From Armatimonadota bacterium (GTDB lineage: Bacteria > Sysuimicrobiota > Sysuimicrobiia > Sysuimicrobiales > Kaftiobacteriaceae), in assembly GCA_031459765.1 (NCBI GenBank), contig JAVKHY010000012.1, positions 1 to 64,000 of the forward strand: a stretch of DNA of 64,000 nucleotides, in the 5' to 3' direction. Under the pieces are notes generated by a model, which did no database searches, was not told where the DNA came from, and saw only the letters and a list, made by a program, of their open reading frames with translations. The translations under genes and the position numbers were made by a program. Positions 1 through 64,000 of the stretch are shown here, in pieces (within the stretch, counting starts at the first letter, position 1; each line of letters begins with the position of its first letter).

Positions 1-336
1 GCGGAGACGTGCGACATCGTGGCGGTGATGTACGCGGGCCGCATCGTCGAGGCAGGCCCCGCCGAGCGCGTCTTCGCCTCGCCGGCGCACCCCTACACCC
101 AGGGCCTGCTGGCCAGCGCCATCTCGGTGCAGCAGAGGCAGGAGATCACGAAGGCGATCGAGGGGGCGGTGCCGGACCTGCACGATCCGCCGCCGGGGTG
201 CCGGTTCCATCCGCGGTGCCCGTTCGCGATGCCGGTGTGCCGGACGGAGACCCCTCCGGCCTTTCAGGTAGAGCGGGACCACACGGCCGCCTGCTGGCTG
301 CGCGACTCCGGACCGGGAGCGGGGGATCGCGTGTGA
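1..336 (+). CDS. Peptide/nickel ABC transporter ATP-binding protein, C-terminal end (partial)
   Basis: Only the last 111 codons are in the window; the frame is open from base 1. The protein is the cytoplasmic ATPase of a Dpp/Opp-type importer. The visible part follows the H-loop (CDIVAVMYAGRIVE) and contains the HPYTQGLL segment and the cysteine-rich tail GCRFHPRCPFA...C...C of the oligopeptide/dipeptide transporter C-terminal domain. The catalytic Walker motifs lie outside the window. A second ATPase of the same family begins at 1075, so the two are the DppD/DppF-type pair of one importer, although a toxin-antitoxin cassette now separates them. The substrate cannot be told from this fragment. 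Confidence 0.9.
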   Translation, partial: AETCDIVAVMYAGRIVEAGPAERVFASPAHPYTQGLLASAISVQQRQEITKAIEGAVPDLHDPPPGCRFHPRCPFAMPVCRTETPPAFQVERDHTAACWLRDSGPGAGDRV

Positions 337-342
337 CCGGTC

Positions 343-381
343 TTGCGAGCAGCTCGCCGGGATATATGATAATCATATAAT
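343..381 (+). promoter_or_regulatory. Promoter and palindromic operator of the vapBC pair
   Basis: An A+T-rich island in GC-rich surroundings just upstream of the antitoxin. Bases 363-379 form a perfect 17-bp palindrome (arms TATATGAT and ATCATATA around one central A). A -35-like TTGCGA (343-348) lies 16 bases before a -10-like TATGAT (365-370), and a perfect TATAAT is at 376-381. The palindrome covers the -10, as expected for an autoregulated toxin-antitoxin operator. The GTG start of the antitoxin is at 391, so any leader is very short. Function is inferred. Confidence 0.55.
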
Positions 382-390
382 CAGACCGAC

Positions 391-687
391 GTGCCGGAGG
401 GCCAGTTGACGAGGAGACTGACGGTTACCGAAGCGGTCAGGAATTTTTCCGACATCCTGGGACGAGTGCGATTCAAGGGCGAGCGGTTCATCCTGGTCAA
501 AGGGGGCAAGCCCGTCGCGGAGTTGAGGCCCACGGACGCGGCGGCGGAGGTTCGCCTGGAGGAGTTGTCGGCGATTCTCGAGGGGCTGCCCCACCTGGAC
601 CCCGAGGATGCCGACCGCTTCGCGCGTGATCTTGAGTCCGGCCGATCGGCCACCGGCCCGATCCCGGCCCCGCCATGGGGATCCTGA
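391..687 (+). CDS. Type II antitoxin, Phd/YefM-like (VapB)
   Basis: 98 residues, GTG start. The N-terminal half (LTVTEAVRNFSDILGRVRFKG, then ERFILVKGGKPVAEL) follows the Phd/YefM antitoxin pattern: a short DNA-binding dimerisation domain that recognises its own promoter, and a flexible C-terminus that would occupy the toxin active site. Its last codons overlap the start of the PIN-domain toxin at 675 by 13 bases, which implies translational coupling. The A+T-rich palindrome 11 bases upstream is the likely operator. The cassette sits inside a peptide transporter operon. Phd-VapC is the usual pairing for PIN toxins, so vapB is a role name only. Confidence 0.8.
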   Translation: MPEGQLTRRLTVTEAVRNFSDILGRVRFKGERFILVKGGKPVAELRPTDAAAEVRLEELSAILEGLPHLDPEDADRFARDLESGRSATGPIPAPPWGS

Positions 688-1082
688 TCGACTCGAGCGT
701 CTTCATCGCGGCTGAACGAGGCCGCCTGTCCATCAGCCGGCACCTCACGGAAGGCAAGCATGAGCCGGTCGCCCTGAGCGCGCTCACGGCCACCGAGCTG
801 TTGCAGGGGGTGCATCGCGCCACGACCTCACAGCACAGGATCCAGCGGGAGCGATTTGTGGAGGCGATCCTGGCTCGCTTCCCCGTCGTTGAATTCGGAC
901 TGGAAGCGGCCCGTGTGCATGCCCGGCTGTGGGCTGATCTGGCGGCGCGCGGGGAGGTTGTCGGCGCGCACGATCTGATCATCGGCGCGACCGCCCTGGC
1001 CATCGACTATCAGGTCGCCACCGTGAATGTCCGGGACTTCCAGCGCATCCCCGGACTGCGGGTCCAGATCTGGAGTGCCTGA
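675..1082 (+). CDS. vapC: PIN-domain ribonuclease toxin (VapC family)
   Basis: 135 residues, usual VapC length. Acidic PIN residues are all in place: D6 (ILIDSSVFI), E41 (TATELLQGV), D100 (GAHDLIIGA), and N118/D121 (TVNVRDF). VapC toxins are Mg2+-dependent endoribonucleases, often cutting initiator tRNA or rRNA, and are held inactive by the cognate antitoxin. It overlaps the antitoxin gene by 13 bases at its 5' end, and its stop codon lies within the first codons of the downstream dppF-like gene (8-base overlap if that gene starts at GTG 1075). It looks intact and functional. The RNA target cannot be predicted. Confidence 0.88.
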   Translation: MGILIDSSVFIAAERGRLSISRHLTEGKHEPVALSALTATELLQGVHRATTSQHRIQRERFVEAILARFPVVEFGLEAARVHARLWADLAARGEVVGAHDLIIGATALAIDYQVATVNVRDFQRIPGLRVQIWSA

Positions 1083-2070
1083 GCCCCCCGTGCTCCTTCA
1101 AGGGCTGGGTCTGCGACGCTACTACCCCTGGGGTCGGACGTGGCTCGGCCCGCGGGCGTGGGTGCGCGCGGTGGAGGACGTCACGATCGACGTGGGCGAG
1201 GGGGAGACCGTCGCCCTCGTCGGGGAGAGCGGCTCGGGGAAGTCCACCACCGGACGGCTGCTGCTCGGGCTCGAGCCGCCGACCGCGGGCGAGGTGCTGT
1301 TCCGCGGCCGGCCGCTGCGGGCGCTGTCCGGCGAGGAGTTCCGCGCCTACCGCCGCGCCGTCCAGCCGGTGTTCCAGGACTCCACCGCCTCGCTCAATCC
1401 GCGCAAGACCGTGGCCCACGCCGTGGAGGTGGGGCTGGAGGCCGCGGGCGTCGCGCCGCGCGCCCGGCGGAGCGAGGCGGCCCGCCTGCTGGAGGAGGTG
1501 GGCCTGCAGCCGGCGGGGGCTTTCCTCCACCGGTTCCCGCACCAGTTGAGCGGCGGCCAGCGCCAGCGGGTGAACATCGCGCGGGCGCTGGCCACCTCCC
1601 CGGCGGCGATCGTCGCCGACGAGCCGGTCTCGGCGCTCGACCTGTCGGTGCGGGCGCAGATCCTGATCCTGATGCGGCGGCTGCAGCGGGAACGGGGGCT
1701 CGCCTACCTCTTCATCAGCCACGACCTGGCCGTGGTCCGCAGCATCGCCCACCGGGTCTGGGTGATGTACTTGGGGCGGATCGTGGAGCAGGGGCCCACC
1801 GACGACGTCTTCCGCCGGCCGGCGCATCCCTACACCGAGGCGCTGATCTCGGCCACGCCGGTGCCGGATCCGAAGACGAAGCGGGAGCGGATCATCCTGC
1901 CCGGAGACATCCCCTCGCCCCTACGGCCGCCTGGGGGCTGCCCGTTCCACCCCCGGTGCCCGGTCGCCCGGGAGATCTGTCGGACGGAGTTCCCGCCCGT
2001 GGTGGATGTGGGCGGGGGCCACACCGCCGCCTGCCACTTCGCGGCGGAGCGCGCCGCGGCGTTCCGGTAG
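1075..2070 (+). CDS. Peptide ABC transporter ATP-binding protein, DppF-like
   Basis: 331 residues from GTG 1075 (another GTG is at 1090). Cytoplasmic ATPase of a Dpp/Opp importer. Walker A is GESGSGKST, the ABC signature is LSGGQRQRV, Walker B is IVADEP followed by SALDLS, and the H-loop is ISHDLAV. The C-terminus has the oligopeptide-transporter extension with HPYTEALI and the cysteine-rich GCPFHPRCPVA tail. It pairs with the ATPase ending at 336. Its start overlaps the vapC stop, so translation may be coupled to the toxin gene. The permease and binding-protein genes would lie upstream of the window. Confidence 0.92.
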   Translation: MPEPPVLLQGLGLRRYYPWGRTWLGPRAWVRAVEDVTIDVGEGETVALVGESGSGKSTTGRLLLGLEPPTAGEVLFRGRPLRALSGEEFRAYRRAVQPVFQDSTASLNPRKTVAHAVEVGLEAAGVAPRARRSEAARLLEEVGLQPAGAFLHRFPHQLSGGQRQRVNIARALATSPAAIVADEPVSALDLSVRAQILILMRRLQRERGLAYLFISHDLAVVRSIAHRVWVMYLGRIVEQGPTDDVFRRPAHPYTEALISATPVPDPKTKRERIILPGDIPSPLRPPGGCPFHPRCPVAREICRTEFPPVVDVGGGHTAACHFAAERAAAFR

Positions 2071-2080
2071 CCGCCGCCTG

Positions 2081-2815
2081 TCACTCCCCCGCCCGGGCCA
2101 GCCGCAGGACGGCGCGGAGCGCCACATCGATCGCGCGGCGCTCGGCCTCGCGGAAGCGCCGCTGCGCCTCGTCGGGATCCAGGCGCGGCAGGAAGATGTT
2201 GGAGTCGATGGCCAGCACCGCGCCGGCGCGCACCCGGCGGACGGTGGCCACGATGAAGACCGTGGCGCACTCCTGCTCCGCGGCGACCACGCCGCCCTCT
2301 CTGGACAGCCGCTCGGCCAGGGATTGGTCGCGGCGGTAGAAGGCGTCCCGGGTGGTGACGATGCCCACGGCGGGATCGATCCCCATCTCCTTCGCCCCGG
2401 CGATCAGGGCCGCGGTGACCTCGAGGTTCGCGACCGCGGGGAACTCCGGGGGCAGGTAGGCCAGCGAGGTGCCCTCGCCCCGGTGGACCGCGGTGGCCAC
2501 GACCAAACTGCCGACCGGGATCGCCTCCTGGCGGCCGCCGGCCGAGCCCACGCGGATGAAGGTATCGACGCCGACGTTGGCCAGCTCCTCGACGGCGATC
2601 GAGGCGGAGGGGCCGCCGATACCGGTGGAGCAGACCCCGACCGGCACGCCCTCCACGGTGCCGCGGAAGCCGAGAAACTCGCGGTTGCGGAGGACTTCCT
2701 CGGCCCCGTCGAACCGTTGCGCGATGCGCTCGGCCCGCGCGGGATCGCCGGGGATCAGGCAGAAGCGGGGCATGACGCCGGTCGTGATGCGCAGGTGACG
2801 CTGCGGCTGTTCCAT
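2081..2815 (-). CDS. Nucleoside phosphorylase, uridine phosphorylase-like
   Basis: 244 residues from ATG 2815, which follows a good GGAGGA site; an upstream in-frame GTG at 2827 lacks one. The PNP/UDP phosphorylase fold is clear: phosphate site IPGDPARAER, ribose/phosphate region STGIGGPSASIAVEEL, and the EQECATVF segment matching the ribose-binding MEMESAT region. It cleaves nucleosides with phosphate to base and ribose-1-phosphate. The uracil-binding Q-x-R of E. coli uridine phosphorylase appears here as Q-S-L, so a purine or broader base preference is possible. It lies 17 bases after adenine deaminase on the same strand, consistent with a purine salvage operon. Confidence 0.85.
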   Translation of the reverse strand: MEQPQRHLRITTGVMPRFCLIPGDPARAERIAQRFDGAEEVLRNREFLGFRGTVEGVPVGVCSTGIGGPSASIAVEELANVGVDTFIRVGSAGGRQEAIPVGSLVVATAVHRGEGTSLAYLPPEFPAVANLEVTAALIAGAKEMGIDPAVGIVTTRDAFYRRDQSLAERLSREGGVVAAEQECATVFIVATVRRVRAGAVLAIDSNIFLPRLDPDEAQRRFREAERRAIDVALRAVLRLARAGE

Positions 2816-2832
2816 CTCTTCCTCCACGAAAC

Positions 2833-4587
2833 CTACTGCTCGACGAACAGCGGCACGATCTTTCCGGCCGCGACGTCCACCAGGCCGCGGTCGGTGAGTT
2901 TGAGCGCGGGACTCACCGGCAGGGTAAGCACGCCGAGGGCCATCACCGGCGAACGGTGTTCAAACCCCAGGGTCCCCAGGGCCCGGCGGAATCCGGCGAG
3001 GTCTCGCGCCACCTCGCGGACCGGCCGGTCGGAGACGATCCCGGCCACGGGCAGGCGGACGCCGCCCAGCACCTCGGTGCCCTGCACCGCCGCCATCCCC
3101 CCGCCCTGCGCGACGACCCACCGGGCGGCCAGGGCCATCTCCTCTGGCGTGCGGCCGACCACCAGCAGGTTGTGGCTGTCGTGGGCCCACGTCATCGCCA
3201 CGGCCCCGCGCCGCAGCGCTCCGCGGACGAACCCGTAGCCGCTGGTCCCGGCCCGGCCGTGGCGCTCGAAGACCGCGGCCAGGCAGAGGTATCCGGAGGT
3301 CCAGTCCAGGACGTCGCCCCGCACGGGCAGGCGCGCCGTCTCGGCGGCGGTGTAGGTGGAGTCGGGCCGCATCGCGATGACGCGCACCGTCGCCGTATCC
3401 GACGCACGGCCCGGCGCGCGGATCCGGAAACGCTCGACCCCTGGCGCGTCGATACGCACGGTGGCGAGCGCGTCCTGCGGCGGCCGGTAGTCGGGCAGCG
3501 GCGTGACGAGTTCGCCCTGGCGCGCGACGAGCCGTCCGGCGTGGAAGACCAGCTCGGGGCGAAAGTCGCGGAGGTCGCGGGTCAGCACGAGGTGCGCGAG
3601 CAGCCCGGGGGCGATGGCGCCGCGGTCAAACAGGCGCATCCGCCTGGCCGGGGCGAGGGTGGCGGCGCGGACCGCTTCCACCGGGTCCAACCCCATGCTT
3701 ACCGCGGTGCGGAAGATGTGGTCGAGGTGGCCGGTCGTCACCAGATCATCCGGCATGACATCGTCAGTCACCAGGCAGAGGTTCAGGCTGCGGGCCAGGA
3801 CCGCGACCTGACGCAGGGTCTCGGGGGCGAGGCTCTTCAGTTGCAGCTGCAGGGTGACGCCGCCGCGCAGCCGCTCTGCGGCCAGGGCCGGGGTGACGAA
3901 GGTGTGGTCGGAGGTCACTCCCGCGGCGACGTAGGCGGCGAGGTCGCCGCCCGTGAGGTTGGGGGCATGGCCTTCGATCACGGCGCCCCGACGCACCGCC
4001 TCCGCGAGGACCGCGGCGGCGCGGCCGTCCTGGGAGACGACGGCGTTGAAGTCCATCACTTCACCGAGGGCCAGGACCTCAGGCCAGGAGAGCAGTTCGT
4101 TGATCTCCCTCGGCCCGATCTCCGCCCCCGCGGTCTCCAGCGCGGTGGCCGGCACACAGGACGGCGCCTGGAAGTAGACGTCGAGGGGCAGATCGCGGGC
4201 GGCCTCGAGCATCAGGCGGATGCCGGACAGGCCCATCACGTTGGCGATCTCGTGGGGATCGGCGATGACGGTGAGGACGCCGCGGGGCACGACCGCCTCC
4301 GCGAACGCCTGCGGGAGGACCATGCTGCTCTCGATGTGCAGGTGGCTGTCCACGAACCCCGGCACGGCGTAGGCTCCGCCGCCGTCGACGACCTCACGCG
4401 CCGGGACCTTCGCGTCCGGGCCGAGGACGGCGGCGATCAGCGCGCCGGCGGTGGCGACCTGCGCAGGGTAGATCTCGGCGGTGAACGTGTTCACCAGCCG
4501 GATGTTGGTGATGAGGAGGTCCGCCGGAGCCCGGCCCCGGGCCACCTCCACCGCGCGGCGTCGGTCTTCGTCAGTGTAGGACGGCAT
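2833..4587 (-). CDS. ade: Adenine deaminase
   Basis: 584 residues, ATG start, typical AdeC length. It converts adenine to hypoxanthine and ammonia in purine salvage. Amidohydrolase metal motif DSHLHIESSM is near residue 82, followed by DPHEIANVMG, GHAPNLTGGDL and TDDVMPDDL, which are diagnostic of adenine deaminase. The C-terminal region carries the segment SHNLLVVG and a GGG(M/I) turn seen in this family. It is directly upstream of the nucleoside phosphorylase (17-base gap to that gene's ATG) on the same strand, so the two probably form a salvage operon that releases and deaminates bases. Confidence 0.95.
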   Translation of the reverse strand: MPSYTDEDRRRAVEVARGRAPADLLITNIRLVNTFTAEIYPAQVATAGALIAAVLGPDAKVPAREVVDGGGAYAVPGFVDSHLHIESSMVLPQAFAEAVVPRGVLTVIADPHEIANVMGLSGIRLMLEAARDLPLDVYFQAPSCVPATALETAGAEIGPREINELLSWPEVLALGEVMDFNAVVSQDGRAAAVLAEAVRRGAVIEGHAPNLTGGDLAAYVAAGVTSDHTFVTPALAAERLRGGVTLQLQLKSLAPETLRQVAVLARSLNLCLVTDDVMPDDLVTTGHLDHIFRTAVSMGLDPVEAVRAATLAPARRMRLFDRGAIAPGLLAHLVLTRDLRDFRPELVFHAGRLVARQGELVTPLPDYRPPQDALATVRIDAPGVERFRIRAPGRASDTATVRVIAMRPDSTYTAAETARLPVRGDVLDWTSGYLCLAAVFERHGRAGTSGYGFVRGALRRGAVAMTWAHDSHNLLVVGRTPEEMALAARWVVAQGGGMAAVQGTEVLGGVRLPVAGIVSDRPVREVARDLAGFRRALGTLGFEHRSPVMALGVLTLPVSPALKLTDRGLVDVAAGKIVPLFVEQ

Positions 4588-4650
4588 CGGCGGCGTTGCT
4601 CCTCTTCTGGGGTCGAGGCAGTTCTGCGCTCCGCGGCGGATGTAAGACGC

Positions 4651-5646
4651 TCAGTGCGAGTGCACGGGGAGCCCGTCGTGGGCGTGGGCGGCGATGCGGT
4701 GGTGGTGCTCCCCGGACTCGCCCTCGGGGTCGATGTGGATCGTGGCCCCGGAGAGGTATTGCAGGTGGTGCAGGAGCTGGTGGTAGACTTCCTTGGCGAT
4801 GGCGTGGCCCTCCGCCACGGAGAGCTGCGGGGCGACGGCGACGTTGACCTCGGCGTGGAGGCGGTGGCCGATCCAGCGCGCGCGCACGTCGGTCACCTCG
4901 CGCACCCCGGTGACGTGGTGGGCGGCGTGGCGGATCTCGTCGATCACCTCGGGGTCCACGCCGTCCAGCATCCGGGTGAAGACCGATCGGCCGGACTGCC
5001 AGACGATGCGCAGGATGGCCAGCGTGATGCCGAGGCCCACCAGCGGGTCGGCCAGGGGGTAGCCGAGCCAGACCCCGACCGCGCCGGCGAGCACGGCCAG
5101 GCTGGTCCACCCGTCCACGCGGGCGTGGTAGCCGTCGGCGATGAGCGCGGCGCTGCCGATCTCCCTGCCGACCCGGATCCGGAAGACGGCGACGCCTTCG
5201 TTCCCCAGGAAGCCGACGATCGAGGCGGCGGCGACGGCCCAGAGATACTCCACCTGCCGGGGGTGGAGGAGGCGCTGGACCGACTCGTAGCCGGCCACGA
5301 TCGCACTGAACAGGATCGTCAGCACGATGACCACGCCGGCCAGGTCCTCGGCCCGTCCCAGCCCGAAGGGGAACCGCTTCGTCGGCCGCAGGCGGGTCAG
5401 CCTGAAGGCGATCCACAAGGGGATGGCGGTCGACGCGTCCCCGAGGTTGTGGATCGTGTCGGCGAGCAGGGCCACGCTCCCGGACAGCCAGACGATGCCC
5501 ACTTGGAGAAGCGCCGTGGCCATCAGGCCGGCAAACGACCACGTGATCGCCCGGATGCCGCGGGCGGTGGTGGCGATCGAGGGGTCGATCACCCCGTGGG
5601 TGTGGCCGTGGTCGGGCCCGCCGTGCCGGTGATGGTGCTCCGCCAC
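4651..5646 (-). CDS. Cation diffusion facilitator family metal exporter
   Basis: 331 residues, GTG start (V-AEHHHRHGG). Inner-membrane divalent metal/proton antiporter. The His-rich N-terminus (HHHRHGGPDHGHTHG) and C-terminus (HHHRIAAHAHDGLPVHSH) are typical metal-buffering tails. Transmembrane helices hold the metal-site pattern ALLADTIHNLGD (HxxxD) and ALIADGYHARVD (DxxxHxxxD-like), and the cytoplasmic ferredoxin-like domain follows from about residue 210. Length and the D/H pattern fit a Zn2+/Co2+/Fe2+ transporter; the exact metal is not predictable. It stands 63 bases upstream of ade on the same strand, with no evident functional link. Confidence 0.92.
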   Translation of the reverse strand: MAEHHHRHGGPDHGHTHGVIDPSIATTARGIRAITWSFAGLMATALLQVGIVWLSGSVALLADTIHNLGDASTAIPLWIAFRLTRLRPTKRFPFGLGRAEDLAGVVIVLTILFSAIVAGYESVQRLLHPRQVEYLWAVAAASIVGFLGNEGVAVFRIRVGREIGSAALIADGYHARVDGWTSLAVLAGAVGVWLGYPLADPLVGLGITLAILRIVWQSGRSVFTRMLDGVDPEVIDEIRHAAHHVTGVREVTDVRARWIGHRLHAEVNVAVAPQLSVAEGHAIAKEVYHQLLHHLQYLSGATIHIDPEGESGEHHHRIAAHAHDGLPVHSH

Positions 5647-5648
5647 CG

Positions 5649-5996
5649 CTAGTCCTCCTGCGGTCTCTTCTGCGGGATGCAGCAGATGAACTTCATCGGC
5701 GTCGTCCCGGTGTTCCGGAGCGCGTGGCGCTCATAGGGCGCCACCCACATCACCATGCCCGGTTCCAGCGGCCGCTCTCCCTGCTCGCCGACGAGGACCC
5801 CGCGGCCTTCGAGCATGTACATCTCCTGTTCGTACCAGTGCTCGTGCAGCGGGGTGCTGGCGCCGGGGGCGACTTCGAAGACCCGCATGCTGAAGGTCTG
5901 TGCCCCGCGCTTCTGGTCGATCACCCAGCGGATCTTCACCCCGGGCATCTGCTCCGGTTCTTCCGCGGGGACGTCCTCGGGCCTGAAGACTTCCAT
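5649..5996 (-). CDS. Small cupin-domain protein
   Basis: 115 residues, a single conserved beta-barrel. Cupin motif 1 is visible as TPLHEHWYEQEMYMLEGRG (two His and Glu metal ligands) and motif 2 as PYERHALRNTG (third His). Single-domain cupins of this kind bind Fe2+ or Mn2+ and are often small isomerases, dioxygenases or sensor proteins. It ends 2 bases before the CDF exporter start, so the two are probably co-transcribed. No substrate can be assigned. Confidence 0.85.
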   Translation of the reverse strand: MEVFRPEDVPAEEPEQMPGVKIRWVIDQKRGAQTFSMRVFEVAPGASTPLHEHWYEQEMYMLEGRGVLVGEQGERPLEPGMVMWVAPYERHALRNTGTTPMKFICCIPQKRPQED

Positions 5997-6074
5997 CGCC
6001 GCACCTCACCGTCCTGGTTCAGGGTCTCGGTTACCTCTTCCAAGGCTAGCAGGGCGGACGGGAATCGGGAATCC

Positions 6075-7031
6075 CTACGGGGTGAGCACCAGCCTGCCCA
6101 GGACCTGACCGCGGCGGACGCGGCGCAGGGCCTCGTTGGCCCGCTCCAGCGGCAGCGTTTCGACGTGCCAGGTGATGCGGCCCCGGCGGGCCAGGTCCAC
6201 CACGGCGCGCAGCTCGTCCAGCGATCCCCAGACCGAGGTCGTGAGGTACGCCTCGCCCGGCACCAGGTCGAAGCCGAAGGGCAGCCTCCCGCCGGCGGCG
6301 CCGATCTGGACGAGGATGCCGCCGCGGTCGACCAGTTTCCCTCCCAGCGCCAGGGACCGCCGCGATCCCACGAAGTCGAACACCGCGCGGGCCGGCGGCA
6401 GGGTTCGGGCGTCCTCCGGCAGCAGGGCGTCGTCGGCTCCCAGCGCCCGCGCGCGCGTGAGTTTGGCGGGCAGGCGGTCCACGGCGGCGACGCGCGCCTC
6501 GGTCAACAGCTTGAGGTACTGGATGGCGAACTGGCCGAGGCCGCCCGCTCCGATCACGACGGCGCGGCCGCCTCGCCGCAGCCAGGGCAGGACCCGCCGC
6601 ACCGCCCGATAGGGGGTGACTCCGGCGTCGGCTAAAGGCGCGGCGCGCACGGGGTCGAGGTCGGCCAGGGGAATCAGGTACCGGCGCGAGGGGACCAGCA
6701 TCCACTCCGCGTATCCTCCGTCCGCCGTCCAGCCGGCATCCACACCGTCGGGGCAAAGCTGCTCCTCCCCCGACCGGCACCAGGCGCACCGGCGGCATCC
6801 CCAGCTGGCGTAGACGAGCACCGGGCCGATCCCGGGCGCGTCGCCGGCCACCTCGTGGCCGAGCACCAGCGGCAGCCGGGCCTCGAAGGTGCCGTCGGCG
6901 ATGTGCACGTCGCTGTGACACACTCCGGCGCCGCGCACGCGCACCAGAACCTGTCGGCCCCGGGGCCTGGGCCTGGGGCGATCGACCAGACGGAGGGGCT
7001 GACCGCGACGGTACAGGACGGCCGCTTTCAT
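6075..7031 (-). CDS. Zinc-dependent alcohol dehydrogenase family protein
   Basis: 318 residues from ATG 7031 (MKAAVLYRRG). The open frame extends further upstream but the family N-terminus begins here. Medium-chain dehydrogenase: catalytic zinc region GVCHSDVHIADG and LGHEVAG, structural zinc cysteines CRRCAWCRSGEEQLC, and Rossmann NAD(P) motif GAGGLGQFAIQ. It would oxidise an alcohol or reduce an aldehyde with NAD(P). The gene is transcribed away from the DadA-like oxidase at 7174, with a 142-base divergent intergenic region between them. Substrate unknown. Confidence 0.88.
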   Translation of the reverse strand: MKAAVLYRRGQPLRLVDRPRPRPRGRQVLVRVRGAGVCHSDVHIADGTFEARLPLVLGHEVAGDAPGIGPVLVYASWGCRRCAWCRSGEEQLCPDGVDAGWTADGGYAEWMLVPSRRYLIPLADLDPVRAAPLADAGVTPYRAVRRVLPWLRRGGRAVVIGAGGLGQFAIQYLKLLTEARVAAVDRLPAKLTRARALGADDALLPEDARTLPPARAVFDFVGSRRSLALGGKLVDRGGILVQIGAAGGRLPFGFDLVPGEAYLTTSVWGSLDELRAVVDLARRGRITWHVETLPLERANEALRRVRRGQVLGRLVLTP

Positions 7032-7131
7032 CGGATCGGCAGGGTGTACACTCCCGCCTTCCGCGACCCGGCTCCGAACCCCTGCGGATGAAAAGCGGCA
7101 GGAAGCGCACGGCGCTCCGGCAAACCGGGCT

Positions 7132-7157
7132 GCGGAACGTCGGACAGGCGGAACGTC
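7132..7157. repeat. Tandem 10-bp direct repeat upstream of the DadA-like gene
   Basis: GCGGAACGTC occurs twice, at 7132-7141 and 7148-7157, with a 16-base period, ending 16 bases before the start codon at 7174. The position between two divergent genes suggests a possible regulator site, but no consensus is recognised. Confidence 0.35.
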
Positions 7158-7173
7158 CAACAATGAGAAGGGG

Positions 7174-8430
7174 ATGACAACGGTGGCCGGACAGGCGGTG
7201 GTGGTCGGCGGGGGCGTGATCGGTGTCGCCGCGGCCCACTACCTGCAGCTCTCCGGGTGGCGGGTCACGGTCGTGGACCGCGACGAGGTGGGACGGGGGT
7301 GTTCCTACGCCAACGCCTGCCTGATCGTTCCCAGTCACGCCGCGCCGCTGCCCGCCCCCGGCGTGCTCCCCCAGGCGGCGCGGTGGCTCGTGCGGCCGGA
7401 CAGTCCGGTCTACGTCCGGCCGCGTCTCGACCCGGAGTTCCTGAGGTGGAGCCGGCGCTTTCTCCGCGCCTGCTCCCCGGCGGCGGCGCGGGCGGGGACC
7501 GAGGCGCTGCAGCGGGCCGCCGCGGCCAGCATGCGGCTCTTCGACGAACTGGCGACGGCCTGGCGGTTGGAGTTCGGCTACCGGCGCCGGGGGACGCTGA
7601 ACGTCTACCTCACCGAGGCCGGCTTCGCCCGCGCGCAGCACGAGCTGGAGCATCTCCGGCGGTCCGGCATCAGCGCCCGGGTGCTCTCCCGCGAGGAGAC
7701 GCTGGCCTTCGAGCCGGCCCTCGGCCCGCGGATCGCCGGCGGCCTGTTCGTCGAGGGCGACGCCCACGGCGACTGTTACGCCTACGTGCGGGCCCTCGCC
7801 GCCAGCCTGCTGGCCCGGGGGGCGCAGATCCTGACCGGTACGGCGGTGTTGCGGGTGCAGGTGCGCGGAGGAAGGGTCGAAGGGATCGCAGCCGAAGGGC
7901 CGGAGCGGAGGATCTCCGCCGATCTGGTCGTCCTCGCCGCCGGCGCCTGGACGCCCCTGCTCCTCGCTCCCCTGGGCGTGCGCCTCCCGCTGCAGCCGGC
8001 CAAAGGATACAGCTGCACCATCTCCGGCTACGACCGCGCGCCCGCCGTGCCGATCTTCATCGACGAGCGGCGCGTGGCCGTCACGCCGCTTGGGGATCGT
8101 CTGCGCATCGGCGGGACCCTCGAGCTGGTCGGGTACCGGCCGGGGATCAACGAGCGGCGCTATCGCGCCGTGGTGCGCGCGGCGCAGGAGGCGCTGGCGG
8201 AGCCGCCGGCGGCGGAGCGGGGCGACGCCTGGATGGGGTACCGGCCGCTCGTCGCGGACGGATTGCCGGTGATCGACCGGGTGCCTGGGGCGGACGGGCT
8301 CATCGTGGCCGCCGGCCACGGGACGCTGGGGTTCACGCTGTCGCCGATCACGGGGCGGCTGGTGGCGGACCTGGCCGAGAGCCGGCCGCCGGCAGTTCCC
8401 CTCGAGCCGTTTCGCCTCAGCCGATTCTGA
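7174..8430 (+). CDS. FAD-dependent D-amino-acid dehydrogenase/glycine oxidase-like protein (DadA family)
   Basis: 418 residues, ATG preceded by GAGAAGGGG. The N-terminal dinucleotide motif VVVGGGVIGVAAAHYL and VVDRDEVG bind FAD. GRGCSYANA(C), the region around residues 255-270 (DLVVLAAGAWTPLLL) and the C-terminal GHGTLGFTLSP segment are typical of DadA-type DAO-fold oxidoreductases. These enzymes oxidatively deaminate D-amino acids (or proline/glycine derivatives) to 2-oxo acids and pass electrons to quinone or O2. No transporter or racemase gene is adjacent, so the natural substrate is open. Confidence 0.88.
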   Translation: MTTVAGQAVVVGGGVIGVAAAHYLQLSGWRVTVVDRDEVGRGCSYANACLIVPSHAAPLPAPGVLPQAARWLVRPDSPVYVRPRLDPEFLRWSRRFLRACSPAAARAGTEALQRAAAASMRLFDELATAWRLEFGYRRRGTLNVYLTEAGFARAQHELEHLRRSGISARVLSREETLAFEPALGPRIAGGLFVEGDAHGDCYAYVRALAASLLARGAQILTGTAVLRVQVRGGRVEGIAAEGPERRISADLVVLAAGAWTPLLLAPLGVRLPLQPAKGYSCTISGYDRAPAVPIFIDERRVAVTPLGDRLRIGGTLELVGYRPGINERRYRAVVRAAQEALAEPPAAERGDAWMGYRPLVADGLPVIDRVPGADGLIVAAGHGTLGFTLSPITGRLVADLAESRPPAVPLEPFRLSRF

Positions 8431-8585
8431 AACCGCGTCGAGGTCCAGAAGATCCGGAAGGTCTCCGCACCGCCGGTCTGCTGCGCATCGAGACGCCGCC
8501 TGCGACCGAGTGGCGCGTGACGCCTGTGTTACACTTCCTTGCTCTGCTTTACGGAGTGACCGTTGCGTTCCCGTGGAGGTGGGCG

Positions 8586-9068
8586 ATGAGGAGATCCCTG
8601 ATGGCCGCAGTGTTCCTGGCCGTGACGGCCGGCACCCTGACTCCCGCCCGCGCCCAGAGCACCGGGTTCACGGCGCGGCTCTCGGGGCAGGAGCAGGTGC
8701 CCGTCGTCAGCACGGCGGCGACGGGGCTGGCCGTGTTTCAGCTCAACGCAGATCAAACGAGGCTGTTCTACCGCCTCGAGGTCCAGAACATCCAGAATGT
8801 CCTCATGGCCCACATCCACATCGCCCCGACAGGCCAGAACGGGCCGGTCGCCGTCTGGCTGTATCCGCCGTCGCCGCCGCCTGTGCTGATTCCCGGTCTT
8901 TCCAGCGGAATTCTGCAGACGGGCACCATCACGGCGGCGAATCTGGTGGGGCCGCTGCAGGGCAGGGACATGGGCGCCCTGATCGGCGCGCTGCGCGCCG
9001 GGAACGCCTATGTCAACGTCCATACGAGCCAGTTCCCCGGCGGGGAGATCCGAGGACAGATCCGGTGA
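8586..9068 (+). CDS. Secreted CHRD-domain protein
   Basis: 160 residues from ATG 8586, following GGAGGTGGGCG. The N-terminus (MRRSLMAAVFLAV...PARAQS) is a Sec signal peptide with an AxA-type cleavage site, so the mature protein is exported. The mature part is a single CHRD domain, recognised by FTARLSGQEQVPVV, AHIHIAPTGQNGPV and the C-terminal AYVNVHTSQFPGGEIRGQI. CHRD domains occur in chordin and in many bacterial secreted proteins of unknown function. A 155-base gap upstream holds no recognised gene. A perfect hairpin follows the stop codon. Confidence 0.9.
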   Translation: MRRSLMAAVFLAVTAGTLTPARAQSTGFTARLSGQEQVPVVSTAATGLAVFQLNADQTRLFYRLEVQNIQNVLMAHIHIAPTGQNGPVAVWLYPPSPPPVLIPGLSSGILQTGTITAANLVGPLQGRDMGALIGALRAGNAYVNVHTSQFPGGEIRGQIR

Positions 9069-9082
9069 GGTGAGCGTCGGGC

Positions 9083-9104
9083 GAACGCCGGGCCGCCGGC
9101 GTTC
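9083..9104. terminator. Putative bidirectional terminator hairpin
   Basis: Perfect 9-bp stem (GAACGCCGG / CCGGCGTTC) with a 4-base loop, between the convergent CHRD gene and the cydC stop codon. There is no U-tract, which is common in high-GC genomes. Confidence 0.5.
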
Positions 9105-9131
9105 CTGCCGGCCGCGTATCCATCCGGCCCG

Positions 9132-10889
9132 CTAGGCCGTGGGCGCCGGAAGCAGCAGGCGGTGCTGCAGGTCCCACATCCGGCGGTAGAGCCCGCTCCG
9201 GGCCAACAGGTCGGCGTGACGCCCGCGCTCGACGATGCGCCCCCGGTCGAGGACGAGGATTTCATCCATCGCCTCCATGCCCACCAGCCGGTGGGTGATG
9301 AGCAGCAGAGCGCGTCCTCTGCCGATGCGGCGCAGCGCCTGCAGGATCTGCTCCTCCGTGGCCGGATCGAGGTGCGCGGTCGGCTCGTCCAAGAGCAGCA
9401 GCGGCGCGTCTCGGAGGAGCGCCCGGGCGAGGGCGAGGCGCCGGCGCTCACCGCCGCTCAGGGCCATCCCGAACTCGCCCACCCGGGTCTCGTAGCCCTG
9501 CGGCAGCGACCGGATGAAGGCATCGATCCCGGCCGCCTCCGCAGCCCGCATCACCTCCTCGTCCGTGGCCTCGGGCTTCGCCAGGAGGAGGTTCTCGCGG
9601 ATCGTGGCGTTGAACAGATGCGTGCGCTGAGGGACCACGGCCAGGAGGCGGCGCACGTCCTCTCCGCTGCAGGACCGCAGCTCGGCGCCGTTCAGCAGGA
9701 TGGAGCCGCGCTCGTAGTCCCAGAAGCGCAGCAGCAGATGGCCCAGGGTGGACTTTCCCGCCCCGCTGGGTCCCACCACGGCCAGACACTGGCCCGTTTC
9801 CAGGGAGAAGGAGACGCCGTCCAGCACCCAGGGACCGGTCGGCGCGTAGCGGAAGCACAGCTCGCGCACCCGGAGGGACACAGGGCCCGGGGATCCCGAC
9901 AGCGCGGCCGCCGCCCCTGCGGGCGGATCGGCGACGGCGGGGGAGACGTCGACGATGCCGACGACCCGCTGCGCCGCTTCCATCGCGGCCGGGAGCGCCC
10001 GCCCGGCCTGGGGAAGCGGAGCCACGGCCTCAAAGCTGGTTAGCGCGGCGAGGACGATCGCGGCCAGAAGGAGGGGAGGTATCCTCCCGGCATCAACCAG
10101 GGCCACGGCCAGCACCAGCACCGCCCACATCCCCAGGTGCGCCAGCAGGCCGGTCCACGCCTCCTGCCAGGCCCCGGTGCGCGCCGCGGCATCCTGCGCC
10201 CCTGCCAGCGCGCGACCGGCGGCGCGGATCCGCTCCAGCCAGCCGACCTCCCGGCCGGCGGCGACGATATCCGGCATCCCCGCCACCGCATCGACCACGG
10301 CGACCCTCAGCGCGGATCGGGCCCGCACCTGCCGGATCCCGGAGGATCGGCTCGCCCCGTAGGTCCACGCCGTCACACCTCCGCCGACCAGGAGCAGGAA
10401 GACGACGAGGATGAGCGCCAGGCGGCCGTCGAGGCGCGCCAGGAAGAGGGCGACGGCCAGCGTGACGACCGCGGCCACGGCGGGCGGGGCAATCACGCGG
10501 AGGAAGAGGTGCTCGAGCTCTTCGATGTCGGCGACCCACCGGTTCAGGACGTCGGCGCCCCGGTGTGCCATCAACCGGGCCGGGGCGAGGGGCTCGACCT
10601 GCTCGTAGAACCAGACCCGCAGACGTCCCAGGATCCGGAAGGTCACCGCGTGGGAGACGTACCGCTCCAGGTACCGGAAGACGCCGCGGGTGATGCCGAA
10701 GGCGCGGACCCCGACGACCGGCAGCTGCAGCGCCGCCACCGGGGGATGGAGCGCGGCCAGGGCGATGAGATAGGCCGAGGCGGCCAGCAGTCCGATCCCG
10801 CTGAGGACCGTGGCCGCGCCCAGGAGCACGACCACGGCCATCTGCGGGGCGAAGGGCCCGAGGAGCCGTAGCAACCGCCGGATCCTCAC
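9132..10889 (-). CDS. cydC: Cytochrome bd assembly ABC exporter, subunit CydC
   Basis: 585 residues from GTG 10889, whose GTGA overlaps the cydD stop. Membrane-ATPase fusion: six transmembrane helices in the first about 300 residues, then an ABC ATPase with Walker A GPSGAGKST, signature LSGGERRRLALARAL and Walker B LLLLDEPTAHLD. CydDC exports cysteine/glutathione (and binds haem) and is needed to mature cytochrome bd. It is the last gene of a cydA-cydB-cydD-cydC operon, which makes the assignment firm against generic lipid exporters. A longer frame reaches 10922 but would run far into cydD. Confidence 0.93.
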   Translation of the reverse strand: MRIRRLLRLLGPFAPQMAVVVLLGAATVLSGIGLLAASAYLIALAALHPPVAALQLPVVGVRAFGITRGVFRYLERYVSHAVTFRILGRLRVWFYEQVEPLAPARLMAHRGADVLNRWVADIEELEHLFLRVIAPPAVAAVVTLAVALFLARLDGRLALILVVFLLLVGGGVTAWTYGASRSSGIRQVRARSALRVAVVDAVAGMPDIVAAGREVGWLERIRAAGRALAGAQDAAARTGAWQEAWTGLLAHLGMWAVLVLAVALVDAGRIPPLLLAAIVLAALTSFEAVAPLPQAGRALPAAMEAAQRVVGIVDVSPAVADPPAGAAAALSGSPGPVSLRVRELCFRYAPTGPWVLDGVSFSLETGQCLAVVGPSGAGKSTLGHLLLRFWDYERGSILLNGAELRSCSGEDVRRLLAVVPQRTHLFNATIRENLLLAKPEATDEEVMRAAEAAGIDAFIRSLPQGYETRVGEFGMALSGGERRRLALARALLRDAPLLLLDEPTAHLDPATEEQILQALRRIGRGRALLLITHRLVGMEAMDEILVLDRGRIVERGRHADLLARSGLYRRMWDLQHRLLLPAPTA

Positions 10890-12610
10890 GGGTCGCCTCC
10901 CGCGGCGACGGCATCCCGCCACCCGATCTCGACCAGCCGGCGGTAGAGACCCTCCCGCCCCATCAGCTCCCGGTGGGTGCCGGCCTCGACCACGCGGCCC
11001 CGGTCCAACACGATGATCCGGTCGGCGTGCTGCAGGGTGTGCAGGCGGTGGGCGATGAGCACCGTGGTGCGACCCTGCATCAGACGGGCCACGGAGTCCT
11101 GCAGGGCGGCTTCCAGGTCGGGGTCCAGAGAAGACGTGGGCTCGTCGAGGATGACGAGCGGCGCGTCCTTCAGAAACGCCCGCGCCAGGGCGACGCGCTG
11201 GGCTTCCCCGCCGCTGAGCCGCATCCCGTGTTCGCCGATGACCGTCTCGTAGCCCTGCGGCAGTGCGGCGACCACGGCATCGAGGTGGGCGGCGCGCGCC
11301 GCCCGCTCCACCTCTTCCCGGGAAGCGTCCGGACGGGCCAGACGGATGTTGGCCAGCAGCGTGTCGTGGAACAGGGAAGGGCTCTGCGGCACCCAGGCGA
11401 TCCGGGTCCGCCAGGCCGCGGCCGGCCAGGCATTCAGGGGGCGCTCTCCGACCAGGATCCGTCCCTCGGTAGGCTCGAGGAAGCGCAACAGCAGGTGGGC
11501 GATGGTGCTCTTGCCGGCCCCGCTCCTCCCCACCAGGGCGACCGTCCGCCCCTGCGGGATCACAAAGGAGACGTCGGCCAGGGCCCGCCGTCCGTCGCTA
11601 TAGACGACGCCGACACCGTCAAACCGCAGGTCGTCAACCCCGGGGTCGTCGGCCCGTCTCTCGTCCGCGGCAGGGCGCGCACCGGCAGGAGGAAACGGCG
11701 CCGGGGTGTTCAGGATCTCCAGGATTCTCCCCGCGGCGGCGACGGCCGCGGCGCCGGCGTGAAACCGCCCGCCGAGCAGCCGCAGCGGCAGGTAGAACTC
11801 CGGCGCCAGGATCAGGATGAAGAGCGCCGTCTCGAACGTCATCCGGCCGTACAGCAGCTTCAGCCCCACCGTCACGGCCACGATCGCGGTGCTGATCATG
11901 GCGATGATCTCCAGCACCAGCGCGGAGAGGAAGGCGACGCGCAGGACCTCCAGGGTCACGGCGCGGAAGCGCTCGCTCATCTCGGCGATGGTGCGGGCCT
12001 GCCGGCGGCTCCGGCCGAAGATCTTCAACGTGGTCAGCCCCGAGAGGACATCGAGGAAGTGGGCGCCGAGCAGGCCGAGCAGCTCCCACCGTCGCCGGGT
12101 CAGGGCCTGGGCGGCGCGGCCGATGAGGAGGGCCAGGATGGGAATGCAGGGGGCGGTCAGCAGCAGGAGCAGCGCGGAGAGCGGATCGGCCGGGGCGATG
12201 AAGGCCAGGAGGGTCGCCGGGATCAGCGCGGCGAGGGCAACCTGGGGGAGGTAGTGGCGGAAGTAGGCGTCCAGGGCCTCGATGCCCTCGACCGCCGCCG
12301 CGGCCAGTTCGCCCGTCCGCTCACCGCGCGTGTAGGCCGGGCCGAGGGCGAACAGGTGGGCACAGAGCCGCTCGCAGAGGTCGGTTTTCACCCGCAGGGC
12401 GACGCCGGCGGCGGCGACCTCTCCCGCCCAGACCAGGGTCGCCCGGGCCACGATGACCGCCAGCAGGGCGGCCAGCGCGGGAATCAGGGTGGGGAGGCGG
12501 CGGCCGTCGAGGAACACACCGGCGATGACGCCGCTGAGGAGGGATGCCTGCAGGACGACGAGCACGGCCGTTCCGACGCCCGGGGCGATGGCCAGCGCGA
12601 GATCCCGCAT
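10886..12610 (-). CDS. cydD: Cytochrome bd assembly ABC exporter, subunit CydD
   Basis: 574 residues from ATG 12610; an in-frame GTG at 12643, just after the cydB stop, is an alternative start. N-terminal transmembrane domain (about residues 1-300), then an ABC ATPase: Walker A GRSGAGKST, signature LSGGEAQRVALARAF, Walker B LVILDEPTSSLD. It forms the heterodimeric CydDC thiol exporter with the next gene. Position between cydB and cydC and the GTGA overlap with cydC support the identity. The open frame continues far upstream through cydB, but that part is not CydD-like. Confidence 0.93.
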   Translation of the reverse strand: MRDLALAIAPGVGTAVLVVLQASLLSGVIAGVFLDGRRLPTLIPALAALLAVIVARATLVWAGEVAAAGVALRVKTDLCERLCAHLFALGPAYTRGERTGELAAAAVEGIEALDAYFRHYLPQVALAALIPATLLAFIAPADPLSALLLLLTAPCIPILALLIGRAAQALTRRRWELLGLLGAHFLDVLSGLTTLKIFGRSRRQARTIAEMSERFRAVTLEVLRVAFLSALVLEIIAMISTAIVAVTVGLKLLYGRMTFETALFILILAPEFYLPLRLLGGRFHAGAAAVAAAGRILEILNTPAPFPPAGARPAADERRADDPGVDDLRFDGVGVVYSDGRRALADVSFVIPQGRTVALVGRSGAGKSTIAHLLLRFLEPTEGRILVGERPLNAWPAAAWRTRIAWVPQSPSLFHDTLLANIRLARPDASREEVERAARAAHLDAVVAALPQGYETVIGEHGMRLSGGEAQRVALARAFLKDAPLVILDEPTSSLDPDLEAALQDSVARLMQGRTTVLIAHRLHTLQHADRIIVLDRGRVVEAGTHRELMGREGLYRRLVEIGWRDAVAAGGDP

Positions 12611-12648
12611 CCGCGCCTGTCGCCACAGCGCCGGGGCGGCCACGGAGG

Positions 12649-13665
12649 TCAGTAGGTCAGGGTCTCTGCTTTGGCCTCGACGCGCCTGCGGAAGACCCAG
12701 TAGGTCCAGCCCTGGTACAGGAGGACGATGGGGGTGAAGATCAGGGCCACGATCGTCATCACCTTCAGCGTGTAGGCGGACGAGGCGGCGCTGTAGATGG
12801 TCAGGCTCCACGCCGGGTTCAGGCTGGAGACCATCACGCGCGGATAGAGAATCATGAAGAAGGTGGTCGAGGTCAGGAGGATGGCCAGCGCCGTCGTGAC
12901 GAAGGCCCAGCCGTCGCGCCGCCGGCTGACCAGCGCTCCGGTGAACAGGAGGGCGGCCGCGGCGCCGACCGGGACGGGCCCGGGGCTGACGCCGAGCCTG
13001 GCCAGGATGTCGGTGGCGCCATAGGTGGCGACCGTGAACGCCAGGGCGATGAACACGGTGGGAGCCCACAGCCGCCGGGCCGTAGCCCGGGCCCGGTCCT
13101 GCAGCTCGCCGGTCGTCCGCAGGCTGAGGAAGATCGCCCCGTACAGGGTGAAGACGGCCAGCAGCGCCAGCCCTCCCAGAAGCGCATAGGGGTTGAGGAG
13201 GGTGAGGACCCCGCCCACGTAGGTCATCCGGTCATCGATGGGCACCCCCCGTACCATGTTGGCGAAGGCCACGCCGAACACCAGCGCCGGCAGGAGGCTT
13301 CCGGCGAACAGGCACCAGTCCCACACCGCGCGCCAGCGGGGATCGCGGCGCTTGCTGCGGAACTCGAAGGCCACGCCGCGCACGATCAGCGCCAGCAGCA
13401 CGACGAAGAGGGGCAGGTAGAAGCCGCTGAACAGCGTCGCATACCAGTGGGGGAAGGCGGCGAAGGTGGCGCCGCCCGCGGTGATCAACCACACCTCGTT
13501 GCCGTCCCAGAACGGGCCAATGGTGTTGATGATCGCCCGGCGCTGGAGGTCGGTGCGGCCGAGGAACGGCAGCAGCATCCCCACCCCGTAATCGAAGCCC
13601 TCGAGCAGGAAGAACCCCGTGTAGAGGACTCCGATCAGGACGAACCACAGCGTGTTCAGGTCCAT
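12649..13665 (-). CDS. cydB: Cytochrome bd ubiquinol oxidase subunit II
   Basis: 338 residues, ATG start. Integral membrane subunit of the bd-type terminal oxidase, partner of CydA. The family N-terminus is clear (LWFVLIGVLYTGFFLLEGFDYGVG, then GPFWDGNEVWLI), with about eight or nine predicted helices and the usual length of 330-380. The complex oxidises quinol and reduces O2 to water with high affinity, allowing microaerobic growth. It lies 18 bases after cydA and is followed by cydD. Confidence 0.96.
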   Translation of the reverse strand: MDLNTLWFVLIGVLYTGFFLLEGFDYGVGMLLPFLGRTDLQRRAIINTIGPFWDGNEVWLITAGGATFAAFPHWYATLFSGFYLPLFVVLLALIVRGVAFEFRSKRRDPRWRAVWDWCLFAGSLLPALVFGVAFANMVRGVPIDDRMTYVGGVLTLLNPYALLGGLALLAVFTLYGAIFLSLRTTGELQDRARATARRLWAPTVFIALAFTVATYGATDILARLGVSPGPVPVGAAAALLFTGALVSRRRDGWAFVTTALAILLTSTTFFMILYPRVMVSSLNPAWSLTIYSAASSAYTLKVMTIVALIFTPIVLLYQGWTYWVFRRRVEAKAETLTY

Positions 13666-13683
13666 CGCCTTCTCTCCCGCGCC

Positions 13684-15060
13684 TCACAGTTGCGCCGACG
13701 CCGTCGCCGGCCACTCCTCGATCGTCGCCGCGACGGTGCCCTGCCGGGCGAACCGGATCAGCAGGTAGGCGGTCACGACGGTCAGCAGGGTGTAGAGGGC
13801 CGTGAAGCCCACCAGCGAGAGCAGGACCGAGGCGGCGGAGACGTTGGGGGACAGGCCGGCCTCGGTCTTCAGCAGCCCCTGGACGATCCAGGGCTGCCGC
13901 CCGACTTCGGCGACGATCCACCCCGCCGTGTTCGCCAGGTAGGGCAGGACGATCGCCCAGGCGAAAACCGCCCCGGCGCGCCGGCTGAAGGTGAGTTGCT
14001 CCGCCATGACCTGGAAAATGGCATACACCGCCAGGGCCAGCAGCACGAACCCGGCGCCGACCATGGCCCGGAAGCTCCAGTACATGAGGACGGGGGGCGG
14101 GATGTAGTTTCCGGGACCGTACCGGGCCCGGGACTCGGCCTGCAGGTCGTTCATGCCCTTGACTTCGCCCGTGAGCTGGTTGTAGGCTAGTAGGCTCAAC
14201 AGGCGGGGAATGCGGATGGCGAACACCTCGCGCCGCTGGCGCAGATCGCCGATGGTGAGGAGGGAGAAGGAGGCGGGGTTCTCGGATTCGAACAGCCCTT
14301 CCACCGCGGCAATCTTCATCGGCTGGACGACGGCTTTGTACCGCGCCTGCCGGTGCCCGTAGAAGATGGTCAGGCCGATGGCCATCAGCGCGACGATGCC
14401 GGCGATCTGGAAGGAACGGCGGAACAGCTCCACATGGAACTGCCGCGCCAGGTGATAGGCGCTGATCCCCAGGACGAAGAAGGCGGCGGTGGTGAAGGCG
14501 GCGGCTACGGTGTGGGGAAACTGCACCCAGAGGTGGGGGTTGAGGATCAAGGCGAAGAAATCGGTCATCTCGGCGCGCCCCCCGCGCACGATGAACCCCA
14601 CCGGTTCCTGCATGAAGGAGTTGGCGGCGAGGATCCAGGTGGCCGAGATCGTCGTGGCCAGCGCCACCAGCCAGATCATCAGGAGGTGCAGCCGCCTGGA
14701 CAGCGTCTCCCAGCCGAACAGCCACACCCCCAGGAAGGTGGACTCCAGGTAGAAGGCCAGCAGGGCTTCCACGGCCAGCGGCGCCCCGAAGACGTCGCCG
14801 ACGAACCGTGAGTATTCGGACCAGTTCATTCCGAACTGGAACTCCTGCACAATGCCCGTAACCACACCCATGGCGAAGTTGATGAGGAGGAGCTTCCCCC
14901 AGAACTTCGTCATCTCTTTGTACACCTGCTGGCCGGTGCGGACGTAGATCGTTTCCATCAGCGCGACGAGGAAGGAGAGGCCGATGGTGAGGGGGACGAA
15001 GAAGAAGTGGAAGATCGTGGTCAGGGCGAACTGCCAGCGGGCGAGGATCAGAGCGTCCAT
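13684..15060 (-). CDS. cydA: Cytochrome bd ubiquinol oxidase subunit I
   Basis: 458 residues from ATG 15060, preceded by a strong GGAGGGGGAG site. Haem-bearing subunit: H18 (TTIFHFFFVPLTIG) matches the b595/d ligand of CydA, WVQFPHTVAA carries the b558 His, and GRQPWIVQG is the conserved GRQPW motif. The protein is shorter than E. coli CydA (522), which fits the short Q-loop (actinobacterial/firmicute-type) form. First gene of cydABDC; the 134 bases upstream presumably hold the promoter, though I see no clear -35/-10 pair. Confidence 0.96.
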   Translation of the reverse strand: MDALILARWQFALTTIFHFFFVPLTIGLSFLVALMETIYVRTGQQVYKEMTKFWGKLLLINFAMGVVTGIVQEFQFGMNWSEYSRFVGDVFGAPLAVEALLAFYLESTFLGVWLFGWETLSRRLHLLMIWLVALATTISATWILAANSFMQEPVGFIVRGGRAEMTDFFALILNPHLWVQFPHTVAAAFTTAAFFVLGISAYHLARQFHVELFRRSFQIAGIVALMAIGLTIFYGHRQARYKAVVQPMKIAAVEGLFESENPASFSLLTIGDLRQRREVFAIRIPRLLSLLAYNQLTGEVKGMNDLQAESRARYGPGNYIPPPVLMYWSFRAMVGAGFVLLALAVYAIFQVMAEQLTFSRRAGAVFAWAIVLPYLANTAGWIVAEVGRQPWIVQGLLKTEAGLSPNVSAASVLLSLVGFTALYTLLTVVTAYLLIRFARQGTVAATIEEWPATASAQL

Positions 15061-15194
15061 CCCACTCCCCCTCCGTGTGCAACCGGTGAGGAGGGTGCTG
15101 CCGTGTACAGTGTTGGCCGGATCGGCGGGGCCCTCCTGCCGGGCAGTCCGTCGGATGACGGCAGACGGTCGGGACGAGATGTCCTCTCGCCGCG

Positions 15195-16748
15195 TCAGCC
15201 GACGGTGATGGGAACGCCGATCTCCGGCAGGAAGACCTCCATGTCCCCCAGCAGCGTCTCGGCGAAGCGCCGGGGGACCTCGGTGTGGACGGGGATGACG
15301 CGGGCCGGCGCGATCTCGTAGATCAGCTCCCGCAGCTCCCGGCCGCTGATGTGGCCGGAGGCGTGGAAGGGGGAGGCGCCCTCGGCCAGGCCGACGGGCG
15401 TCAGGTGGAAGCGGTCGATCCAGTTCCGCAGCCGCTGCAGTTCGAACTGCTGCTCCTCGTCGTGGGGCTCGCTCGCAGAGTAGATCCACCGCCCGCCCCG
15501 GGGGTCGATGTCCACCAGTTCGGCCACGTCGAAGAAGGAGAAGCAGCAGATGAACTCCCCGGGCGCGGCGCCGACGACGGCGGCGTCCACCTGCTCCGGA
15601 TACCACTCCCGCACCCGCTCCACCCACGGCGCGGGCTTGAGCAGCGCCCGACGGTAGACGACGAGGTGCCGGTCGCTCTTCGGCGTCGGGATGGAGGGAT
15701 CGACGGCGTGCATCGCCGTCAGCAGGTAGGCGTCCCGGTCGGTGACGGCCAGGCGCCGGCCGGTGCGGCGGGCGATCTCCAGGAAGGTCAGCAGCCGCTC
15801 GACGTTGCGCGGCCCGAAGTCGGCGACGACGAATTGTCCCGCCGCTTCGCGCACCGCGGCCAGACACGCCTCGCGCACCTGGTCCTCGCTGGCGCCCGGC
15901 TCTTGGCCGAAGTTGGTCCCTTCGCTCACCAGAGCCGCGGGCCGGAGCGCGGCCGCTTCCGTGACGAAGCGGTCGGTGAGTTCCCGCCGGCCTCCGTGCC
16001 GGCGCAGGTCGCCGGTGTAGACCACCCAGCCCGCCGAGGTCTCCACGGCGATGGCGGCCGCGCCATAGATGGAATGGTCCACGGGCAGGAAGCGCACGGC
16101 GCACCCGCCGATGCGGTCCACGGTGCGGAGGGTCTGCGGGGGAAAGTAGCGGCCCCGGGGCGCGGCCGGGGAGAGGTTCCAGAAGTCTTCGGGATCGGGG
16201 CGCACCCCGTCGGCGATCAGGTAGGTGCGCCGCTGATAGGGGAAGGCCCTGGGGTCGCCGGCGCCGATGGCGCCCTCGTCGCCGGCCACCCTGGGGACGG
16301 TGTAACACAGCTCCCCTTCGAACTGGTGCGCCCCGCAGTCCTGGATCGCCTTGGCCAGGTACGCCGTCATACCCGTGCTGACCACGGGAATCGCCGTATC
16401 GAGGAAGGAGATGTATCCGCAGTGGTCCAGATGGGCGTGGGAGAGGAGCACGGCGTCGGCGCGGCATTCGCGGTAGTACGGGGACCGCTGCGCGCGCTCC
16501 CAGGCCCGCCCGCCGGCGTCTTCCAGGTCGGAGCGGTAAATCCCGCGCAGGGGCGGCAGCAGGCCCATGTGGATGAGGTCCAGCAGCCCCGTGCGCGACC
16601 GCGGGGCCAGAAACTCCTCGTAGTACAGGGCGCGGGTGTGGAAGGGGGTGCCGAAATCCAGGAAGAGGGCCGTGCCGCCGTCCTCCAGGAGAATTTTGTT
16701 CCCGCCGATGGTGGCGGCGCCGTCGTAGACCGTGATCGAGACCGGCAT
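15195..16748 (-). CDS. Metallo-beta-lactamase/beta-CASP nuclease, RNase J-like
   Basis: 517 residues, ATG start. MBL motif 2 is SHAHLDHCG (H104, H106, D108, H109), followed by the later His (VDHSIYG) and TGDLRRHG (Asp). The beta-CASP signatures are VSEGTN (motif A), FHASGHISG (motif B) and IPVHTE (motif C), matching RNase J/CPSF-type enzymes that process nucleic-acid ends. It is not a canonical RNase J: the N-terminal region before the metal motif is long and the C-terminal dimerisation domain is absent. It is followed in transcription order by nothing on this strand until cydA, and preceded 19 bases upstream by a Cas4-like protein, so the two likely act together on DNA or RNA. Confidence 0.85.
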   Translation of the reverse strand: MPVSITVYDGAATIGGNKILLEDGGTALFLDFGTPFHTRALYYEEFLAPRSRTGLLDLIHMGLLPPLRGIYRSDLEDAGGRAWERAQRSPYYRECRADAVLLSHAHLDHCGYISFLDTAIPVVSTGMTAYLAKAIQDCGAHQFEGELCYTVPRVAGDEGAIGAGDPRAFPYQRRTYLIADGVRPDPEDFWNLSPAAPRGRYFPPQTLRTVDRIGGCAVRFLPVDHSIYGAAAIAVETSAGWVVYTGDLRRHGGRRELTDRFVTEAAALRPAALVSEGTNFGQEPGASEDQVREACLAAVREAAGQFVVADFGPRNVERLLTFLEIARRTGRRLAVTDRDAYLLTAMHAVDPSIPTPKSDRHLVVYRRALLKPAPWVERVREWYPEQVDAAVVGAAPGEFICCFSFFDVAELVDIDPRGGRWIYSASEPHDEEQQFELQRLRNWIDRFHLTPVGLAEGASPFHASGHISGRELRELIYEIAPARVIPVHTEVPRRFAETLLGDMEVFLPEIGVPITVG

Positions 16749-16767
16749 CCCTCGCCTCCCTCCAGCC

Positions 16768-18084
16768 TCAGGCCGCGTCGCCGCAGCCGCAGCGGTCCTT
16801 GAAGCGGCAGAGCCTGAACATCCAGGAGGGGCAGGGCGGAAGGTCCTGGGGTGAGGCGTTGGACTCCAGCAGCGCCAGGCGGCGGTCGGCCTCCGCCGCG
16901 ATGACGGGCAGATCCCTGAAGCCCACCTCGTAGACCATGAACTTGTCGCCGAGGAGCTCGTAGTACAGCACCAGCCGGCCCCGCTCGCGCCCGGTCAGGG
17001 CGCACTCGAAGGCCAGGCGGTCGAAGTAGTGGCCGAAGGCCTGGGGCAGGTAGCCGCGCTCGACCATCTCGCGGAACTTCGTGACGCGCAGCAAGGTCGG
17101 CACGTCGCGGAACATACCGACGCGGTCGCTCAGCGTCCGCAACCGGACCGGCCGGTTCTTGAAGGCGCCGGGGATCCCGAAGCGCAGCGCCTTGTACAGC
17201 GTGCCGCGGAAGCCGGCGCGCTCCAGCTCCTGCAGCCGCGCCTCCACGGCGCCGTCGGGTTCGTCCTCCTCGGCCGGCGTCTGACGTTCGTATGCCGACT
17301 TCCGGGGGAAGACCAGGTCGTTCAGCCGGTATCCCCGGGGCGGCGGGTCGGGCGCGGAGAGCTGCGCCAGCAGGGCGCCTTCCAGCGCCTCGTCCCGCTC
17401 GATGCGGTACCCGTCGGGCGGGACGACGCGGGCGGCCGGCGGAGCCGTCTCGCAGCCGCAGATCTCCGCGTAGTCGCAGTCGCGGCCGAACCATTCGCAC
17501 TGGGGGAGTTGCGTCGGATCGCCGCGGTCGAGGGCCTCGCGCAGCAGGTCGCGCCGGCGCAGCATCTCGCTGCGGACGGCGTCGGATGCGGTGTACTGGA
17601 CCCGGAAGGCGCGGAAGGCGCCCGGCCGGCCGATCTGCCCGCGGCGGTAGAGGAGCAGCCAGCCCGAGGAGGCCCCCGTCATCGTGCAGTACATGCCCAG
17701 CTGATCGAGGTGCGCGGGACGCGCCGCCTGCGGCGTCTCGGGGAGTGCCCCGGTCGTCTTCAGTTCGACGGGGACCTGTTCGTAGATATCGATCTTGCCG
17801 ACGATCCCCTCATACTCGACGAACTGTTCCACGAATTCCTCGGTGGAGACGGCGCGGCCGAAGAGCTCGTGGAATCCGATGCCGGCCAGCATGAGCTGGG
17901 CGCGGTCGGGGGAGGGGCGGATGTCGGTCCGCGTCCATCGGAAGTAGGCCTGCCGGGGGTTGACGAGGTCGGTGACGGAGATGCGGCGCCGCTGGGACTG
18001 GCTCTGGATGGCCGCGGTCAGTTCGTCCTTGAGGGTGCGGTTGGCGTCGATCCCGCGGACGAAGGCGGCGGCGAAGGCGGCCAC
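16768..18084 (-). CDS. Tandem-duplicated Cas4-like PD-(D/E)XK nuclease with two cysteine clusters
   Basis: 438 residues, GTG start after GGGGGAG. Two homologous halves are visible. Repeat 1 (about 33-211) starts SVTDLVNPRQAYF and has H72, D99, E107-x-K109 (VELKTT) and Q128xxxY132, the RecB/Cas4-type nuclease core, ending in cysteines C196, C203, C209, C211. Repeat 2 (about 251-434) starts LNDLVFPRKSAYE and ends in C418, C426, C432, C434, but the E-x-K has become V-x-K (LLRVTKF), so it is probably an inactive copy. The cysteines suggest Fe-S clusters. Its neighbour is a beta-CASP nuclease; no cas1/cas2 or CRISPR array is nearby. Confidence 0.82.
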   Translation of the reverse strand: MAAFAAAFVRGIDANRTLKDELTAAIQSQSQRRRISVTDLVNPRQAYFRWTRTDIRPSPDRAQLMLAGIGFHELFGRAVSTEEFVEQFVEYEGIVGKIDIYEQVPVELKTTGALPETPQAARPAHLDQLGMYCTMTGASSGWLLLYRRGQIGRPGAFRAFRVQYTASDAVRSEMLRRRDLLREALDRGDPTQLPQCEWFGRDCDYAEICGCETAPPAARVVPPDGYRIERDEALEGALLAQLSAPDPPPRGYRLNDLVFPRKSAYERQTPAEEDEPDGAVEARLQELERAGFRGTLYKALRFGIPGAFKNRPVRLRTLSDRVGMFRDVPTLLRVTKFREMVERGYLPQAFGHYFDRLAFECALTGRERGRLVLYYELLGDKFMVYEVGFRDLPVIAAEADRRLALLESNASPQDLPPCPSWMFRLCRFKDRCGCGDAA

Positions 18085-18116
18085 GGGGCTCCCCCGGTCT
18101 CAGGCATCTTTGCCGT

Positions 18117-18122
18117 ATTTTA
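18117..18122 (-). promoter_or_regulatory. Possible -10 element for the Cas4-like/MBL pair
   Basis: The minus strand reads TAAAAT here, in one of the few A+T-rich spots of the 168-base divergent gap 18085-18252. It lies 32 bases before the GTG start of the Cas4-like gene. No convincing -35 was found. Confidence 0.25.
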
Positions 18123-18252
18123 ACAAGTCGGCGCCCGACCGGCCCAGGCCGCACCCGGCCGCCGCCGGAGCGAAGGGCACAGGACGCGTTGCCCGGCGGG
18201 GCGAAGGTGGTAATCGATTTCCCCGCGACTCGGAGCCGGGAGGTGGAAGACG

Positions 18253-19512
18253 GTGGGTCGGCGATGGCTGGTGGGGCTGGTGGTGCTGCTCCTGGTGGCC
18301 GCGCTCTTCCCCGGGACGGCGAGCGGGCAGGGCGCGGTGAAGCTCACCTTCTGGAGCTGGCGGGTTGAGGACAAATGGGCCTACGACCGGATGATCCGGG
18401 TGTTTCAGCAGAAGAACCCCGGCATCACGGTGGAGTTCATTCCCTTCAAGCAGACCGAGTACAATACCATTCTCTCCTCGGCGCTGACTGCGGGCAAGGG
18501 GCCGGACATCATCCACCTGCGGGCCTACGGGGGCCTGGAGACCTTCACGGCGCCCGGGTTCATCGCGCCGCTGGATTTCGAGACGGTGCCGGAACTCCGG
18601 ACCTTCTCCCGGACGATCCTGGAAGGCGCCCGGGGGCGCAAGGACGGGAAGATCTACGGCGTCCCCTTCGCCAGCCAGACGCTGGTCATCTACTACAACA
18701 AGAAGATCTTCGCCCGGCACAACCTGACCGTGCCCAGGACCTGGGATGAGTTCCTGGCGCTGATGAAGACCCTGAAGGACCAGGGCGTCCTGCCCCTGGC
18801 CAACGGCGGGAAGGACGGCTGGACCCTGGAGGTCATGGCCGGGGTGATCGCGCCCAACTTCTACGGCGGCACCGCCTTCTTCGACGCGGTGACGCGGGGG
18901 CAGACCTCCTTCAAGGATCCGGCCTTCACGGGCGCCCTGGCCCGGCTGCTGGAACTGCGCCCCTACATGCACCCCAACTTCATGGGCGTGGACTACGCCA
19001 CGATGCAGCAGTTGTTCATCAACGAGCAGGCGGCGATGTTCATCGGCGGGTCGTGGGAGATCGGCTTCTTCCGCGCCCAGAACAAGAATCTCGAGTTCGA
19101 CGTCTTCGCCGCGCCTCCGCTGAAGGCGGGACAGACGCCCTGGGTGTCGTCCTTCAACGACGGGAACTACGGGATCAACGCCAAGACGCCCTACATGGAG
19201 GCGGCCCTGAAGTTCATCCGCTTCACCGCCACCCGGGAGTTCGGCCAGATGTTCACCGACCTCCTGGCGCAGAACTCCGCGGTGCCCGGCGTGGTGATCA
19301 AGGATCCGGTGCTCAAGCGCGTGCAGGAGCTGAACCGGAAGGCCACGCCCTACATCATGCTGGTGGGATTCCGCTGGCAGGCGCCGACGGGCTCCACCCT
19401 GCTGCAGAGCGGGCTGCAGGCGATGATGGCCGGGACGAAGACCCCGGAGCAGGTGGGCGAGGAGGTCACCCGAGGGCTCAGTGTCTGGTTCGACCCCTTC
19501 CGCGGGCGCTAG
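18253..19512 (+). CDS. Sugar ABC transporter substrate-binding protein
   Basis: 419 residues, GTG start after GGGAGGTGG. The N-terminus (GRRWLVGLVVLLLVAALFPG...ASG) is a Sec signal peptide; the mature protein begins near QGAVKLTFWSW. The fold is the family-1 (UgpB/MalE-like) extracellular solute-binding protein: YDRMIRVFQQKNPGITVE, GKGPDIIHL, YGVPFASQTLVIYYNK and WEIGFF motifs. It captures a sugar for the two permeases that follow. The downstream NanE epimerase and sugar kinase suggest an N-acetylated amino sugar, such as N-acetylmannosamine or GlcNAc-containing material. Confidence 0.92.
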   Translation: MGRRWLVGLVVLLLVAALFPGTASGQGAVKLTFWSWRVEDKWAYDRMIRVFQQKNPGITVEFIPFKQTEYNTILSSALTAGKGPDIIHLRAYGGLETFTAPGFIAPLDFETVPELRTFSRTILEGARGRKDGKIYGVPFASQTLVIYYNKKIFARHNLTVPRTWDEFLALMKTLKDQGVLPLANGGKDGWTLEVMAGVIAPNFYGGTAFFDAVTRGQTSFKDPAFTGALARLLELRPYMHPNFMGVDYATMQQLFINEQAAMFIGGSWEIGFFRAQNKNLEFDVFAAPPLKAGQTPWVSSFNDGNYGINAKTPYMEAALKFIRFTATREFGQMFTDLLAQNSAVPGVVIKDPVLKRVQELNRKATPYIMLVGFRWQAPTGSTLLQSGLQAMMAGTKTPEQVGEEVTRGLSVWFDPFRGR

Positions 19513-20443
19513 ACGGCGCCGCGGGCTGAGTCTGCGGACGGGACGGCGGCTGTGGCTGGTCTTCTTTCTGGCCCCGGCCACCGTCCTGTTCGCCGTCTTC
19601 ATCACCTACCCGATCCTCTCCGCTCTGGCCTTCAGCCTCTACGGCTGGGAGGGGATCGGCCGGCGGGGCTTCGTCGGCCTGCACAACTTCGTCCGGCTCT
19701 TTGCCACCTATCCCTATGCCGGCCTGCTGGTCAACGCCTTCTGGCACAACACCGTGGTTTTCGTCGTGACGATGCTGATCCAGAACGTGGTGGCCCTCGC
19801 CCTGGCCCTGCTCCTGGCCCGGGGCCCGTGGGGCGCCAGAGTCTACCGTGTGATCTTCTTCCTGCCCGTCACGCTCTCGCTGGTCATCGTCGGGTTCCTG
19901 TGGGCGCTGTTCCTGAACCCGGTCTTCGGCCTGGTCAACCGGCTGCTGGCGGCGGCGCACCTGGGCGCCCTGGCCCGCCCCTGGCTCGGCGACCCGCAGA
20001 CCGCGCTGCTGACGTTGATCCTGATCAACGCCTGGCGCTGGCTGGGGTTCCCCACCATCGTCTTCCTGGCCGGGATCAACGCCATCCCGGAGGAGTACCT
20101 CGAGGCGGCGCGCATCGACGGGGCCGGCGAGTGGGCCGTGACGCGCCACGTCATCTTCCCCCTGCTGGCCCCGCAGGTGACGATCATCGTCCTGCTCACC
20201 TTCATCGGGTCCTTCAACTGGTTCGAGCTGCCCTATGTGGTGCAGGGCGTCTCCGGGGGCCCGAACCGATCCACGGACGTGTTGAGCTTGTTCTTCTACC
20301 GGATGGCCTTCGGCGAGGTGGACACCGGGTTGCAGGACATCGGGATCGGCTCGGCCATCGCCGTGCTGATGTTCATCCTGCTCGTCACCGTCTCCGCCGT
20401 GGGGGCGGTGTTCCTGCGGCGACGCGAGGTGGAGCTGGCATGA
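19481..20443 (+). CDS. Sugar ABC transporter permease, MalF/UgpA-like
   Basis: 320 residues; the GTG start at 19481 overlaps the binding-protein gene by 32 bases, and the Arg-rich segment before the first helix is the cytoplasmic N-terminus. Six transmembrane helices, with the EAA loop around EEYLEAARIDGAGEWAVTRH, mark a binding-protein-dependent transport permease. It forms a heterodimer with the following permease. No ATPase gene is in this operon, so a shared MsmK/UgpC-like ATPase encoded elsewhere must energise transport. Confidence 0.92.
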   Translation: MSGSTPSAGARRRRGLSLRTGRRLWLVFFLAPATVLFAVFITYPILSALAFSLYGWEGIGRRGFVGLHNFVRLFATYPYAGLLVNAFWHNTVVFVVTMLIQNVVALALALLLARGPWGARVYRVIFFLPVTLSLVIVGFLWALFLNPVFGLVNRLLAAAHLGALARPWLGDPQTALLTLILINAWRWLGFPTIVFLAGINAIPEEYLEAARIDGAGEWAVTRHVIFPLLAPQVTIIVLLTFIGSFNWFELPYVVQGVSGGPNRSTDVLSLFFYRMAFGEVDTGLQDIGIGSAIAVLMFILLVTVSAVGAVFLRRREVELA

Positions 20444-20453
20444 GGGGCCGGCG

Positions 20454-21323
20454 GTGAGCCCGCCGCCGGCCTGGGGCGGCGCCGGACGGGAGGGGCCGGG
20501 GCGACCGCGGGGGTGGGCCCCGGCGATCCAGGCCGTCCTGTTGGCCAACGCCGTCCTCGTGCTGGCCCCGATGGTGATCATGACCCTCTCCGCCTTCAAG
20601 TCCACGCGGGAAATCTTCCAGAACCCCTTCGGGCTCCCGGTGGTCTGGCGGTTGGAGAACTTCGGCCGGGTCTGGGTGGAGGCGCACTTCGCCCTGTACT
20701 TCCGCAACAGCCTCCTGGTCACCGCCGCCTCGATCCTGATCATCCTGGCCTTCGGGGCCATGGCCGGCTACGCCCTGGGGCGCTTCCGCTTCGGCGGCGG
20801 CGACCTCCTCTATCTGTATTTCCTGAGCGGGCTGATGCTGCCGGTCCGCCTGGGCATCATCCCGCTGTTCATCCTGATGCGCGACCTGCGCCTGCTGGAC
20901 ACCCTGTGGTCGCTGATCCTGATCTACGCCGCCTCGGGGCTGCCCAGTGCCGTCTTCATCCTCACCGGCTTCTTCCGCGCGCTGCCCGGGGACCTGGACA
21001 GCGCGGCCCGGATCGACGGCGCCGGCGAGTGGCTGATCTTCCGCCGGATCATGCTCCCCCTGGTGCGGCCGGCGCTGGTCATCGTCACGGTGTACAACCT
21101 CATCCCGGTCTGGAACGACTTCTTCTTCCCGCTGGTCTTCATCCAGAGCGACCGGTGGAAGACGCTGCCCCTGGGGATGACGGCCTTCTTCGGCCAGTAC
21201 TACACCGACTGGGCGACGCTCTTCGCCGGGCTCACCCTGGCCGCGGTGCCCGTCGTGGCGCTGTACGCCGTGCTCTCCCAGCACTTCATCCGGGGCCTCA
21301 CCGCCGGCGCGGTGAAGGGATGA
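20454..21323 (+). CDS. Carbohydrate ABC transporter permease, MalG/UgpE-like
   Basis: 289 residues, GTG start 10 bases after the previous permease. Six helices and an EAA loop (LPGDLDSAARIDGAGEWLIF) typical of the MalG/UgpE partner permease. The family marker STREIFQNPFGLP region precedes the periplasmic loop. Its stop codon overlaps the ATG of nanE (ATGA), so transport and the first catabolic step are translated together. Confidence 0.92.
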   Translation: MSPPPAWGGAGREGPGRPRGWAPAIQAVLLANAVLVLAPMVIMTLSAFKSTREIFQNPFGLPVVWRLENFGRVWVEAHFALYFRNSLLVTAASILIILAFGAMAGYALGRFRFGGGDLLYLYFLSGLMLPVRLGIIPLFILMRDLRLLDTLWSLILIYAASGLPSAVFILTGFFRALPGDLDSAARIDGAGEWLIFRRIMLPLVRPALVIVTVYNLIPVWNDFFFPLVFIQSDRWKTLPLGMTAFFGQYYTDWATLFAGLTLAAVPVVALYAVLSQHFIRGLTAGAVKG

Positions 21324-22027
21324 CGGACGCCGACGCCGGCGCGGCCGGACTCCTGGCGCGGCTGCGGGGCGGGCTGATCGTCTCCTGCCAGGCCCGGGCC
21401 GGACATCCGCTGCACGACAGCGTCGTGATCAGGGCGCTGGCGCGGGCGGCCGAGGTCGGCGGCGCGGCCGGGCTGCGGATCAACGGCGAGGCGGACATCC
21501 GCGCCGTGCGGGAGGCGGTGGACCTCCCGATCATCGGCATCCGCAAGGTCTGGACGCCGGGGACGGCGGTCTACATCACGCCGACCGTCGCCGACGCCGC
21601 GGCCGTGGCCGCGGCGGGGGCCGACATCATCGCCCTCGACGCGACGGCGCGTCCCCGGAGCGGCGGGAGCGAGGTCGAGGAGCTGATCCCGCGGATCAGG
21701 CGGGAACTTGGAAAGCCCGTGATGGCCGATATCTCGACGCTCGAGGAGGGCCGGCGGGCCGAGGCGCTGGGCGCCGACCTTGTGGCCACGACCCTGGCCG
21801 GCTACACCGGCGGGCCGGTCCCCGAGGAGCCCGACCTCGACCTGGTCGCGGAACTGGCGCGCGCGCTGCGCGTCCCGGTCGTGGCTGAGGGGCGCTACCG
21901 CACGCCGGAGCAGGTGGTGGCCGCCTTTCGGGCCGGGGCGTTTGCGGTCGTCGTCGGCCGGGCCATCACCGATGCCCTCGACCTCACCCGGCGTTTCGTC
22001 GAGGCAATCGCCCGATCGCGCCGGTGA
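21320..22027 (+). CDS. nanE: N-acetylmannosamine-6-phosphate 2-epimerase
   Basis: 235 residues from ATG 21320, overlapping the permease stop. TIM-barrel NanE: LRGGLIVSCQA, GLRINGEADIRAV, IGIRKVW, ADIIALDATARPR (the Lys/Asp/Arg active-site region around IRK and ALDATARPRS), MADIST, and the phosphate-binding VAEGRYRTPEQV and FAVVVGRAIT. It interconverts ManNAc-6-P and GlcNAc-6-P in sialic-acid or amino-sugar catabolism. It lies between the transporter and a sugar kinase; no nanA lyase, nagA or nagB is in the window. Confidence 0.92.
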   Translation: MTDADAGAAGLLARLRGGLIVSCQARAGHPLHDSVVIRALARAAEVGGAAGLRINGEADIRAVREAVDLPIIGIRKVWTPGTAVYITPTVADAAAVAAAGADIIALDATARPRSGGSEVEELIPRIRRELGKPVMADISTLEEGRRAEALGADLVATTLAGYTGGPVPEEPDLDLVAELARALRVPVVAEGRYRTPEQVVAAFRAGAFAVVVGRAITDALDLTRRFVEAIARSRR

Positions 22028-22074
22028 GCGCGCGCAGGGATGAGCGCCCCCACAAGGATGGAGGGATGCCGGCC

Positions 22075-23049
22075 ATGACCGGCGTCATCGTCGCGGGGAT
22101 CGACGCCGGCGCCTCTTCCACGACCTGCGTCATCGCCGACGGCGCGGGGCGCGTGCTCGGCGTCGGCCGCGGCGGCCCCATCGACCACCTCTTTCGTCCT
22201 TCCGGACGCCGCCGCACCCGGGTCGCCCTAAAAGAAGCGATCGGCCGGGCCACACAACGGGCCCGGCTCGGCCGTCCTCCGGACGCCGTCGTGGCGGGGT
22301 TGACGGGGCTGGAGCCGGGGTCCGCGGAGTCTCGCGCTGCCGTCCGCATGATCCAAGGGTTGACCCGGGCCAGGGTTGTCGTCGCCACCTGGGATGCCGA
22401 GATCGCCCTGGCCGGGGCCGGCACCGGCCGCCCGGGGGTCGTGGTCATCGCCGGGACGGGGTCGGTGGCCCTCGGCCGGAACCGGCGGGGGAAGAGGGCT
22501 CGCGCCGGTGGCTACGGCTTTCTGATCGACGACGCAGGCGGGGGCGTGGCCGTCGGGCAGGCGGCGCTGCGGGCGGCACTGAGGAGCCAGGACGGGCGCG
22601 GCCCGAAGACGCGTCTGGCCGCCCTGATCCGGCGGCGCCTGGGGTCGTGGTCCGCGATCCGCCGCCGGGTGTACGGCGAAGGGGGAGGCCGCCCGCTGCT
22701 GGCCTCGCTGGCTCCGCTGGTCGTCGCCGCGGCGCGCTCCGGCGATCCCGTGGCGCGGTCCATCCTGGCTGAAGCGGGTTACTCCCTGGCCGCTCTGGCC
22801 GCCGCCGTGGCCAGGCGCCTGCGGATGACGCGGGCCCCCTTTCCCGTGTACACCGTCGGCGGAGTGTTCTCTGCCGGGCCGCTGGTGCGCGATCCGATGC
22901 GCCGCGCCCTGCGCCGCATCGTCCCGCGCGCCGTCCTCTCCCCTCCGGAGTCTGCGCCCGTCGTCGGCGCGGTGGTGATGGCGCTGGAGCGGGCCGGCGT
23001 CGTCGCCGACGCCGCCCTCCGTCGGCGCCTGGCCCGTCTCCGACTTTGA
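22075..23049 (+). CDS. BadF/BadG/BcrA-family ATPase, N-acetylhexosamine kinase-like
   Basis: 324 residues from ATG 22075, chosen because GGAGGG sits 9 bases upstream and the family begins near GVIVAGIDAGASSTTCVI; a GTG at 22024 that overlaps the nanE stop is possible. Actin-fold ATPase: phosphate-1 motif GIDAGASSTT, phosphate-2 VVVIAGTGSVALG, then DDAGGGVAVGQAAL and YTVGGVFSAGPL. Members include eukaryotic and bacterial N-acetylglucosamine kinases. With nanE, it would phosphorylate imported ManNAc or GlcNAc. Last gene of the amino-sugar operon. Confidence 0.85.
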   Translation: MTGVIVAGIDAGASSTTCVIADGAGRVLGVGRGGPIDHLFRPSGRRRTRVALKEAIGRATQRARLGRPPDAVVAGLTGLEPGSAESRAAVRMIQGLTRARVVVATWDAEIALAGAGTGRPGVVVIAGTGSVALGRNRRGKRARAGGYGFLIDDAGGGVAVGQAALRAALRSQDGRGPKTRLAALIRRRLGSWSAIRRRVYGEGGGRPLLASLAPLVVAAARSGDPVARSILAEAGYSLAALAAAVARRLRMTRAPFPVYTVGGVFSAGPLVRDPMRRALRRIVPRAVLSPPESAPVVGAVVMALERAGVVADAALRRRLARLRL

Positions 23050-23104
23050 AGGTTCCACCCCCGGGAAATCCGAAGAACGCGGAAAACATCGAGGAGGGGA
23101 CGAC

Positions 23105-23698
23105 ATGGCGACGCAGGCGGCAGCGGCGCCGGCGGCCTACCCGCTGCGGTTCGACGTGCAGTACCCCGCGCGTCTGTCGCGCGGGCTCATCTTTGTGAAG
23201 TGGCTCCTGGCCATCCCCCACTTTCTGATCCTCAACGCCCTGGGGAACTTCCAGGGCGCGATCACCCTCCTGGCCTTCTTCGCCATCCTGTTCACGCGGC
23301 GATACCCGCCGACGCTGTTCCAGTTCTACGTCAAGGCCGCGCGCTGGGCGGCGAACGTCGTCGCCTACTTCGGGCTCTTCTCCGACGACTACCCGCCCTT
23401 CGACTGGGAGGCCGGCTGCTACCCGCCGGTGACCTTCGAGGTAGACTACCCGCAGCAGCTCTCGCGCTGGATGATCTTCGTCAAGTGGCTGCTGGCGCTG
23501 CCCCACTACGTTGTCCTGGCCGTGCTCTACGTCGTCGGCATCTTCGCCTGGCTCATCGCCTGGTTCGCCATCCTCTTCACCGGCCGGTTCCCGCGGGGGC
23601 TGTTCGACTTCCTGGTGGGTCTCCTTCGCTGGAGCTTCCGGGTCGGGGCCTACGTCCTGCTGCTGCGCGACGAGTACCCGCCCTTCAGTACGGCCTGA
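23105..23698 (+). CDS. Duplicated DUF4389 membrane protein
   Basis: 197 residues, ATG after GAGGAGGGG. It consists of two DUF4389 repeats of about 90 residues each: YPLRFDVQYPARLSRGLIFVKWLLAIPH... ending YPPF, and a second beginning VTFEVDYPQQLSRWMIF and ending EYPPF. Each has two or three hydrophobic segments, giving an integral membrane protein. The function of this family is not known. Its 3' end overlaps the convergent VapC remnant by 14 bases. Confidence 0.88.
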   Translation: MATQAAAAPAAYPLRFDVQYPARLSRGLIFVKWLLAIPHFLILNALGNFQGAITLLAFFAILFTRRYPPTLFQFYVKAARWAANVVAYFGLFSDDYPPFDWEAGCYPPVTFEVDYPQQLSRWMIFVKWLLALPHYVVLAVLYVVGIFAWLIAWFAILFTGRFPRGLFDFLVGLLRWSFRVGAYVLLLRDEYPPFSTA

Positions 23699-23822
23699 TG
23701 CGCACCACGGCGAATCCCAGCGTGCCCGCGGCGAGGGCCAGGGCGCGGTCGAGGCAGACGAAGGACCGACCGCGGGGACGTTCCCGGCACCAGACCAAGG
23801 CCGCAGCCAGCTGGAACGGCAT
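23685..23822 (-). pseudogene. Truncated VapC toxin (C-terminal PIN-domain remnant)
   Basis: Reading down from the antitoxin stop there is a 45-codon frame: MPFQLAAALVWCRERPRG followed by RSFVCLDRALALAAGTLGF. This matches the last third of a PIN-domain protein (LxLAAAL...FVxLDRxLAxAAxxxG). The N-terminal two thirds, with the catalytic acidic residues, are missing, so the toxin is dead. Its first codon overlaps the antitoxin stop as TGATG, and the antitoxin's last codons look as if they run across the deletion junction. The 3' end overlaps the convergent DUF4389 gene. Confidence 0.7.
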
Positions 23823-24106
23823 CAGGGTCTTCCTCTGGCCCACCTGACCGCCATGGCGACCCGCCGGGCCGGAGCGCGGGGCATGGGGAGCTTCCAGAAG
23901 CTGGCGGTGAGCGGAGCATCCGCGGGTCGAAGCAGGCCGGCGGCGACCAGGGCCTCTTCTTCCAGACCCCGGTCCTGGCCGGTCAGGGGAACGATTTTCG
24001 CAATGGGCCTGCGTCGGTCACGGATGAGGATCTCCTCCCCTTCCCGGACCCGATCGAGGTAGGCGCTCAGCCTGTTCTTCAGTTCGGCGATATTCACCGC
24101 GCGCAC
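23822..24106 (-). CDS. Phd/YefM-family antitoxin, orphaned
   Basis: 94 residues. The N-terminus (RAVNIAELKNRLSAYLDRVREGEEILIRDRRRPIAKIVPL) is a textbook Phd/YefM antitoxin that would bind its operator and a VapC toxin. The C-terminus after about residue 75 (MPRAPARRVAMAVRWARGRP) does not look like a toxin-binding tail and probably results from a deletion that removed most of the toxin. The only toxin sequence left is the remnant at 23685-23822. The antitoxin may persist as a solo repressor or as a neutraliser of related VapC toxins, such as the one at 675. Confidence 0.82.
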   Translation of the reverse strand: MRAVNIAELKNRLSAYLDRVREGEEILIRDRRRPIAKIVPLTGQDRGLEEEALVAAGLLRPADAPLTASFWKLPMPRAPARRVAMAVRWARGRP

Positions 24107-24189
24107 GGCCGCCCTCCGTCAGACATGGCTATCATAGCCAGGTAGTCTCAGGAGGGCAAGACCGACGGCGTAGGGATGACCGGGGCGGG

Positions 24190-25281
24190 CTATGCCCCGC
24201 CTTTGCGCAGCAGGCGCGCGCGGCGGTGCAGCAGGCGCGGCCGGGCCGGGGCCGCGCCGTCGAGATGGGCCAGGGCCTGCTCGGTGTGGAGGAGGGCGCG
24301 AGAGGCGTCGCCCAGTTCCCACTCCCAGATCATGGCCAGCCGCTCCAGGACCAGCCAGCGGGGGAGCCGGCCCGCCTGCAGCTCTCCCTCCCAGAGATCC
24401 AGCAGGTCCCCGAGCCGTCCGGTGCGCCGGTAGTGGCGGGCCAGCGCCGTGACGACCCGCCGCCGCGGCGCCGGCTGGTCCTCGTCGAGCAGCGCCCGGC
24501 GGTAGCAGTCCGCCGCCTTGCCGGGCTCGCCGCGCGCGTCCAGCAGCGCCCCCAGTCCCGCCCAGTCCACCGCCGCAGGGATCCGTTGCGGCTGCGTCAG
24601 CACCTCTCCGGCCATTCCGTGGAGGGAGAGCAGAGACAGCAGGTCGGCCGCGTTGTGGGCGAAGACCGGTTCCACGACCTCCGGGTCGCCGGTCTGGAGG
24701 TACTGCACATAGAGCGAGGGGATCATCCACCCTGCCACATCGTCGACCCGGTCCACCTGCAGGATGCGTTGCTCCAGCAGGGCCAGGCTGTAGCCGCCGA
24801 GGCGTCGGTGCCACAGCCGGCGGGCCAGCGTCATCAGGTCGAGGTGGTGGCGCGCCTCGAGGTCGCAGCGCAGCCGCGAGAGCAGGAAGCGGGTCTGCAG
24901 CAGCGGCAGGTCGAAGCGGGCGCCGTTGAAGGTGACCAGCGCGTCGCACGGCGCCAGACCCTCCAGGACGGCCTCCAGCATCTCCCGCTCCCCGCCCAGA
25001 TCCCGCAGGAAGTAGTGGGTGACGACGAACTCCCCGTCGTCGAACTGTCCGATCCCGACCAGGAAGACATAGGTACCGGTGCCCCCGGCCAGGCCCGTGG
25101 TCTCGGTGTCGAGCCAGGCGATGCGCTCCCCCGGCGGGCCGACGACGCGGCCGATCCGGGCGGCGGCCTCCAGCGGGAGACGGCCGTGCACGTGATCGAC
25201 CGGCCACGCGCGGCGGCGCACCTCGAAAGCCGGTGGGGCAGCGGGGCGGAGGCGGGAGATCGCGGGGAGGGCCACGGTCAT
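24190..25281 (-). CDS. mrfB: RNase H-like 3'-5' exonuclease with TPR region, MrfB/YprB-like
   Basis: 363 residues; ATG overlaps the upstream helicase stop (ATGA). The DEDDh exonuclease pattern is complete: D58 and E60 (WLDTETTGL), D124 (FNGARFDLP), and H209 with D213 (FAHNAADLLSL). The C-terminal third (about 225-355) is helical with TPR-like repeats (PGKAADCYRRALL, RLGDLLDLWEGEL). The length and architecture match YprB/MrfB, which in Bacillus subtilis works with the helicase MrfA in UvrABC-independent repair of mitomycin C lesions. The gene order helicase-exonuclease is the same here. Confidence 0.87.
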   Translation of the reverse strand: MTVALPAISRLRPAAPPAFEVRRRAWPVDHVHGRLPLEAAARIGRVVGPPGERIAWLDTETTGLAGGTGTYVFLVGIGQFDDGEFVVTHYFLRDLGGEREMLEAVLEGLAPCDALVTFNGARFDLPLLQTRFLLSRLRCDLEARHHLDLMTLARRLWHRRLGGYSLALLEQRILQVDRVDDVAGWMIPSLYVQYLQTGDPEVVEPVFAHNAADLLSLLSLHGMAGEVLTQPQRIPAAVDWAGLGALLDARGEPGKAADCYRRALLDEDQPAPRRRVVTALARHYRRTGRLGDLLDLWEGELQAGRLPRWLVLERLAMIWEWELGDASRALLHTEQALAHLDGAAPARPRLLHRRARLLRKGGA

Positions 25282-27560
25282 TCCCCGGCGGCGGCCGTCG
25301 CGGGCCTACGGGAGGCGCGCAGGATCTCCACGGCGTCGGCCTTGCCGGTATCGCCCACTTCGAGGACCGGCCCCACACAGGAGGGGCACCCGCGGTCGCA
25401 GGCGCAACCGTCGACGAGCTCGATCGCCGCGCGCACCAGCTCGTCGTGCAGGCGGAACATCCGCTCGGCGAGGCCCACCCCGCCGGGGACGCGCTCATAG
25501 AGGTAGATCGTGGGATGACCGGTGTGCGGGGAGCGGATCTCGTAGACCCGGCCGAGGTCGTTCGGGTCGGCCATCAGATACAGCGGCGCGATGTTCAACA
25601 ACGCGTGGGAGAGGGCGGCCAGCGCCCCCTGCAGGCGCGGATTGGCCCATCCTCCGGCGAGCGCCGGCGGCAGCACCCACCAGGCGGCGGTGGTGTGCAT
25701 CGTCGTCTCGGGGAGGGCGATCCGGCCCCAGCCGATGTTCTCCTGGGTGAAGAGTTTGAGCTTCTTGAAGATCGTCGGCCGGAAGGTCACCGCCACGTCG
25801 CCGTGGGCCCGCGGCAGCAGGTCGCGGACGGCGCCGTCCTCCCGCAGGACGTGGATACCGACGGCGATCTCGGCGTCGGTGTAGTAGTCCACGTCCACCT
25901 GTTTGACGTGCGCCCGGCGCTGTTCCCAGTCCAGCCGCTCCACGTGATACTGCCGGCCGAGGTGGAGGTAGATGGCATCCTCGTGCACCAGGGCCGGCGC
26001 CGAGGCCAGATCCACCTCGCCGACGACCTCGGGTTTCGGCGCGGTTTCGTCGATAATGACGACGTTCTCGGTGGAGGCCGAGCGCAGGCTCACCTCCTCG
26101 GCGGGGAAGCGCTCGGCGATGTAGTGCCAGCGCCGTCCGTCGCAGTGCACGATCTTCTGCGCGGCCAGGGCCTGCAGGATTCCGACCGGGGGCTCCGCGC
26201 CGTAGGGTTCGTCCACCCCCAGGGGCAGTTCGAAGGCGGCGCACTTCAGGTGACTGGTCAGCACCAGCGGGTTGTCGGGGTTGATCAGCGCCTGCTCCGG
26301 CGAGTGCTCGAAGAAGTACTCGGGGTGGCGCACGATGTACTGGTCGAGGGGATCGCTCGTGGCCACCAGGAACGCCGCGGACAGGTCGCGGCCCCGTCCG
26401 GCCCGGCCCATCTGCTGCCAGGTCGAGGCGATCGTGCCGGGGTAGCCGGCCAGGATGGCCGCGCCGAGCTGGCCGATGTCGATCCCCAGCTCCAGCGCGT
26501 TGGTCGCCGCCACGACCTGGACCGTACCCTCCCGCAGTCCCCGTTCGATGGCCCGCCGCTCGCCGGGGAGGTAGCCGGCGCGGTAGCCCTGGATCGCGTC
26601 GGGGTCGCGGCCGTGGTCGCGGGCCAAATCCTTCAGGTACGTCGTGAGCAGTTCCGCGGCGAGGCGGCTGCGGCCGAAGACGATGGTCGGGATGCCGCCG
26701 TGGATCAGGTCGGCGGCCAGGTCCCGCACTTCCATCAGGGTGTCGCGGCGGATGCCGAGTTCGCGGTTCACCAGCGGCGGGTTGATGAAGGCGATGACCT
26801 TCTCGCCGCCGGGGGCGCCGGTCCGGTCGATGAGGGTGACCGGCGCGCCGATGAGACGCTCGGCGTGCTCCCGCGGGTTGCCGATCGTGGCGCTGGTGCC
26901 GATGAACTGGGGGCGGCTGCCGTAGAAGGCGCAGATCCGCCGCAGCCGGCGCAGCACGTTGGCCACATGGCTGCCGAAGACGCCGCGGTACTGGTGCAGC
27001 TCGTCGATCACGACGTAGCGCAGGTTCTCGAACAGCCGCAGCCACTTGGTGTGGTGGGGCAGGATCGCGGTGTGCAACATGTCGGGATTGGTGACCACGA
27101 TGTGGCCGGCGGCGCGGATGGCGCGGCGCGCCGAGGCCGGGGTGTCGCCGTCGTAGGTGAAGGTCTTGATCTCCCGGCCCAGCAGGCCCACCAGCCCCTG
27201 CAGCTCGTCCACCTGGTCGGCGGAGAGCGCCTTGGTCGGGAAGAGGTAGAGCGCGCGCGTCTCGGGCTCGCGCAGGATGCGCTCCAGGACCGGGAGGTTG
27301 TAGCACAGCGTCTTGCCGCTGGCGGTGGGCGTGACAACGGCGATGTGGGCCCCGCCGCGCACCGCGTCGTAGGCCTCGCCCTGGTGCGCGTAGAGCTGCT
27401 CGATCCCCCGACGGCGGAGGGCGGAGACCAGCGCCGGGTCTAGGCCCTCCGGGAACGGGACGTACCGCGGCGGCCGGGCGGGGATCTCCCGCCAGGCGGC
27501 GATCCGGGACGAGCGATGGGGATCGTGGAAGAGGCGGTCGAGGATCTGACGCAGGGTCAC
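25278..27560 (-). CDS. mrfA: DEAD/DEAH-box helicase with C-terminal four-cysteine zinc site, MrfA/YprA-like
   Basis: 760 residues, GTG start. Superfamily 2 helicase: Q-motif LYAHQ (about 56-60), Walker A TPTASGKT (77-84), Walker B DELH, motif III TSATI, and motif VI QMGRAGRG. The C-terminal MrfA/DUF1998-like region carries CACDRGCPSCVGP, the four cysteines that bind zinc in MrfA. It lies directly before the exonuclease gene with a 4-base overlap. By family, the pair recognises and removes DNA adducts such as mitomycin crosslinks; the role in this organism is inferred. Confidence 0.9.
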   Translation of the reverse strand: MTLRQILDRLFHDPHRSSRIAAWREIPARPPRYVPFPEGLDPALVSALRRRGIEQLYAHQGEAYDAVRGGAHIAVVTPTASGKTLCYNLPVLERILREPETRALYLFPTKALSADQVDELQGLVGLLGREIKTFTYDGDTPASARRAIRAAGHIVVTNPDMLHTAILPHHTKWLRLFENLRYVVIDELHQYRGVFGSHVANVLRRLRRICAFYGSRPQFIGTSATIGNPREHAERLIGAPVTLIDRTGAPGGEKVIAFINPPLVNRELGIRRDTLMEVRDLAADLIHGGIPTIVFGRSRLAAELLTTYLKDLARDHGRDPDAIQGYRAGYLPGERRAIERGLREGTVQVVAATNALELGIDIGQLGAAILAGYPGTIASTWQQMGRAGRGRDLSAAFLVATSDPLDQYIVRHPEYFFEHSPEQALINPDNPLVLTSHLKCAAFELPLGVDEPYGAEPPVGILQALAAQKIVHCDGRRWHYIAERFPAEEVSLRSASTENVVIIDETAPKPEVVGEVDLASAPALVHEDAIYLHLGRQYHVERLDWEQRRAHVKQVDVDYYTDAEIAVGIHVLREDGAVRDLLPRAHGDVAVTFRPTIFKKLKLFTQENIGWGRIALPETTMHTTAAWWVLPPALAGGWANPRLQGALAALSHALLNIAPLYLMADPNDLGRVYEIRSPHTGHPTIYLYERVPGGVGLAERMFRLHDELVRAAIELVDGCACDRGCPSCVGPVLEVGDTGKADAVEILRASRRPATAAAGE

Positions 27561-27638
27561 CGGCGCCCTCCAAAGTGGTAGGCAGATTGGTCGAACTGGT
27601 GTTCGCTATGGCCTGCGGGATTCCTGCCGGGAAGTAGG

Positions 27639-27678
27639 GCGGGGTGCCCTCCGTCGAAGGCGGCGAAGGGCACCCCGC
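27639..27678 (-). terminator. Terminator hairpin of the desaturase/cfa operon
   Basis: Perfect 12-bp inverted repeat (GCGGGGTGCCCT at 27639-27650 and its complement at 27667-27678) with a 16-base loop, 32 bases beyond the desaturase stop and upstream of mrfA. No long U-tract. Confidence 0.6.
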
Positions 27679-27709
27679 AGCTTTCCAGCAGCCGGTCGCG
27701 CCGGCGCGG

Positions 27710-28774
27710 TCACTCCAGCGGTGCGACGCGCTGCGGGTCGAGCCCGTGCCCCAGCACGCCGTACCGCTGCCGGGTGGCCGGATCGATGACCCGCACGTTG
27801 TCCAGATACAGGCGGGGCGTCTTCCAGAGCAGTCCGAGCGCGGTGAGGTACGGGAGTTCGTGGTAGCGGTCCGGCCAGAGGTGCTTGATCAGCCGCCGCA
27901 CGTGGGGGAGGAAGCGCGCGCTCATCGCCGGGAAGACGTGGTGCTCGGTGTGGTGGCTGAAGTTCGAGAAGAGGATGTTGAGCAGCTTCGGCATCTGCAG
28001 GGAGAGCGAGCCGGCCAGCGGGTCGTCCTCCTCCAGCAGGGGGTTGAGGAGGTGGTTCGTGGCGATCATGGACATGACGATGAAGTTGTTCACCAGCAGC
28101 GGGATGACGAAGGCGTAGGCGAAGCGATCCCAGCCCAGCAGCCAGGCCAGCAGGGCCCAGAAGGCCATGCCGAAGGCGGTCTCCACCACGACCCGTGCCT
28201 TGATCGGACGCGGGTAGCGGTCGGCCAGCGTCCGGCGCAGCGAGGTCAGGCTGTGCACGGTGAACCAGGCGCTGAGCAGGACGAAGAAGAAGACGCTGCG
28301 CACCGGCACGATGCGGTGAAGCAGCCGCAGCCCCGGCCGCCGCAGGTATTCGTCGAAAGTGCTGTAGGCGTCCGGATCCTTGTCGTGGATCTGGGTGTGT
28401 CCGTGGTGTTCCAGGTTGTGCCACAGCCGCCACATCATCGGCGAGACGGTGACGGGAAGGAAGCAGAGGCCGGCCAGCAGGTCGCGCAGCCAGGGCCGCC
28501 GGATGATCGCGCCGTGCACGATCTCGTGGCCCAGCAGCTCCAGCGCGCTGAAGGCGATGCCGATGCCGATGGCGATGGCCAGCGCCAGGTAGACCGGCAT
28601 CCGGAGGAAGGCCACGGCGGCGATCCCGGCAATGGCGGCGGAGCCGTAGACGATCATCCACAGCGCGCGCTGGGGGACGGGGTCGAAGACATACGCCGGC
28701 AGCCGCCGCCGCAGCTCGGCGACGTAGTAGCGATGCGGGTTCAGGGTCAGTCTGGGAATCGCGGGGATGTTCAT
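27710..28774 (-). CDS. Membrane fatty acid desaturase
   Basis: 354 residues from ATG 28774, which overlaps the cfa stop (ATGA). Integral membrane di-iron enzyme: the three His boxes are LGHEIVHG, HNLEHHGHTQ and HHTEHHVFP, with four or more hydrophobic segments between them. It introduces double bonds into acyl chains (or hydroxylates a related substrate). Coupling to cyclopropane synthase makes lipid-tail modification the likely role: unsaturated chains would be made by this enzyme and methylated by the next. The open frame upstream of 28774 belongs to the cfa gene region. Confidence 0.88.
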   Translation of the reverse strand: MNIPAIPRLTLNPHRYYVAELRRRLPAYVFDPVPQRALWMIVYGSAAIAGIAAVAFLRMPVYLALAIAIGIGIAFSALELLGHEIVHGAIIRRPWLRDLLAGLCFLPVTVSPMMWRLWHNLEHHGHTQIHDKDPDAYSTFDEYLRRPGLRLLHRIVPVRSVFFFVLLSAWFTVHSLTSLRRTLADRYPRPIKARVVVETAFGMAFWALLAWLLGWDRFAYAFVIPLLVNNFIVMSMIATNHLLNPLLEEDDPLAGSLSLQMPKLLNILFSNFSHHTEHHVFPAMSARFLPHVRRLIKHLWPDRYHELPYLTALGLLWKTPRLYLDNVRVIDPATRQRYGVLGHGLDPQRVAPLE

Positions 28775-30087
28775 CGCGTATAGAGGTCTCCTCTGCTCCA
28801 GGGTAGAGTCACGGTACCGGAAGCGTCCGGCCGTGCCAGTAGTGCCTGACAGACGCCGGTGCGTCCGGCGGTAAAGCCCTGCGCGGAGGCGGCCAGGTAC
28901 AGCCGCCACAGGCGGTAGCGTCCCCTGCCGATCAGGGCCTCGGCGCGGTCCCGGTGCGCCTCCAGGTTCGCCAGCCACAGGCGCAAAGTCCGCGCGTAGT
29001 GCTCTCGCAGGTTTTCGACGTCCCGGACCTCAAACCCCACGGCTTCGGCCGCCCGGAGGCTTTCGCTGACGGGTTCGAGCTCCCCGTCCGGGAAGATGTG
29101 CGCCTGCATGAAGGATCTGCCCGGCCCGAAGCGCTTCCATACCGACGGCCGCGGCCGCCCCGTGATGCCGTGGTTCAGGAACAACCCGCCCGGGCGGAGC
29201 GCGTTCCAGGCGCAGCGGAAATACTCGGGCAAATGACGGCGTCCGACGTGCTCAAACATGCCGATGCTGACCAGCTTGTCAAAGGGCGGGTCGCGGACCT
29301 GGCGATAATCGCACACCCTGATCTCGGCGCGCTGCGTCAGTCCGGCGGCGGCCAGGCGCGCCTGGCCGTAGCGCGCCTGCGGCTCGCTGAGCGTGACGCC
29401 GACGGCCTGCACATGGTAGCGCTTTGCGGCGTAGAGCACCAGGCCGCCCCAGCCGCAGCCGATGTCCAGCAGGCGCTCGCCCGGCCGCAGGCGCAGCTTG
29501 CGGCAGATGTGCTCCAGTTTCGCCTCCTGCGCGGCATCCAGGGTCTCGGTCCCTGTGGGGAAGTAGGCGCAGGAGTAGACCATGCGGCGGTCCAGCCACA
29601 GGGCGAAGAAGTCGTTGCCGAGATCATAGTGGTGTCGCACGGCGACGGCGTCGCGGTGCTGGGAATGTCGCCGTCCCCGCAGGCGGGCCCTTGGGGGGAT
29701 CGTTCCGGAGGCGGCGGTGTCCGGCAGCAGGCGCGCCATCGCCGCCGCCGCGAGCCAGTCCACGACGGGACGGGTGGAGGTCGCGTTCACCGCGGCGGCG
29801 ACCGCGTCTTCCAGGCTGCCCTCGATCTCGAAATCCCCGCGGACGTAGGCTTCGCCGAGGGTCAGGTCCGTCGGGGGCAGGAGCATGCGCCGCAGCGCGC
29901 CGGGGTGGGCGAGGACCAGCGTGAAGCGGGCCTCCCTGCCCTCCGCCGGGTGGTCCGCCGGCAGCGTGGCGCCGGTCCACAGCCGCACGGGGAACTCCCG
30001 CGGCGCAAACAGGCGCCCCAGGATCTGCAGGGTCAGGCGGACTGCCCTCTCTTCCCCGACAACGGGTCGTGTCCTGCTCAGGGCCAT
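28771..30087 (-). CDS. cfa: Cyclopropane-fatty-acyl-phospholipid synthase
   Basis: 438 residues from ATG 30087, with an AAGGA site a few bases upstream. SAM-dependent methyltransferase acting on unsaturated phospholipid chains. The family hallmark HHYDLGNDFFALWLD is present, followed by YSCAYF, SAM-motif LDIGCGWGGL, GVTLSEPQ, and SIGMFEHVG (active-site region). N-terminal lipid-binding domain spans roughly 1-120. The first gene of a cfa-desaturase operon, divergent from the aldo/keto reductase (140-base gap). Confidence 0.93.
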   Translation of the reverse strand: MALSRTRPVVGEERAVRLTLQILGRLFAPREFPVRLWTGATLPADHPAEGREARFTLVLAHPGALRRMLLPPTDLTLGEAYVRGDFEIEGSLEDAVAAAVNATSTRPVVDWLAAAAMARLLPDTAASGTIPPRARLRGRRHSQHRDAVAVRHHYDLGNDFFALWLDRRMVYSCAYFPTGTETLDAAQEAKLEHICRKLRLRPGERLLDIGCGWGGLVLYAAKRYHVQAVGVTLSEPQARYGQARLAAAGLTQRAEIRVCDYRQVRDPPFDKLVSIGMFEHVGRRHLPEYFRCAWNALRPGGLFLNHGITGRPRPSVWKRFGPGRSFMQAHIFPDGELEPVSESLRAAEAVGFEVRDVENLREHYARTLRLWLANLEAHRDRAEALIGRGRYRLWRLYLAASAQGFTAGRTGVCQALLARPDASGTVTLPWSRGDLYTR

Positions 30088-30227
30088 CGCCCCATCCTTT
30101 CCGGTGACCCTTCCACTTCGCCCGCCATCCGGATTCTCCCGCCGGGGGTGAGGAAGCTTTTTTGTCTCGCTCCCCGGGGGCATGGGACCGGAGGGGAGCA
30201 CCGTCGGGCGGCGAAGGACCGCCCTCG

Positions 30228-31181
30228 ATGGACGACACCACCGGCGGCAGACAGACGATCACGCTCGGCCCCGGCGGACCGCGCATCGCCGCCCTCGGCG
30301 TCGGCACCTGGCCGTGGGGCGACCGCGTGTACTGGGGATTCGGGAAGGACTTCACCGCGGGCGACATCTACGAGGCCTTCGAGGCCAGCCTCCGGGCCGG
30401 GCTCACCTTCTTCGACACCGCCGAAGTGTACGCCGGCGGCCGCTCGGAGCGATTCCTCGGGGAGTGCATCCGCCGCACCCAGGCCTCCGTCGTCGTGGCC
30501 ACGAAGTTCATGCCCTTCCCGTACCGCCTGACGGGTTCCTCGCTGCGCCAAGCGCTCCGGCGCAGCCTGACCCGGCTCGGTCTGCCCGCGGTGGACCTCT
30601 ACCAGATGCACTGGCCGTTTCCGCCGGTGCCCGTCGAAACCTGGATGGCGGCGATGGCCGACGCCTACGAGGCGGGTCTGATCCGCGCGGTCGGCGTCTG
30701 CAACTATCCCGTGGGCCACCTGCGCCGGGCCCACGAGGCCCTGGCCCGCCGGGGAATTGCTCTGGCCAGCAACCAGGTGAAGCTGAGCCTGGTGGACCGC
30801 CGGCCGCTGCACAACGGCCTGCGGGAGACCTGCCGGGAGCTCGGCGTCACGCTCATCGCCTGGGGGCCGCTGGCCAAAGGCGCGCTCACGGGAAAGTACG
30901 GTCCCGATCGGCCTCCGCCCGGGCTGCGCGGGCGGCGCTACTCCCGGCAGTTCTTCCTGCGGCACGCGCCGCTTCTGCGGGTGCTGCGCGAGATTGCCCT
31001 GGCGCGCGGCAAAACCCAGGCGCAGGTGGCCCTGAACTGGTGCATCGCAAAGGGCGCCCTGCCGATCCCCGGGGCCAAGACAGGTGCGCAGGCCCGGGAG
31101 AACGCCGGCGCGCTGGGGTGGTCGCTCACCGCGGAGGAGATGGCCCTGCTGGACGGGGCGGAGGCGGACCCGCCCGGTTAG
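30228..31181 (+). CDS. Aldo/keto reductase
   Basis: 317 residues from ATG 30228 (MDDTTGGRQ), after a GAAGGA site; the frame extends upstream but without homology. TIM-barrel NADPH oxidoreductase: catalytic tetrad D and Y (FFDTAEVYAGG), K (VATKFM) and H (YQMHWPF), with GLIRAVGVCNY and IPGAKTGAQA for cofactor binding. It reduces carbonyls, physiological substrate unknown. The stop overlaps the convergent NTF2-like gene by 4 bases. Confidence 0.92.
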   Translation: MDDTTGGRQTITLGPGGPRIAALGVGTWPWGDRVYWGFGKDFTAGDIYEAFEASLRAGLTFFDTAEVYAGGRSERFLGECIRRTQASVVVATKFMPFPYRLTGSSLRQALRRSLTRLGLPAVDLYQMHWPFPPVPVETWMAAMADAYEAGLIRAVGVCNYPVGHLRRAHEALARRGIALASNQVKLSLVDRRPLHNGLRETCRELGVTLIAWGPLAKGALTGKYGPDRPPPGLRGRRYSRQFFLRHAPLLRVLREIALARGKTQAQVALNWCIAKGALPIPGAKTGAQARENAGALGWSLTAEEMALLDGAEADPPG

Positions 31182-31585
31182 TCTTCGCCCGTCCGGCCCT
31201 CCGACGCGCGGCGGTGGAGGACGCCGGAGGCGTCCAGGTCGTTCCAGACCTCCTGGCGGAGGATCCGTTCCCCGCGCACCACGAAGCGGTCGATGTAGCG
31301 GACGCCCTCGAAGGGAACGCCGTGGAGGTTCTCGCCGTACAGCGTGCCCGTGGTGACGACGACCGCCGTCCCGTCCGGCCGCACGGCGACGTCCCAGGCG
31401 TCGTCGGCCTTTTTCGCCCACCGGTACCGCCGCGCCGCCCCGGCCGCCATCTCCGCGACCGAGGTGTACCGTCCGCCGGGAAACACCAGGACGGCCCCGG
31501 GGGCCAGATACCGCTGTGCCTCTTCCAGATGCCGCTCCTCGCACGCTTTCAGGTAGCGTCGGACCACTTCCAGCGGATCACGCAT
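31178..31585 (-). CDS. NTF2-like (SnoaL-type) protein
   Basis: 135 residues, ATG after GGAGGA. The pattern DPLEVVRRYLKACEERHLEEAQRYLAPGAVLVFPGG, then RYIDRFVVRGERILRQEVWND matches the cone-shaped NTF2/SnoaL fold, often isomerases, hydrolases or ligand-binding proteins. It lies 11 bases after livF on the same strand and may be the last gene of the livHMGF operon. Enzymatic activity is not evident. Confidence 0.75.
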   Translation of the reverse strand: MRDPLEVVRRYLKACEERHLEEAQRYLAPGAVLVFPGGRYTSVAEMAAGAARRYRWAKKADDAWDVAVRPDGTAVVVTTGTLYGENLHGVPFEGVRYIDRFVVRGERILRQEVWNDLDASGVLHRRASEGRTGED

Positions 31586-31596
31586 CCGGATCCTCC

Positions 31597-32295
31597 TCAG
31601 CCGCCGAGGTACGCCCGCCTGACCCGTTCGTCCCCGGCCAGGGCGGCGATGGCGCCTTCCAGGGCGATGCGGCCGTTCTCCAGGACGTAGCCGCGGTGCG
31701 CCACCGTGAAGGCCAGCTGCGCGTTCTGCTCCACGAGCAGGACGGTGGTGCCGGCGCGGTTCAGCTCGCGGATCGAGCGGGCCACTTCCCGGACGAGGAC
31801 CGGGGCCAGCCCCAGGGAGGGTTCGTCGAAGAGGACGAGTTCCGGGGCCGACATCAGAGCCCGGCCGATGGCCAGCATCTGCTGCTCCCCGCCGGAGAGG
31901 CTGCCGGCGCGCTGTCCGCGGCGTTCCTGAAGCACGGGGAAGAGCGCGAACACCCGCGCCAGCGCGGGGGCGATGCCGCCTCCCCGCGTGTAGGCTCCCA
32001 TCTCCAGATTCTCCTGCACGGTCATCTCGGCGAAGATCTGGCGGCCCTCCGGACAGTGGGCGATGCCGCCCCGGACGATGCGGTCGGGCGGCCAGCGCGT
32101 AATGTCCTGCCCCTTGAAGACGATTCGGCCCGCCCGCGGATGCAGCAGTCCCGAGATGGTCCGCAGGGTGGTGGTCTTGCCGGCGCCGTTGGCCCCGATG
32201 AGGGCGACGATCTCGCCCCGGCCGACCTGCAGGGAGATCTCCCGCAGGGCGGGGATCTTGCCGTAGTAGGTGGCCACCCCCTGGAGCTCAAGCAT
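31597..32295 (-). CDS. livF: Branched-chain amino acid-type ABC transporter ATP-binding protein LivF
   Basis: 232 residues from ATG 32295 (MLELQGVATYYGK), overlapping livG by 8 bases. Walker A GANGAGKTTT, signature LSGGEQQMLAIGRAL, Walker B LVLFDEPSLGLAP are LivF-specific. ATPase partner of LivG in a HAAT-family importer for branched amino acids, amides, urea or aromatic/dicarboxylic compounds. The genomic setting (catabolic island, IclR regulator) makes a non-amino-acid substrate likely. Confidence 0.92.
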   Translation of the reverse strand: MLELQGVATYYGKIPALREISLQVGRGEIVALIGANGAGKTTTLRTISGLLHPRAGRIVFKGQDITRWPPDRIVRGGIAHCPEGRQIFAEMTVQENLEMGAYTRGGGIAPALARVFALFPVLQERRGQRAGSLSGGEQQMLAIGRALMSAPELVLFDEPSLGLAPVLVREVARSIRELNRAGTTVLLVEQNAQLAFTVAHRGYVLENGRIALEGAIAALAGDERVRRAYLGG

Positions 32296-33049
32296 CGGGG
32301 CCCCCGCCCAGGTAGGTGGCGATGACCCTGGCATCGGTCCGGATCACCTCGGGCGGCCCTTCGGCCAGCTTCTCCCCGTGGTGCAGGACGACCAGCCGGT
32401 GGCAGTGGCGCATCAGGGTGTCCATATGGTGGTCCACCAGCAGGACGGTCACGCCCTGGGCCCGCGTCCGGTGGATGAGATCCATGCAGCGGTCCGCTTC
32501 GGCGCGATTCATGCCGGCGAAGGGTTCGTCCAGCAGCAGCAGGCGCGGTTCGGCCCCCAGGGCGACGGCGATCTCCAGGGTCCGCTGGTCGCCGTAGGAG
32601 AGGTCTTCGGCCGCCGTGTGCCGGACGGCTTCGAGGCCGGTAAAGGCGACGAGCTCGTCCACCCGGGCCTGCAGGGCGGTCTCCTCCGCGGCGGAGAGCC
32701 CGAGCAGGATGGGGCGCATCCCGCGGGGCAGCCGCCGGAAACACCCGAGGCGGATGTTGTCCTCGACGGTGAGGGTGGCGAACACCGTGGTGTTCTGGAA
32801 GGTGCGCACCAGCCCCCGCTGCGCCCGCTCGTAGGGCGGCCGGTGGGTGATGTCCTCGCCGCGGAAGCGGATCCGTCCGGCGGTGGGCGTCAGGAAGCCG
32901 GTGATCAGGTTGAAGGTCGTGGTCTTGCCCGCGCCGTTGGGGCCGACCAGGCCGAGGATCTCGCCGTCCTCGACGGCAAAGGACAGGTCGGCCACGGCGC
33001 GGAAACCGCCGAAGAACTTCGTCAGGTGCTCCACCTCCAGGATCGGCAT
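32288..33049 (-). CDS. livG: Branched-chain amino acid-type ABC transporter ATP-binding protein LivG
   Basis: 253 residues, ATG 33049. Walker A GPNGAGKTTTF, the LivG-type extended loop ...THRPPYERAQRGLVRTFQN, signature DLSYGDQRTLEIAVAL, Walker B LLLLDEPFAGMN. It pairs with LivF in the same importer. Its end overlaps livF, and it starts 3 bases after livM stops, so the four genes are one transcription unit. Confidence 0.93.
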   Translation of the reverse strand: MPILEVEHLTKFFGGFRAVADLSFAVEDGEILGLVGPNGAGKTTTFNLITGFLTPTAGRIRFRGEDITHRPPYERAQRGLVRTFQNTTVFATLTVEDNIRLGCFRRLPRGMRPILLGLSAAEETALQARVDELVAFTGLEAVRHTAAEDLSYGDQRTLEIAVALGAEPRLLLLDEPFAGMNRAEADRCMDLIHRTRAQGVTVLLVDHHMDTLMRHCHRLVVLHHGEKLAEGPPEVIRTDARVIATYLGGGPDA

Positions 33050-33052
33050 CGC

Positions 33053-33997
33053 TCAGCGCCCCCGGCCGGCCGACCGGCGCAGGGCCCCCATCAGCCCCGT
33101 CGGGAGGAAGGCGATGGCCGCGATGAGGAAGGCGCCGAAGGCGATCTCCGCGGCCACCGGCGAGATGTTGCGCAGGGTATCGCGCACCACCGTGAGCAGC
33201 AGCGGGCCGACCACGGGACCGGCCGGGGTCCCCGCCCCGCCGATCATGTTCATCACGAACAAATTGAAGGAGTCCACGAACGTGAAGACCTCGGGACTGA
33301 TGAAGGTGGCGTAGTGGGCGTACAGCGAGCCGGCCGCGCCGGCGATGGCGGTGCTGATGACGAAGGCCAGGACCTTGTACCGGTGGGTGGGAATCCCCAC
33401 GGCCATCGCCAGCTGTTCCTCCTCGCGGATGGCGATGAGCGCGGCCCCCAGCCGGCCGCGGACCAGCCGGCCGCGCAGCCAGAGGACGCCCCCGGCGGCC
33501 CCGGCGACGAGGTAGTAGTAGTCCACCTTGGACCGGAAGGTGTTGAAGGTGTGCGCGCCCACCTGGGGCAGGCCGATGGTGGCGAAGGGGATGCCCGGCA
33601 GGCCCATCGGGCCGCGCGTCACCCCCACCAGACTGGTGAACAGCAGGGTCAGGATGATGCCGAAGATGAAGGTGACCAGCACGAAGTAGTGGTGCCGCAG
33701 GCGCAGCGACGGGTAGCCGATGAACAGTCCGGCGAGCCCCCCGGCCAGCGCCGCGGCGGCCAGAGCCAGGAGGAACGGGATCCGGTAGTGGAGGGCCAGC
33801 AGCGCCGAGGTGTAGGCCCCGATGCCCATGAAGCCGGCGTGCCCGAGGGAGAGGAGGCCGGCCGTGCCCATGAGGAGGTCCAGGCTGGCCACGAGGATGA
33901 CGTTGATCGCGATGAGGATGAGCAGATGGCGCTGGGCGATCGTCGGGAAGACGAAGGGCGCGGCGGCGGCCGCGGCGAGAAGGAGGAGCCGCTTCAC
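33053..33997 (-). CDS. livM: Branched-chain amino acid-type ABC transporter permease LivM
   Basis: 314 residues from GTG 33997, which overlaps the livH stop (GTGA). The open frame continues far upstream, but LivM homology begins at VKRLLLLAAAA. About eight transmembrane helices; LGHAGFMGIGAYTSALL and YFVLVTFIFG and the cytoplasmic loop AIREEEQLAMAVGIPTHRYK are typical LivM features. One of the two permeases of the importer. Confidence 0.92.
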   Translation of the reverse strand: MKRLLLLAAAAAAPFVFPTIAQRHLLILIAINVILVASLDLLMGTAGLLSLGHAGFMGIGAYTSALLALHYRIPFLLALAAAALAGGLAGLFIGYPSLRLRHHYFVLVTFIFGIILTLLFTSLVGVTRGPMGLPGIPFATIGLPQVGAHTFNTFRSKVDYYYLVAGAAGGVLWLRGRLVRGRLGAALIAIREEEQLAMAVGIPTHRYKVLAFVISTAIAGAAGSLYAHYATFISPEVFTFVDSFNLFVMNMIGGAGTPAGPVVGPLLLTVVRDTLRNISPVAAEIAFGAFLIAAIAFLPTGLMGALRRSAGRGR

Positions 33998-34866
33998 GGC
34001 GCCGCGGCGCCCCGCAGCCCCTGGGGACGCAGGAAGAGGACGAGGATCATCAGGATGAAGGCCACGAGGTCGCTGTACTCCGCCGCCACGTAGGCCGCGG
34101 TCAGGGTCTCGGCCAGCCCCACGATGAGGGCGCCCAGCAGCGCGCCCGAGATGCTCCCCATCCCCCCGAAGATGACGATGGCGAAGGATTTGAGAATGGC
34201 CAGCGCCCCGATGTGGGGGTCGAAGGCCCGCAGCGGAGAGACCAGCGCGCCCGCGCTTCCGGCCAGGGCCCCGGCCAGGGCGAAGGTCATGACGGCAATC
34301 CGGTCGGGGTTGATCCCGACCAGCGCCGCCGCGTCCCGGTTCTGGGACATGGCCCGGAGCGCCTTGCCCGGGCGCGTCCGCTGCAGGAAGAGCCAGACGG
34401 CCAGGATCAGCCCGGCCGTCACCAGGACAATGAAGAGCTGCTGGTGGGTGATCACCGCCCCGAGCACGACCGCTTTGCCGTCCCCGAAGGGCGAACGGAT
34501 CAGGCGGTAGTCGGCCCCGAACACCCACAGGGCGATGTTCTGCAGGATGAGCAGGATGCCGAGGGCGGCGACGAAGGATGTGGCCCCTCCGGCCCGGCGC
34601 AGCGGGCGGTAGACGGCGAGGTGGTTCAGGACGGCGATCAGCGCCACCCCTACCATCGCCGCCGGGAGGGAGAGGAAATAGCTGAGCCCGGCCCGGTTGG
34701 TGATGTAGAAACTCACGTACGCCCCCAGCATGTACAGCGCCCCCTGGGCGAAGTCGGCGATCTGCATGACGCCGAAGATCAGGGTCAGCCCCAGCGCCAT
34801 GAGCGCGTAGACGCTGCTGACGAAGGCCCCGTTGACGAGGTACTGGAGGAGGGTGACAAGCCCCAT
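33994..34866 (-). CDS. livH: Branched-chain amino acid-type ABC transporter permease LivH
   Basis: 290 residues from ATG 34866 (MGLVTLLQYLVNGAFVSSVYAL). Multi-helix permease with LivH signatures ALMALGLTLIFGVMQIADFA, MSQNRDAAALVGINPDR and VIFGGMGSISGALLGA. First gene of livHMGF; a 143-base divergent region separates it from the binding-protein gene, and the dyad at 34959-34986 probably controls both directions. Confidence 0.93.
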   Translation of the reverse strand: MGLVTLLQYLVNGAFVSSVYALMALGLTLIFGVMQIADFAQGALYMLGAYVSFYITNRAGLSYFLSLPAAMVGVALIAVLNHLAVYRPLRRAGGATSFVAALGILLILQNIALWVFGADYRLIRSPFGDGKAVVLGAVITHQQLFIVLVTAGLILAVWLFLQRTRPGKALRAMSQNRDAAALVGINPDRIAVMTFALAGALAGSAGALVSPLRAFDPHIGALAILKSFAIVIFGGMGSISGALLGALIVGLAETLTAAYVAAEYSDLVAFILMILVLFLRPQGLRGAAAP

Positions 34867-34958
34867 GCCTCTGGTGCGTTCGGTGTCCTGCGCGGCGCGT
34901 CCTTGCGGGAGGAGGGGGGCCGGCCGGCGTCCAACTCGGACACGCCAAGGGGACATGG

Positions 34959-34986
34959 ATTGCTGTTCCACATGATGGGACGCAAT
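34959..34986. promoter_or_regulatory. Nested dyads in the divergent liv/binding-protein intergenic region
   Basis: Two nearly concentric inverted repeats: outer ATTGC...GCAAT (34959-34963 and 34982-34986) and inner GTTCCA-N5-TGGGAC (34965-34970 and 34976-34981, five of six pairs complementary). It is the only clear dyad between livH and the binding-protein gene. The IclR regulator encoded at 36281 is the natural candidate to bind it. Inferred from position and symmetry only. Confidence 0.45.
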
Positions 34987-35009
34987 GACGTCCGGGGGGA
35001 GGCAGGGGT

Positions 35010-36278
35010 ATGGGGAGCGCAGGACGGAGAGCAGGGAGGCGCGCGGTGGGCCTGCTGGCCGCCGTGCTGATCCCGGCGCTGCTGGCGGCGCCGGGGGCGG
35101 GCGGGGCGGCGGTGGCCGACCGGGTGACCATCGGGTTCTTCCTTCCGCTGACCGGGGCGGCGGCGGCGGAGGGCAACGGTGTGCGCGAAGGCGCCGACCT
35201 GGCCGCGAAGCAGATCAACGACGCCGGAGGGATCAGCATCGGCGGCCGGCGCGTCCGGATCGAGCTCGTCTACGAAGACGACCGCTGCAGCCCCCAGGGC
35301 GCGACGGAGGCGGCGAACCGGCTCGTGGCGCGCCGCGTGGACTTCGTCGGCGGCAGTTTCTGCAGCTCCGCGGCGCTGGCCGCGCAGCCGATTTTCGCCC
35401 AGGCCCGTATTCCGCAGATCATCTACGCCTTCGCCACGGACCTGACGGGGGCGGCCCGGGAGAAGGCGGGAGCGGTCTATTCGGTCCGCCTCGGTCCGCA
35501 GGCCAAGATCGAGATGGCGCCGCTGGCCAAGTACGCCGTCCTGGCCAACAACCACCGGACCTTCTTCGCCATGGGGCAGAACACCGATTTCGGCCGGTCG
35601 ATGGTCACCGAGTTCCGGGCCGTTCTGGAGAAGCTGGGCGGCCGGTTCGTGGCCGAGCCGGAGTACTTCAGCTTCGGGGCCACCGACTTCCGCACCATTC
35701 TCACCCGGGCCAAGGGGTCGGGTGCCCAGGCCCTGCTGGCCATCGGCCTCCTGGGCGAGATGATCGGGATCACCCTGCAGTACCGCGAACTGGGTCTCAC
35801 CCAGGGGTTCTACGGCAGCGACCTGCTGGAGAACACGCCCTACATGGAAGCCGTGGGCGACCGGAATAAGGGGTTCTACTCCCCCTGGTTCTATGACGAC
35901 GGCGTGGACGAGCGCCGGTTCCGCCGCTCCGAGCCGGAGCGGGAGCCGAAGACGATGGCGCTGGCCGTGCTCAAGGCCTTCGGCCGGCGGGCGACCCGGG
36001 ACAACGGCTGGGGGTGGGGCACGGTGCACCTGGTCCGCCAGGCGATGGAGAAGGCCGGGACCACGAACAACATCGCGGCCGCGGAGAAGATCCTCTCCGG
36101 CGAGAAGTTCGTCCTGCCCTACGGGACCTACGGCTTCACCCGGTGCGGTCAGGCCGACATGCGGGCCGGCGTGGCGATGTATGAGGGCGGGTTCAAGAAG
36201 GTCCTCGTCACCGACCGCGACTACGCCAGCACGCCGCCCGTGGTCCTGACCACGGCGGATCTCTGCCCGCAGAAGTAG
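35010..36278 (+). CDS. ABC transporter substrate-binding protein, Liv/HAAT type
   Basis: 422 residues, ATG after GGGGGGAGG. Sec signal peptide (RRAVGLLAAVLIPALLAAPGAGGAA). Type I periplasmic-binding fold of the LivJ/AmiC family: VTIGFFLPLTGAAAAEG, REGADLAAKQINDAGGI, VYEDDRCSPQGATEAANRLV, VDFVGGSFCSSAALAAQPIF. It is the partner of the divergent LivHMGF. It is followed after 2 bases by the IclR regulator and the LeuCD-like operon, which ties the imported ligand to that catabolic pathway. Confidence 0.92.
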   Translation: MGSAGRRAGRRAVGLLAAVLIPALLAAPGAGGAAVADRVTIGFFLPLTGAAAAEGNGVREGADLAAKQINDAGGISIGGRRVRIELVYEDDRCSPQGATEAANRLVARRVDFVGGSFCSSAALAAQPIFAQARIPQIIYAFATDLTGAAREKAGAVYSVRLGPQAKIEMAPLAKYAVLANNHRTFFAMGQNTDFGRSMVTEFRAVLEKLGGRFVAEPEYFSFGATDFRTILTRAKGSGAQALLAIGLLGEMIGITLQYRELGLTQGFYGSDLLENTPYMEAVGDRNKGFYSPWFYDDGVDERRFRRSEPEREPKTMALAVLKAFGRRATRDNGWGWGTVHLVRQAMEKAGTTNNIAAAEKILSGEKFVLPYGTYGFTRCGQADMRAGVAMYEGGFKKVLVTDRDYASTPPVVLTTADLCPQK

Positions 36279-36280
36279 CG

Positions 36281-37120
36281 ATGCGGCGCCGGGCCCCGGC
36301 GGGGCGAGGCAGTTCCACCCCGCGCTCCTTCCCCGCCGGGGGATCGGCGCGCGCCGCGGAGCGCACCCTGGACATCCTGCTGGCCTTTCTGCGCGAGGGC
36401 CGCGAGATGGGGATCTCCGAGCTGAGCCGGATTGTGCGGCTGCCGAAGGCCACGGTGCATCGGCTCGTCCAGGTTCTGGTCAGCCGGGGCTTCCTGGCGC
36501 GCGACCCGGCCACCGCAGGGTACCGTGTGGGGTTGACGCCCTTTCGACTGGGGAACCTCTTTCTGGCGCAGACCCACGTGCGCCAGGTCGCCCTGCCCGT
36601 GATCCACGAGCTCGCCCGTCGGACGGGAGAAACCGTGAACCTCAACGTGGTCGTGGACCGGCACCGGATCTGCATCGAGAAGGCGGAGAGTCCCCAGGAC
36701 ATCCGTCACGCCGTGGAACTGGGCCGCCCTCTGCCCCTGTATGCCGGCGCGTCGGGGAAGGTCCTCCTGGCCCACCTGCCCGAGGAGGAGATCGAGGCGG
36801 TGCTCGCTGCGGGGATCCACCGCTTCACGCCGCGGACGATCGTCGACCCGGCCCGCCTGCGGCGCAGCCTGGCCGAGATCCGGCGGCGCGGATATGCCGT
36901 GACGAGCGATGAGCGCGTGGCGGGGGCGTCCGCGGTGAGCGCGCCCATCCGCAACGGCGCAGGCCGCGTCGTGGCCGGGTTGACCATCTCGGGGCCGACC
37001 TACCGCTTCACGCCCGACCGGGTGCGAAGCTTCATCACCCTGGTCCGTGAGGGCGCCCGACAGATCTCTGCGGCCCTGGGCTACGGGCCGGCGGGTCTGC
37101 CCCGGGCGAGGGCGCGCTGA
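36281..37120 (+). CDS. IclR-family transcriptional regulator
   Basis: 279 residues, ATG start 2 bases after the binding-protein stop. N-terminal winged helix (AERTLDILLAFLREGREMGISELSRIVRLPKATVHRLVQVL) and C-terminal effector domain (AVELGRPLPLYAGASGKVLLAHLP, YAVTSDERVAGASAVSAPI). IclR proteins sense a pathway metabolite and control catabolic operons. This one sits inside its probable regulon: transporter before it, hydro-lyase after it. TGATG overlap with the LeuC-like gene. Confidence 0.93.
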   Translation: MRRRAPAGRGSSTPRSFPAGGSARAAERTLDILLAFLREGREMGISELSRIVRLPKATVHRLVQVLVSRGFLARDPATAGYRVGLTPFRLGNLFLAQTHVRQVALPVIHELARRTGETVNLNVVVDRHRICIEKAESPQDIRHAVELGRPLPLYAGASGKVLLAHLPEEEIEAVLAAGIHRFTPRTIVDPARLRRSLAEIRRRGYAVTSDERVAGASAVSAPIRNGAGRVVAGLTISGPTYRFTPDRVRSFITLVREGARQISAALGYGPAGLPRARAR

Positions 37121-38379
37121 TGGCCGCGGGGGCGATGACCCTCACCGAGAAGATCATCGCCCGCGCCGCGGGGCGCGACCGGGTGCGTCCGGGGGAGGAG
37201 GTCTGGGCGACGGTGGACCTGGCGGCGATGCACGACTCCTCCGGACCGCGGCGGATCGGAGAGACCCTGGCCCGTCTCGGCGGCCGGCTGTGGGATCCGC
37301 AGAAGATCGTCCTGGCCATCGACCACTTCGTCCCGGCCGCGAATCCCCGGCAGGCGGAGATCGTGACGGCGACACGCCGCTGGGCGCGGGAGCACCGGCT
37401 GCCCCACTTCTTCGACAGCGTGGGGGTGATGCACAACCTGTTGCTGGAGCAGGGTCTCGTCGGACCCGGCATGCTGGTCGTCGGCGCCGACTCTCACACC
37501 GTCACCGCGGGCGCCGCCGGCGCCCTGGCCGTCGGGGTCGGCGCCACCGAGCTGGCCACCGTGCTGGTCACGGGGCAGATCTGGCTCCGCGTGCCTCCGA
37601 CGGTGCGCATCCGCTTCGAGGGGCCGCTGCCGGGCTACCTCACGGGGCGCGACATGGCCATGGAGGTCCTGCGGCGCCTGGGCGCCGACTTCGCCATCTA
37701 CAAAGCGGTGGAGTTCGACGGCCCGGCGGTGGAAGGGCTGGACCTCGACGAGCGGGCGGTGCTTGCCAATCAGGCGATCGAGATGGGCGCCAAGAACGGC
37801 ATCGTCCCCCCCAGGGGAGTGATCCTGGAGCAGCTGGAGTCCGCGGCGCGGGCGCAGGGACGGCCGGTGGCGGGCGACGAAGACGCGGTGCCCGAGCGCG
37901 AGTACCGGATCGCGATGACGGATAGCCCCCCGCTGGTGGCCGTCCCGCCCAACGTGGACCGTATCGTCCCCGCGGGCGACCTGGGCGGCATCGAGCTGGA
38001 CCGGGTGTACATCGGGTCCTGCGTCGGCGGCAAGGCCGCCGACCTGCGCGCCGCGGCGCGCGTGCTGCAGGGACGGAAGGCGCGGATCCCGCTGCAGATC
38101 GCCCCGGCCACCCTGCGCGTGGTGCGGGAGACGCTGCAGGACGGTACCCTGCAGACGCTGCTCGAAGCCGGCGCCATCCTGCAGGCCCCGGGCTGCGGGG
38201 CATGCGCCGGATTGCACTCCGGGCTGCTCGGCCCCCGGGAGCGGTGCCTGAGCACGGTGACCCGCAACTTCCCGGGGCGCATGGGCGATCGCAGCGCGGA
38301 GATCTACCTGGCCTCGCCCCTGACCGCGGCGGCCTCGGCCGCAACCGGGCGCATCACCGATCCGAGGGAGCTCCTGTGA
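37120..38379 (+). CDS. Aconitase-family hydro-lyase large subunit (LeuC-like)
   Basis: 419 residues; MTLTEKIIARAAG is the family start, five codons in. Three Fe-S cysteines are in place: C301 (YIGSCVGGK), C359 and C362 (GCGACAG). VGADSHTVTAGAAGALAVGVG and PSTV-type segments mark the 3-isopropylmalate dehydratase/homoaconitase/maleate- or dimethylmaleate-hydratase group. With the small subunit that follows it hydrates or isomerises a di- or tricarboxylic acid. Context (IclR, transporter, isocitrate-lyase-type enzyme, hydantoinase; no leuA or leuB) argues for a catabolic hydratase and not leucine synthesis. Exact substrate unproven. Confidence 0.88.
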   Translation: MAAGAMTLTEKIIARAAGRDRVRPGEEVWATVDLAAMHDSSGPRRIGETLARLGGRLWDPQKIVLAIDHFVPAANPRQAEIVTATRRWAREHRLPHFFDSVGVMHNLLLEQGLVGPGMLVVGADSHTVTAGAAGALAVGVGATELATVLVTGQIWLRVPPTVRIRFEGPLPGYLTGRDMAMEVLRRLGADFAIYKAVEFDGPAVEGLDLDERAVLANQAIEMGAKNGIVPPRGVILEQLESAARAQGRPVAGDEDAVPEREYRIAMTDSPPLVAVPPNVDRIVPAGDLGGIELDRVYIGSCVGGKAADLRAAARVLQGRKARIPLQIAPATLRVVRETLQDGTLQTLLEAGAILQAPGCGACAGLHSGLLGPRERCLSTVTRNFPGRMGDRSAEIYLASPLTAAASAATGRITDPRELL

Positions 38380-38876
38380 GCGGCGTCTACGAGGGACAGG
38401 CCTGGGTCTTCGGCGACCACGTCAGTACCGATCAGATTCTGCCCGGCGCGTTCCTGGACCGTCCGATGGAGGAGGTGGGCAGCGTGGCCATGGCCGGCCT
38501 GGATCCGTCCTTTGCCCGGCGAGTGCGACCGGGCGACTTCGTGGTCGCGGGGCTCAACTTCGGGTGCGGCAGCAGCCGGGAGGCGGCGGTGATGGCGCTC
38601 AAGCAGGTCGGGGTCGCCGCGGTCGTGGCCCGGTCCTTCGGCCGCATCTTCTTCCGCAACGCGATCAACAACGGCCTCCCCGCGGCGATCGTCCCGGAGA
38701 CGTCGGGGATCCGCGGGGGGGACCGCCTGCGACTGGACCTGGCCGGGGGCACCCTGACCAACCTGCGCAGCGGACAGACGCTCCCCCTGCAGAGTCTTGC
38801 CGGGATCTCGCGGGAGATCCTGGAGGCCGGCGGCATCGTGCCCTACACCCTGCGCCGGCTGGGGCTCCCCCGATGA
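38376..38876 (+). CDS. Aconitase-family hydro-lyase small subunit (LeuD-like)
   Basis: 166 residues from GTG 38376 (GTGA overlap with the large subunit). Swivelling domain of the two-subunit hydro-lyase: VFGDHVSTDQILPGAFL, VVAGLNFGCGSSREAAV (substrate-recognition loop) and FGRIFFRNAINNGLPA. The loop sequence that distinguishes 3-isopropylmalate, homoaconitate, maleate and dimethylmaleate enzymes cannot be resolved by eye. The stop overlaps the next gene (ATGA). Confidence 0.9.
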   Translation: MSGVYEGQAWVFGDHVSTDQILPGAFLDRPMEEVGSVAMAGLDPSFARRVRPGDFVVAGLNFGCGSSREAAVMALKQVGVAAVVARSFGRIFFRNAINNGLPAAIVPETSGIRGGDRLRLDLAGGTLTNLRSGQTLPLQSLAGISREILEAGGIVPYTLRRLGLPR

Positions 38877-39736
38877 CCGGGCCCGCGCTGCGGGAGCGGC
38901 TGTCGCGGCCGGAGATCCTGGTCGCCCCCGGCGTGCACGACGCCCTCGCCGCCAGGATCGCCGAGCGGGCGGGTTTCGAAGCCCTGTACTTCACCGGGGC
39001 CGGGTTCGCCTACACCCACCTGGGCATGCCCGACCTGGGACTGGTCAGCCTGAGCGAGACGGTGGCGCGGGTGGCGGCGATTGCGGACGCGACGCGCCTG
39101 CCCCTCATCGCCGACGGCGACACCGGGTACGGCAACGCGCTGAACGTCGGCCGGACGGTGCGGGAGTTTGAGCGGGCGGGGGCGGCGGCGATCCAGCTGG
39201 AGGACCAGACCTTTCCCAAGCGCTGCGGCCACCTCGCCGGCAAGACCGTGATCCGGACGGAGGAGATGGTGGGGAAGATCAAGGCCGCGGTGGACGCGCG
39301 GCGCGAGGGCATCCTGGTCATCGGCCGCACCGACGCGCGGGCCGTGGAGGGATTCGACGCCGCGCTGGAGCGCGCGCTGCGCTACAAGGAGGCCGGGGCG
39401 GACATCCTCTTCGTCGAGGCTCCGGAGAGCCGCGCGGAGCTGGAACGCCTGGCGCGGGCCCTGCCGCCTCCGGCGATGGCCAACATGGTGGAGGGCGGCG
39501 CCACCCCCCTGCTGTCGGCGCGGGAGCTGGAGGCGATGGGCTACCGGCTGGTGATCTTTCCCGGCGCGGCGGTCCGGGCCGCCGCGGCGGCCATGGTGCG
39601 GGTGATGGCCGTGCTGCGCCAGCAGGGCACCACGGAGCCCCTGCGGGAGTCGATGCTCTCGTTCGCGGAGCTGAACGATCTCCTCGGCCTGCCCGAGTTC
39701 CAGCGGCGCGAGGAGCGCTACCTCAAGGATCTCTAG
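38873..39736 (+). CDS. Isocitrate lyase/PEP mutase superfamily lyase (methylisocitrate or dimethylmalate lyase-like)
   Basis: 287 residues, ATG 38873. Metal site ADGDTGYGN (D81, D83), catalytic loop QTFPKRCGHL (C118), then GRTDAR, FVEAPES and ANMVEGG. The 287-residue length excludes AceA (about 430) and matches 2-methylisocitrate lyase, 2,3-dimethylmalate lyase and oxaloacetate decarboxylase. It would cleave a hydroxy-dicarboxylate or tricarboxylate made by the upstream hydro-lyase to pyruvate or a related keto acid. Third gene of the hydro-lyase operon. Confidence 0.87.
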   Translation: MTGPALRERLSRPEILVAPGVHDALAARIAERAGFEALYFTGAGFAYTHLGMPDLGLVSLSETVARVAAIADATRLPLIADGDTGYGNALNVGRTVREFERAGAAAIQLEDQTFPKRCGHLAGKTVIRTEEMVGKIKAAVDARREGILVIGRTDARAVEGFDAALERALRYKEAGADILFVEAPESRAELERLARALPPPAMANMVEGGATPLLSARELEAMGYRLVIFPGAAVRAAAAAMVRVMAVLRQQGTTEPLRESMLSFAELNDLLGLPEFQRREERYLKDL

Positions 39737-39749
39737 CGGAGGCGGGGCG

Positions 39750-41216
39750 ATGGCGCGATACGATCTGGCGGTGCTCAACGGCACGGCGGTCATCCCCTAC
39801 ACCGGCGCGGTGCGCTGCGACATCGGCGTCCGGGAGGGGAAGATCGCCGCCCTGGCCGAGGCGATCGATCCGGCGCAGGCGGCGGAGGTCGTGGACGCCC
39901 GGGGCAGGCTCGTCTTCCCGGGCGCGGTGGACTCCCACTTCCACCTGGGCATCTACCGCTCGATGGCCGAGGACGCCGCTTCGGAGACCCGCTCGGCGCT
40001 GGCCGGCGGGGTGACCACAGTGATCAGCTACTTCCGCACCGGGCAGCACTACCTCAACAAGAGCGGCCCCTACCGCGAGATCTTCCCGGAGGTGCTGGCC
40101 CTGACGGAGGGCCGCGCCCACACCGACTACGGGTTCCACATCGCGATCATGACCGGCCAGCAGCTGGAGGAGGTGGACTGGCTGGTCCGCGCCCAGGGCG
40201 TGGCCTCCTTCAAGTACTACATGTTCTACAAGGGCCTCAACCTCACCGCGGACAGCACGCGCGGCAGCGAGTACACCATGGCCGACAGCTACGACCTCGG
40301 CCACCTCTACCTCTTCATGGCCCAGGTCGCCGCCGCGGCGCAGCGCTACGGCCGCGCCGGACGGATCTCGCTGTCGCTGCACTGCGAGCACGCCGAACTG
40401 ATCCGCGTCTTCATCGAACAGGTGAAGCAGTCGGGCCTCACCGGCCTCGAGGCCTACCATCGGGCGCGGCCCCCGCTCACCGAGCGGCTGTCGATGGCGG
40501 AGGCGGTGATCCTCGCCGACGCCCTGCGCTGTCCGGTGAACCTGCTGCACCTGAGCAGCCGGGAGGCGATCACCGCGGCCTCCGAGGCGAAGCGCGAGTA
40601 TCCCCATCTGGACATCCGCCTGGAGACGACGCTGCACCACCTGGCGCTGACCTACGCCACGGCCGGCGGGATGATCGGCAAGGTCAACCCGCCGATCCGC
40701 ACCGAGGACGACCGCCAGGCGCTGTGGGCGGCGGTCCTCGACGGCCGCATCGACACCGTGGTCAGCGACCACGCCTGCTGCTTCGAGGAGCAGAAGGGCG
40801 AGGACCTCTGGAGGGCGCTGCCCGGGTTCGGCGGGACGGCGCTGCTGTATCCCTATCTGATCTCCGAGGGCCATCACCGGCGGGGCCTGCCCCTGACGCG
40901 GATCGCCGAACTGGCCAGCGCCAACTCGGCCCGGGCCTTCGCCCTCTACCCACGCAAGGGAACAATCGCGCCGGGCAGCGACGCCGACCTGACGGTGATC
41001 GACCCGGACCGCGAACACACGGTGACGCCGGAGGTGCTGCTCTCCGCCCAGGACTTCACGCCCTTCGCCGGGATGCGGGTCCGGGGCTGGCCCACGCACA
41101 CCATCCTGCGGGGCCGGGTGGTGTACGCGGACGGCAAGGTCGCCGCACCACCCCGCGGTCGCTACCTGCGGCGGCCTGTAGGACTGCACGACCAGCAGCC
41201 CGCCCCGACACGGTGA
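39750..41216 (+). CDS. Dihydropyrimidinase/hydantoinase-family amidohydrolase
   Basis: 488 residues, ATG. Cyclic-amide hydrolase of the amidohydrolase superfamily. Metal ligands: DSHFHLG (HxH), carbamylated Lys in VASFKYYMFY, LSLHCEH, LLHLSSREA and SDHACC (catalytic Asp). It opens cyclic amides, imides or hydantoins (dihydropyrimidines, enamides). It follows the lyase gene by 13 bases in the same operon, so a ring-opening step may feed the hydro-lyase pathway. Last gene of this unit. Confidence 0.9.
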   Translation: MARYDLAVLNGTAVIPYTGAVRCDIGVREGKIAALAEAIDPAQAAEVVDARGRLVFPGAVDSHFHLGIYRSMAEDAASETRSALAGGVTTVISYFRTGQHYLNKSGPYREIFPEVLALTEGRAHTDYGFHIAIMTGQQLEEVDWLVRAQGVASFKYYMFYKGLNLTADSTRGSEYTMADSYDLGHLYLFMAQVAAAAQRYGRAGRISLSLHCEHAELIRVFIEQVKQSGLTGLEAYHRARPPLTERLSMAEAVILADALRCPVNLLHLSSREAITAASEAKREYPHLDIRLETTLHHLALTYATAGGMIGKVNPPIRTEDDRQALWAAVLDGRIDTVVSDHACCFEEQKGEDLWRALPGFGGTALLYPYLISEGHHRRGLPLTRIAELASANSARAFALYPRKGTIAPGSDADLTVIDPDREHTVTPEVLLSAQDFTPFAGMRVRGWPTHTILRGRVVYADGKVAAPPRGRYLRRPVGLHDQQPAPTR

Positions 41217-41236
41217 AAGCCGACAGCGACCGGACG

Positions 41237-41255
41237 GGGCGGCGGTGAACCGCCC
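41237..41255. terminator. Putative bidirectional terminator hairpin
   Basis: GGGCGG / CCGCCC stem with a 7-base loop, between the convergent hydantoinase and MBL hydrolase genes. Short and without a U-tract, so only a candidate. Confidence 0.35.
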
Positions 41256-41298
41256 GTTGCGGCTGTTCGCCCCGCGCGCCTTCCCTCTGGACTCCCCG

Positions 41299-42105
41299 CT
41301 ATGACGCGGGCGGTTCGTCCCGCAGCAGGGCGTCGATCAGGTTCTGCTTGGAAAAGTGGCCGGAGGTCGCGAGCGGCCACCAGGTCTCCTCGCCCAGCAA
41401 CTCCTGCCGGATCCGGGTCGGCTTCATCCCCCGGGCCGCCCGCGCCCGCGCCTCGTCGCGCAGGCGCTCCATGAAGTCGAGTTTCCGCTGCAGAGCCGCG
41501 CGTCCGTCCTCGACCACCTTTCCGCCGGCGCAGAACAGCGTCGTCACCGGCAGCGCCAGCACCCGGCGCAGCGAGGCGATGGTCTGGTGCGGGTTCTCGT
41601 CGAGGCGCATCACCTTCACGTAGGGACTGAGGAAGAGGTCGCCGGCGAACAGCCATCCGGTCCGTTCGTCAAAGAGACTGATGTGGTCGGCGCTGTGCCC
41701 GGGCGTGTGAACTACGCGGAAGTAATGATGCTTCGTGCGGACCTCCTCCCCCAGCGGCGCCGCGGTGGAGGGGGGCTGCCGTCCCCACACCAGCCGCTGG
41801 TACGGCCGCTGGTCCGGGGGGCGGGCGAGGAGGTCGAGGGCACGGGGATGGGCCAGCGGCGTGAGGCCCCGGGCCTGCAGCACGGGGTTGGCGCCGGCGT
41901 GGTCTTCGTGGGCGTGGGTCAGCACAACCTGCCGGACCTCCAGGTCGGCAAGGACGCGGGTCAGTTCTCCCGCGGTGGCCGGCGGCCCGTCGTCCACCAG
42001 CAACCCGTCCAGGAAGTAGGCGCAGGCGGTGTACAGCGGACGGCCCAGGACGGTGCGGGCCATGGCCAGCTGGGTCACCTCGCCGAACCGGCGGAGGCGA
42101 ATCAT
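41299..42105 (-). CDS. MBL-fold metallo-hydrolase
   Basis: 268 residues, ATG. Dinuclear zinc motif THAHEDHAG, then HTPGHSADH and FAGDLFLS (GDL), typical glyoxalase-II/quorum-lactonase-like MBL order. The C-terminal region carries a helical cap. It hydrolyses an ester, thioester or lactone bond; no substrate is evident. It is the last of three minus-strand genes (PdxA-like, secreted MBL, this one) inserted between the two plus-strand catabolic units. Confidence 0.87.
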   Translation of the reverse strand: MIRLRRFGEVTQLAMARTVLGRPLYTACAYFLDGLLVDDGPPATAGELTRVLADLEVRQVVLTHAHEDHAGANPVLQARGLTPLAHPRALDLLARPPDQRPYQRLVWGRQPPSTAAPLGEEVRTKHHYFRVVHTPGHSADHISLFDERTGWLFAGDLFLSPYVKVMRLDENPHQTIASLRRVLALPVTTLFCAGGKVVEDGRAALQRKLDFMERLRDEARARAARGMKPTRIRQELLGEETWWPLATSGHFSKQNLIDALLRDEPPAS

Positions 42106-42165
42106 CCCGTCGTCTCCTCCGACGCCACCTTCCGCGAGGGCTCCTTCGGGTTTCGTGCCCCTGCT

Positions 42166-42918
42166 CTACTGGTAGGCCATGACCAGAATCGTCCGTTCGC
42201 GCGGGAGCGTCGCCGACGTCAACGTCACCGTGTGGCCGACGCGCTGCACGTTGGGTTTGCCGGCCAGGAACGGCTGCTCATCCGAGCCCGGCCACTGCGG
42301 CCGCGCCGCGGTCTTGTAGTGCATCGGGATGACCACGCGTGGGTTGAGCTGATCCGTGATCCGCGTCGCCTCCGCCGCGCCGATGGTGAAGGGCGCGCCG
42401 CCCACGGGGATGAGCAGGACGTCGATGCGGCCCAGGGCGCGGAGCTGCCCCTCGGTGAGCTGGGCCTGGCCGAGATCTCCCAGGTGGGCAATCCGGAGGC
42501 CGGCGACCTCGAGGACGAAGATGGTGTTGAATCCGCGGCCGGTGGTCCCGCCCGCGTCGTCGTGGAAGGCGGGCACGCTGTAGATCAGAACGTCGCCGGC
42601 GCGCTCGCGGATGGTATTCCACCCCGGGGGGTTCGTGGTCAGCCCGCGGAACACCCTCGCCTTCCCCCCGATGAGACCGGCGTTGTTGTGGTCGCCGTGT
42701 TCGTGCGTGATCAGGACGGCGTCGGCCTCCACGCCGGAGGGCATGGGAAGGCCGATGGTTCCGAAGGGATCGATGGCGACGCGGGTCCCGCCGCCGGTGG
42801 TGAGCAGGAAGAAGGACTGCCCATAGTAGCGCAGGGTGACCGCATCCGCGGCGGCGGCACCGGCGCCGGCGCCCAGGGTGACGAGGGCCGCGGCCATCAA
42901 CCAGGTCAGGCGCAGCAT
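42166..42918 (-). CDS. Exported MBL-fold hydrolase, UlaG/UPF0173-like
   Basis: 250 residues from ATG 42918, which follows GGAGGTGG with good spacing. The N-terminus (MLRLTWLMAAALVTLGAGAGAAAAD) is a signal peptide. Zinc motif ITHEHGDHNN, then YSVPAFHDDAGG, AHLGDLGQ and PMHYKT place it in the UlaG-like branch of MBL proteins. Most cytoplasmic relatives lack a signal peptide, so this is a secreted variant. Substrate unknown. Confidence 0.85.
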   Translation of the reverse strand: MLRLTWLMAAALVTLGAGAGAAAADAVTLRYYGQSFFLLTTGGGTRVAIDPFGTIGLPMPSGVEADAVLITHEHGDHNNAGLIGGKARVFRGLTTNPPGWNTIRERAGDVLIYSVPAFHDDAGGTTGRGFNTIFVLEVAGLRIAHLGDLGQAQLTEGQLRALGRIDVLLIPVGGAPFTIGAAEATRITDQLNPRVVIPMHYKTAARPQWPGSDEQPFLAGKPNVQRVGHTVTLTSATLPRERTILVMAYQ

Positions 42919-42954
42919 GTGGTCCACCTCCCGAGTCGGGGACACTTGTGTTTT

Positions 42955-43986
42955 TCAACCGCCCGAAGGGGCCGGTTTCTTCCGGCGTTCGTCGGCGCCG
43001 CGCGCCAGCAGCGAGGCGATCCGCAGCGCCCGGGCCATGGGGCGCGGGTCGGCGACCCCCCGACCGGCGATGTCAAAGGCGGTGCCGTGGGAGGGGGTGG
43101 TCAGCACAAAGGACAGTCCCACGCCGACGCTGACCCCCATCTCGAACCCGAGGAGTTTCGTCGCGATCTGGGCCTGATCGTGGTACATGGAAACGACGAC
43201 GTCGAACCGGCCGGCGCGCGCCAGGCGGAAGACGTGGTCGGCGGGAATCGGCCCCATGGCGTTGATCCCCTCGGTGATCGCGGCCACGACCGCGGGCGTG
43301 ATCGCGTGTTCCTCCTCATCGCCGATCAGGCCGCCCTCGCCGGCGTGGGGATTGAGCGCGGCCACGCCGATCCGCAGCTCTCGGCCCCCGGCCCGGGTGG
43401 CGACGCGGTGCGCCAGGCGGATGGCGCGCAGGACCCGCTCCCGGGTGATCTGCGGGGCGACCTCCCGCAGCGGGATGTGCGAGGTTGCGCGGGCCACCCA
43501 CAGCAGCCGGCCCGAGTCGGGCGCCGCCGGGTGGGGGATGACGTTCATCTCGTCGTACTCCTCCACCCCCGCCAGGCGGGCCACGAATTCGTACTCGTCG
43601 CGCACGGCGTGGCCGGCGCGGATGAGCGCCTGCTTGTTCAGCGGCGCGAAGACCACAGCGTCCACTGCGCCCCGGAGGGCCAGCCGCACCGCGGTCTCCA
43701 TCCATCGTCCGGCCGCCCGGCCCGCGGCGGGGCTCATCTCGCCGATCGTCCAGGTCCGGTCGTCGGCGGGGACGTCGAGGAAGGGCACCCCGTCTGCGGT
43801 CACCGGCTCCGGCGCCACCGCGGGGCGCGGCGGGAGCGGCAGGCGGGCCACGCCCCGGGCCTGCTCCCACACCCGGGCGTCTCCCACAAGGAGGAGGGCG
43901 TCTTCCGGCGGGTCGGCCAGGGCTTTCGCCAGGACCTCCGGCCCGATGCCGGTGGGATCCCCGATGACCGCGGCCAGTCTGACCAT
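42955..43986 (-). CDS. PdxA-family dehydrogenase (4-hydroxythreonine-4-phosphate or related)
   Basis: 343 residues from ATG 43986. PdxA fold: AVIGDPTGIGPEVLAKAL, metal His ligands in SHIPLREV, NPHAGEGG and MYHDQAQIATK, and DHGTAFDI-like THGTAFDIAG. NAD+-dependent oxidative decarboxylase of phosphorylated hydroxy acids. Because a second PdxA lies at 58669 and this copy sits in a sugar-acid/carboxylate island, it is more likely a PdxA2-type enzyme (4-phospho-D-threonate/erythronate class) than the vitamin B6 enzyme. The DUF1537 kinase that usually partners PdxA2 is not in the window. Confidence 0.85.
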   Translation of the reverse strand: MVRLAAVIGDPTGIGPEVLAKALADPPEDALLLVGDARVWEQARGVARLPLPPRPAVAPEPVTADGVPFLDVPADDRTWTIGEMSPAAGRAAGRWMETAVRLALRGAVDAVVFAPLNKQALIRAGHAVRDEYEFVARLAGVEEYDEMNVIPHPAAPDSGRLLWVARATSHIPLREVAPQITRERVLRAIRLAHRVATRAGGRELRIGVAALNPHAGEGGLIGDEEEHAITPAVVAAITEGINAMGPIPADHVFRLARAGRFDVVVSMYHDQAQIATKLLGFEMGVSVGVGLSFVLTTPSHGTAFDIAGRGVADPRPMARALRIASLLARGADERRKKPAPSGG

Positions 43987-44044
43987 CGTCGCCCTCCTGC
44001 TGGACGCCTCATCAACCCCGGTGGAGGAGTCGCCGCGGGCAAGA

Positions 44045-44062
44045 AGTATATTGTATACCAAT
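44045..44062. promoter_or_regulatory. GntR-type operator candidate between pdxA-like and prpD-like genes
   Basis: An A+T-rich spot in the 114-base divergent region. ATTG-TATAC-CAAT at 44050-44062 is an inverted repeat with a palindromic GTATAC core, like operators of FCD-subfamily GntR regulators. The minus strand reads TATACT (44050-44045), a possible -10 for the pdxA-like gene. A GntR-FCD regulator is encoded at 46538, three genes downstream. Confidence 0.5.
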
Positions 44063-44100
44063 TCCCGCACTCCACGGCCCGGCCTGGCCGAGGTGCACGC

Positions 44101-45483
44101 ATGGGTGTGACCGAACAACTGGCCCGCTTCGCCCTGGAGACGAGGCCCATCCCCGACGACGTTCGAGAGCTGGCCACCAACCACCTCGTGGACGGGATCG
44201 CCGTGATGCTGGCCGGAGCGGCGGAAGAGAGCGGCCGGCTGGTCCGCGCCCACCTGCGGGAGATCGCCGGAGCGGCGCAGGCCACGGTGCTGGGAAGCCG
44301 GCTGCGCGCCCCGCTGCAGCTGGCGGCGTGGGCCAACGGCACGGCCGGCCACGCCATGGACTACGACGACACGCAACTGGCCACCGACCCGCAGAGCGTC
44401 TACGGGCTGCTGACCCATCCCACCGTCCCGGTCCTCGCCGCCGCGCTGGCCGCCGCCGAGGGGGCCGGCGCCTCAGGCGCGGCGTTGCTCGACGCCTACA
44501 TCGTCGGTGTCGAAGTGGCCTGCCGCATCGCCGATGCCGTCCACCCCCGCCACTACCGGGACGGCTTCCACTCCACGGCGACGATGGGCGGCTTCGGCGC
44601 CGCGGCGGCCGCGGCGCGGATTTTCGGCTGCGACCTGGATGCGACGCTGCGGGCCTTCGGGCTGGCGGCCAGCATGAGCGCGGGGCTGCGGGAGAACTTC
44701 GGCACGATGACCAAGCCCTTTCACGCCGGGCGGGCCGCGGAGAACGGGCTGTTTGCCGTGCTCCTGGCGCGGCGCGGCTGGACCGCGGCGAAGAACATCC
44801 TGGAGGCGCCGCGGGGGTTCTACAGCGCCGCCGCCGGCGGCTACGATCCGGCGAGGATCGAGGGCAAACTCGGCGCGCCCTACTTCTTCATCCACCCCGG
44901 GATCTCCATCAAGCCCTATCCCTCCGGGTCCCTGTCCCATCCGGCGCAGGATGTGTTGCTGGACCTGGTCCGGGAGCACGACATCAGGCCCGAGCAGGTG
45001 GAGCGGATCGACGTGGGCGTGAACTCCCACGTGCCCAACGCCCTGATCCACACCCGGCCGACCACGGCGCTGGAGGGGAAGTTCAGCTTGCAGTTCCAGA
45101 TGGCCATCGGCGTCCTGGAGCGGCGCGCCGGCATCGCCCAGTTCGTGGACGCCAAGGTCCAGGACCCGCGGACGCGGGCGCTGATGGAGCGCGTGCACGT
45201 CTATGTGGATCCGGAGATCGAGGCCCTGGGCTACAACGAGATGCGCATGAAGGTGCGGATCACGCTGCGCGACGGGCGCACGCTGGCCGGCTACGCCGAC
45301 AAGGCGAAGGGGCACCCGCGCAAGCCGATGACCCGCGACGACCTGCGGGAGAAGTTCCTGGACTGCGCCACGCTGGTCATGCCGACGGAGACGGCGGAGT
45401 CCGCCCTGGTCCACCTCTGGGCGATCCGGGAGATCGAGCGGGTCGCCGACCTGATGCCGATGCTCACGGGGACCGCGCCGTGA
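44101..45483 (+). CDS. MmgE/PrpD family protein
   Basis: 460 residues, ATG after GAGG. MmgE/PrpD fold: two-domain protein with NGTAGHAMDYDDTQ, HPTVPVLAAALA, RDGFHSTATMGGFGAAAAAARIFG and GTMTKPFHAGRAAENG motifs. Members include 2-methylcitrate dehydratase, cis-aconitate decarboxylase and iminodisuccinate epimerase; they dehydrate, decarboxylate or racemise tri- and dicarboxylates. First gene of the second plus-strand unit, upstream of a TtuC-type dehydrogenase with a GTGA overlap. Specific reaction not assignable. Confidence 0.9.
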   Translation: MGVTEQLARFALETRPIPDDVRELATNHLVDGIAVMLAGAAEESGRLVRAHLREIAGAAQATVLGSRLRAPLQLAAWANGTAGHAMDYDDTQLATDPQSVYGLLTHPTVPVLAAALAAAEGAGASGAALLDAYIVGVEVACRIADAVHPRHYRDGFHSTATMGGFGAAAAAARIFGCDLDATLRAFGLAASMSAGLRENFGTMTKPFHAGRAAENGLFAVLLARRGWTAAKNILEAPRGFYSAAAGGYDPARIEGKLGAPYFFIHPGISIKPYPSGSLSHPAQDVLLDLVREHDIRPEQVERIDVGVNSHVPNALIHTRPTTALEGKFSLQFQMAIGVLERRAGIAQFVDAKVQDPRTRALMERVHVYVDPEIEALGYNEMRMKVRITLRDGRTLAGYADKAKGHPRKPMTRDDLREKFLDCATLVMPTETAESALVHLWAIREIERVADLMPMLTGTAP

Positions 45484-46541
45484 GGCGCTACCGCCTCGCC
45501 GTCATCCCCGGGGACGGGATCGGCCGGGAGGTCATTCCGGAAGGGCTGAAGGTGCTGCACGCGGCGGGACGGCGGTTCGGCTTCACGATGGAAGCCGAGG
45601 AGTTCCCCTGGGGGTGCGAGTACTACCTGCGGCACGGCGTGATGATGCCCACCGACGGCCTGGTCCGGCTGCGCGACCACGATGCGATCTACCTCGGGGC
45701 GATCGGGGATCCCCGGGTCCCCGATCACGTCTCGCTGTGGGGCCTGCTGCTCCGCATCCGCAAAGCCTTCGACCAGTACGCCAACGTCCGGCCGATCCGC
45801 CTGCTGGAGGGCATTCCCTCGCCGCTGGCCGGGCGCGCGCCCTCCGACGTGGACATCCTGTTCGTACGGGAGAACACCGAGGGCGAGTACGCCGGCGTGG
45901 GCGGGCGGGTGCACCAGGGGACGCCCGACGAGGTGGCGCTGCAGACGAGCGTCTTCACCCGGCGCGGCACGGAGCGGATCCTGCGCTACGCCTTCGAGCT
46001 GGCCCGGAGCCGACGCCGCCGGCTGGCCCACATCACGAAGTCGAACGCCCTGCAGTACACCGCGGTGCTGTGGGACGAGGTGGCCGAGGTCGTGGCCCGC
46101 GACTACCCCGACGTCCAGGTCTGGAAGCTGCACGTGGACGCCGCCGCCTACCAGATGGTCCTGCACCCGGAGCGGTTCGACGTCATGGTCGGCTCCAATC
46201 TCTTCGCCGACATCCTCACCGACCTCGGCGCGGCGTTGCAGGGGAGCCTGGGGCTGGCGGCCAGCGCCAACCTGGACCCGACGCGTCGCCACCCCTCGAT
46301 GTTCGAGCCGGTCCACGGGTCGGCGCCGGACATCGCCGGGAAGAACATCGCCAACCCCATGGCGGCGATCTGGACGGCGTCGCTGATGCTGGAGCACCTG
46401 GGCGAGGGCGAGGCCGCGGGCGCGGTCTTCGAGGCCCTGCGGCGGGTCGTGCGCCAGGGCGAGTTCCGCACCCCGGACCTGGGCGGACGGCACACGACCC
46501 AGGCGGTCGGAAACGCCGTAGTGGAGGCCCTGGGCGCATGA
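45480..46541 (+). CDS. Tartrate/D-malate dehydrogenase-like (isocitrate/isopropylmalate dehydrogenase family)
   Basis: 353 residues from GTG 45480. Beta-decarboxylating dehydrogenase: IPGDGIGREVIPEG, LGAIGDPRVPDHVSLWGLLL, FDQYANVRPIRL, FVRENTEGEY, THITKSNAL-type HITKSNALQYT and VHGSAPDIAGKNIANP. The VPDHVSLWGLLL and FDQYANVRP segments are typical of the TtuC/DmlA branch (tartrate dehydrogenase/decarboxylase, D-malate dehydrogenase), which make pyruvate or glycerate. A D-malate role would fit a maleate-hydratase function for the LeuCD-like pair. ATGA overlap with the GntR gene. Confidence 0.88.
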   Translation: MRRYRLAVIPGDGIGREVIPEGLKVLHAAGRRFGFTMEAEEFPWGCEYYLRHGVMMPTDGLVRLRDHDAIYLGAIGDPRVPDHVSLWGLLLRIRKAFDQYANVRPIRLLEGIPSPLAGRAPSDVDILFVRENTEGEYAGVGGRVHQGTPDEVALQTSVFTRRGTERILRYAFELARSRRRRLAHITKSNALQYTAVLWDEVAEVVARDYPDVQVWKLHVDAAAYQMVLHPERFDVMVGSNLFADILTDLGAALQGSLGLAASANLDPTRRHPSMFEPVHGSAPDIAGKNIANPMAAIWTASLMLEHLGEGEAAGAVFEALRRVVRQGEFRTPDLGGRHTTQAVGNAVVEALGA

Positions 46542-47224
46542 CCGACCTGCTCTTGACCGAGAACCTGCCGGCCCGCGAACTGGTCTTCCGCAAGCTGCGC
46601 GAGGCGATCCTCAGCGGCCGGTTCCAGCCCGGGCAGCGCCTGCGCGAGCGGGAACTCGTGGGCCGGATGGGGGTCAGCCGCACCCCGATCCGCGAGGCGC
46701 TGCGCAAGCTGGAACTGGAGGGGCTGGTCACCACCGTCCCCTACCGGGGGCCCGTCGTGACCCGGCCGACCCTGGACAGCGCCCGGGAACTCTACGAGAC
46801 GCGCGCCGCGCTGGAGGGCCAGGCCACGGCCCTCTTCACCCTGCGCGCCGACGAGGAGGCCGTAGAGCGCCTGCGGAGGTGCATCAGGGACGCGGAACGC
46901 GCCCTGCAGCGGCGGCGTCCCGAGGGAATCCTGGCCGCCAACAACGCCTTCCACGACACGATTGCCGCCGGCTGCGGGAACGGGCTGCTGCAGGGGCTGA
47001 TCGCCAACCTGCGCGACCGCATCGTCCTGCTCCGGGTGGAGTCGCTGTCCTATCCGGGCCGGCGCTCCCGCTCCATCAGCGAGCACAAAGCCATCGTCCG
47101 GATGATCGAGCGCCGGGACGCGCCGGGTGCCCGGGCGCTGGTGGAGGAGCACATCATGCACGCCTGGCGGGCGGCCCGGGCGCAGCTCCTCCTGCAGGGG
47201 CGCAGCCGCGGGAGGAACGGATGA
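46538..47224 (+). CDS. GntR-family (FCD) transcriptional regulator
   Basis: 228 residues, ATG 46538. N-terminal winged helix (ELVFRKLREAILSGRFQPGQRLRERELVGRMGVSRTPIREALRKLE) and C-terminal all-helical FCD sensor domain (ELYETRAALEGQATALF..., FHDTIAAGCGNGLLQGLI, EHKAIVRMIE). Usually a metabolite-responsive repressor of its own catabolic operon. The ATTG-TATAC-CAAT dyad at 44050 is a candidate site. Confidence 0.93.
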   Translation: MTDLLLTENLPARELVFRKLREAILSGRFQPGQRLRERELVGRMGVSRTPIREALRKLELEGLVTTVPYRGPVVTRPTLDSARELYETRAALEGQATALFTLRADEEAVERLRRCIRDAERALQRRRPEGILAANNAFHDTIAAGCGNGLLQGLIANLRDRIVLLRVESLSYPGRRSRSISEHKAIVRMIERRDAPGARALVEEHIMHAWRAARAQLLLQGRSRGRNG

Positions 47225-47240
47225 ACGGGGGAGGGCGGCG

Positions 47241-48224
47241 GTGAACCTGGCCGCGATGGCCCCGACGGCGCGGCGGATGATGGAACAGGTGCTGGCCGTC
47301 CGCCCCGGAGAGCGCCTGGTGATCGTCACCGACTTCGAACGGCCGCGCTCCATCACCGAGCTGCTCACGGCCACGGCGACCCTGTACGGGCTGCAGACGG
47401 TGGTGGTGGCCATGCCGGCCCGCGAGATGGGCGGGGAGGAGCCGCCGCCGGCCGTGGCCGCGGCGATGCGCGAGGCCGACTGCATCATCGTCCAGACCTC
47501 CCACTCCATGACCCACACCAACGCCGAACGCGAGGCGCTGCGGGCGGGGGCCCGGGTCTGCAACATCCGCGAGGTGGACGAGGAGATGATGGTGCGCGGC
47601 GGGATGACCGCGGACTACGAGGAGGTGGACCGCATCACCCGCCGGGGCGTCACCCTGCTGGGCGCGGCGACGCGGGCCCGCCTCACCACGCCGGAGGGGA
47701 CCGATCTCACGCTGGACCTCACCGGCCGCCCGGCCTTCGCCCTCTCCGGGTTCGCCCGCGAGCCGGGACAGTTCTCCGGCCTGCCGGACGGCGAGGCGGC
47801 CATCGCGCCCGTGGAGGGGCGCACCGAGGGCGTACTGGTCAACCCGTACCTGATCGAAAAGATCGGCCAGGTGACCGAGCCGTTCCGGCTGGAGGTCCGC
47901 GCCGGCGAGATTGTCCGGGTGGAGGGCGGAGCGCAGGCCCAGGCGCTGGCGGCCATCCTGGCGCGCAAGGATCCGGGCGCGCGCAACTTCGCCGCGGAAC
48001 TGGCCCTGGGGACCAATCCAGCCTGCCGCCTGATCCCCAAGTCGCGGGAGATCAAGAAGCGCCTGGGGCAGGCCCACGTGGCGCTGGGCGACAACCTCAG
48101 CCTGGCCGGGGTGGTGGAGAGCGCGGTGCATCTGGACATCATCCTGCTGCGTCCCACGCTGATGCTGGACGACCGCCTCGTGCTCGACAACGGAGATCCG
48201 CTGTTCGCGAGGGAGGCACCGTAG
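47241..48224 (+). CDS. M29 aminopeptidase / 2,5-dihydroxypyridine dioxygenase (NicX)-like metalloprotein
   Basis: 327 residues from GTG 47241. The metal-binding pattern of the M29-like fold is present: E in PVEGRTEGVLVNP, E in AAELALGTNP, H in QAHVALGDN and the HxD of ESAVHLDIILL. This fold serves both thermophilic metallo-aminopeptidases and the Fe2+-dependent ring-cleaving dioxygenase NicX of nicotinate breakdown, which I cannot separate by eye. The setting (hydantoinase, hydro-lyase, TTT transporter) makes a small-molecule enzyme more plausible than a peptidase. 16 bases after the GntR stop. Confidence 0.75.
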   Translation: MNLAAMAPTARRMMEQVLAVRPGERLVIVTDFERPRSITELLTATATLYGLQTVVVAMPAREMGGEEPPPAVAAAMREADCIIVQTSHSMTHTNAEREALRAGARVCNIREVDEEMMVRGGMTADYEEVDRITRRGVTLLGAATRARLTTPEGTDLTLDLTGRPAFALSGFAREPGQFSGLPDGEAAIAPVEGRTEGVLVNPYLIEKIGQVTEPFRLEVRAGEIVRVEGGAQAQALAAILARKDPGARNFAAELALGTNPACRLIPKSREIKKRLGQAHVALGDNLSLAGVVESAVHLDIILLRPTLMLDDRLVLDNGDPLFAREAP

Positions 48225-48251
48225 ACCGCCCACAGTGAAGGGGGGAGCGTC

Positions 48252-49211
48252 ATGAGGGGACAGGCACGGATCGCGGGGCTCATCCTGTTGATGGTTCTGG
48301 CGGCGGGGACCGTCGCCGTCGGCCAGGGGTCCTATCCGACCAAACCGATCACGCTGGTCACCCACAGCAGCCCCGGAGCGGGAGGAGACATCTTCCTCCG
48401 CAACCTGGCCAAGTACCTGGAGGGCATTGTCCCCGTGCCGATCGTCGTCGAGAACCGCAGCGGCGGCTCGTCGGCCCGGGCGGTGACCTACGTCGCCACC
48501 AGTCCGAAGGACGGCTACGTCCTCTACGGCAGCACGCCGACCTTCCTGCAGACACCCATCCTGACCAAGACCCCCCACACCTTCCTCGACCTGCAGCCCG
48601 TGGCCAACGTGTTCTTTGACCCGATGATCCTTTACGTCAAAACCGACTCGCCGTGGAAGACGTTGACCGACATCGTGAACGCGGCGAAGCAGCGGCCCGG
48701 CACCGTCCGCTTCGGCGCGGCCACGCCCGGGTCGGTGGAGCACATGATCGCCCACCAGCTCCAGAAGGTGGCCAAGGTCCAGGTCCAGCCGGTCACCTTC
48801 GAGGGCGGCGGCGACCTCCTGCTCGCCGTGCTGGGCGGTCACGTCGACCTGGGGGTGGGCGAGTACGCGGAGGTCGCCTCCCAGGTGCAGGCGGGTCAGG
48901 TGCGGGTGGTCAACTCCTTCACCGAGAACCGCCTGCCGGGCACGACGATCCCCACGGCGAAGGAACTCGGGGTGAACATCGTCGTGACCAAGTTCCGGGG
49001 CCTCCTCGGACCCAAGGGGATGGATCCGGCGGCGATCGCCTTCTGGGAAGATGCGATCAAGCGGGTCCTGGCCCGGCCGGCCTACCGGGCCTACTACACC
49101 TCCGTGTACCTGCTCCCGGCGTACATGGACCACGTCCAGTATAACCTCTACCTCCACCGGATGAACCAGGAGCTGCGGCGCTACATGAAGGAGATCGGCG
49201 TCATCCAGTAG
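48252..49211 (+). CDS. tctC: Tripartite tricarboxylate transporter substrate-binding protein TctC
   Basis: 319 residues, ATG after GGGGGGAG. Signal peptide (RIAGLILLMVLAAGTVAVGQ), then the Bug/TctC fold: SYPTKPITLVTHSSPGAGGDIFLRNLAKYL, VPIVVENRSGGSSARAV, TYVATSPKDGYVLYG. It binds a carboxylate (citrate-like or aromatic) in the periplasm or cell wall and delivers it to TctAB. The dense pocket residues cannot be matched to a ligand by eye. First gene of the transporter trio. Confidence 0.93.
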   Translation: MRGQARIAGLILLMVLAAGTVAVGQGSYPTKPITLVTHSSPGAGGDIFLRNLAKYLEGIVPVPIVVENRSGGSSARAVTYVATSPKDGYVLYGSTPTFLQTPILTKTPHTFLDLQPVANVFFDPMILYVKTDSPWKTLTDIVNAAKQRPGTVRFGAATPGSVEHMIAHQLQKVAKVQVQPVTFEGGGDLLLAVLGGHVDLGVGEYAEVASQVQAGQVRVVNSFTENRLPGTTIPTAKELGVNIVVTKFRGLLGPKGMDPAAIAFWEDAIKRVLARPAYRAYYTSVYLLPAYMDHVQYNLYLHRMNQELRRYMKEIGVIQ

Positions 49212-49220
49212 GAGGCGGCG

Positions 49221-49667
49221 ATGCGGCGGGCGGATCTGGCGATCGGAGTGGGGCTGCTCCTCTTCAGCCTCTTCTACGCGCAGCAGTCGTTCCTGATCCG
49301 CCGCGGCTTCGCCTCCGATCGCCTGGGCCCCGCGTTCTTCCCACGCCTGCTGGCCCTGGCATTGGGGATCCTGGCCGTGCTCCTCATCGTGCGGGCGCTG
49401 GCGGGACGCTCCGATCCGTCCCGCCCGCCCGCCATCCGCATCGGGGTCTTCGCCGGCGTCCTGGCCCTGGTGGTCGTCTACGCCCTCCTGATGCCCCGGG
49501 CCGGGTTCCTGATCGCCACCCCGCTGCTGCTCGGCTCCGTCATCCGGATCCTCGGCCTGCGGGACTGGACGACGCTGATCGGCACGGCCCTGGGGATCAC
49601 GGCCGTGCTCTACCTGGTCTTCGGGCGGGCCCTGCACGTGCTGCTGCCGATGGGCCCGCTGCGCTAG
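49221..49667 (+). CDS. tctB: Tripartite tricarboxylate transporter small membrane subunit TctB
   Basis: 148 residues, ATG after AGGAGG. Four predicted helices (LAIGVGLLLFSLFYAQ, FFPRLLALALGILAVLL, IRIGVFAGVLALVVVYALLM, WTTLIGTALGITAVLYLVF) match the TctB family. Works with TctA as the membrane part of the secondary transporter. Adjacent to TctC (9-base gap) and TctA. Confidence 0.9.
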   Translation: MRRADLAIGVGLLLFSLFYAQQSFLIRRGFASDRLGPAFFPRLLALALGILAVLLIVRALAGRSDPSRPPAIRIGVFAGVLALVVVYALLMPRAGFLIATPLLLGSVIRILGLRDWTTLIGTALGITAVLYLVFGRALHVLLPMGPLR

Positions 49668-49700
49668 CGCCGATGCGCGGGAAACCCTGAGGAGGTCGCC

Positions 49701-51212
49701 GTGCTGGAGCGGTTTGCCCTCGGCGCCCAGATCGCCTTCCAGCCGCTGTCGCTGCTGATGATGCTCCTGGGGGTGGCCTGGGGCATCCTCGGCGGGGCGA
49801 TGCCCGGGATCTCCGGCTCCATCGCCATGGCGCTGCTGCTGCCGCTGACCTTCGGCATGGACCCCACCGTGGCCCTGATGATGCTGGCCGGCGTCTACAT
49901 CGGGGCGATGTACGGCGGCTCCATCACGGCCATCCTGATCAGCACGCCGGGCACCCCCGGCGCCGCGGCCACGGTGATCGACGGCTACGTGCTGCACAAG
50001 AAGGGCCAGAGCGGCAAGGCCCTGGGCGTCTCGCTCATCACGGGGACCATCGGCGGCGTCATCAGCGTCTTCATCCTGGTGGCCCTGGCCGTGCCGCTGT
50101 CCAGGGTGGCGCTGGCCTTCGGCCCGCCCGAGTACTTCGCCCTGGGGGTGTTCGGCCTGGCCTTGATCAGCAGCTTCGTCGGCCGGGATCTGGTGAAGGG
50201 GACGATCTCCGCGGTGCTGGGGTTGATCGTGGCCACGGCGGGGACGGATCCCTTTTCCGGGACCCCCCGCTTCACCTTCGGCACGATCGACCTGCTGGGC
50301 GGCGTGCAGCTGGTCGCCGGGATGATCGGCCTCTTCGCGGTCTCCGAGATCTTCACGCGCGTCGCCGAGGGGATCGACTGGGAGCGGATCCGCGGCCGGT
50401 ACACCACCGACCTGCCCACGCTGGCCGAGCTGTGGAAACTGCGCGTGGCCGCCTTCATCGGGATCGTGATGGGGACGATCGAAGGGTTGCTGCCGGGCGG
50501 CGGCGGCGCCATCGCCTCCTTCATCGCCTACAACGAGGCCCGCCGGTGGTCGAAGCACCCGGAGGAGTTCGGCCGGGGGTCGCTGGAGGGGGTCGCCGCG
50601 CCGGAGACCGCGAACAACGTCGTCACCGGCACGGCGATGATTCCGCTGTTGACCTTCGGCATCCCGGGGAGCAACTCGGCGGCGATCATGCTGGCGGCGA
50701 TGATGCTCCACGGCGTGCAGCCCGGCCCGGCCCTCTTCGAGCGGACGCCCCAGGTCGTCTACGGACTGTTCGTGGGGATGCTCGTGGCCAACGTCATGAT
50801 GCTCGTGCTGGGCTTTCTCGCCCTGCGGCCGTCCATCGCTCTGGTCAACGTCCGCCCGCCGCTGCTGTACGCCGGCATCCTCGGCTTGGTCCTGGTGGGA
50901 GCCTACTCCATCAACAACAGCATGTTCGAGGTCTGGGTGGTGCTGACCACCGGGGTGGTGGGGTTCGGCATGCGCCGCTTCGGCTTCAACATCCTGGCCA
51001 TGGTGCTGGGGCTGGTCCTGGGCTTCATGGTTGAGGTGAACCTGCGGCGGTCGCTGCTGATCTCGTTGGGCAACCCCTGGGTGTTCTTCACCCGTCCGAT
51101 CTCCGCCGCCCTGCTGGTTCTGGCGGTCATCACGCTGCTGTGGCCGATCGTGCGCCAGGCGCGGGAGGACCGCCGCGCCCGCGCCGCCGCCGCGGCCTCC
51201 CCGTCCGCCTGA
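49701..51212 (+). CDS. tctA: Tripartite tricarboxylate transporter large permease TctA
   Basis: 503 residues, GTG start after GAGGAGG. Twelve-helix permease with the TctA signature GAMPGISGSIAMALLLPLTFGMDP, MYGGSITAILISTPGTPGAAATVIDGY, and LPGGGGAIASFIAYNEARRWSKHP. It uses the proton or sodium gradient to drive uptake of the ligand brought by TctC. Followed by a TGATG overlap with an SDR gene. Confidence 0.94.
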   Translation: MLERFALGAQIAFQPLSLLMMLLGVAWGILGGAMPGISGSIAMALLLPLTFGMDPTVALMMLAGVYIGAMYGGSITAILISTPGTPGAAATVIDGYVLHKKGQSGKALGVSLITGTIGGVISVFILVALAVPLSRVALAFGPPEYFALGVFGLALISSFVGRDLVKGTISAVLGLIVATAGTDPFSGTPRFTFGTIDLLGGVQLVAGMIGLFAVSEIFTRVAEGIDWERIRGRYTTDLPTLAELWKLRVAAFIGIVMGTIEGLLPGGGGAIASFIAYNEARRWSKHPEEFGRGSLEGVAAPETANNVVTGTAMIPLLTFGIPGSNSAAIMLAAMMLHGVQPGPALFERTPQVVYGLFVGMLVANVMMLVLGFLALRPSIALVNVRPPLLYAGILGLVLVGAYSINNSMFEVWVVLTTGVVGFGMRRFGFNILAMVLGLVLGFMVEVNLRRSLLISLGNPWVFFTRPISAALLVLAVITLLWPIVRQAREDRRARAAAAASPSA

Positions 51213-51991
51213 TGGACCTGCAGTTGGAAGGCAAAGGCGTGCTGCTGGCGGGCGGCACCCGCGGGATCGGCCGCGCTGTGGCCGAGCTGCTGGGGGCGGA
51301 GGGCGCGCGAACCGCCCTGGTCGGCCGGGATACCGGGGCGCTCCGCGCCGCGGCGGAAGCGGTGCGGGCCCGGGGCGGCGCCGTGCGGGAGATTTGCGCC
51401 GATATCACCGATCAGCATCAGGCGCAGCGCATGGTGGACGAGGCGCGGGAGTTCCTGGGCGTCTTCGACGCCGTGATCAACGCGGTGGGCCGCAGCTTTC
51501 GGGGCGCCTTCCCGGAGGTGGGCGAGGAGACCTGGCGCGAAGCCTTCGAGCTCAACTTCTTCGCCGCCGTGCGCCTGGTGCGCCTGGTCGTCCCCCACAT
51601 CCCGCAGGGGGGCCGCATCGTGCTGTTGGGCGCGGCCTCGGGGAAGCAGCCCCAGTTCCAACAGGCCGCCAGCAACGCGGCGAAGGCGGCCCTGCACAAC
51701 CTCACCCGCAGCCTGGCCGAGGAGTTGAGCCCGCGCGGGATCGCCGTGAACTGCGTCGCCCCCGGCCGGATCCTCTCCCCGCGGCGGAGGGAGCGCCTGA
51801 CCGGGGAGGCGCAGCGGCGCGGCGTTCCGGTGGAGCAGGCGTTGGCCGACGACGCGGCCGGCATCCCGCTGGGCCGCCACGGTACCCCCGAGGAGGTCGC
51901 CGCGGCGGTGGTTTTCCTCGCCTCCCCCCGCGCCTCGTACATCACCGGGCAGAGCCTCCTCGTGGACGGCGGGCTCGTGCGGTCGATCTGA
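51212..51991 (+). CDS. SDR-family protein lacking the catalytic tyrosine
   Basis: 259 residues from ATG 51212 (MDLQLEGKGVLLAGG), overlapping the tctA stop; a longer frame starts at 51140. Rossmann motif GGTRGIGRAVAELLG, NAVG and the C-terminal SYITGQSLLVDGG fit FabG-type oxidoreductases. The active-site helix reads QQAASNAAKAALH: the Lys is kept but the position four before it, normally Tyr, is Ser. It may be a non-redox or lyase/isomerase-like SDR, or use another residue. TGATG overlap with the SLC13-type gene. Confidence 0.85.
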   Translation: MDLQLEGKGVLLAGGTRGIGRAVAELLGAEGARTALVGRDTGALRAAAEAVRARGGAVREICADITDQHQAQRMVDEAREFLGVFDAVINAVGRSFRGAFPEVGEETWREAFELNFFAAVRLVRLVVPHIPQGGRIVLLGAASGKQPQFQQAASNAAKAALHNLTRSLAEELSPRGIAVNCVAPGRILSPRRRERLTGEAQRRGVPVEQALADDAAGIPLGRHGTPEEVAAAVVFLASPRASYITGQSLLVDGGLVRSI

Positions 51992-53439
51992 TGCCCGCGG
52001 TCTCGGAGGACCGGATTCCCCCGGACGAACTCGTTGCCGCACGGCCGTCGCTGGGCTGGATCCCCTGGGCGATCTTCATCCTGGCCTTCCTGGCCGCGGC
52101 GGCGGCGCCGCTGCCCGACGGCCTGTCCCGCTCCGGGGCCTTCGCCCTGGCCGGGCTGCTGGCGGCGGTGATCTTCTGGGCCAGCGGCGTCCAGGATCCG
52201 TCGCTGAGCGGGTTGCTCATCGTCACCCTGCTCACGCTGCTGGGCGTGATGCCCTTCGGGCGGGCGGTGGCGGGGTTCGGGACGGAGTTCATCTGGCTGC
52301 TGGTGGTGACCTTCATCCTGGCGCAGGCCATGGCCGAGACCGGGCTCGGCCGGCGGATCGCCCTGCTCCTCCTCCACCGCGCCGGCGGGCGGCCGGCGGC
52401 CGTGCTGCTGGCCCTGCTGGGCGCCGTCGCCGTGCTGTCCTTCATGGTCCCCACGGCGGCGGGGCGCATCTCCATGCTCCTGCCGGTGGTGCTCGGGATC
52501 ATCGAGGCGGCGCGCATTCCGCCCTCGTCGCGGTTTGCCAAGGCCATGCTCATCGGCACCTCCCATCTCTCCATCATGGCCGGGATCGGTTTGATGACCG
52601 CGGCGGGCGCCACGGTCTATGCGGCGGGTCTCTTCAGCACACGCCTCGGCATGCAGTGGACCTATGTGGGCTGGCTCATTGCCTTCTTCCCGCCGGTCCT
52701 GGTCTTCACCGTCGCCGTGTGGCGGCTGCTGCTGTGGCTGTATCCCCCGGAGCGCGGCGAGCTCACGGCCGGGGCGGAGTACGTCGCCGACCAGCTCCGG
52801 CGGCTCGGGCCGCTGGCCGGACCCGAGCGCAAGATGCTGGCCGTCTTCGCCGCGATCTTCCTGCTCTGGGTCGTCGGCCCGCGGTGGGGGATCACCACCC
52901 CGCAGGCCGGGATGATCGGCGCGCTGCTCCTGCTGCTGCCCGGAGTCCAGGTGCTCTCCTGGGACCGGGCGATGGCCTCGGTGCGCTGGAACGTCATCGT
53001 GCTCTTCGGGGTCTCCCTGGCGCTGGCCGACGCGCTGGAGCGTTCCGGCGCGGGACGCTGGCTGACCGTCGCGGCGCTGAGCGTGGTGTCCCATCCCTCG
53101 CCGGCGGCGGTGGCCGTCGTCGTGGCGCCGCTCGTCCTGCTGATCCGCGTCGGCTTCGTGAACAACCTGGGGATGATCGCGGTCGGGCTGCCGCTGGCCT
53201 TCACCCTGGCCCGCGGCTGGGGGCTGGATCCGGTGTGGACGGGGATGGTCGTGGTGATGACGGCCGGTCCGGGCCTCCTCCTGCCCACGCAGACGCCCAC
53301 CGGCATGATCACGGTGGGGTACGAATACTACACGATCCGCGACTACCTGCGGGCGGGCGTGCCCGCTTCGGTCATCCAGCTCCTGCTGACCTGGCTGGCC
53401 GCCTTCGTCTACTGGCCGCTGCTGGGCTACCGGCCCTGA
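51991..53439 (+). CDS. SLC13/DASS-family anion transporter
   Basis: 482 residues from ATG 51991. Eleven or more hydrophobic segments. The FGTEFIWLLVVTFILAQAMAETGLGRRIA and VPTAAGRISMLLPVVLGII segments and the C-terminal GPGLLLPTQTPTGMITVGYEYYTIRDYLRAG (TPTG matching the SNT/TPT substrate loop) match divalent-anion:Na+ symporters (citrate, dicarboxylate, sulfate). It would import another form of the pathway's carboxylate, or export an end product. Last gene of the second catabolic unit. Confidence 0.85.
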   Translation: MPAVSEDRIPPDELVAARPSLGWIPWAIFILAFLAAAAAPLPDGLSRSGAFALAGLLAAVIFWASGVQDPSLSGLLIVTLLTLLGVMPFGRAVAGFGTEFIWLLVVTFILAQAMAETGLGRRIALLLLHRAGGRPAAVLLALLGAVAVLSFMVPTAAGRISMLLPVVLGIIEAARIPPSSRFAKAMLIGTSHLSIMAGIGLMTAAGATVYAAGLFSTRLGMQWTYVGWLIAFFPPVLVFTVAVWRLLLWLYPPERGELTAGAEYVADQLRRLGPLAGPERKMLAVFAAIFLLWVVGPRWGITTPQAGMIGALLLLLPGVQVLSWDRAMASVRWNVIVLFGVSLALADALERSGAGRWLTVAALSVVSHPSPAAVAVVVAPLVLLIRVGFVNNLGMIAVGLPLAFTLARGWGLDPVWTGMVVVMTAGPGLLLPTQTPTGMITVGYEYYTIRDYLRAGVPASVIQLLLTWLAAFVYWPLLGYRP

Positions 53440-53441
53440 CC

Positions 53442-53475
53442 CCTGCCGCCGAGCCGCCGGGGCGGGCCCGGCAGG
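53442..53475 (+). terminator. Putative terminator after the SLC13-type gene
   Basis: 7-bp inverted repeat (CCTGCCG / CGGCAGG) around a GC-rich 20-base loop immediately after the stop codon. No U-tract. Confidence 0.35.
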
Positions 53476-53527
53476 CGCGGATTCGCCGGGAAGCGAAGAC
53501 TCTCTCACCTGTTTGCCGGAGGGGACG

Positions 53528-53986
53528 ATGGATCCGCTGCTGACTCCGTATCTCGAACATCTCGACCAGCTGCACCAGGACATCTACGAGGCCGTGGAGC
53601 CGCTGTCCGACGAGGCGATCAACTGGCGGCACCCGCATCTGTCCAACAGCATCGGCGTCCTGCTGCGCCACATCGCCGGTTCGGAGCGGTACTGGATTGT
53701 GCAGACCGTCGGGGGGACGGCGGTGGCGCGCGACCGCGAGGCGGAGTTCGGGCGGGAGCGGCTGGCCAAGGCGCCTCTGGTGGCCGACCTCAGGCGCGCC
53801 CATCAGGAGGCGCGCGGGGTGCTGGAGGGCCTGAGCGCTTCCGACCTCTCGCGCCCCCTGCAGCTGTCTTTTCGGGGAAAGACGCGGACGGTGACGGCGC
53901 AGTGGGCGCTGCAACAGTCCCTGCAGCACACCGCCTACCACCTGGGGCAGATCCAGCTCTTCAAGAAGATGGCGGAGTCGCGGTAG
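53528..53986 (+). CDS. DinB-family protein
   Basis: 152 residues from ATG 53528 (the frame starts 5 codons earlier), after GGAGGGG. Four-helix DinB/YfiT metal-binding bundle: YLEHLDQLHQDIYEAVEPLSDEAINWR, LLRHIAGSERYW (first His) and LQQSLQHTAYHLGQIQLF (His...His), giving the usual three-His site. Members include thiol transferases (bacillithiol and mycothiol linked) and damage-inducible proteins of unknown role. Monocistronic as far as visible. Confidence 0.87.
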   Translation: MDPLLTPYLEHLDQLHQDIYEAVEPLSDEAINWRHPHLSNSIGVLLRHIAGSERYWIVQTVGGTAVARDREAEFGRERLAKAPLVADLRRAHQEARGVLEGLSASDLSRPLQLSFRGKTRTVTAQWALQQSLQHTAYHLGQIQLFKKMAESR

Positions 53987-54019
53987 CCGGCGGCGGATCG
54001 TCGCCGGGCCCCCCGCCGG

Positions 54020-55279
54020 CTATCTTCGGGCCGGCCGGCTTCCGTCAGCGGCAGCTTCGGTCCTCAGCGCTTCCTGATCGTAGGTGTTGAGCGGGCTCCA
54101 CAGGTACCACCCCGACGATCCGCCCGCGTCGTAGACGGCCCGGATCTGGGCCCGCACCGCGGGGGGCGGATAGGGCGCTCCCAGGTCGAAGGCCTGCAGC
54201 CACGGCCGCAGGCGGGCCAGAACGGGCGCGGTTTCCCGGTCGGAGGCGTCTGCCGCCGTCTCGGCGGTCAACGCACTCACCAGATGCGCGAAGCGCCTGC
54301 GCCGTTCCTCGGCCGTCCTCATGGAGTAATGGACGACCTCGTAGGGGTGCGCCGCGGGATTCCGGAAGGTCAGGAATCCCCGCGCGTAGTGGGACGGATA
54401 GACCATCGGCGCGACGTAGTCGAAGTAGAGCAGGGCGTCCTCGAGGACCTGACCGATGCCGAGGTCGTGGTCGGTGACGGTGACCAGCCCGAACAGGTCC
54501 GCGGAGAGGACCGCGCCGGTGGGGCGGAGCGCGCCGGTCAGGACCTCGAAGAACCGCCGGATGGTGCGGCGGCGGCTGCCCGTCCAAGGGTCGAAGAACG
54601 GATAGCGCAGCCCCTCCAGGTCGCCGTCGGAGGGGAAGCGCAGGTAGTCGAAGTTGAGTTCGTCCGCGCCCGCGGCCGCCGCGGCCTTTCCCACCGCGGC
54701 CAGATACGCCCACACCTCGCCTGACGCCGGGTCCACCCACCCCAGCCCCTGGCGGTCGCGCCAGAGGCGCCCGGCCGCGTCGCGCACGGCCAGGTCCGGC
54801 CGCGCGGTCGCCAGATGATGGTCCTGGAAGGCGGCGATGCGGACCACAACGTAGATCGCCCGCTCGTGAAAGGTGCGCACGAGCGCGGCAAGGTCCAGGC
54901 GGGGGATCTCGGAACCCATGCGGGCCACCAGCGGGTCGCCGGTGCGGAAGACCACGTTGCCGGTGTAGTCCTTGACGTCGATGACCACGGCGTTGAGTTC
55001 GGTCCGCTCGATGAGATCGAGCGCTCGTGCCACCCGCGCCGGCGTTGCCGCGCTCCAGGAGGTCAGGTAGATGGCCTTGATCACCTCCGGACGCGCGGGA
55101 CGGCGGGGTGCGGCGCTTCCCGTGTCGGAGACGGTCGCCCCGCCGGCGGCGGCCGGGGGGCGGTCCGGTGCCGCTTCAGGCCGCGGCGCCGTCAGGGCGT
55201 CCGCCAGGACCATCGCAGACGCGAGGAGGAGTGCCAGGAGGCCTCCGAACCGGGCGGTCAGGGCGCGCCGTGCGCTCAT
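54020..55279 (-). CDS. Secreted DUF4015 putative glycoside hydrolase
   Basis: 419 residues, ATG. Signal peptide (FGGLLALLLASAMVLADA...). The core matches the DUF4015/putative glycoside hydrolase family (TIM barrel): IKAIYLTSWSAATPARV, NAVVIDVKDYTGNVV, DELNFDYLRFPSDG, YFDYVAPMVYPSHYARG and GSSGWYLWSPLNTY. The aspartate-rich NFDYLRFP and VYPS regions would carry the active site. Likely acts on cell-surface or extracellular polysaccharide. Twelve bases after the metzincin-like gene, so possibly one secretion-related operon. Confidence 0.85.
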   Translation of the reverse strand: MSARRALTARFGGLLALLLASAMVLADALTAPRPEAAPDRPPAAAGGATVSDTGSAAPRRPARPEVIKAIYLTSWSAATPARVARALDLIERTELNAVVIDVKDYTGNVVFRTGDPLVARMGSEIPRLDLAALVRTFHERAIYVVVRIAAFQDHHLATARPDLAVRDAAGRLWRDRQGLGWVDPASGEVWAYLAAVGKAAAAAGADELNFDYLRFPSDGDLEGLRYPFFDPWTGSRRRTIRRFFEVLTGALRPTGAVLSADLFGLVTVTDHDLGIGQVLEDALLYFDYVAPMVYPSHYARGFLTFRNPAAHPYEVVHYSMRTAEERRRRFAHLVSALTAETAADASDRETAPVLARLRPWLQAFDLGAPYPPPAVRAQIRAVYDAGGSSGWYLWSPLNTYDQEALRTEAAADGSRPARR

Positions 55280-55291
55280 GGGAGGCGGCGA

Positions 55292-56422
55292 CTACCACAA
55301 CCGGAGACCGACTCCGCCGCCGCAGAGGAGCGGGACCCGCAGCAGGCATCCCGTTCCCCCGAACCAGCCGCGCACCATGGTCCCGATCTCGGGAAGGGCC
55401 GACAACGCCGGGGGGATGGGCACCACAGAGACCGGGCCCGGCGGGATCTGCGGGAACGCGGCAGGCGGCGCCGAAGGCCGCCGGGCGGCCAGACCGACCG
55501 CCGCGGCCGCCGTCGCAGCGGGGGTGGCTGCGGCCGGAGTCGGCTCTGCAGGATACCGCAGCGCCGACAGCGTGCTTCCCGGAGGGTTGGCGTAAAGGAC
55601 GGCGGCCACCGCGGCCTCCTGGTTGCTGGGCGCGGCGGCGCCGTTCATCCGGGAGTACATCACGTCGGTCGTGTTGGGACTGTGGCCGGTAAAGCTCAGC
55701 GTGTGTCCCACCTCGTGGAGGGCCAGGCCGGGATCCGCGGCGTAGCCCGCGTGGAGTTCGATGAAGGCGCCCCGCACCGCGCCCTGAGCGGTCACGCGGG
55801 TGACGCCGGCGCATCCCGCAGCGGCGGCGATCCCGCAGGGCTCGCCGCTCACAAAGCTCACCCGGATCGCGGCATCGGGGCCGGATTCGACGAAGGCGAC
55901 GGCCCGCTGCGTCAGCATGCTCCACCGGGTGAAGGCCTCCCGGACGGGGGCGTCGAACGCCGCGCGGTAGGCCCCGGAGCGATCGATGTAGTAGGTGACG
56001 GTGGGCGAATCCCACCGCCACGTCCCCCGGCTGTCCGTGGCGCCGGTGAGCTGCTGGAAGAGGGCGCTGCTGAAGTCCTCCATTGAGACCAGAGGGAGGT
56101 TGAGGGTGGCGACCCCGTCGGCGAAGGTGACCGGCCACTCCAGGGTCAGGAAGCCCGGCGCCTCGGCGCGCAGGGTGCCGTCGCCCCGGTACTCCGTGCC
56201 GATCAGGTAGCGGCCCCACGCATCCGTTGTGGAGCGCTCTCCCGTCTCGACCAGGGTCACGGTGGCGCCGGCCACGGCTTCGCCGCGGGACTTCGTGACG
56301 AGGCCGGTGATCCACGACAGGGCGCCGTCGAGGACGCCCGAGGCTCCGCCGGCGCATCCGGCCAGCAGCAGCGCCGCCAGGACCGTCAGCAGCGCCAGGA
56401 ACCGGCGGGATCCCGCCGTCAC
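55292..56422 (-). CDS. Metzincin-like zinc protease lipoprotein with carboxypeptidase-regulatory domain
   Basis: 376 residues from GTG 56422 (GTGA overlap with the upstream gene). Lipobox LLLAGC (Cys about 21) anchors it outside the cell. An N-terminal carboxypeptidase-regulatory-like beta domain (GEAVAGATVTLVE...GRYLIG) is followed by a protease domain with HEVGHTLSFTGH and a Met-turn-like DVMYSRM. The third His is one residue further from HExxH than in the standard HExxHxxGxxH metzincin motif. The C-terminus is Ala/Pro-rich and low complexity. Probably a surface protease. Confidence 0.8.
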   Translation of the reverse strand: MTAGSRRFLALLTVLAALLLAGCAGGASGVLDGALSWITGLVTKSRGEAVAGATVTLVETGERSTTDAWGRYLIGTEYRGDGTLRAEAPGFLTLEWPVTFADGVATLNLPLVSMEDFSSALFQQLTGATDSRGTWRWDSPTVTYYIDRSGAYRAAFDAPVREAFTRWSMLTQRAVAFVESGPDAAIRVSFVSGEPCGIAAAAGCAGVTRVTAQGAVRGAFIELHAGYAADPGLALHEVGHTLSFTGHSPNTTDVMYSRMNGAAAPSNQEAAVAAVLYANPPGSTLSALRYPAEPTPAAATPAATAAAAVGLAARRPSAPPAAFPQIPPGPVSVVPIPPALSALPEIGTMVRGWFGGTGCLLRVPLLCGGGVGLRLW

Positions 56423-56955
56423 GGCCGGAAGGAGGACACGATCCGCAGGAGGAGATCGGCCTCGCTCCGCAGCTGCGCGGAGCGGGCGGCGGTCGTGCCG
56501 GTGACGATGTAGGCGCGGCCCGAGGGCACCAGGTGCAGCTGCATCTGGTACACCTCCAGGCCGTCGTTGCGCTTCCAGGTGTAGTACCGCAGGATGGCGC
56601 GGTGGCCGGCGAGGATGAGGCGGTCGGTGCGCAGCCGGGTGTAGCTCCGGAAGAGCTGGCCCATCCGCGACTCGCTCAGGGCCTCGAAGCGGTCTACGGT
56701 CAGATCCGCGGCTGCGCGCTCGGTGGTGACGTTGACGCTGAGGCGGAGGCCGTCCACCCCGGCGGGGGCCGGACCCACCACCATGAAGGCGATGGGGCCG
56801 TCTTCGCTTGCCGCCTCCCAGCCGTCTGGATAACTCAGCGAAAAGCCGAAGGCGGGATGCCGGAAGGTCCGCCACGACGTCGGGGCCGCCGCGGCCGGAG
56901 AGACCAGCAGCGCTGCGACGAAGGCGGCCAGGGTTCGGATGAGCCATCCGCGCAC
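56419..56955 (-). CDS. Secreted PsbP/DcrB-like protein
   Basis: 178 residues from GTG 56955, after GGAGGA. Signal peptide (GWLIRTLAAFVAALLVSPAAAAP). Mature part starts RTFRHPAFGFSLSYPDGWEA and continues with LSVNVTTERAAAD and GHRAILRYYTWKRNDGLEVYQMQLHLV...IVTGTT, the alpha/beta/alpha PsbP-like fold found in many bacterial exported proteins. Function unknown; first gene of the three-gene secreted-protein cluster 54020-56955. Confidence 0.72.
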   Translation of the reverse strand: MRGWLIRTLAAFVAALLVSPAAAAPTSWRTFRHPAFGFSLSYPDGWEAASEDGPIAFMVVGPAPAGVDGLRLSVNVTTERAAADLTVDRFEALSESRMGQLFRSYTRLRTDRLILAGHRAILRYYTWKRNDGLEVYQMQLHLVPSGRAYIVTGTTAARSAQLRSEADLLLRIVSSFRP

Positions 56956-57074
56956 GGGGACGATCCTCCGGTAGGAGGGTGCCGCGGCGCGGGGGTGTTT
57001 AGACCTGGGTGGCGTCTGCGGGGCCGGAGTGGTGTGGCATGCAACTTGATATGCAGATGCGGAGCGAGTCAACC

Positions 57075-58640
57075 ATGTCCGCCGGCGTCTCCGCGGTTCA
57101 GACGGCTTCGGCCCGGGTGTTCCGGGCGATCCAGATCGTTCCCGCGGCCGCGCTGCTGCTGGCGCCGGTGATGGTCCTCGTCTACCTCCTGGCCAATCCG
57201 GCCCTCGACCGCATCATCGAGGCCGCGGTCGCCCACTTCTACATCGTCACCTTCGTCAGCCTGATCGGCTTCGCGATCTCCGCGGTGACGATTGTGGGAA
57301 GCAGCCGGCTGCGCGAGGCCCGCGCCTTCTTCCTGAACCTGGCCTTCCTGAGCATCTCCGGGATCTTCCTGATCCACGCCCTGACCACGCCCGGAGTGCT
57401 TATCGGCCCCAACCCCACCGTAGGGCTGGCGGCGCGGCTCAGCCTGCTGGTCGGGAGCATCGCCTTCACCCTCAGCACCGTTCGCTGGTCCGGGCGGATC
57501 AGCACCTGGCTCGCCGCGCGGTGGCGGGCGATCGCCGTCGCTCTTCTCCTCGGGTGGCTGTTGGCGGCGGGCTGGGCCCTGTTCCGTCCTGCGGCCCCGC
57601 CGATGCCGGCCGCCGGGGGCGAGGCGGCACCGGCCGGGGCCGGCCACGCCCACATCCCGTACGGAGGATACGGGGAAGACGGCCCCGCAGGAAGGGACGA
57701 AGGGCGGGCTTCCTCCGTCTCTCTGCGCGGGATGCTCCCCGACTCCTCGGCGATGATGGCGGTGGCCGCGATGGCCCTGTTCCTCTTCGCGGCATGGCGC
57801 TACCGCCGCGAGCATCAACTCTCGGCACATCCCGCCCAGGCGACGCTGGCCGCGGGCACCGTGCTGCTGGCCGAGGCGCAACTTGCCATGTGGATCGCGC
57901 CGTTGTGGCGCCTGTCCTGGTGGGGCTATCACGTGCTGATGCTGGCCGGATTCCTGGTGGCGCTGGCGGGGTTCGGCCTGAGCTACGCCCGCCGGCGGTC
58001 GCTGCCCGGCCTCGTGGAGACGCTGTTCCTTACCGACATCATCGATCGGATCGAGTCTTCCTATAGCGAGGCCCTCTTCGCCCTGGTCGCCGCCGTGGAG
58101 GCGCGCGACCGCTACACGAAGGGTCACTCCGCGCGGGTCTCGCAGATGGCCGTGCTCATCGGTGAGGAGATGGGTTTGAGCGGCGCCGAGCTGCGCTCGC
58201 TGGGTCGGGGCGGACTGGTGCACGACGTGGGCAAGCTGGCCGTTCCCGACGCCATCCTGTCGAAGCCGGGGCGTCTCAGTCCGGAGGAGTACGAGGTGGT
58301 CAAGCGGCACCCGGTCAACGGCTACGATGTGGTCAAGCGCATCGCCTCGCTGCGGGACGAGCTGCCCATCGTCCTCTACCATCACGAGTGGTACGACGGC
58401 CGCGGCTACCCCCAGGGGCTGGCCGGGGAGCGGATCCCGCTGGCGGCCCGGATTACCGCCGTGGCCGACGTCTACGACGCGCTGACCTCCGAACGTCCCT
58501 ACCGCCCCCCGCTGACGGAGGAGGAGGCCCTGGCCCACCTGCGCCGGATGGCCGGCACGCAGTTCGATCCGGCGGTCGTGGAGGCATTCGCGCGCATGGA
58601 ACCGCGGTGGCGCGAGCGCCGCCGACGGCAGGGCCTCTAG
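57075..58640 (+). CDS. Membrane-bound HD-GYP domain phosphodiesterase
   Basis: 521 residues from ATG 57075, which has GGAG about 10 bases upstream; two earlier in-frame ATGs exist (57039, 57057). About seven or eight transmembrane helices in the first 340 residues, then an HD-GYP domain: YTKGHSARVSQMAVLIGEEMGL, GGLVHDVGKLAVPDAILSKPGRL, RHPVNGYDV, and HHEWYDGRGYPQGLAGERIPLAARI. HDxGK and GRGYP are the c-di-GMP-specific motifs. It would degrade cyclic di-GMP in response to a membrane signal. Confidence 0.92.
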   Translation: MSAGVSAVQTASARVFRAIQIVPAAALLLAPVMVLVYLLANPALDRIIEAAVAHFYIVTFVSLIGFAISAVTIVGSSRLREARAFFLNLAFLSISGIFLIHALTTPGVLIGPNPTVGLAARLSLLVGSIAFTLSTVRWSGRISTWLAARWRAIAVALLLGWLLAAGWALFRPAAPPMPAAGGEAAPAGAGHAHIPYGGYGEDGPAGRDEGRASSVSLRGMLPDSSAMMAVAAMALFLFAAWRYRREHQLSAHPAQATLAAGTVLLAEAQLAMWIAPLWRLSWWGYHVLMLAGFLVALAGFGLSYARRRSLPGLVETLFLTDIIDRIESSYSEALFALVAAVEARDRYTKGHSARVSQMAVLIGEEMGLSGAELRSLGRGGLVHDVGKLAVPDAILSKPGRLSPEEYEVVKRHPVNGYDVVKRIASLRDELPIVLYHHEWYDGRGYPQGLAGERIPLAARITAVADVYDALTSERPYRPPLTEEEALAHLRRMAGTQFDPAVVEAFARMEPRWRERRRRQGL

Positions 58641-58651
58641 CCAGGGGCGGG

Positions 58652-58665
58652 GCTCCGGACGGAGC
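58652..58665. terminator. Small hairpin between convergent HD-GYP and pdxA genes
   Basis: GCTCC-GGAC-GGAGC, a 5-bp stem with a 4-base loop in the 28-base convergent gap. Candidate shared terminator. Confidence 0.3.
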
Positions 58666-58668
58666 GGA

Positions 58669-59652
58669 TCAGCCGGTGGCGCGGATGCGGCGCACGAGGT
58701 CGGCGGCGGCGATGATGGCGGCGCTCATGCTGTCGCAGCGGGCCAGGCCCTTCCCGGCGATGTCGAAGGCGGTGCCGTGGTCCACCGAGGTGCGGATGAA
58801 GGGCAGCCCCAGCGTGACGCTCACCGTTCCGTAGAAGTCCACCGTCTTCGCCGCGATGTGGCCCTGGTCGTGGAACAGCGAGAGCACCGCGTCGTAGCGT
58901 CCTTCCAGGGCCTGGGCGAAGACCGCGTCGGCAGGGATCGGACCGTGCACGTCCAGTCCCCGGGCCCGGGCATCCTGGACGGCGGGCGCGATCTCGTCCC
59001 GGTCCTCGCTCCCCAGCGCCCCTCCCTCCCCGGCGTGGGGGTTCAGGGCGGCGACGGCCAGTCGCGGGCGGGCGAAGCCCAACCGCTTCAGTTCGGCGGC
59101 AATCCTCGGCAGGATGTGCGCGATCCGCTCCCGTGTGACCTGCGCGATGGCCTCGCGAAGCGACAGGTGCCTGGTCAGAAAGAAGATGCGCAGCCCCCGC
59201 ACCTGGAACATCGTCAGCGGATCGGCCACACCCGTCAGGGCGCCGAGCAGCTCGGTGTGGCCGGGGTAGGGGTAGCCCGCCGCCCACAGCGCCTCCTTGT
59301 GTAGGGGCGCCGTGGCGACGGCGTCCACGGCGCCGCGGAGGGCCTCGCGGACGGCGCGCTCGACGTACTGGCCGGCCGCCCGGCCGGCCTCGGGCTGGAC
59401 CGCTCCCCAGCGCAGCGTCGGAGGAACGTTGGCCAGGTCGATCAGCCGGAGGTCGTCGTCGAACTCCACCCGCACGCCGGCGGCCCGCATCGCCCGCTCG
59501 AGGGTGCCGCCGTCGCCGATGACCACCACCGCGGCCGCGGCGCGGACCGCATCCTGCGCCAGGGCGCGCACCACGATCTCGGGGCCGATGCCGGCCGGAT
59601 CGCCGAGGGTCACAGCCACGACCGGACGCATCGAGGGCAGGGGGGCGGACAC
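58669..59652 (-). CDS. pdxA: 4-hydroxythreonine-4-phosphate dehydrogenase
   Basis: 327 residues, ATG; a second ATG eight codons in (MRPVVAV) is also plausible. PdxA: VAVTLGDPAGIGPEIVVRAL, metal His in TRHLSLREA, NPHAGEGG and LFHDQGHIAAK, and DHGTAFDIAGKG. It oxidises 4-phosphohydroxy-L-threonine in pyridoxal phosphate synthesis. The DPAGIGPE and HDQGHIAAK motifs are closer to the classical PdxA than the copy at 42955. No other B6 gene is adjacent. Confidence 0.85.
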   Translation of the reverse strand: MSAPLPSMRPVVAVTLGDPAGIGPEIVVRALAQDAVRAAAAVVVIGDGGTLERAMRAAGVRVEFDDDLRLIDLANVPPTLRWGAVQPEAGRAAGQYVERAVREALRGAVDAVATAPLHKEALWAAGYPYPGHTELLGALTGVADPLTMFQVRGLRIFFLTRHLSLREAIAQVTRERIAHILPRIAAELKRLGFARPRLAVAALNPHAGEGGALGSEDRDEIAPAVQDARARGLDVHGPIPADAVFAQALEGRYDAVLSLFHDQGHIAAKTVDFYGTVSVTLGLPFIRTSVDHGTAFDIAGKGLARCDSMSAAIIAAADLVRRIRATG

Positions 59653-59749
59653 AGAGAGATGGTTCCCGAGGGGCCCTGCGGGGGCCTCCTCGGCCTCCCT
59701 CCGCGGCAGGGCCTTTCCCTACGGCGTGGAACGGGTTCTGCCAACGGCC

Positions 59750-60844
59750 ATGGGCGACGTGCAGCAGGGCTGTCTGGTCATCGCCGACATCACCGGTTAC
59801 ACCAGATACCTGGCCGGGGTGGAGCTGGAACACTCCCAGGACGTGCTGGCCGACCTGATGAACGTGCTGGTCGCGCAGATGCGGGGGCTCCTGCACCTGG
59901 CCAAACTGGAAGGGGACGCCGTCTTCTGCTACGAGCACGAGGGGGAGGCCGACGGCGGCACTCTGATGGCCATGATCGAGTCCTGCTACTTCGCCTTCTC
60001 CAGGCGGGTACAGACGATCGACCGCCTCACCACCTGCCGGTGCAACGCCTGCCGTCTCATCCCCACCCTGGACCTGAAGTTCCTCGTTCATCACGGGCAG
60101 TTCGTCATCCAGGAGGTGGCCGGAAGCCGAGAGTTGATGGGCCGCGATGTGATCCTGGTCCACCGCCTGCTGAAGAACACCTACACCGAGCGCACCGGTA
60201 TCCGCGGCTACGCGATGGCGACCGAACCGTCCCTGCGGCACTTCGGGATCGATCCGGCGGCCCTGGGCGCGGTCGAGCACCACGAAACGTACCACGACAT
60301 CGGCGAGGTCCATCTGTATGTCCTGAACCTGAATGAGCGCTGGCGCCAGGCGCAGGCGGAGCGCGCTGTGTACATCGCCCCGGGGGAAGGGCTGACCCTG
60401 GCCGAACTCGATCTGCCCGCCCCGCCGCCTCTGGTCTGGCACTTCGTGACGTCGCCGAGGCGACGCGCGCTGTGGCAGCCGGACGTCGTCCGGGTCGAGG
60501 AGTCCGCCCGGGGCGGCGTGCGCGGGGCGGGGACGGTCAACCACTGCGTCCACGGCGACCATACGGTCGAGGAGGAGATCCTCGACTGGAAGCCCGTCCG
60601 TTATCTCACCGACCGCTCGAAGACCTCGCTGGGCGTTGTAATGATGACGACGGAGTTGACGCCGGTGGGCCCGAGCGGGACGCATCTCTCGATCCGGGCG
60701 ATCCCCGAAGGCGGGCCCGAGGCGCTGGAGACGGTGCGCGGCATGCTGCCCGAGTTTCGGCAGATGTTCGCGGCGGCCGGCGCGACCCTCCTCCGGCTCC
60801 TGCGGGAGGTGTCCGTCGAGGCGGAAGAGCGCGCCGGTGGCTGA
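59750..60844 (+). CDS. DUF2652 domain fused to SRPBCC domain
   Basis: 364 residues from ATG 59750 (MGDVQQGCLVIADITGYTRY). Residues about 1-195 are a DUF2652 domain, related to class III nucleotide cyclases: ADITGYTRYL, VLADLMNVLVAQM, KLEGDAVFCYEHE, and GRDVILVHRLLKN. Residues about 210-355 form an SRPBCC/polyketide-cyclase-like domain (PAPPPLVWHFVTSPRRRALWQPDVV, GTVNHCVHG). The cyclase-type catalytic Asp pair is partly visible but activity is uncertain. Possibly a sensor that couples a ligand pocket to a cyclase-like fold. 8-base overlap with the next gene. Confidence 0.82.
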   Translation: MGDVQQGCLVIADITGYTRYLAGVELEHSQDVLADLMNVLVAQMRGLLHLAKLEGDAVFCYEHEGEADGGTLMAMIESCYFAFSRRVQTIDRLTTCRCNACRLIPTLDLKFLVHHGQFVIQEVAGSRELMGRDVILVHRLLKNTYTERTGIRGYAMATEPSLRHFGIDPAALGAVEHHETYHDIGEVHLYVLNLNERWRQAQAERAVYIAPGEGLTLAELDLPAPPPLVWHFVTSPRRRALWQPDVVRVEESARGGVRGAGTVNHCVHGDHTVEEEILDWKPVRYLTDRSKTSLGVVMMTTELTPVGPSGTHLSIRAIPEGGPEALETVRGMLPEFRQMFAAAGATLLRLLREVSVEAEERAGG

Positions 60845-61289
60845 GGAAGTCGTCGTCTTCAGCCGCCGGTTCGTCATCAGCGTCGAGGGGCCCGACGCCG
60901 ACCGGCGGTTCAGCGCCACCATCCGCGACCGCACTTCGGGGCAGGTCCTCACCCGCACCCCGGTGCGCGGCCGCAGCGCCGCCGAAGTCCGGGACCGCGC
61001 CCTGGAGGTCCTGCACAACCTCGTGGGGCTGGAGCGGGTGCAGGAGATCATCCTGGAGATCGCCCGGGCCCTCGCTCCCGGGGCCATAGTGGAGATCAGC
61101 GAAGATGCGCAAGCCGTGTACGTCCGGTTGACCGGCCCCTGGGAGCTGGCCGTCCCCTTCGCCCTGCCCCGCGACGACCTCTACGATCCGGGGTTCGATC
61201 CGGAAGACGCCCGCGAGAAGATCGCGGCGCATTTTACCACTCATCTTCGCCCGGGTGGGAGAGCACCGGAGCGGCCCCCGGGGAGGTGA
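60837..61289 (+). CDS. Conserved hypothetical protein (alpha/beta, small)
   Basis: 150 residues, GTG start overlapping the previous stop by 8 bases. I do not recognise a family. The sequence has a beta-rich first half (VVVFSRRFVISVEG, RRFSATIRDRTSG), a helical middle (SAAEVRDRALEVLHNLVGL) and a basic C-terminal tail. No signal peptide or membrane segment. It is translationally coupled to the DUF2652-SRPBCC gene, so it may assist it. Confidence 0.6.
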   Translation: MAEEVVVFSRRFVISVEGPDADRRFSATIRDRTSGQVLTRTPVRGRSAAEVRDRALEVLHNLVGLERVQEIILEIARALAPGAIVEISEDAQAVYVRLTGPWELAVPFALPRDDLYDPGFDPEDAREKIAAHFTTHLRPGGRAPERPPGR

Positions 61290-61350
61290 CCGCTCCGACC
61301 GTCTTTCACTTCGGAAGGGGCTGCGCCGCGTCCGCGCGAACACCCGGGGC

Positions 61351-61824
61351 GTGCAGAGCCTTGAGCAGTGGGCCGAGGAGTGGCGGCAGACCAGGCGCCT
61401 GACCTACGACCTGCTGGCCGCCCTTCCCTACGCCGTGCTGAACTTCTCTCCCCATCCCGACTTCGGGACCTTCGCCCGCCAGATCCGCCACATGGGGGAC
61501 ATCCAGGCCTGCTACATCATGGGCCTGCAGACCGAGAAGATGGATTTCGGAGCCCGGCCGCGCCAGCGCACCCTGGAACAATCGCGAGAGCATCTTGAGG
61601 GCTACCTCCGCAGCCTCGACGCCCAGCTGGAGGAGGTGCTGCGCGGGATCTCCGGCGCGTCGCCGGGCCGGTCCATTGCCTGGGACGGGGAAGCGGTCCC
61701 GGTGCTCCGGCACCTAATGCGGCTGCTCCAACACGAAACGCTGCACCACGGCATGCTGGCCCTCTACGCGAAGATCGCCGACCTCCCCCTCCCGCCCAGC
61801 TGGGGGATCTGGGCCCTCGAATAG
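61351..61824 (+). CDS. DinB-family protein
   Basis: 157 residues from GTG 61351 (VQSLEQWAEEWRQTRRLT), the position where homologues start; the frame also opens at GTG 61255, overlapping the previous gene. DinB-type bundle: ALPYAVLNFSPHPDFGTFARQIRHMGDI (first His), and the pair LLQHETLHHGMLALYA (His...His). This makes the metal-binding triad of the DinB/YfiT fold. Second DinB protein of the window. Biochemical role unknown. Confidence 0.82.
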   Translation: MQSLEQWAEEWRQTRRLTYDLLAALPYAVLNFSPHPDFGTFARQIRHMGDIQACYIMGLQTEKMDFGARPRQRTLEQSREHLEGYLRSLDAQLEEVLRGISGASPGRSIAWDGEAVPVLRHLMRLLQHETLHHGMLALYAKIADLPLPPSWGIWALE

Positions 61825-61893
61825 CCGGTTATCCCTCACAATCTCCGAAACATCCGGCCCTCTTCGCCTTGACGGCGCGCTCAGGATGTGGCA

Positions 61894-61932
61894 GATTGGT
61901 GATTGGTCTGTTGTCTGACCAATGGACCAATC
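61894..61932. promoter_or_regulatory. Four-half-site operator upstream of the FadR-type regulator
   Basis: Half-sites GATTGGT (61894-61900), ATTGGTC (61902-61908), GACCAAT (61917-61923) and GACCAATC (61925-61932). The inner pair is a perfect 7-bp dyad around 8 bases, and the outer pair repeats it outside. The unit TGGTC...GACCA is the known FadR/GntR-type half-site style. It ends 19 bases before the probable start of the regulator gene, so it is a strong autoregulation candidate. Confidence 0.65.
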
Positions 61933-61951
61933 CTGACCCGGAGGCTCAGGA

Positions 61952-62683
61952 ATCTCCACCACCGACGCGTCGACAGTCATCAGCGACCTTGAGCCGGTCC
62001 GGCGGACCAAGGTCTATGAGGAAGTGGCCGACCGGATCCGCCGGCTCATCGTCGAGGGCCGGCTGCGGGCGGGCGACAAGCTGCCCCCGGAGCGCGAGCT
62101 GGCCGAGCGGTTTGGGGTCAGTCGGACCTCGGTCCGCGACGCCATCCGGGTGCTGGAACTGATTGGCCTGCTCGAACCCCGCCAGGGCGAGGGCACCGTG
62201 GTCCGGGAACTGACCCCCGATGCGCTCACCCAGCCGCTGGCTTCGATTCTGATTCACAACCGGGCGCTGCTCGCCGAGCTGCTGGAAGTGCGCAAGATGT
62301 TCGAGCCCCCGCTGGCCGCGCGGGCCGCCGTGCTGGCCCGTCCCGAGGACGTGGCCCGGCTGGAGGAAATCTACGGACGGCAGGAGACGAAGGTGCGCGC
62401 CGGCGAGGTGGCCATCGCCGAGGATTCGGAGTTCCACTACGCCATCGCCACCATGGCGCGCAACCGGGTCGCCCTCAAAGTCGTGGACGTCTTGATGGAC
62501 CTCCTCCAGGAGAGCCGGCAGCGCTCGCTCCAGGTGCCGGGGCGGATACAGCGCTCCCTGGCCGGCCACCGGCGGATCCTGGACGCCATCGCCCGGCGGG
62601 ATCCCCGAGCCGCCGAACGCGCGATGCAGCAGCACCTGGCCGAGATCGAGCACGTCCTCCTTACGTCACAGCCGGAGGGCTGA
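61952..62683 (+). CDS. FadR-type GntR transcriptional regulator (non-canonical start)
   Basis: About 243 residues. The winged helix needs RRTKVYEEVADRIRRLIVEGRL at its N-terminus, but the first canonical start, GTG 62024, falls inside that helix (the V of EEV). The frame is open back to 61937 with no ATG, GTG or TTG. An ATC at 61952 has CGGAGG 7 bases upstream and is the best start I can find; ATC 61979 is the other candidate. C-terminal FCD-like domain (LLEVRKMFEPPLAARAA, FHYAIATMARNRVALKVV, GHRRILDAI). Lies 2 bases before an oxidoreductase operon and likely controls it. Confidence 0.8.
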   Translation: MSTTDASTVISDLEPVRRTKVYEEVADRIRRLIVEGRLRAGDKLPPERELAERFGVSRTSVRDAIRVLELIGLLEPRQGEGTVVRELTPDALTQPLASILIHNRALLAELLEVRKMFEPPLAARAAVLARPEDVARLEEIYGRQETKVRAGEVAIAEDSEFHYAIATMARNRVALKVVDVLMDLLQESRQRSLQVPGRIQRSLAGHRRILDAIARRDPRAAERAMQQHLAEIEHVLLTSQPEG

Positions 62684-62685
62684 CC

Positions 62686-63888
62686 ATGGGACGCCTCTTC
62701 GCGGTGGAGATCGTCTACCGCGGGATCTTCCAGAAGAACCTGGCCAAGAACATCAGCCGGGGCGTGGTGCTGGCGGCGCACCACGCCGGGAAGTCCGGCA
62801 TCTCCTTCGGCCGCTACGGGGACAGCCCGGAGCGCAACGGCATCCCGGCCAAGAGTTTCGCCGTGATCGGGAGCGACCCCGAAACCCTCGAGGAGGGCAT
62901 GGCCAAGTACGAGCCCAAGGAGGTCGACATCACCATCGTCCTGGACGACACCCTGCTCAAGGGCGTGGAGTCCTGGGCCTGGTACGGCCTCCAACCCATC
63001 AACCGCCTGCTCCGCCCCGGCGGGACGTTGATCGTCACCTCGATGCACGACGCCGACACCCTCATCCCCATGGCGCACCGGAAGGAGGCGCCCTACCGGC
63101 TGGCCATCCTCAAGGGCACGCCCAGCTTCTCGGGCCTGTGGGTCTACAAGGACGACCACACCGACGTGCGCGTCCTCGGGGCCGTGGCCCGGGTGCTGCC
63201 CGAGCTGTTCACCATCGACGACGTGGAGAAGGCGATCCTGCAGGAGTGGTCGGCGCCGCTCAAGGCGACCTCGGCGCGCAAGGCCTACGAGCGGATCACC
63301 ACCCGGGTGGTGCAGCCCACGGAGGGGAACCCGGAACATCCCTTCGCCTTCCAGCTGCCCAAATGGCATGAGATGCGGGAAGGCATCGCCATCCCGGCCA
63401 TTCCCCGCGGCGCGCCCATCGCCGATCCGGTCAGCGGGCAAAGCGGCGGCTTCCGGCCGGCGCGCAACCCCACCTTCAAGAAGTTCACCACGCGCACGAT
63501 GCGGCCGGTGGTGAACTTCGACACCTGCGTGAAGTGCACGCTGTGCTGGCTGCAGTGTCCGGACTCCTGCTTCGACGTCACGCCCGACGGGTTCTATGAC
63601 GCCAACATGGAGGCCTGCTGCGGCTGCGGCGTCTGCGAGGCGGTCTGCCCGGTGGAGCACTGCGTGACGATGGTCAACGAGACCGCCTTCACCGACAACA
63701 GCAGCCAGTGGGAAGCCTGGAAGAAAGATCGGACCGCCTATGCCGCCTGGCTGCAGGAGAAGATCCGGCACCGGCCCGAGCGGACTCACGGCTTCCGCTT
63801 TCGCGGGCAGTACGAGCAGGAGCTGCCGCCGATGCTGGAGATCGCCGGCGGGGCGGGGCCGGAAGAGCCGTCCGGGGAGGAGGAGTAG
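62686..63888 (+). CDS. 2-oxoacid:ferredoxin oxidoreductase, fused gamma-delta subunits
   Basis: 400 residues, ATG. Residues about 1-195 are the PorG-type gamma subunit (YRGIFQKNLAKNISRGVVLAAHHAGK, DDTLLKGVE). After a linker, residues about 275-330 are a two-cluster ferredoxin delta subunit with CVKCTLCWLQCP and CCGCGVCEAVCP, binding two 4Fe-4S clusters. The enzyme couples oxidation of pyruvate or another 2-oxo acid (with CoA) to ferredoxin reduction; the alpha subunit begins next. Gamma and delta are separate in many organisms. It may be under the FadR-type regulator just upstream. Confidence 0.92.
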   Translation: MGRLFAVEIVYRGIFQKNLAKNISRGVVLAAHHAGKSGISFGRYGDSPERNGIPAKSFAVIGSDPETLEEGMAKYEPKEVDITIVLDDTLLKGVESWAWYGLQPINRLLRPGGTLIVTSMHDADTLIPMAHRKEAPYRLAILKGTPSFSGLWVYKDDHTDVRVLGAVARVLPELFTIDDVEKAILQEWSAPLKATSARKAYERITTRVVQPTEGNPEHPFAFQLPKWHEMREGIAIPAIPRGAPIADPVSGQSGGFRPARNPTFKKFTTRTMRPVVNFDTCVKCTLCWLQCPDSCFDVTPDGFYDANMEACCGCGVCEAVCPVEHCVTMVNETAFTDNSSQWEAWKKDRTAYAAWLQEKIRHRPERTHGFRFRGQYEQELPPMLEIAGGAGPEEPSGEEE

Positions 63889-63891
63889 GCC

Positions 63892-64000
63892 ATGGCCAGA
63901 GCCGTCGAGCAGGTTGCCGCACCGCAGAAGGAAACGGACGCCCTGATCAGCGGCAGCGAGGCGATCGCCGTCGCCTGCAAGCTGGCGGACGTGGACGTCA
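63892..64000 (+). CDS. 2-oxoacid:ferredoxin oxidoreductase alpha subunit, N-terminal fragment
   Basis: Begins at ATG 63892, 3 bases after the gamma-delta stop, and runs off the window end. The visible 36 codons (ARAVEQVAAPQKETDALISG, then SEAIAVACKLADVDV) match the start of PorA, where GSEAIAxAxxxADVDV is a conserved element of the pyruvate-binding subunit. The beta subunit is expected beyond the edge. Confidence 0.75.
   Translation, partial: MARAVEQVAAPQKETDALISGSEAIAVACKLADVDV

Follow-up and report, generated by a model that had tools for sequence, protein, structure and literature searches.

The window, a stretch of 64,000 nucleotides from genome G000, encodes a protein of 438 aa in which a Cas4/RecB-type nuclease is almost certainly, as judged from sequence comparison and structure modelling, duplicated within one chain. 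On the evidence of its conserved active-site residues, the first lobe likely acts as a DNA nuclease, and the second is a conserved pseudo-nuclease that retains an intact site for a metal cluster, probably of the iron-sulphur type. The preliminary description had paired this protein with the beta-CASP enzyme encoded next to it; we found instead that the neighbours conserved alongside its gene within the family are homologues of MrfA and MrfB, located in the same window (24190-27560). Genome G000 is 2.8 Mb in size and was compared as one of 43 genomes of the Sysuimicrobiota, most likely the uncultured phylum formerly named CSP1-3. The features discussed are listed in Table 1.

Table 1. Position and supporting evidence for the features of the locus (window coordinates)
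Feature	Position	Strand	Evidence
Two-lobed Cas4/RecB-like protein, 438 aa	16768..18084	-	ORF; homologues in 10/43 phylum genomes and in Gemmatimonadota
Lobe 1, residues 1-225	17410..18084	-	Intact PD-(D/E)XK site; C196/C203/C209/C211
Lobe 2, residues 226-438	16768..17409	-	Same predicted fold; six catalytic residues lost; C418/C426/C432/C434 kept
RNase J-like beta-CASP metallo-beta-lactamase protein, 517 aa	15195..16748	-	RMMBL over Pfam cut-off; RNase J family matches
MrfB/YprB homologue (RNase_H_2 exonuclease, TPR)	24190..25281	-	PF13482, E = 2.8e-35
MrfA/YprA helicase homologue (DEAD, Helicase_C, WHD_HRQ1, MZB)	25278..27560	-	PF09369 (MrfA Zn-binding domain), E = 6.6e-23

A tandem Cas4-like protein with one degenerate lobe

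The 438-aa product had been described as two Cas4/RecB-like halves, each ending in C-x6/7-C-x5-C-x-C, and this was borne out when residues 1-225 were compared with residues 226-438 using HHalign, which aligned the lobes end to end over 198 columns with 24% identity (E = 4.8e-23). The window's protein returned no match in Pfam, NCBIfam or PADLOC (the last at E < 1), and a weak match to PDDEXK_1 was obtained for three homologues. The family phrog_1706, labelled 'CRISPR/Cas system associated', was matched by 13 of 14 homologues, and the window protein itself matched it with an E-value of 2e-14 across residues 26-210, which fall in lobe 1. Among PDB sequences, the best match in a profile search was the Cas4 protein 4r5q, at a weak E-value of 0.035. 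An AlphaFold2 model of the whole protein, built from 14 sequences (pLDDT 79), had the Sulfolobus Cas4 4ic1 as its best Foldseek match (E = 2.4e-5). Lobe 2 folded alone (pLDDT 76) again had 4ic1 as its top match (E = 1.8e-6), so that the check suggested in the preliminary description for a second nuclease fold came out positive. As the structure models are of moderate confidence and the TM-scores modest (~0.55 by target length), the assignment to the Cas4 fold leans on the Foldseek and profile results together with the motifs.

Lobe 1 resembles the Cas4-like nucleases of PHROG 1706 and PDDEXK_1 (PF12705), which include phage exonucleases; the window protein differs from these in having two lobes per chain, the second of them dead by sequence, and in the replacement of the CPRK cysteine. 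With the CRISPR-associated Cas4 proteins (SSO0001, 4ic1; Pcal_0546, 4r5q) it shares four cysteines, present in each lobe, as well as the structural resemblance to 4ic1, but it departs from them in its tandem lobes, in the absence of a match to the Cas_Cas4 profile PF01930 and in its setting. Neither PF01930 nor Cas1 was matched anywhere in genome G000, and no CRISPR-like repeat array was found around the locus, in keeping with its earlier placement away from any CRISPR. In ordinary Cas4 the first cluster cysteine lies within an N-terminal CPRK motif, and a cysteine of this type is seen in the Cas4 of locus L089. In the two-lobed proteins NPRQ or FPRK stands in place of this motif, and each lobe has its four cysteines at the C-terminal end, rather than one N-terminal and three C-terminal. 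The TM0106-type RecB-like nucleases (TIGR03491), in which PDDEXK_1 is joined to RNase_H_2, the domain of MrfB, were also considered as a family for the 438-aa protein and were rejected, since TIGR03491 had no match in genome G000; they have one nuclease lobe, fused in G032 to an SF1 helicase.

Across the 14 homologues, which come from both Sysuimicrobiota and Gemmatimonadota, lobe 1 invariantly carries H72, D99, E107, K109, Q128 and Y132, and thus a PD-(D/E)XK catalytic motif with QxxxY. Lobe 2 lacks this motif at every position: its equivalents in a profile alignment are R293, G323, L331, R333, R356 and E360, none of which is the catalytic residue, and these six positions are degenerate across the homologues. 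The D99/E107/K109 triad had therefore been correctly ascribed to the first half only, whereas the change given for the second half, a Val in place of the Glu, understated the loss, all six catalytic residues having gone. Nevertheless, all 14 proteins have the full set of four cysteines in both lobes (196/203/209/211 and 418/426/432/434). Furthermore, dN/dS values were below 1 for both lobes in all six pairs (0.08-0.43, the estimates near a dS of 1 being rough), indicating that both lobes are under purifying selection. Because its cysteines are invariant and it is under such selection, lobe 2 is a maintained pseudo-nuclease and not a decaying copy. It is conceivable that both lobes are non-catalytic in the cell and that the protein is a Cas4-derived DNA-binding scaffold, as is the TTV1 nucleocapsid protein, an inactivated Cas4 derivative (PMC4625639); lobe 2, dead by sequence, would fit such a role, but with six active-site residues of lobe 1 unchanged in 14 proteins from two phyla we regard this as highly improbable.

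According to the 2017 survey, Cas4 proteins are active nucleases, each with a single module of four cysteines (PMC5704561). A Cas4 with two lobes, one of them dead, was not described in any paper that our literature search, with most subscription papers outside its reach, turned up. A tandem Cas4 with one catalytically dead lobe, the cluster cysteines of which are invariant across two phyla, makes it possible to tell the role of the cluster apart from that of the active site.

The adjacent beta-CASP gene

The two minus-strand genes first described at this locus were confirmed as ORFs at the positions given in Table 1, with a gap of 19 bases that contains a ribosome-binding-like GGGAGG and in which no terminator-like site was found. 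The motifs reported for the beta-CASP protein are likewise present (H104/H106/D108/H109, HASGH at 462-466 and PVHTE at 486-490), and its RMMBL domain (PF07521) scores 23.5 bits against a Pfam cut-off of 21.6. By PDB sequence matches, the nearest solved relatives of its family are EF2904 (2az4) and RNase J; however, the window protein scores 51.2 bits with the RNase J profile TIGR00649, far below the cut-off of 400, and as such belongs to a subfamily separate from RNase J. Beta-CASP enzymes that act on RNA are marked by an RMMBL domain and by a His in motif C. The motifs of the window's protein point to RNA, and we class it as an RNA enzyme of the RNase J-like kind. It is the sole RNase J-like match in G000; no RNase J above the TIGR00649 cut-off was found in this genome or in any examined genome of families f1 and f2, and such proteins are present in families f4, f5 and f7. 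Directly downstream of its gene (window 9132-15060) lie the genes for cytochrome bd oxidase subunits I and II, followed by two ABC transporter genes that are probably cydDC.

The coupling of this enzyme to the Cas4-like protein, proposed in the preliminary description together with a neighbourhood survey as its check, was not upheld. Among the 10 carriers of the Cas4-like gene the two genes are adjacent in one, the window's own genome, and share a contig in two more; they are thus rarely neighbours, the outcome that the preliminary description had named as refuting the pairing. In the first of these two genomes, G021, they lie ~6 kb apart with a transporter operon between them; in the second, G015, they are 2 kb apart, the beta-CASP gene being truncated to its first 86 residues and the Cas4-like gene intact. 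In G014 the two are on separate contigs, and no beta-CASP relative was found in G018 or G013, both of which are incomplete genomes. Close relatives of the beta-CASP protein occur in G034, G014, G019, G020, G021 and G028, and more distant ones in ten other genomes (G037-G040, G001, G002, G007, G008, G010 and G011); most of all these genomes do not have the Cas4-like gene. As the adjacency is limited to the window's genome, the coupling is a local arrangement, specific to this lineage on the gene orders compared, and a beta-CASP/Cas4 operon was rejected.

That the two proteins jointly process nucleic-acid ends is hence very unlikely, and these comparisons largely refute it. The common strand, the short gap free of a terminator-like site, the shared neighbourhood in G021 and the beta-CASP remnant in G015 would agree with such a module; set against them are the restriction of adjacency to G000, the separate contigs of G014, the truncation in G015, the lack of a Cas4-like gene in most beta-CASP carriers and the RNA-type motifs of the enzyme itself. 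What stands of the module originally put forward is a pair of Cas4-like lobes, one active-looking and the other catalytically dead, with a plausible role in DNA processing, and not the beta-CASP partnership. No paper combining beta-CASP, Cas4 and neighborhood was retrieved by the literature search. In family f5 (L055 7203-10278 and L056 7690-10894), a distant beta-CASP relative is flanked by an ERCC4 nuclease-like gene and by a DndB-like gene, the latter located downstream of an SMC-like gene; an ERCC4 nuclease gene is adjacent to the beta-CASP genes of G037 and G039.

Linkage to mrfA and mrfB within one family

Both the Cas4-like gene and MrfAB were found in five other genomes of the same family. 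Of ~60 window genes compared, only those for MrfA and MrfB have homologues close to the Cas4-like gene in every one of the five, at distances of 0-2.4 kb for MrfB and 0.9-3.5 kb for MrfA. The next-best window gene is kept nearby in four of these five genomes, and the beta-CASP gene in one. Altogether, the Cas4-like gene lies 0-6 kb from mrfA-mrfB in six of six same-family genomes with both found, although these are related genomes of one family, such that the counts are not independent and shared descent of gene order contributes to them. The closest arrangement is that of G014, where mrfA, mrfB and the Cas4-like gene are consecutive on one strand and the last two overlap by 4 bases. In the window, the pair is 6 kb away, past an oppositely transcribed transporter operon, and the position of the Cas4-like gene across this operon accounts for its unusual beta-CASP neighbour.

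A sixth genome beside these five, G015, has its Cas4-like gene on a short contig from which MrfAB is missing. In other families, G004 and G032 carry both in unlinked positions and no MrfA match was found in G006, an incomplete genome; in the Gemmatimonadota the Cas4-like gene is unlinked to mrfAB. MrfA was matched in 41 of the 43 phylum genomes, against 10 with the Cas4-like gene, which argues that the latter is dispensable for MrfAB. The MrfA homologue of the window (25278-27560) has one paralogue in G000 (G000:C16:44753-47017; 45% identical), and two are also common across the phylum.

By their domains, the two window genes at 24190-27560 are homologues of the MrfAB (YprAB) pair that acts in mitomycin C repair in Bacillus subtilis. 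Cas4-like nucleases have previously been linked, outside CRISPR, to YprA-family helicases (COG1205, DUF1998/MZB), and a role in defence was suggested (Hudaiberdiev et al., 2017; PMC5704561). The helicases of those loci have large inserts, whereas the window has a MrfA of 760 aa beside MrfB and a nuclease with two lobes; the link between Cas4-like nucleases and YprA helicases was already known, and it is the two-lobed, half-dead form of the nuclease that is new. A 2025 survey of YprA helicases sets a repair branch with MrfB apart from the defence branches (PMC12458937); the word Cas4 is absent from its main text, and a Cas4-like third factor for MrfAB is mentioned neither there nor in the paper on the structure of MrfB (PMC11194089). 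The authors of the latter anticipate further, unknown partners in mitomycin repair, for which the two-lobed protein would be a candidate if its link to MrfAB is functional.

A possible accessory role in DNA repair

We tentatively propose, at somewhat short of an even chance, that the 438-aa protein works alongside MrfAB in repairing DNA damage, as an accessory nuclease. This role is favoured because of the linkage in all five other same-family genomes, the overlapping genes of G014, the proximity of ogt and a fusion found in G032. The ogt gene, which specifies O6-methylguanine-DNA methyltransferase, lies within ~1.6 kb of the Cas4-like gene in four Gemmatimonadota loci. In G032, a TM0106-type protein encoded 3 kb from the two-lobed gene combines in one chain PDDEXK_1, the MrfB domain RNase_H_2 and an SF1 helicase, and so provides a precedent for a Cas4-like nuclease, a MrfB-type exonuclease domain and a helicase occurring as one unit.

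Under the proposed role, the protein would aid the MrfA helicase and the 3'-5' exonuclease MrfB in the repair of crosslinked or bulky DNA, taking on the cutting or trimming that MrfB does not handle. Lobe 1, going by its invariant motif, would perform DNA cutting dependent on divalent metal ions, and both lobes would, from their cysteines, carry iron-sulphur clusters. Lobe 2 would have been kept for its fold and four-cysteine site, most likely to grip DNA or to orient a strand. Dead nuclease domains bind or orient DNA in other helicase-nuclease machines, e.g. RecC. In a more specific form, which we consider rather unlikely, the protein would be a third excision-repair factor of MrfAB, its dead, cluster-bearing lobe gripping or measuring the DNA that the active lobe cuts, so that a helicase, a 3'-5' exonuclease and a Cas4-type nuclease would form one unit.

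Distribution and defence-like surroundings

The two-lobed protein is present in 10 of the 43 Sysuimicrobiota genomes and, of 395 genomes sampled from the Gemmatimonadota set, in five. Among public genome contigs we identified twelve loci, all from Sysuimicrobiota or Gemmatimonadota, by a scan that relies on exact peptide words and that distant relatives may therefore escape. No relatives of the two-lobed protein were found by tblastn in phages and plasmids, nor in a scan of viral contigs.

The main rival to a repair role with MrfAB is that the protein is a mobile anti-phage nuclease moving between defence islands, with its MrfAB and ogt neighbours being incidental, a reading that we judge to be a substantial possibility, albeit clearly below even. 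Two loci keep it alive. In G032 (L049 6817-16706) the two-lobed gene lies in a defence-like island together with a ThiF-like gene, the TM0106-type nuclease-helicase and an OLD nuclease, which matches PADLOC Old at E = 1.6e-55; L073, from the Gemmatimonadota, is likewise a defence-like island, in which the gene is surrounded by a Type I restriction-modification system and the candidate defence gene PDC-S11 (E = 1.4e-117). The patchy occurrence of the protein and the interpretation of Cas4-like/YprA-helicase links as defence (PMC5704561) point the same way. However, for the majority of loci no defence island is evident, the Cas4-like protein has no counterpart in PADLOC and the only linkage conserved within the family is that to the repair-type mrfAB pair.

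An ERCC4-HhH nuclease gene lies 83 bases downstream of the Cas4-like gene in G015, but was rejected as a general partner, as it adjoins the Cas4-like gene only in that genome and is absent from G000. Lastly, G000 encodes a single-lobed Cas4-like relative at 8443-9135 of locus L051 (G000:C18:2000-20000), for which tblastn returned no phage match. This paralogue has four C-terminal cysteines, and its gene, on a phage-like contig, adjoins genes for a phage-type DNA polymerase and a DnaB-like protein.

Follow-up and report, generated by a model that had tools for sequence, protein, structure and literature searches.

Operators of the FadR subfamily of GntR regulators share the dyad consensus TKGT-3 nt-ACMA, with two or three nucleotides between GT and AC, according to PMC4494728. 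That 2015 paper also describes additional half-sites located 7-12 nt from the centre of GntR dyads, the function of which it leaves open, and associates Arg28, Ser40 and Gly59 of the regulators with G/C at K of TKGT. In E. coli, three dimers of NanR occupy the direct repeats (GGTATA)3, and their cooperativity needs an N-terminal extension of the protein, as reported in PMC8012715. Extra half-sites next to GntR dyads have been described before, and the array analyzed here is an elaborate version of this known type.

This array occupies positions 61894-61932 of the window, that is, of the whole 64,000-nt stretch of an Armatimonadota bacterium contig that was analyzed. It reads GATTGGT GATTGGTC TGTTGTCT GACCAAT G GACCAATC, with half-sites at 61894-61900 (GATTGGT), 61901-61908 (GATTGGTC), 61917-61923 (GACCAAT) and 61925-61932 (GACCAATC), so that the four half-sites within 39 bases noted in a preliminary description of this DNA are borne out by the window sequence and a repeat search. 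That description also placed a perfect inner dyad inside an outer one. Both inverted pairs are indeed perfect, the inner one (ATTGGTC/GACCAAT) with 8 nt and the outer one (GATTGGT/ACCAATC) with 25 nt between the arms, but with centres at 61912.5 and 61913 they are nearly, not exactly, concentric. The repeat search also returns GATTGGT as a direct repeat at a 7-bp step and GACCAAT at an 8-bp step. ATTGGT or ACCAAT words occur nine times in the window, four of them inside the 39 bp of the array, and 200 dinucleotide shuffles of the window gave a maximum of one word per 39 bp in 194 cases and of two in six, which puts four half-sites in 39 bases beyond chance. Single half-sites are common (ATTGGTC is found six times in the window, with a mean of 3.1 in 100 shuffles, ten of which reach six), which speaks for a chance or simple-repeat cluster; against the shuffles, the sequence controls and the cross-genome comparison given below, the probability of such a cluster is negligible.

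The array precedes a gene for a 243-aa GntR regulator (61952..62683, plus strand) that combines a winged-helix GntR domain (Pfam, 82.5 bits) with an FCD domain (103 bits), the domain composition of the FadR subfamily. Its best NCBIfam match is NanR, at 158.1 bits and below the 260-bit cut-off; it also scores below the cut-offs for PdhR (137.5 of 330 bits), LldR (135 of 311) and GlcC (107.6 of 301), and reaches 30.1 bits with the fatty-acid FadR model NF003444, the cut-off of which is 189. The locus shares with the operators of PdhR, LldR, GlcC and FadR a GntR plus FCD protein, an operator before the regulator's own operon, and a core (TTGTCTGACCA here, TGGTCTGACCA in relatives) that fits TKGT-n3-ACMA, and differs from them in a regulator that scores under the curated cut-offs and an operon of the oxalate-oxidoreductase-like type. 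Residues R48, S60 and G79, retained in 73, 71 and 73 of 73 orthologs, correspond by alignment to the Pfam model to the HTH positions 28, 40 and 59 given in PMC4494728. This combination fits G at K of TKGT, i.e. TGGT half-sites. In the FCD domain, D158 (72/73 orthologs), H162 (73/73), H206 (73/73) and H228 (72/73) are kept and form what we take to be the metal site. The low score with the fatty-acid FadR model, together with this Asp/3-His set, makes an acyl-CoA effector look unlikely, and the set itself appears to point to a small carboxylate.

A fused gamma-delta subunit of an oxalate-oxidoreductase-like 2-oxoacid:ferredoxin oxidoreductase (62686..63888, plus strand) starts 2 nt past the regulator stop. 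It is followed by the start of the alpha subunit gene (63892..64000, plus strand), which continues beyond the window, and then by beta, TctC, TctB and TctA. On the 5' side of the array, a small ORF ending at 61824 looks DinB-like by eye; it is without an NCBIfam match at 1e-3. For the alpha subunit, the closest enzyme is oxalate oxidoreductase of Moorella (PDB 5c4i; E 1.2e-100, compared with 1.2e-67 for the pyruvate enzyme), with which it shares Arg31 of the YPIRP motif and Arg109, both kept in 74 of the 74 loci with both motifs aligned, a set that includes our own locus and duplicates. The enzyme of the operon differs from the Moorella enzyme in the loss of Asp116 of the alpha subunit, which is Ala in 73 of these loci and a gap in one, and in a gamma-delta subunit under the NCBIfam cut-off (96.1 of 230). 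The roles of the three residues in the oxalate oxidoreductase alpha subunit are those given in PMC5020499. Since the two arginines are kept and Asp116 is replaced, the substrate is probably a charged oxo acid and perhaps oxalate. The alpha gene, which spans L009:3892-5118 in a copy of the window locus, belongs with its YPIRP motif and its Ala for Asp116 to an oxalate-oxidoreductase-like subfamily. No literature match combined oxalate oxidoreductase with GntR, and with the lineage names joined to oxalate and ferredoxin oxidoreductase none was named among the literature matches listed.

For the comparative analysis, the regulator was searched in 61 genomes (own included), 33 of which had a match at 1e-40, and in 43 genomes of the order, 32 of which had a match at 1e-60, and the gamma-delta protein was searched against public genomes, which yielded 156 loci, of which the 80 best were used. 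Among these best 80, the regulator stands directly upstream of the same enzyme on the same strand in 56; of the remaining 24, four lie on contigs that end too early and 20 have no upstream regulator at E 1e-20, 17 of the latter being titled as Proteobacteria of some kind. From 91 tblastn loci we kept 73 regulator orthologs, after dropping 11 duplicates, skipping two copies of the window (L009/L010) and three paralogs (L002-L004), and leaving out L092 and L099, where the match begins past residue 25. Enough upstream DNA was available for 72 of the 73, L058 with only 36 upstream bases being excluded. In each region 170 upstream bases were examined against 200 shuffles. The taxon labels are record titles, by which the 72 regions are assigned to several phyla; many of them belong to related genomes and are not independent.

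TGGTC or GACCA is present in all 72 regions, compared with a mean of 26.2 and a maximum of 37 regions in the shuffles, and the half-sites total 145, versus 32.4 in the shuffles (sd 5.6, maximum 49). They recur at fixed spacings: TGGTC-n1-GACCA in 21 of the 72 regions (shuffle maximum 1), TGGTC-n9-GACCA in 19 (maximum 1), a direct 8-bp step in nine, including the window (maximum 1), and TGGTC-n8-GACCA in eight, including the window and its congener L011 (maximum 0), while n16 pairs and a 24-bp step reach three regions each. At least one of the first four arrangements is found in 42 of the 72 regions and none in 30. The four ordered arrangements have no occurrence in 73 stretches taken from the coding parts of the same genes or upstream of 20 enzyme loci without the regulator, and the half-site density is 11.9 per kb upstream of the regulator versus 1.8-2.2 per kb in both controls. 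The ordered pairs in 42 of 72 regions, with their absence from the coding and regulator-less controls, argue that the FCD-type GntR regulator has a conserved operator here, and we assign a probability of about 0.85 to the reading of 61894-61932 as the autoregulatory operator of the regulator encoded from 61952. The preliminary description had likewise proposed an operator ahead of a FadR-subfamily regulator that heads a 2-oxoacid:ferredoxin oxidoreductase operon, and regulator, operon and half-sites are conserved together; its operator call is right, while its anatomy is incomplete and partly doubtful.

Aligned on their best core, the relatives present the pattern A-n-TGGTC-n-GACCA-n-T, often with another GACCA-like box eight bases further along. 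The A at -7 (0.59) and the T at +7 (0.73) are symmetric about the core and were not used in choosing it; the alignment values for the core and the third box are partly circular, since core positions were chosen by matching, whereas the spacing counts are not. The n9 spacing is the product of the core and the 8-bp step. Alignment with relatives such as L012-L015 places the proposed core dyad of the window at TTGTCTGACCA (61911-61921, centre 61916), which is aligned with TGGTCTGACCA of the relatives and has a degenerate left half (TTGTC); the window counterpart of the aligned pattern consists of this element and GACCA at 61925-61929. As TTGT-CTG-ACCA, the element has both the boxes and the spacing of the FadR subfamily. 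Around it, TGGTC (61904..61908, plus strand) lies at a 7-bp step 5' of the left half of the core and is also the left arm of the inner dyad, GACCA (61925..61929, minus strand) follows the core half-site at an 8-bp step on its 3' side, and the outermost TGGTG (61897..61901, plus strand, within GATTGGT) adds a further 7-bp step. Centred at 61906 and 61927, 10 nt upstream and 11 nt downstream of 61916, the TGGTC and GACCA boxes fall in the range of the additional half-sites of the 2015 survey by Suvorova et al. Unlike those, they are full-strength rather than weak, lie on both sides of the core and are joined by a further box 17 nt upstream.

The extra boxes vary among the lineages. In many of the Acidobacteria-titled loci one precedes the core by a 7- or 8-bp step, which gives n8 or n9, and the window's genus has extra boxes on both sides of the core. 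In L084, L085 and L087, titled Methylomirabilota/NC10, the core dyad is followed by three further GACCN boxes at 8-bp steps, forming a length series. The upstream tandem TTGGT is specific to the genus, being present in two of 73 regions, the window (L001) and L011. With the latter the array is 87% identical (34/39), only slightly higher than the promoter stretch (30/36) and the regulator gene (534/672, 79%); the preceding gene is identical at 251 of 375 positions and the preceding intergenic stretch at 28 of 69, with 33 gaps. The five differences in the array are at 61894 (G to C), 61909, 61915, 61916 and 61932 (C to T); they leave ATTGGT, ATTGGTC, GACCAAT and GACCAAT unchanged and alter the middle of the core and the ends of the outer pair.

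These comparisons bear on how the array would be occupied. We think it rather probable that one dimer binds the core TTGTCTGACCA, with the flanking half-sites adding affinity or recruiting dimers. The preliminary description favored the inner dyad (61902-61923) within the outer pair (61894-61932), with one dimer on each and cooperation between the two, an arrangement that we regard as unlikely. Both of its inverted pairs are perfect, and its best point is that the four half-site words are kept in the congener, where the core middle (61915, 61916) differs, and that the window belongs to the eight n8 regions, with L011 and for example L074 (ATTGGTC-n8-GACCAAT), and not to the 21 with an exact TGGTC-n1-GACCA. 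However, n1 (21/72) and n9 (19/72) are commoner across the orthologs, the GT and AC of FadR-subfamily dyads are separated by 2-3 nt, the congener has changed bases at both ends of the outer pair, the upstream tandem occurs in just 2 of 73 regions, and the core aligns to TTGTCTGACCA, an element that the preliminary description did not list.

Somewhat less doubtful, though still tentative, is a NanR-like mode, with dimers assembling on direct repeats spaced by 7-8-bp steps and an N-terminal extension mediating their cooperation. Half-sites do lie in 7- and 8-bp direct steps, four GACCN follow one another at 8-bp steps in the three Methylomirabilota/NC10-labelled loci, the best NCBIfam match of the regulator is NanR (158.1 bits), and three dimers on (GGTATA)3 in E. 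coli, as given in PMC8012715, are a precedent; a further likeness is that several half-sites follow the polymerase site in direct steps. On the other hand, the regulator is under the 260-bit NanR cut-off, the residues before LEPV/EPV are poorly conserved, and the NanR repeats are direct only and of another sequence: in place of direct GGTATA repeats the array has a palindromic core and TGGTC/GACCA half-sites.

The best promoter pair in the window is TTGACG-17-CAGATT, the end of which is 13 bases before the core. It was found by a hexamer scan and comprises a putative -35 element at 61869..61874 (TTGACG, TTGACA in many relatives) and a weak putative -10 element at 61892..61897 (CAGATT, 17-nt spacer), both on the plus strand; a stricter consensus scan found no promoter at the window array, missing this -35 element. 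Among the 72 regions, 39 carry a -35-like hexamer at a distance of 30-60 bases upstream of the core; mononucleotide shuffles give a mean of 6.3 and a maximum of 12. A Shine-Dalgarno sequence GGAGG is located at 61940..61944 (plus strand). The operator itself contains a minimal reading frame, ATG-GAC-CAA-TCC-TGA (61922-61936), in frame with the regulator, and L011 has a matching one, ATG-GAC-CAA-TTC-TGA.

Transcribed, the array could also act as RNA, translation then being controlled by a hairpin in the 5' leader (61901-61932) and by base-pairing of the Shine-Dalgarno sequence. Such a leader hairpin was found in six of six folded members of family f1 (L001, L011, L012, L013, L015, L018), the folds having no shuffle control, and in several of these members pairing takes up all or part of the Shine-Dalgarno sequence. 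Yet the half-site letters are conserved and not pairing alone, the exact n1 dyads (TGGTC-n-GACCA) cannot make a hairpin by themselves, the pairing partner of the Shine-Dalgarno sequence varies between relatives, and there is no Rfam match at E 1. On the fold comparison of relatives and the lack of an Rfam match this RNA element was mostly rejected, and we hold it to be very improbable. In the same folds without control, a potential hairpin covers the Shine-Dalgarno sequence (61931..61951, plus strand); it is similar in L011 and L028, with other pairings in L012, L013 and L018, the partner thus differing between relatives.

Returning to the DNA operator with its central core, we infer from these comparisons the placement of the core, binding, repression, the number of dimers and the effector, while the array, its conservation, its co-occurrence with the regulator and the operon order are read directly from the genomes. 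One dimer would bind the core dyad TTGTCTGACCA (61911-61921), and TGGTG at 61897, TGGTC at 61904 and GACCA at 61925, at 7-8-bp steps, would provide more affinity or hold further dimers. Because the array lies between the weak promoter and the Shine-Dalgarno sequence, and the operator presumably over the transcription start, bound repressor would block RNA polymerase. This would silence the regulator and the gamma-delta, alpha and beta genes, and possibly also the TctCBA transporter. Release would follow when the conserved FCD metal site takes up a small carboxylate suited to the enzyme, either oxalate or a 2-oxo acid.

We also searched the genome for further sites. The 2,807,671-base genome has a single ATTGGTC-n(0-20)-GACCAAT, so that the pattern of the preliminary description is not common elsewhere, and the sole genome match to TTGGTC-n(1-20)-GACCAA is this array, with one match for the reversed-pattern control. 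Shorter versions are unspecific, and a wider regulon cannot be argued from them: TKGTCNGACCA is found at four places including the operator (five hits when both strands of one palindrome are counted; reversed-pattern control 4 and 6 hits), TGGTC-n(8-9)-GACCA at 24 places (control 14), and GACCANNNGACCA has nine matches (control 9). One n8 pair, at L009:11017-11034, lies in or at the end of an ORF labelled by eye as permease-like. A second perfect array, TGGTCTGACCAGCAGACCAGCAGACCA, with a core dyad and two 8-bp steps, is located at G000:C18:26821-26847 (L120:4322-4348), 83 bases from a contig end; the other genes of this contig look plasmid- or phage-like by eye, no link to the oxidoreductase pathway was seen, and no downstream gene is readable before the contig end. 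Upstream of seven other GntR-like genes (L002-L008) there is no array and at most two single half-sites. The 200 bases that separate TctC from the beta gene contain none of the words TGGTC, GACCA, TTGGT and ACCAA, and thus no separate transporter operator was found there.

A second unusual trait of the locus concerns the start of the regulator gene, which seems to be the very unusual codon ATC (61952..61954, plus strand), 7 nt after GGAGG, as proposed from the reading frame and the comparison of relatives. In the window there is no in-frame ATG, GTG or TTG between the stop at 61934-61936 and V25 (GTG 62024), and a start at the latter would lose Y22, conserved in 70 of 73 orthologs. An in-frame ATC, ATT or ATA lies 4-10 bases past the strongest Shine-Dalgarno match in 16 of the 18 genomes of families f1 and f7, which were picked after the start-codon pattern was seen, compared with 1 of 108 codons in the other two frames by the same test. 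The 16 are the window, L011-L015 (the L014 anchor was moved by hand six codons for an alignment gap), L018, L022, L023, L025-L027, L029, L032, L033 and L038; the other two, L036 and L037, have GTG.

Canonical alternatives are available in part of this set. No canonical start is found within 50 codons upstream of codon -8 in eight of the 73 orthologs, namely L058, which is merely truncated, and L001, L011, L018, L022, L025, L029 and L032; the L014 row was misframed in this survey and not used there. L029 has a GTG 55 codons upstream, and GTG or TTG stands at codon -5 or -8 in L022, L029 and L032. Canonical options exist also, for instance, in L012-L015 (ATG inside the operator), L026 and L033 (GTG), L023 and L027 (ATG) and L038 (TTG), and ATG, GTG or TTG options are present in the orthologs from the remaining families of the order. 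The six operon genes after the regulator are listed with ATG. Rare AUU and AUC starts are known for infC, and for rnhC in Listeria, with reporter activity in the order ATG > ATA > ATT (PMC13068326), and an AUU start for Borrelia PncA (PMC13398362), so the AUH start is not a new kind. The titles and abstract openings of the literature matches listed contain known rare AUH starts and no case of this regulator. What would be notable is the conservation of AUH in a regulator over two families. At about even odds, the repressor is kept scarce by two lineage-conserved devices, the multi-half-site operator over its own promoter and the AUC/AUU/AUA start; the isoleucine-type start, with its third base drifting across two families, would then be a selected low-yield, perhaps IF3-sensitive, setting of dose and not an annotation accident.

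This work identifies a concrete candidate for the operator, and for the head of the regulon, of an oxalate-oxidoreductase-like enzyme that is widely found and whose bacteria are known here mostly from metagenome-assembled genomes. Operators with a dyad alone and those with one to three extra half-sites besides provide a natural series on the role of the additional half-sites of GntR regulators. If confirmed, the AUH start would show, across a whole lineage, the dose of a repressor being set by the choice of start codon.
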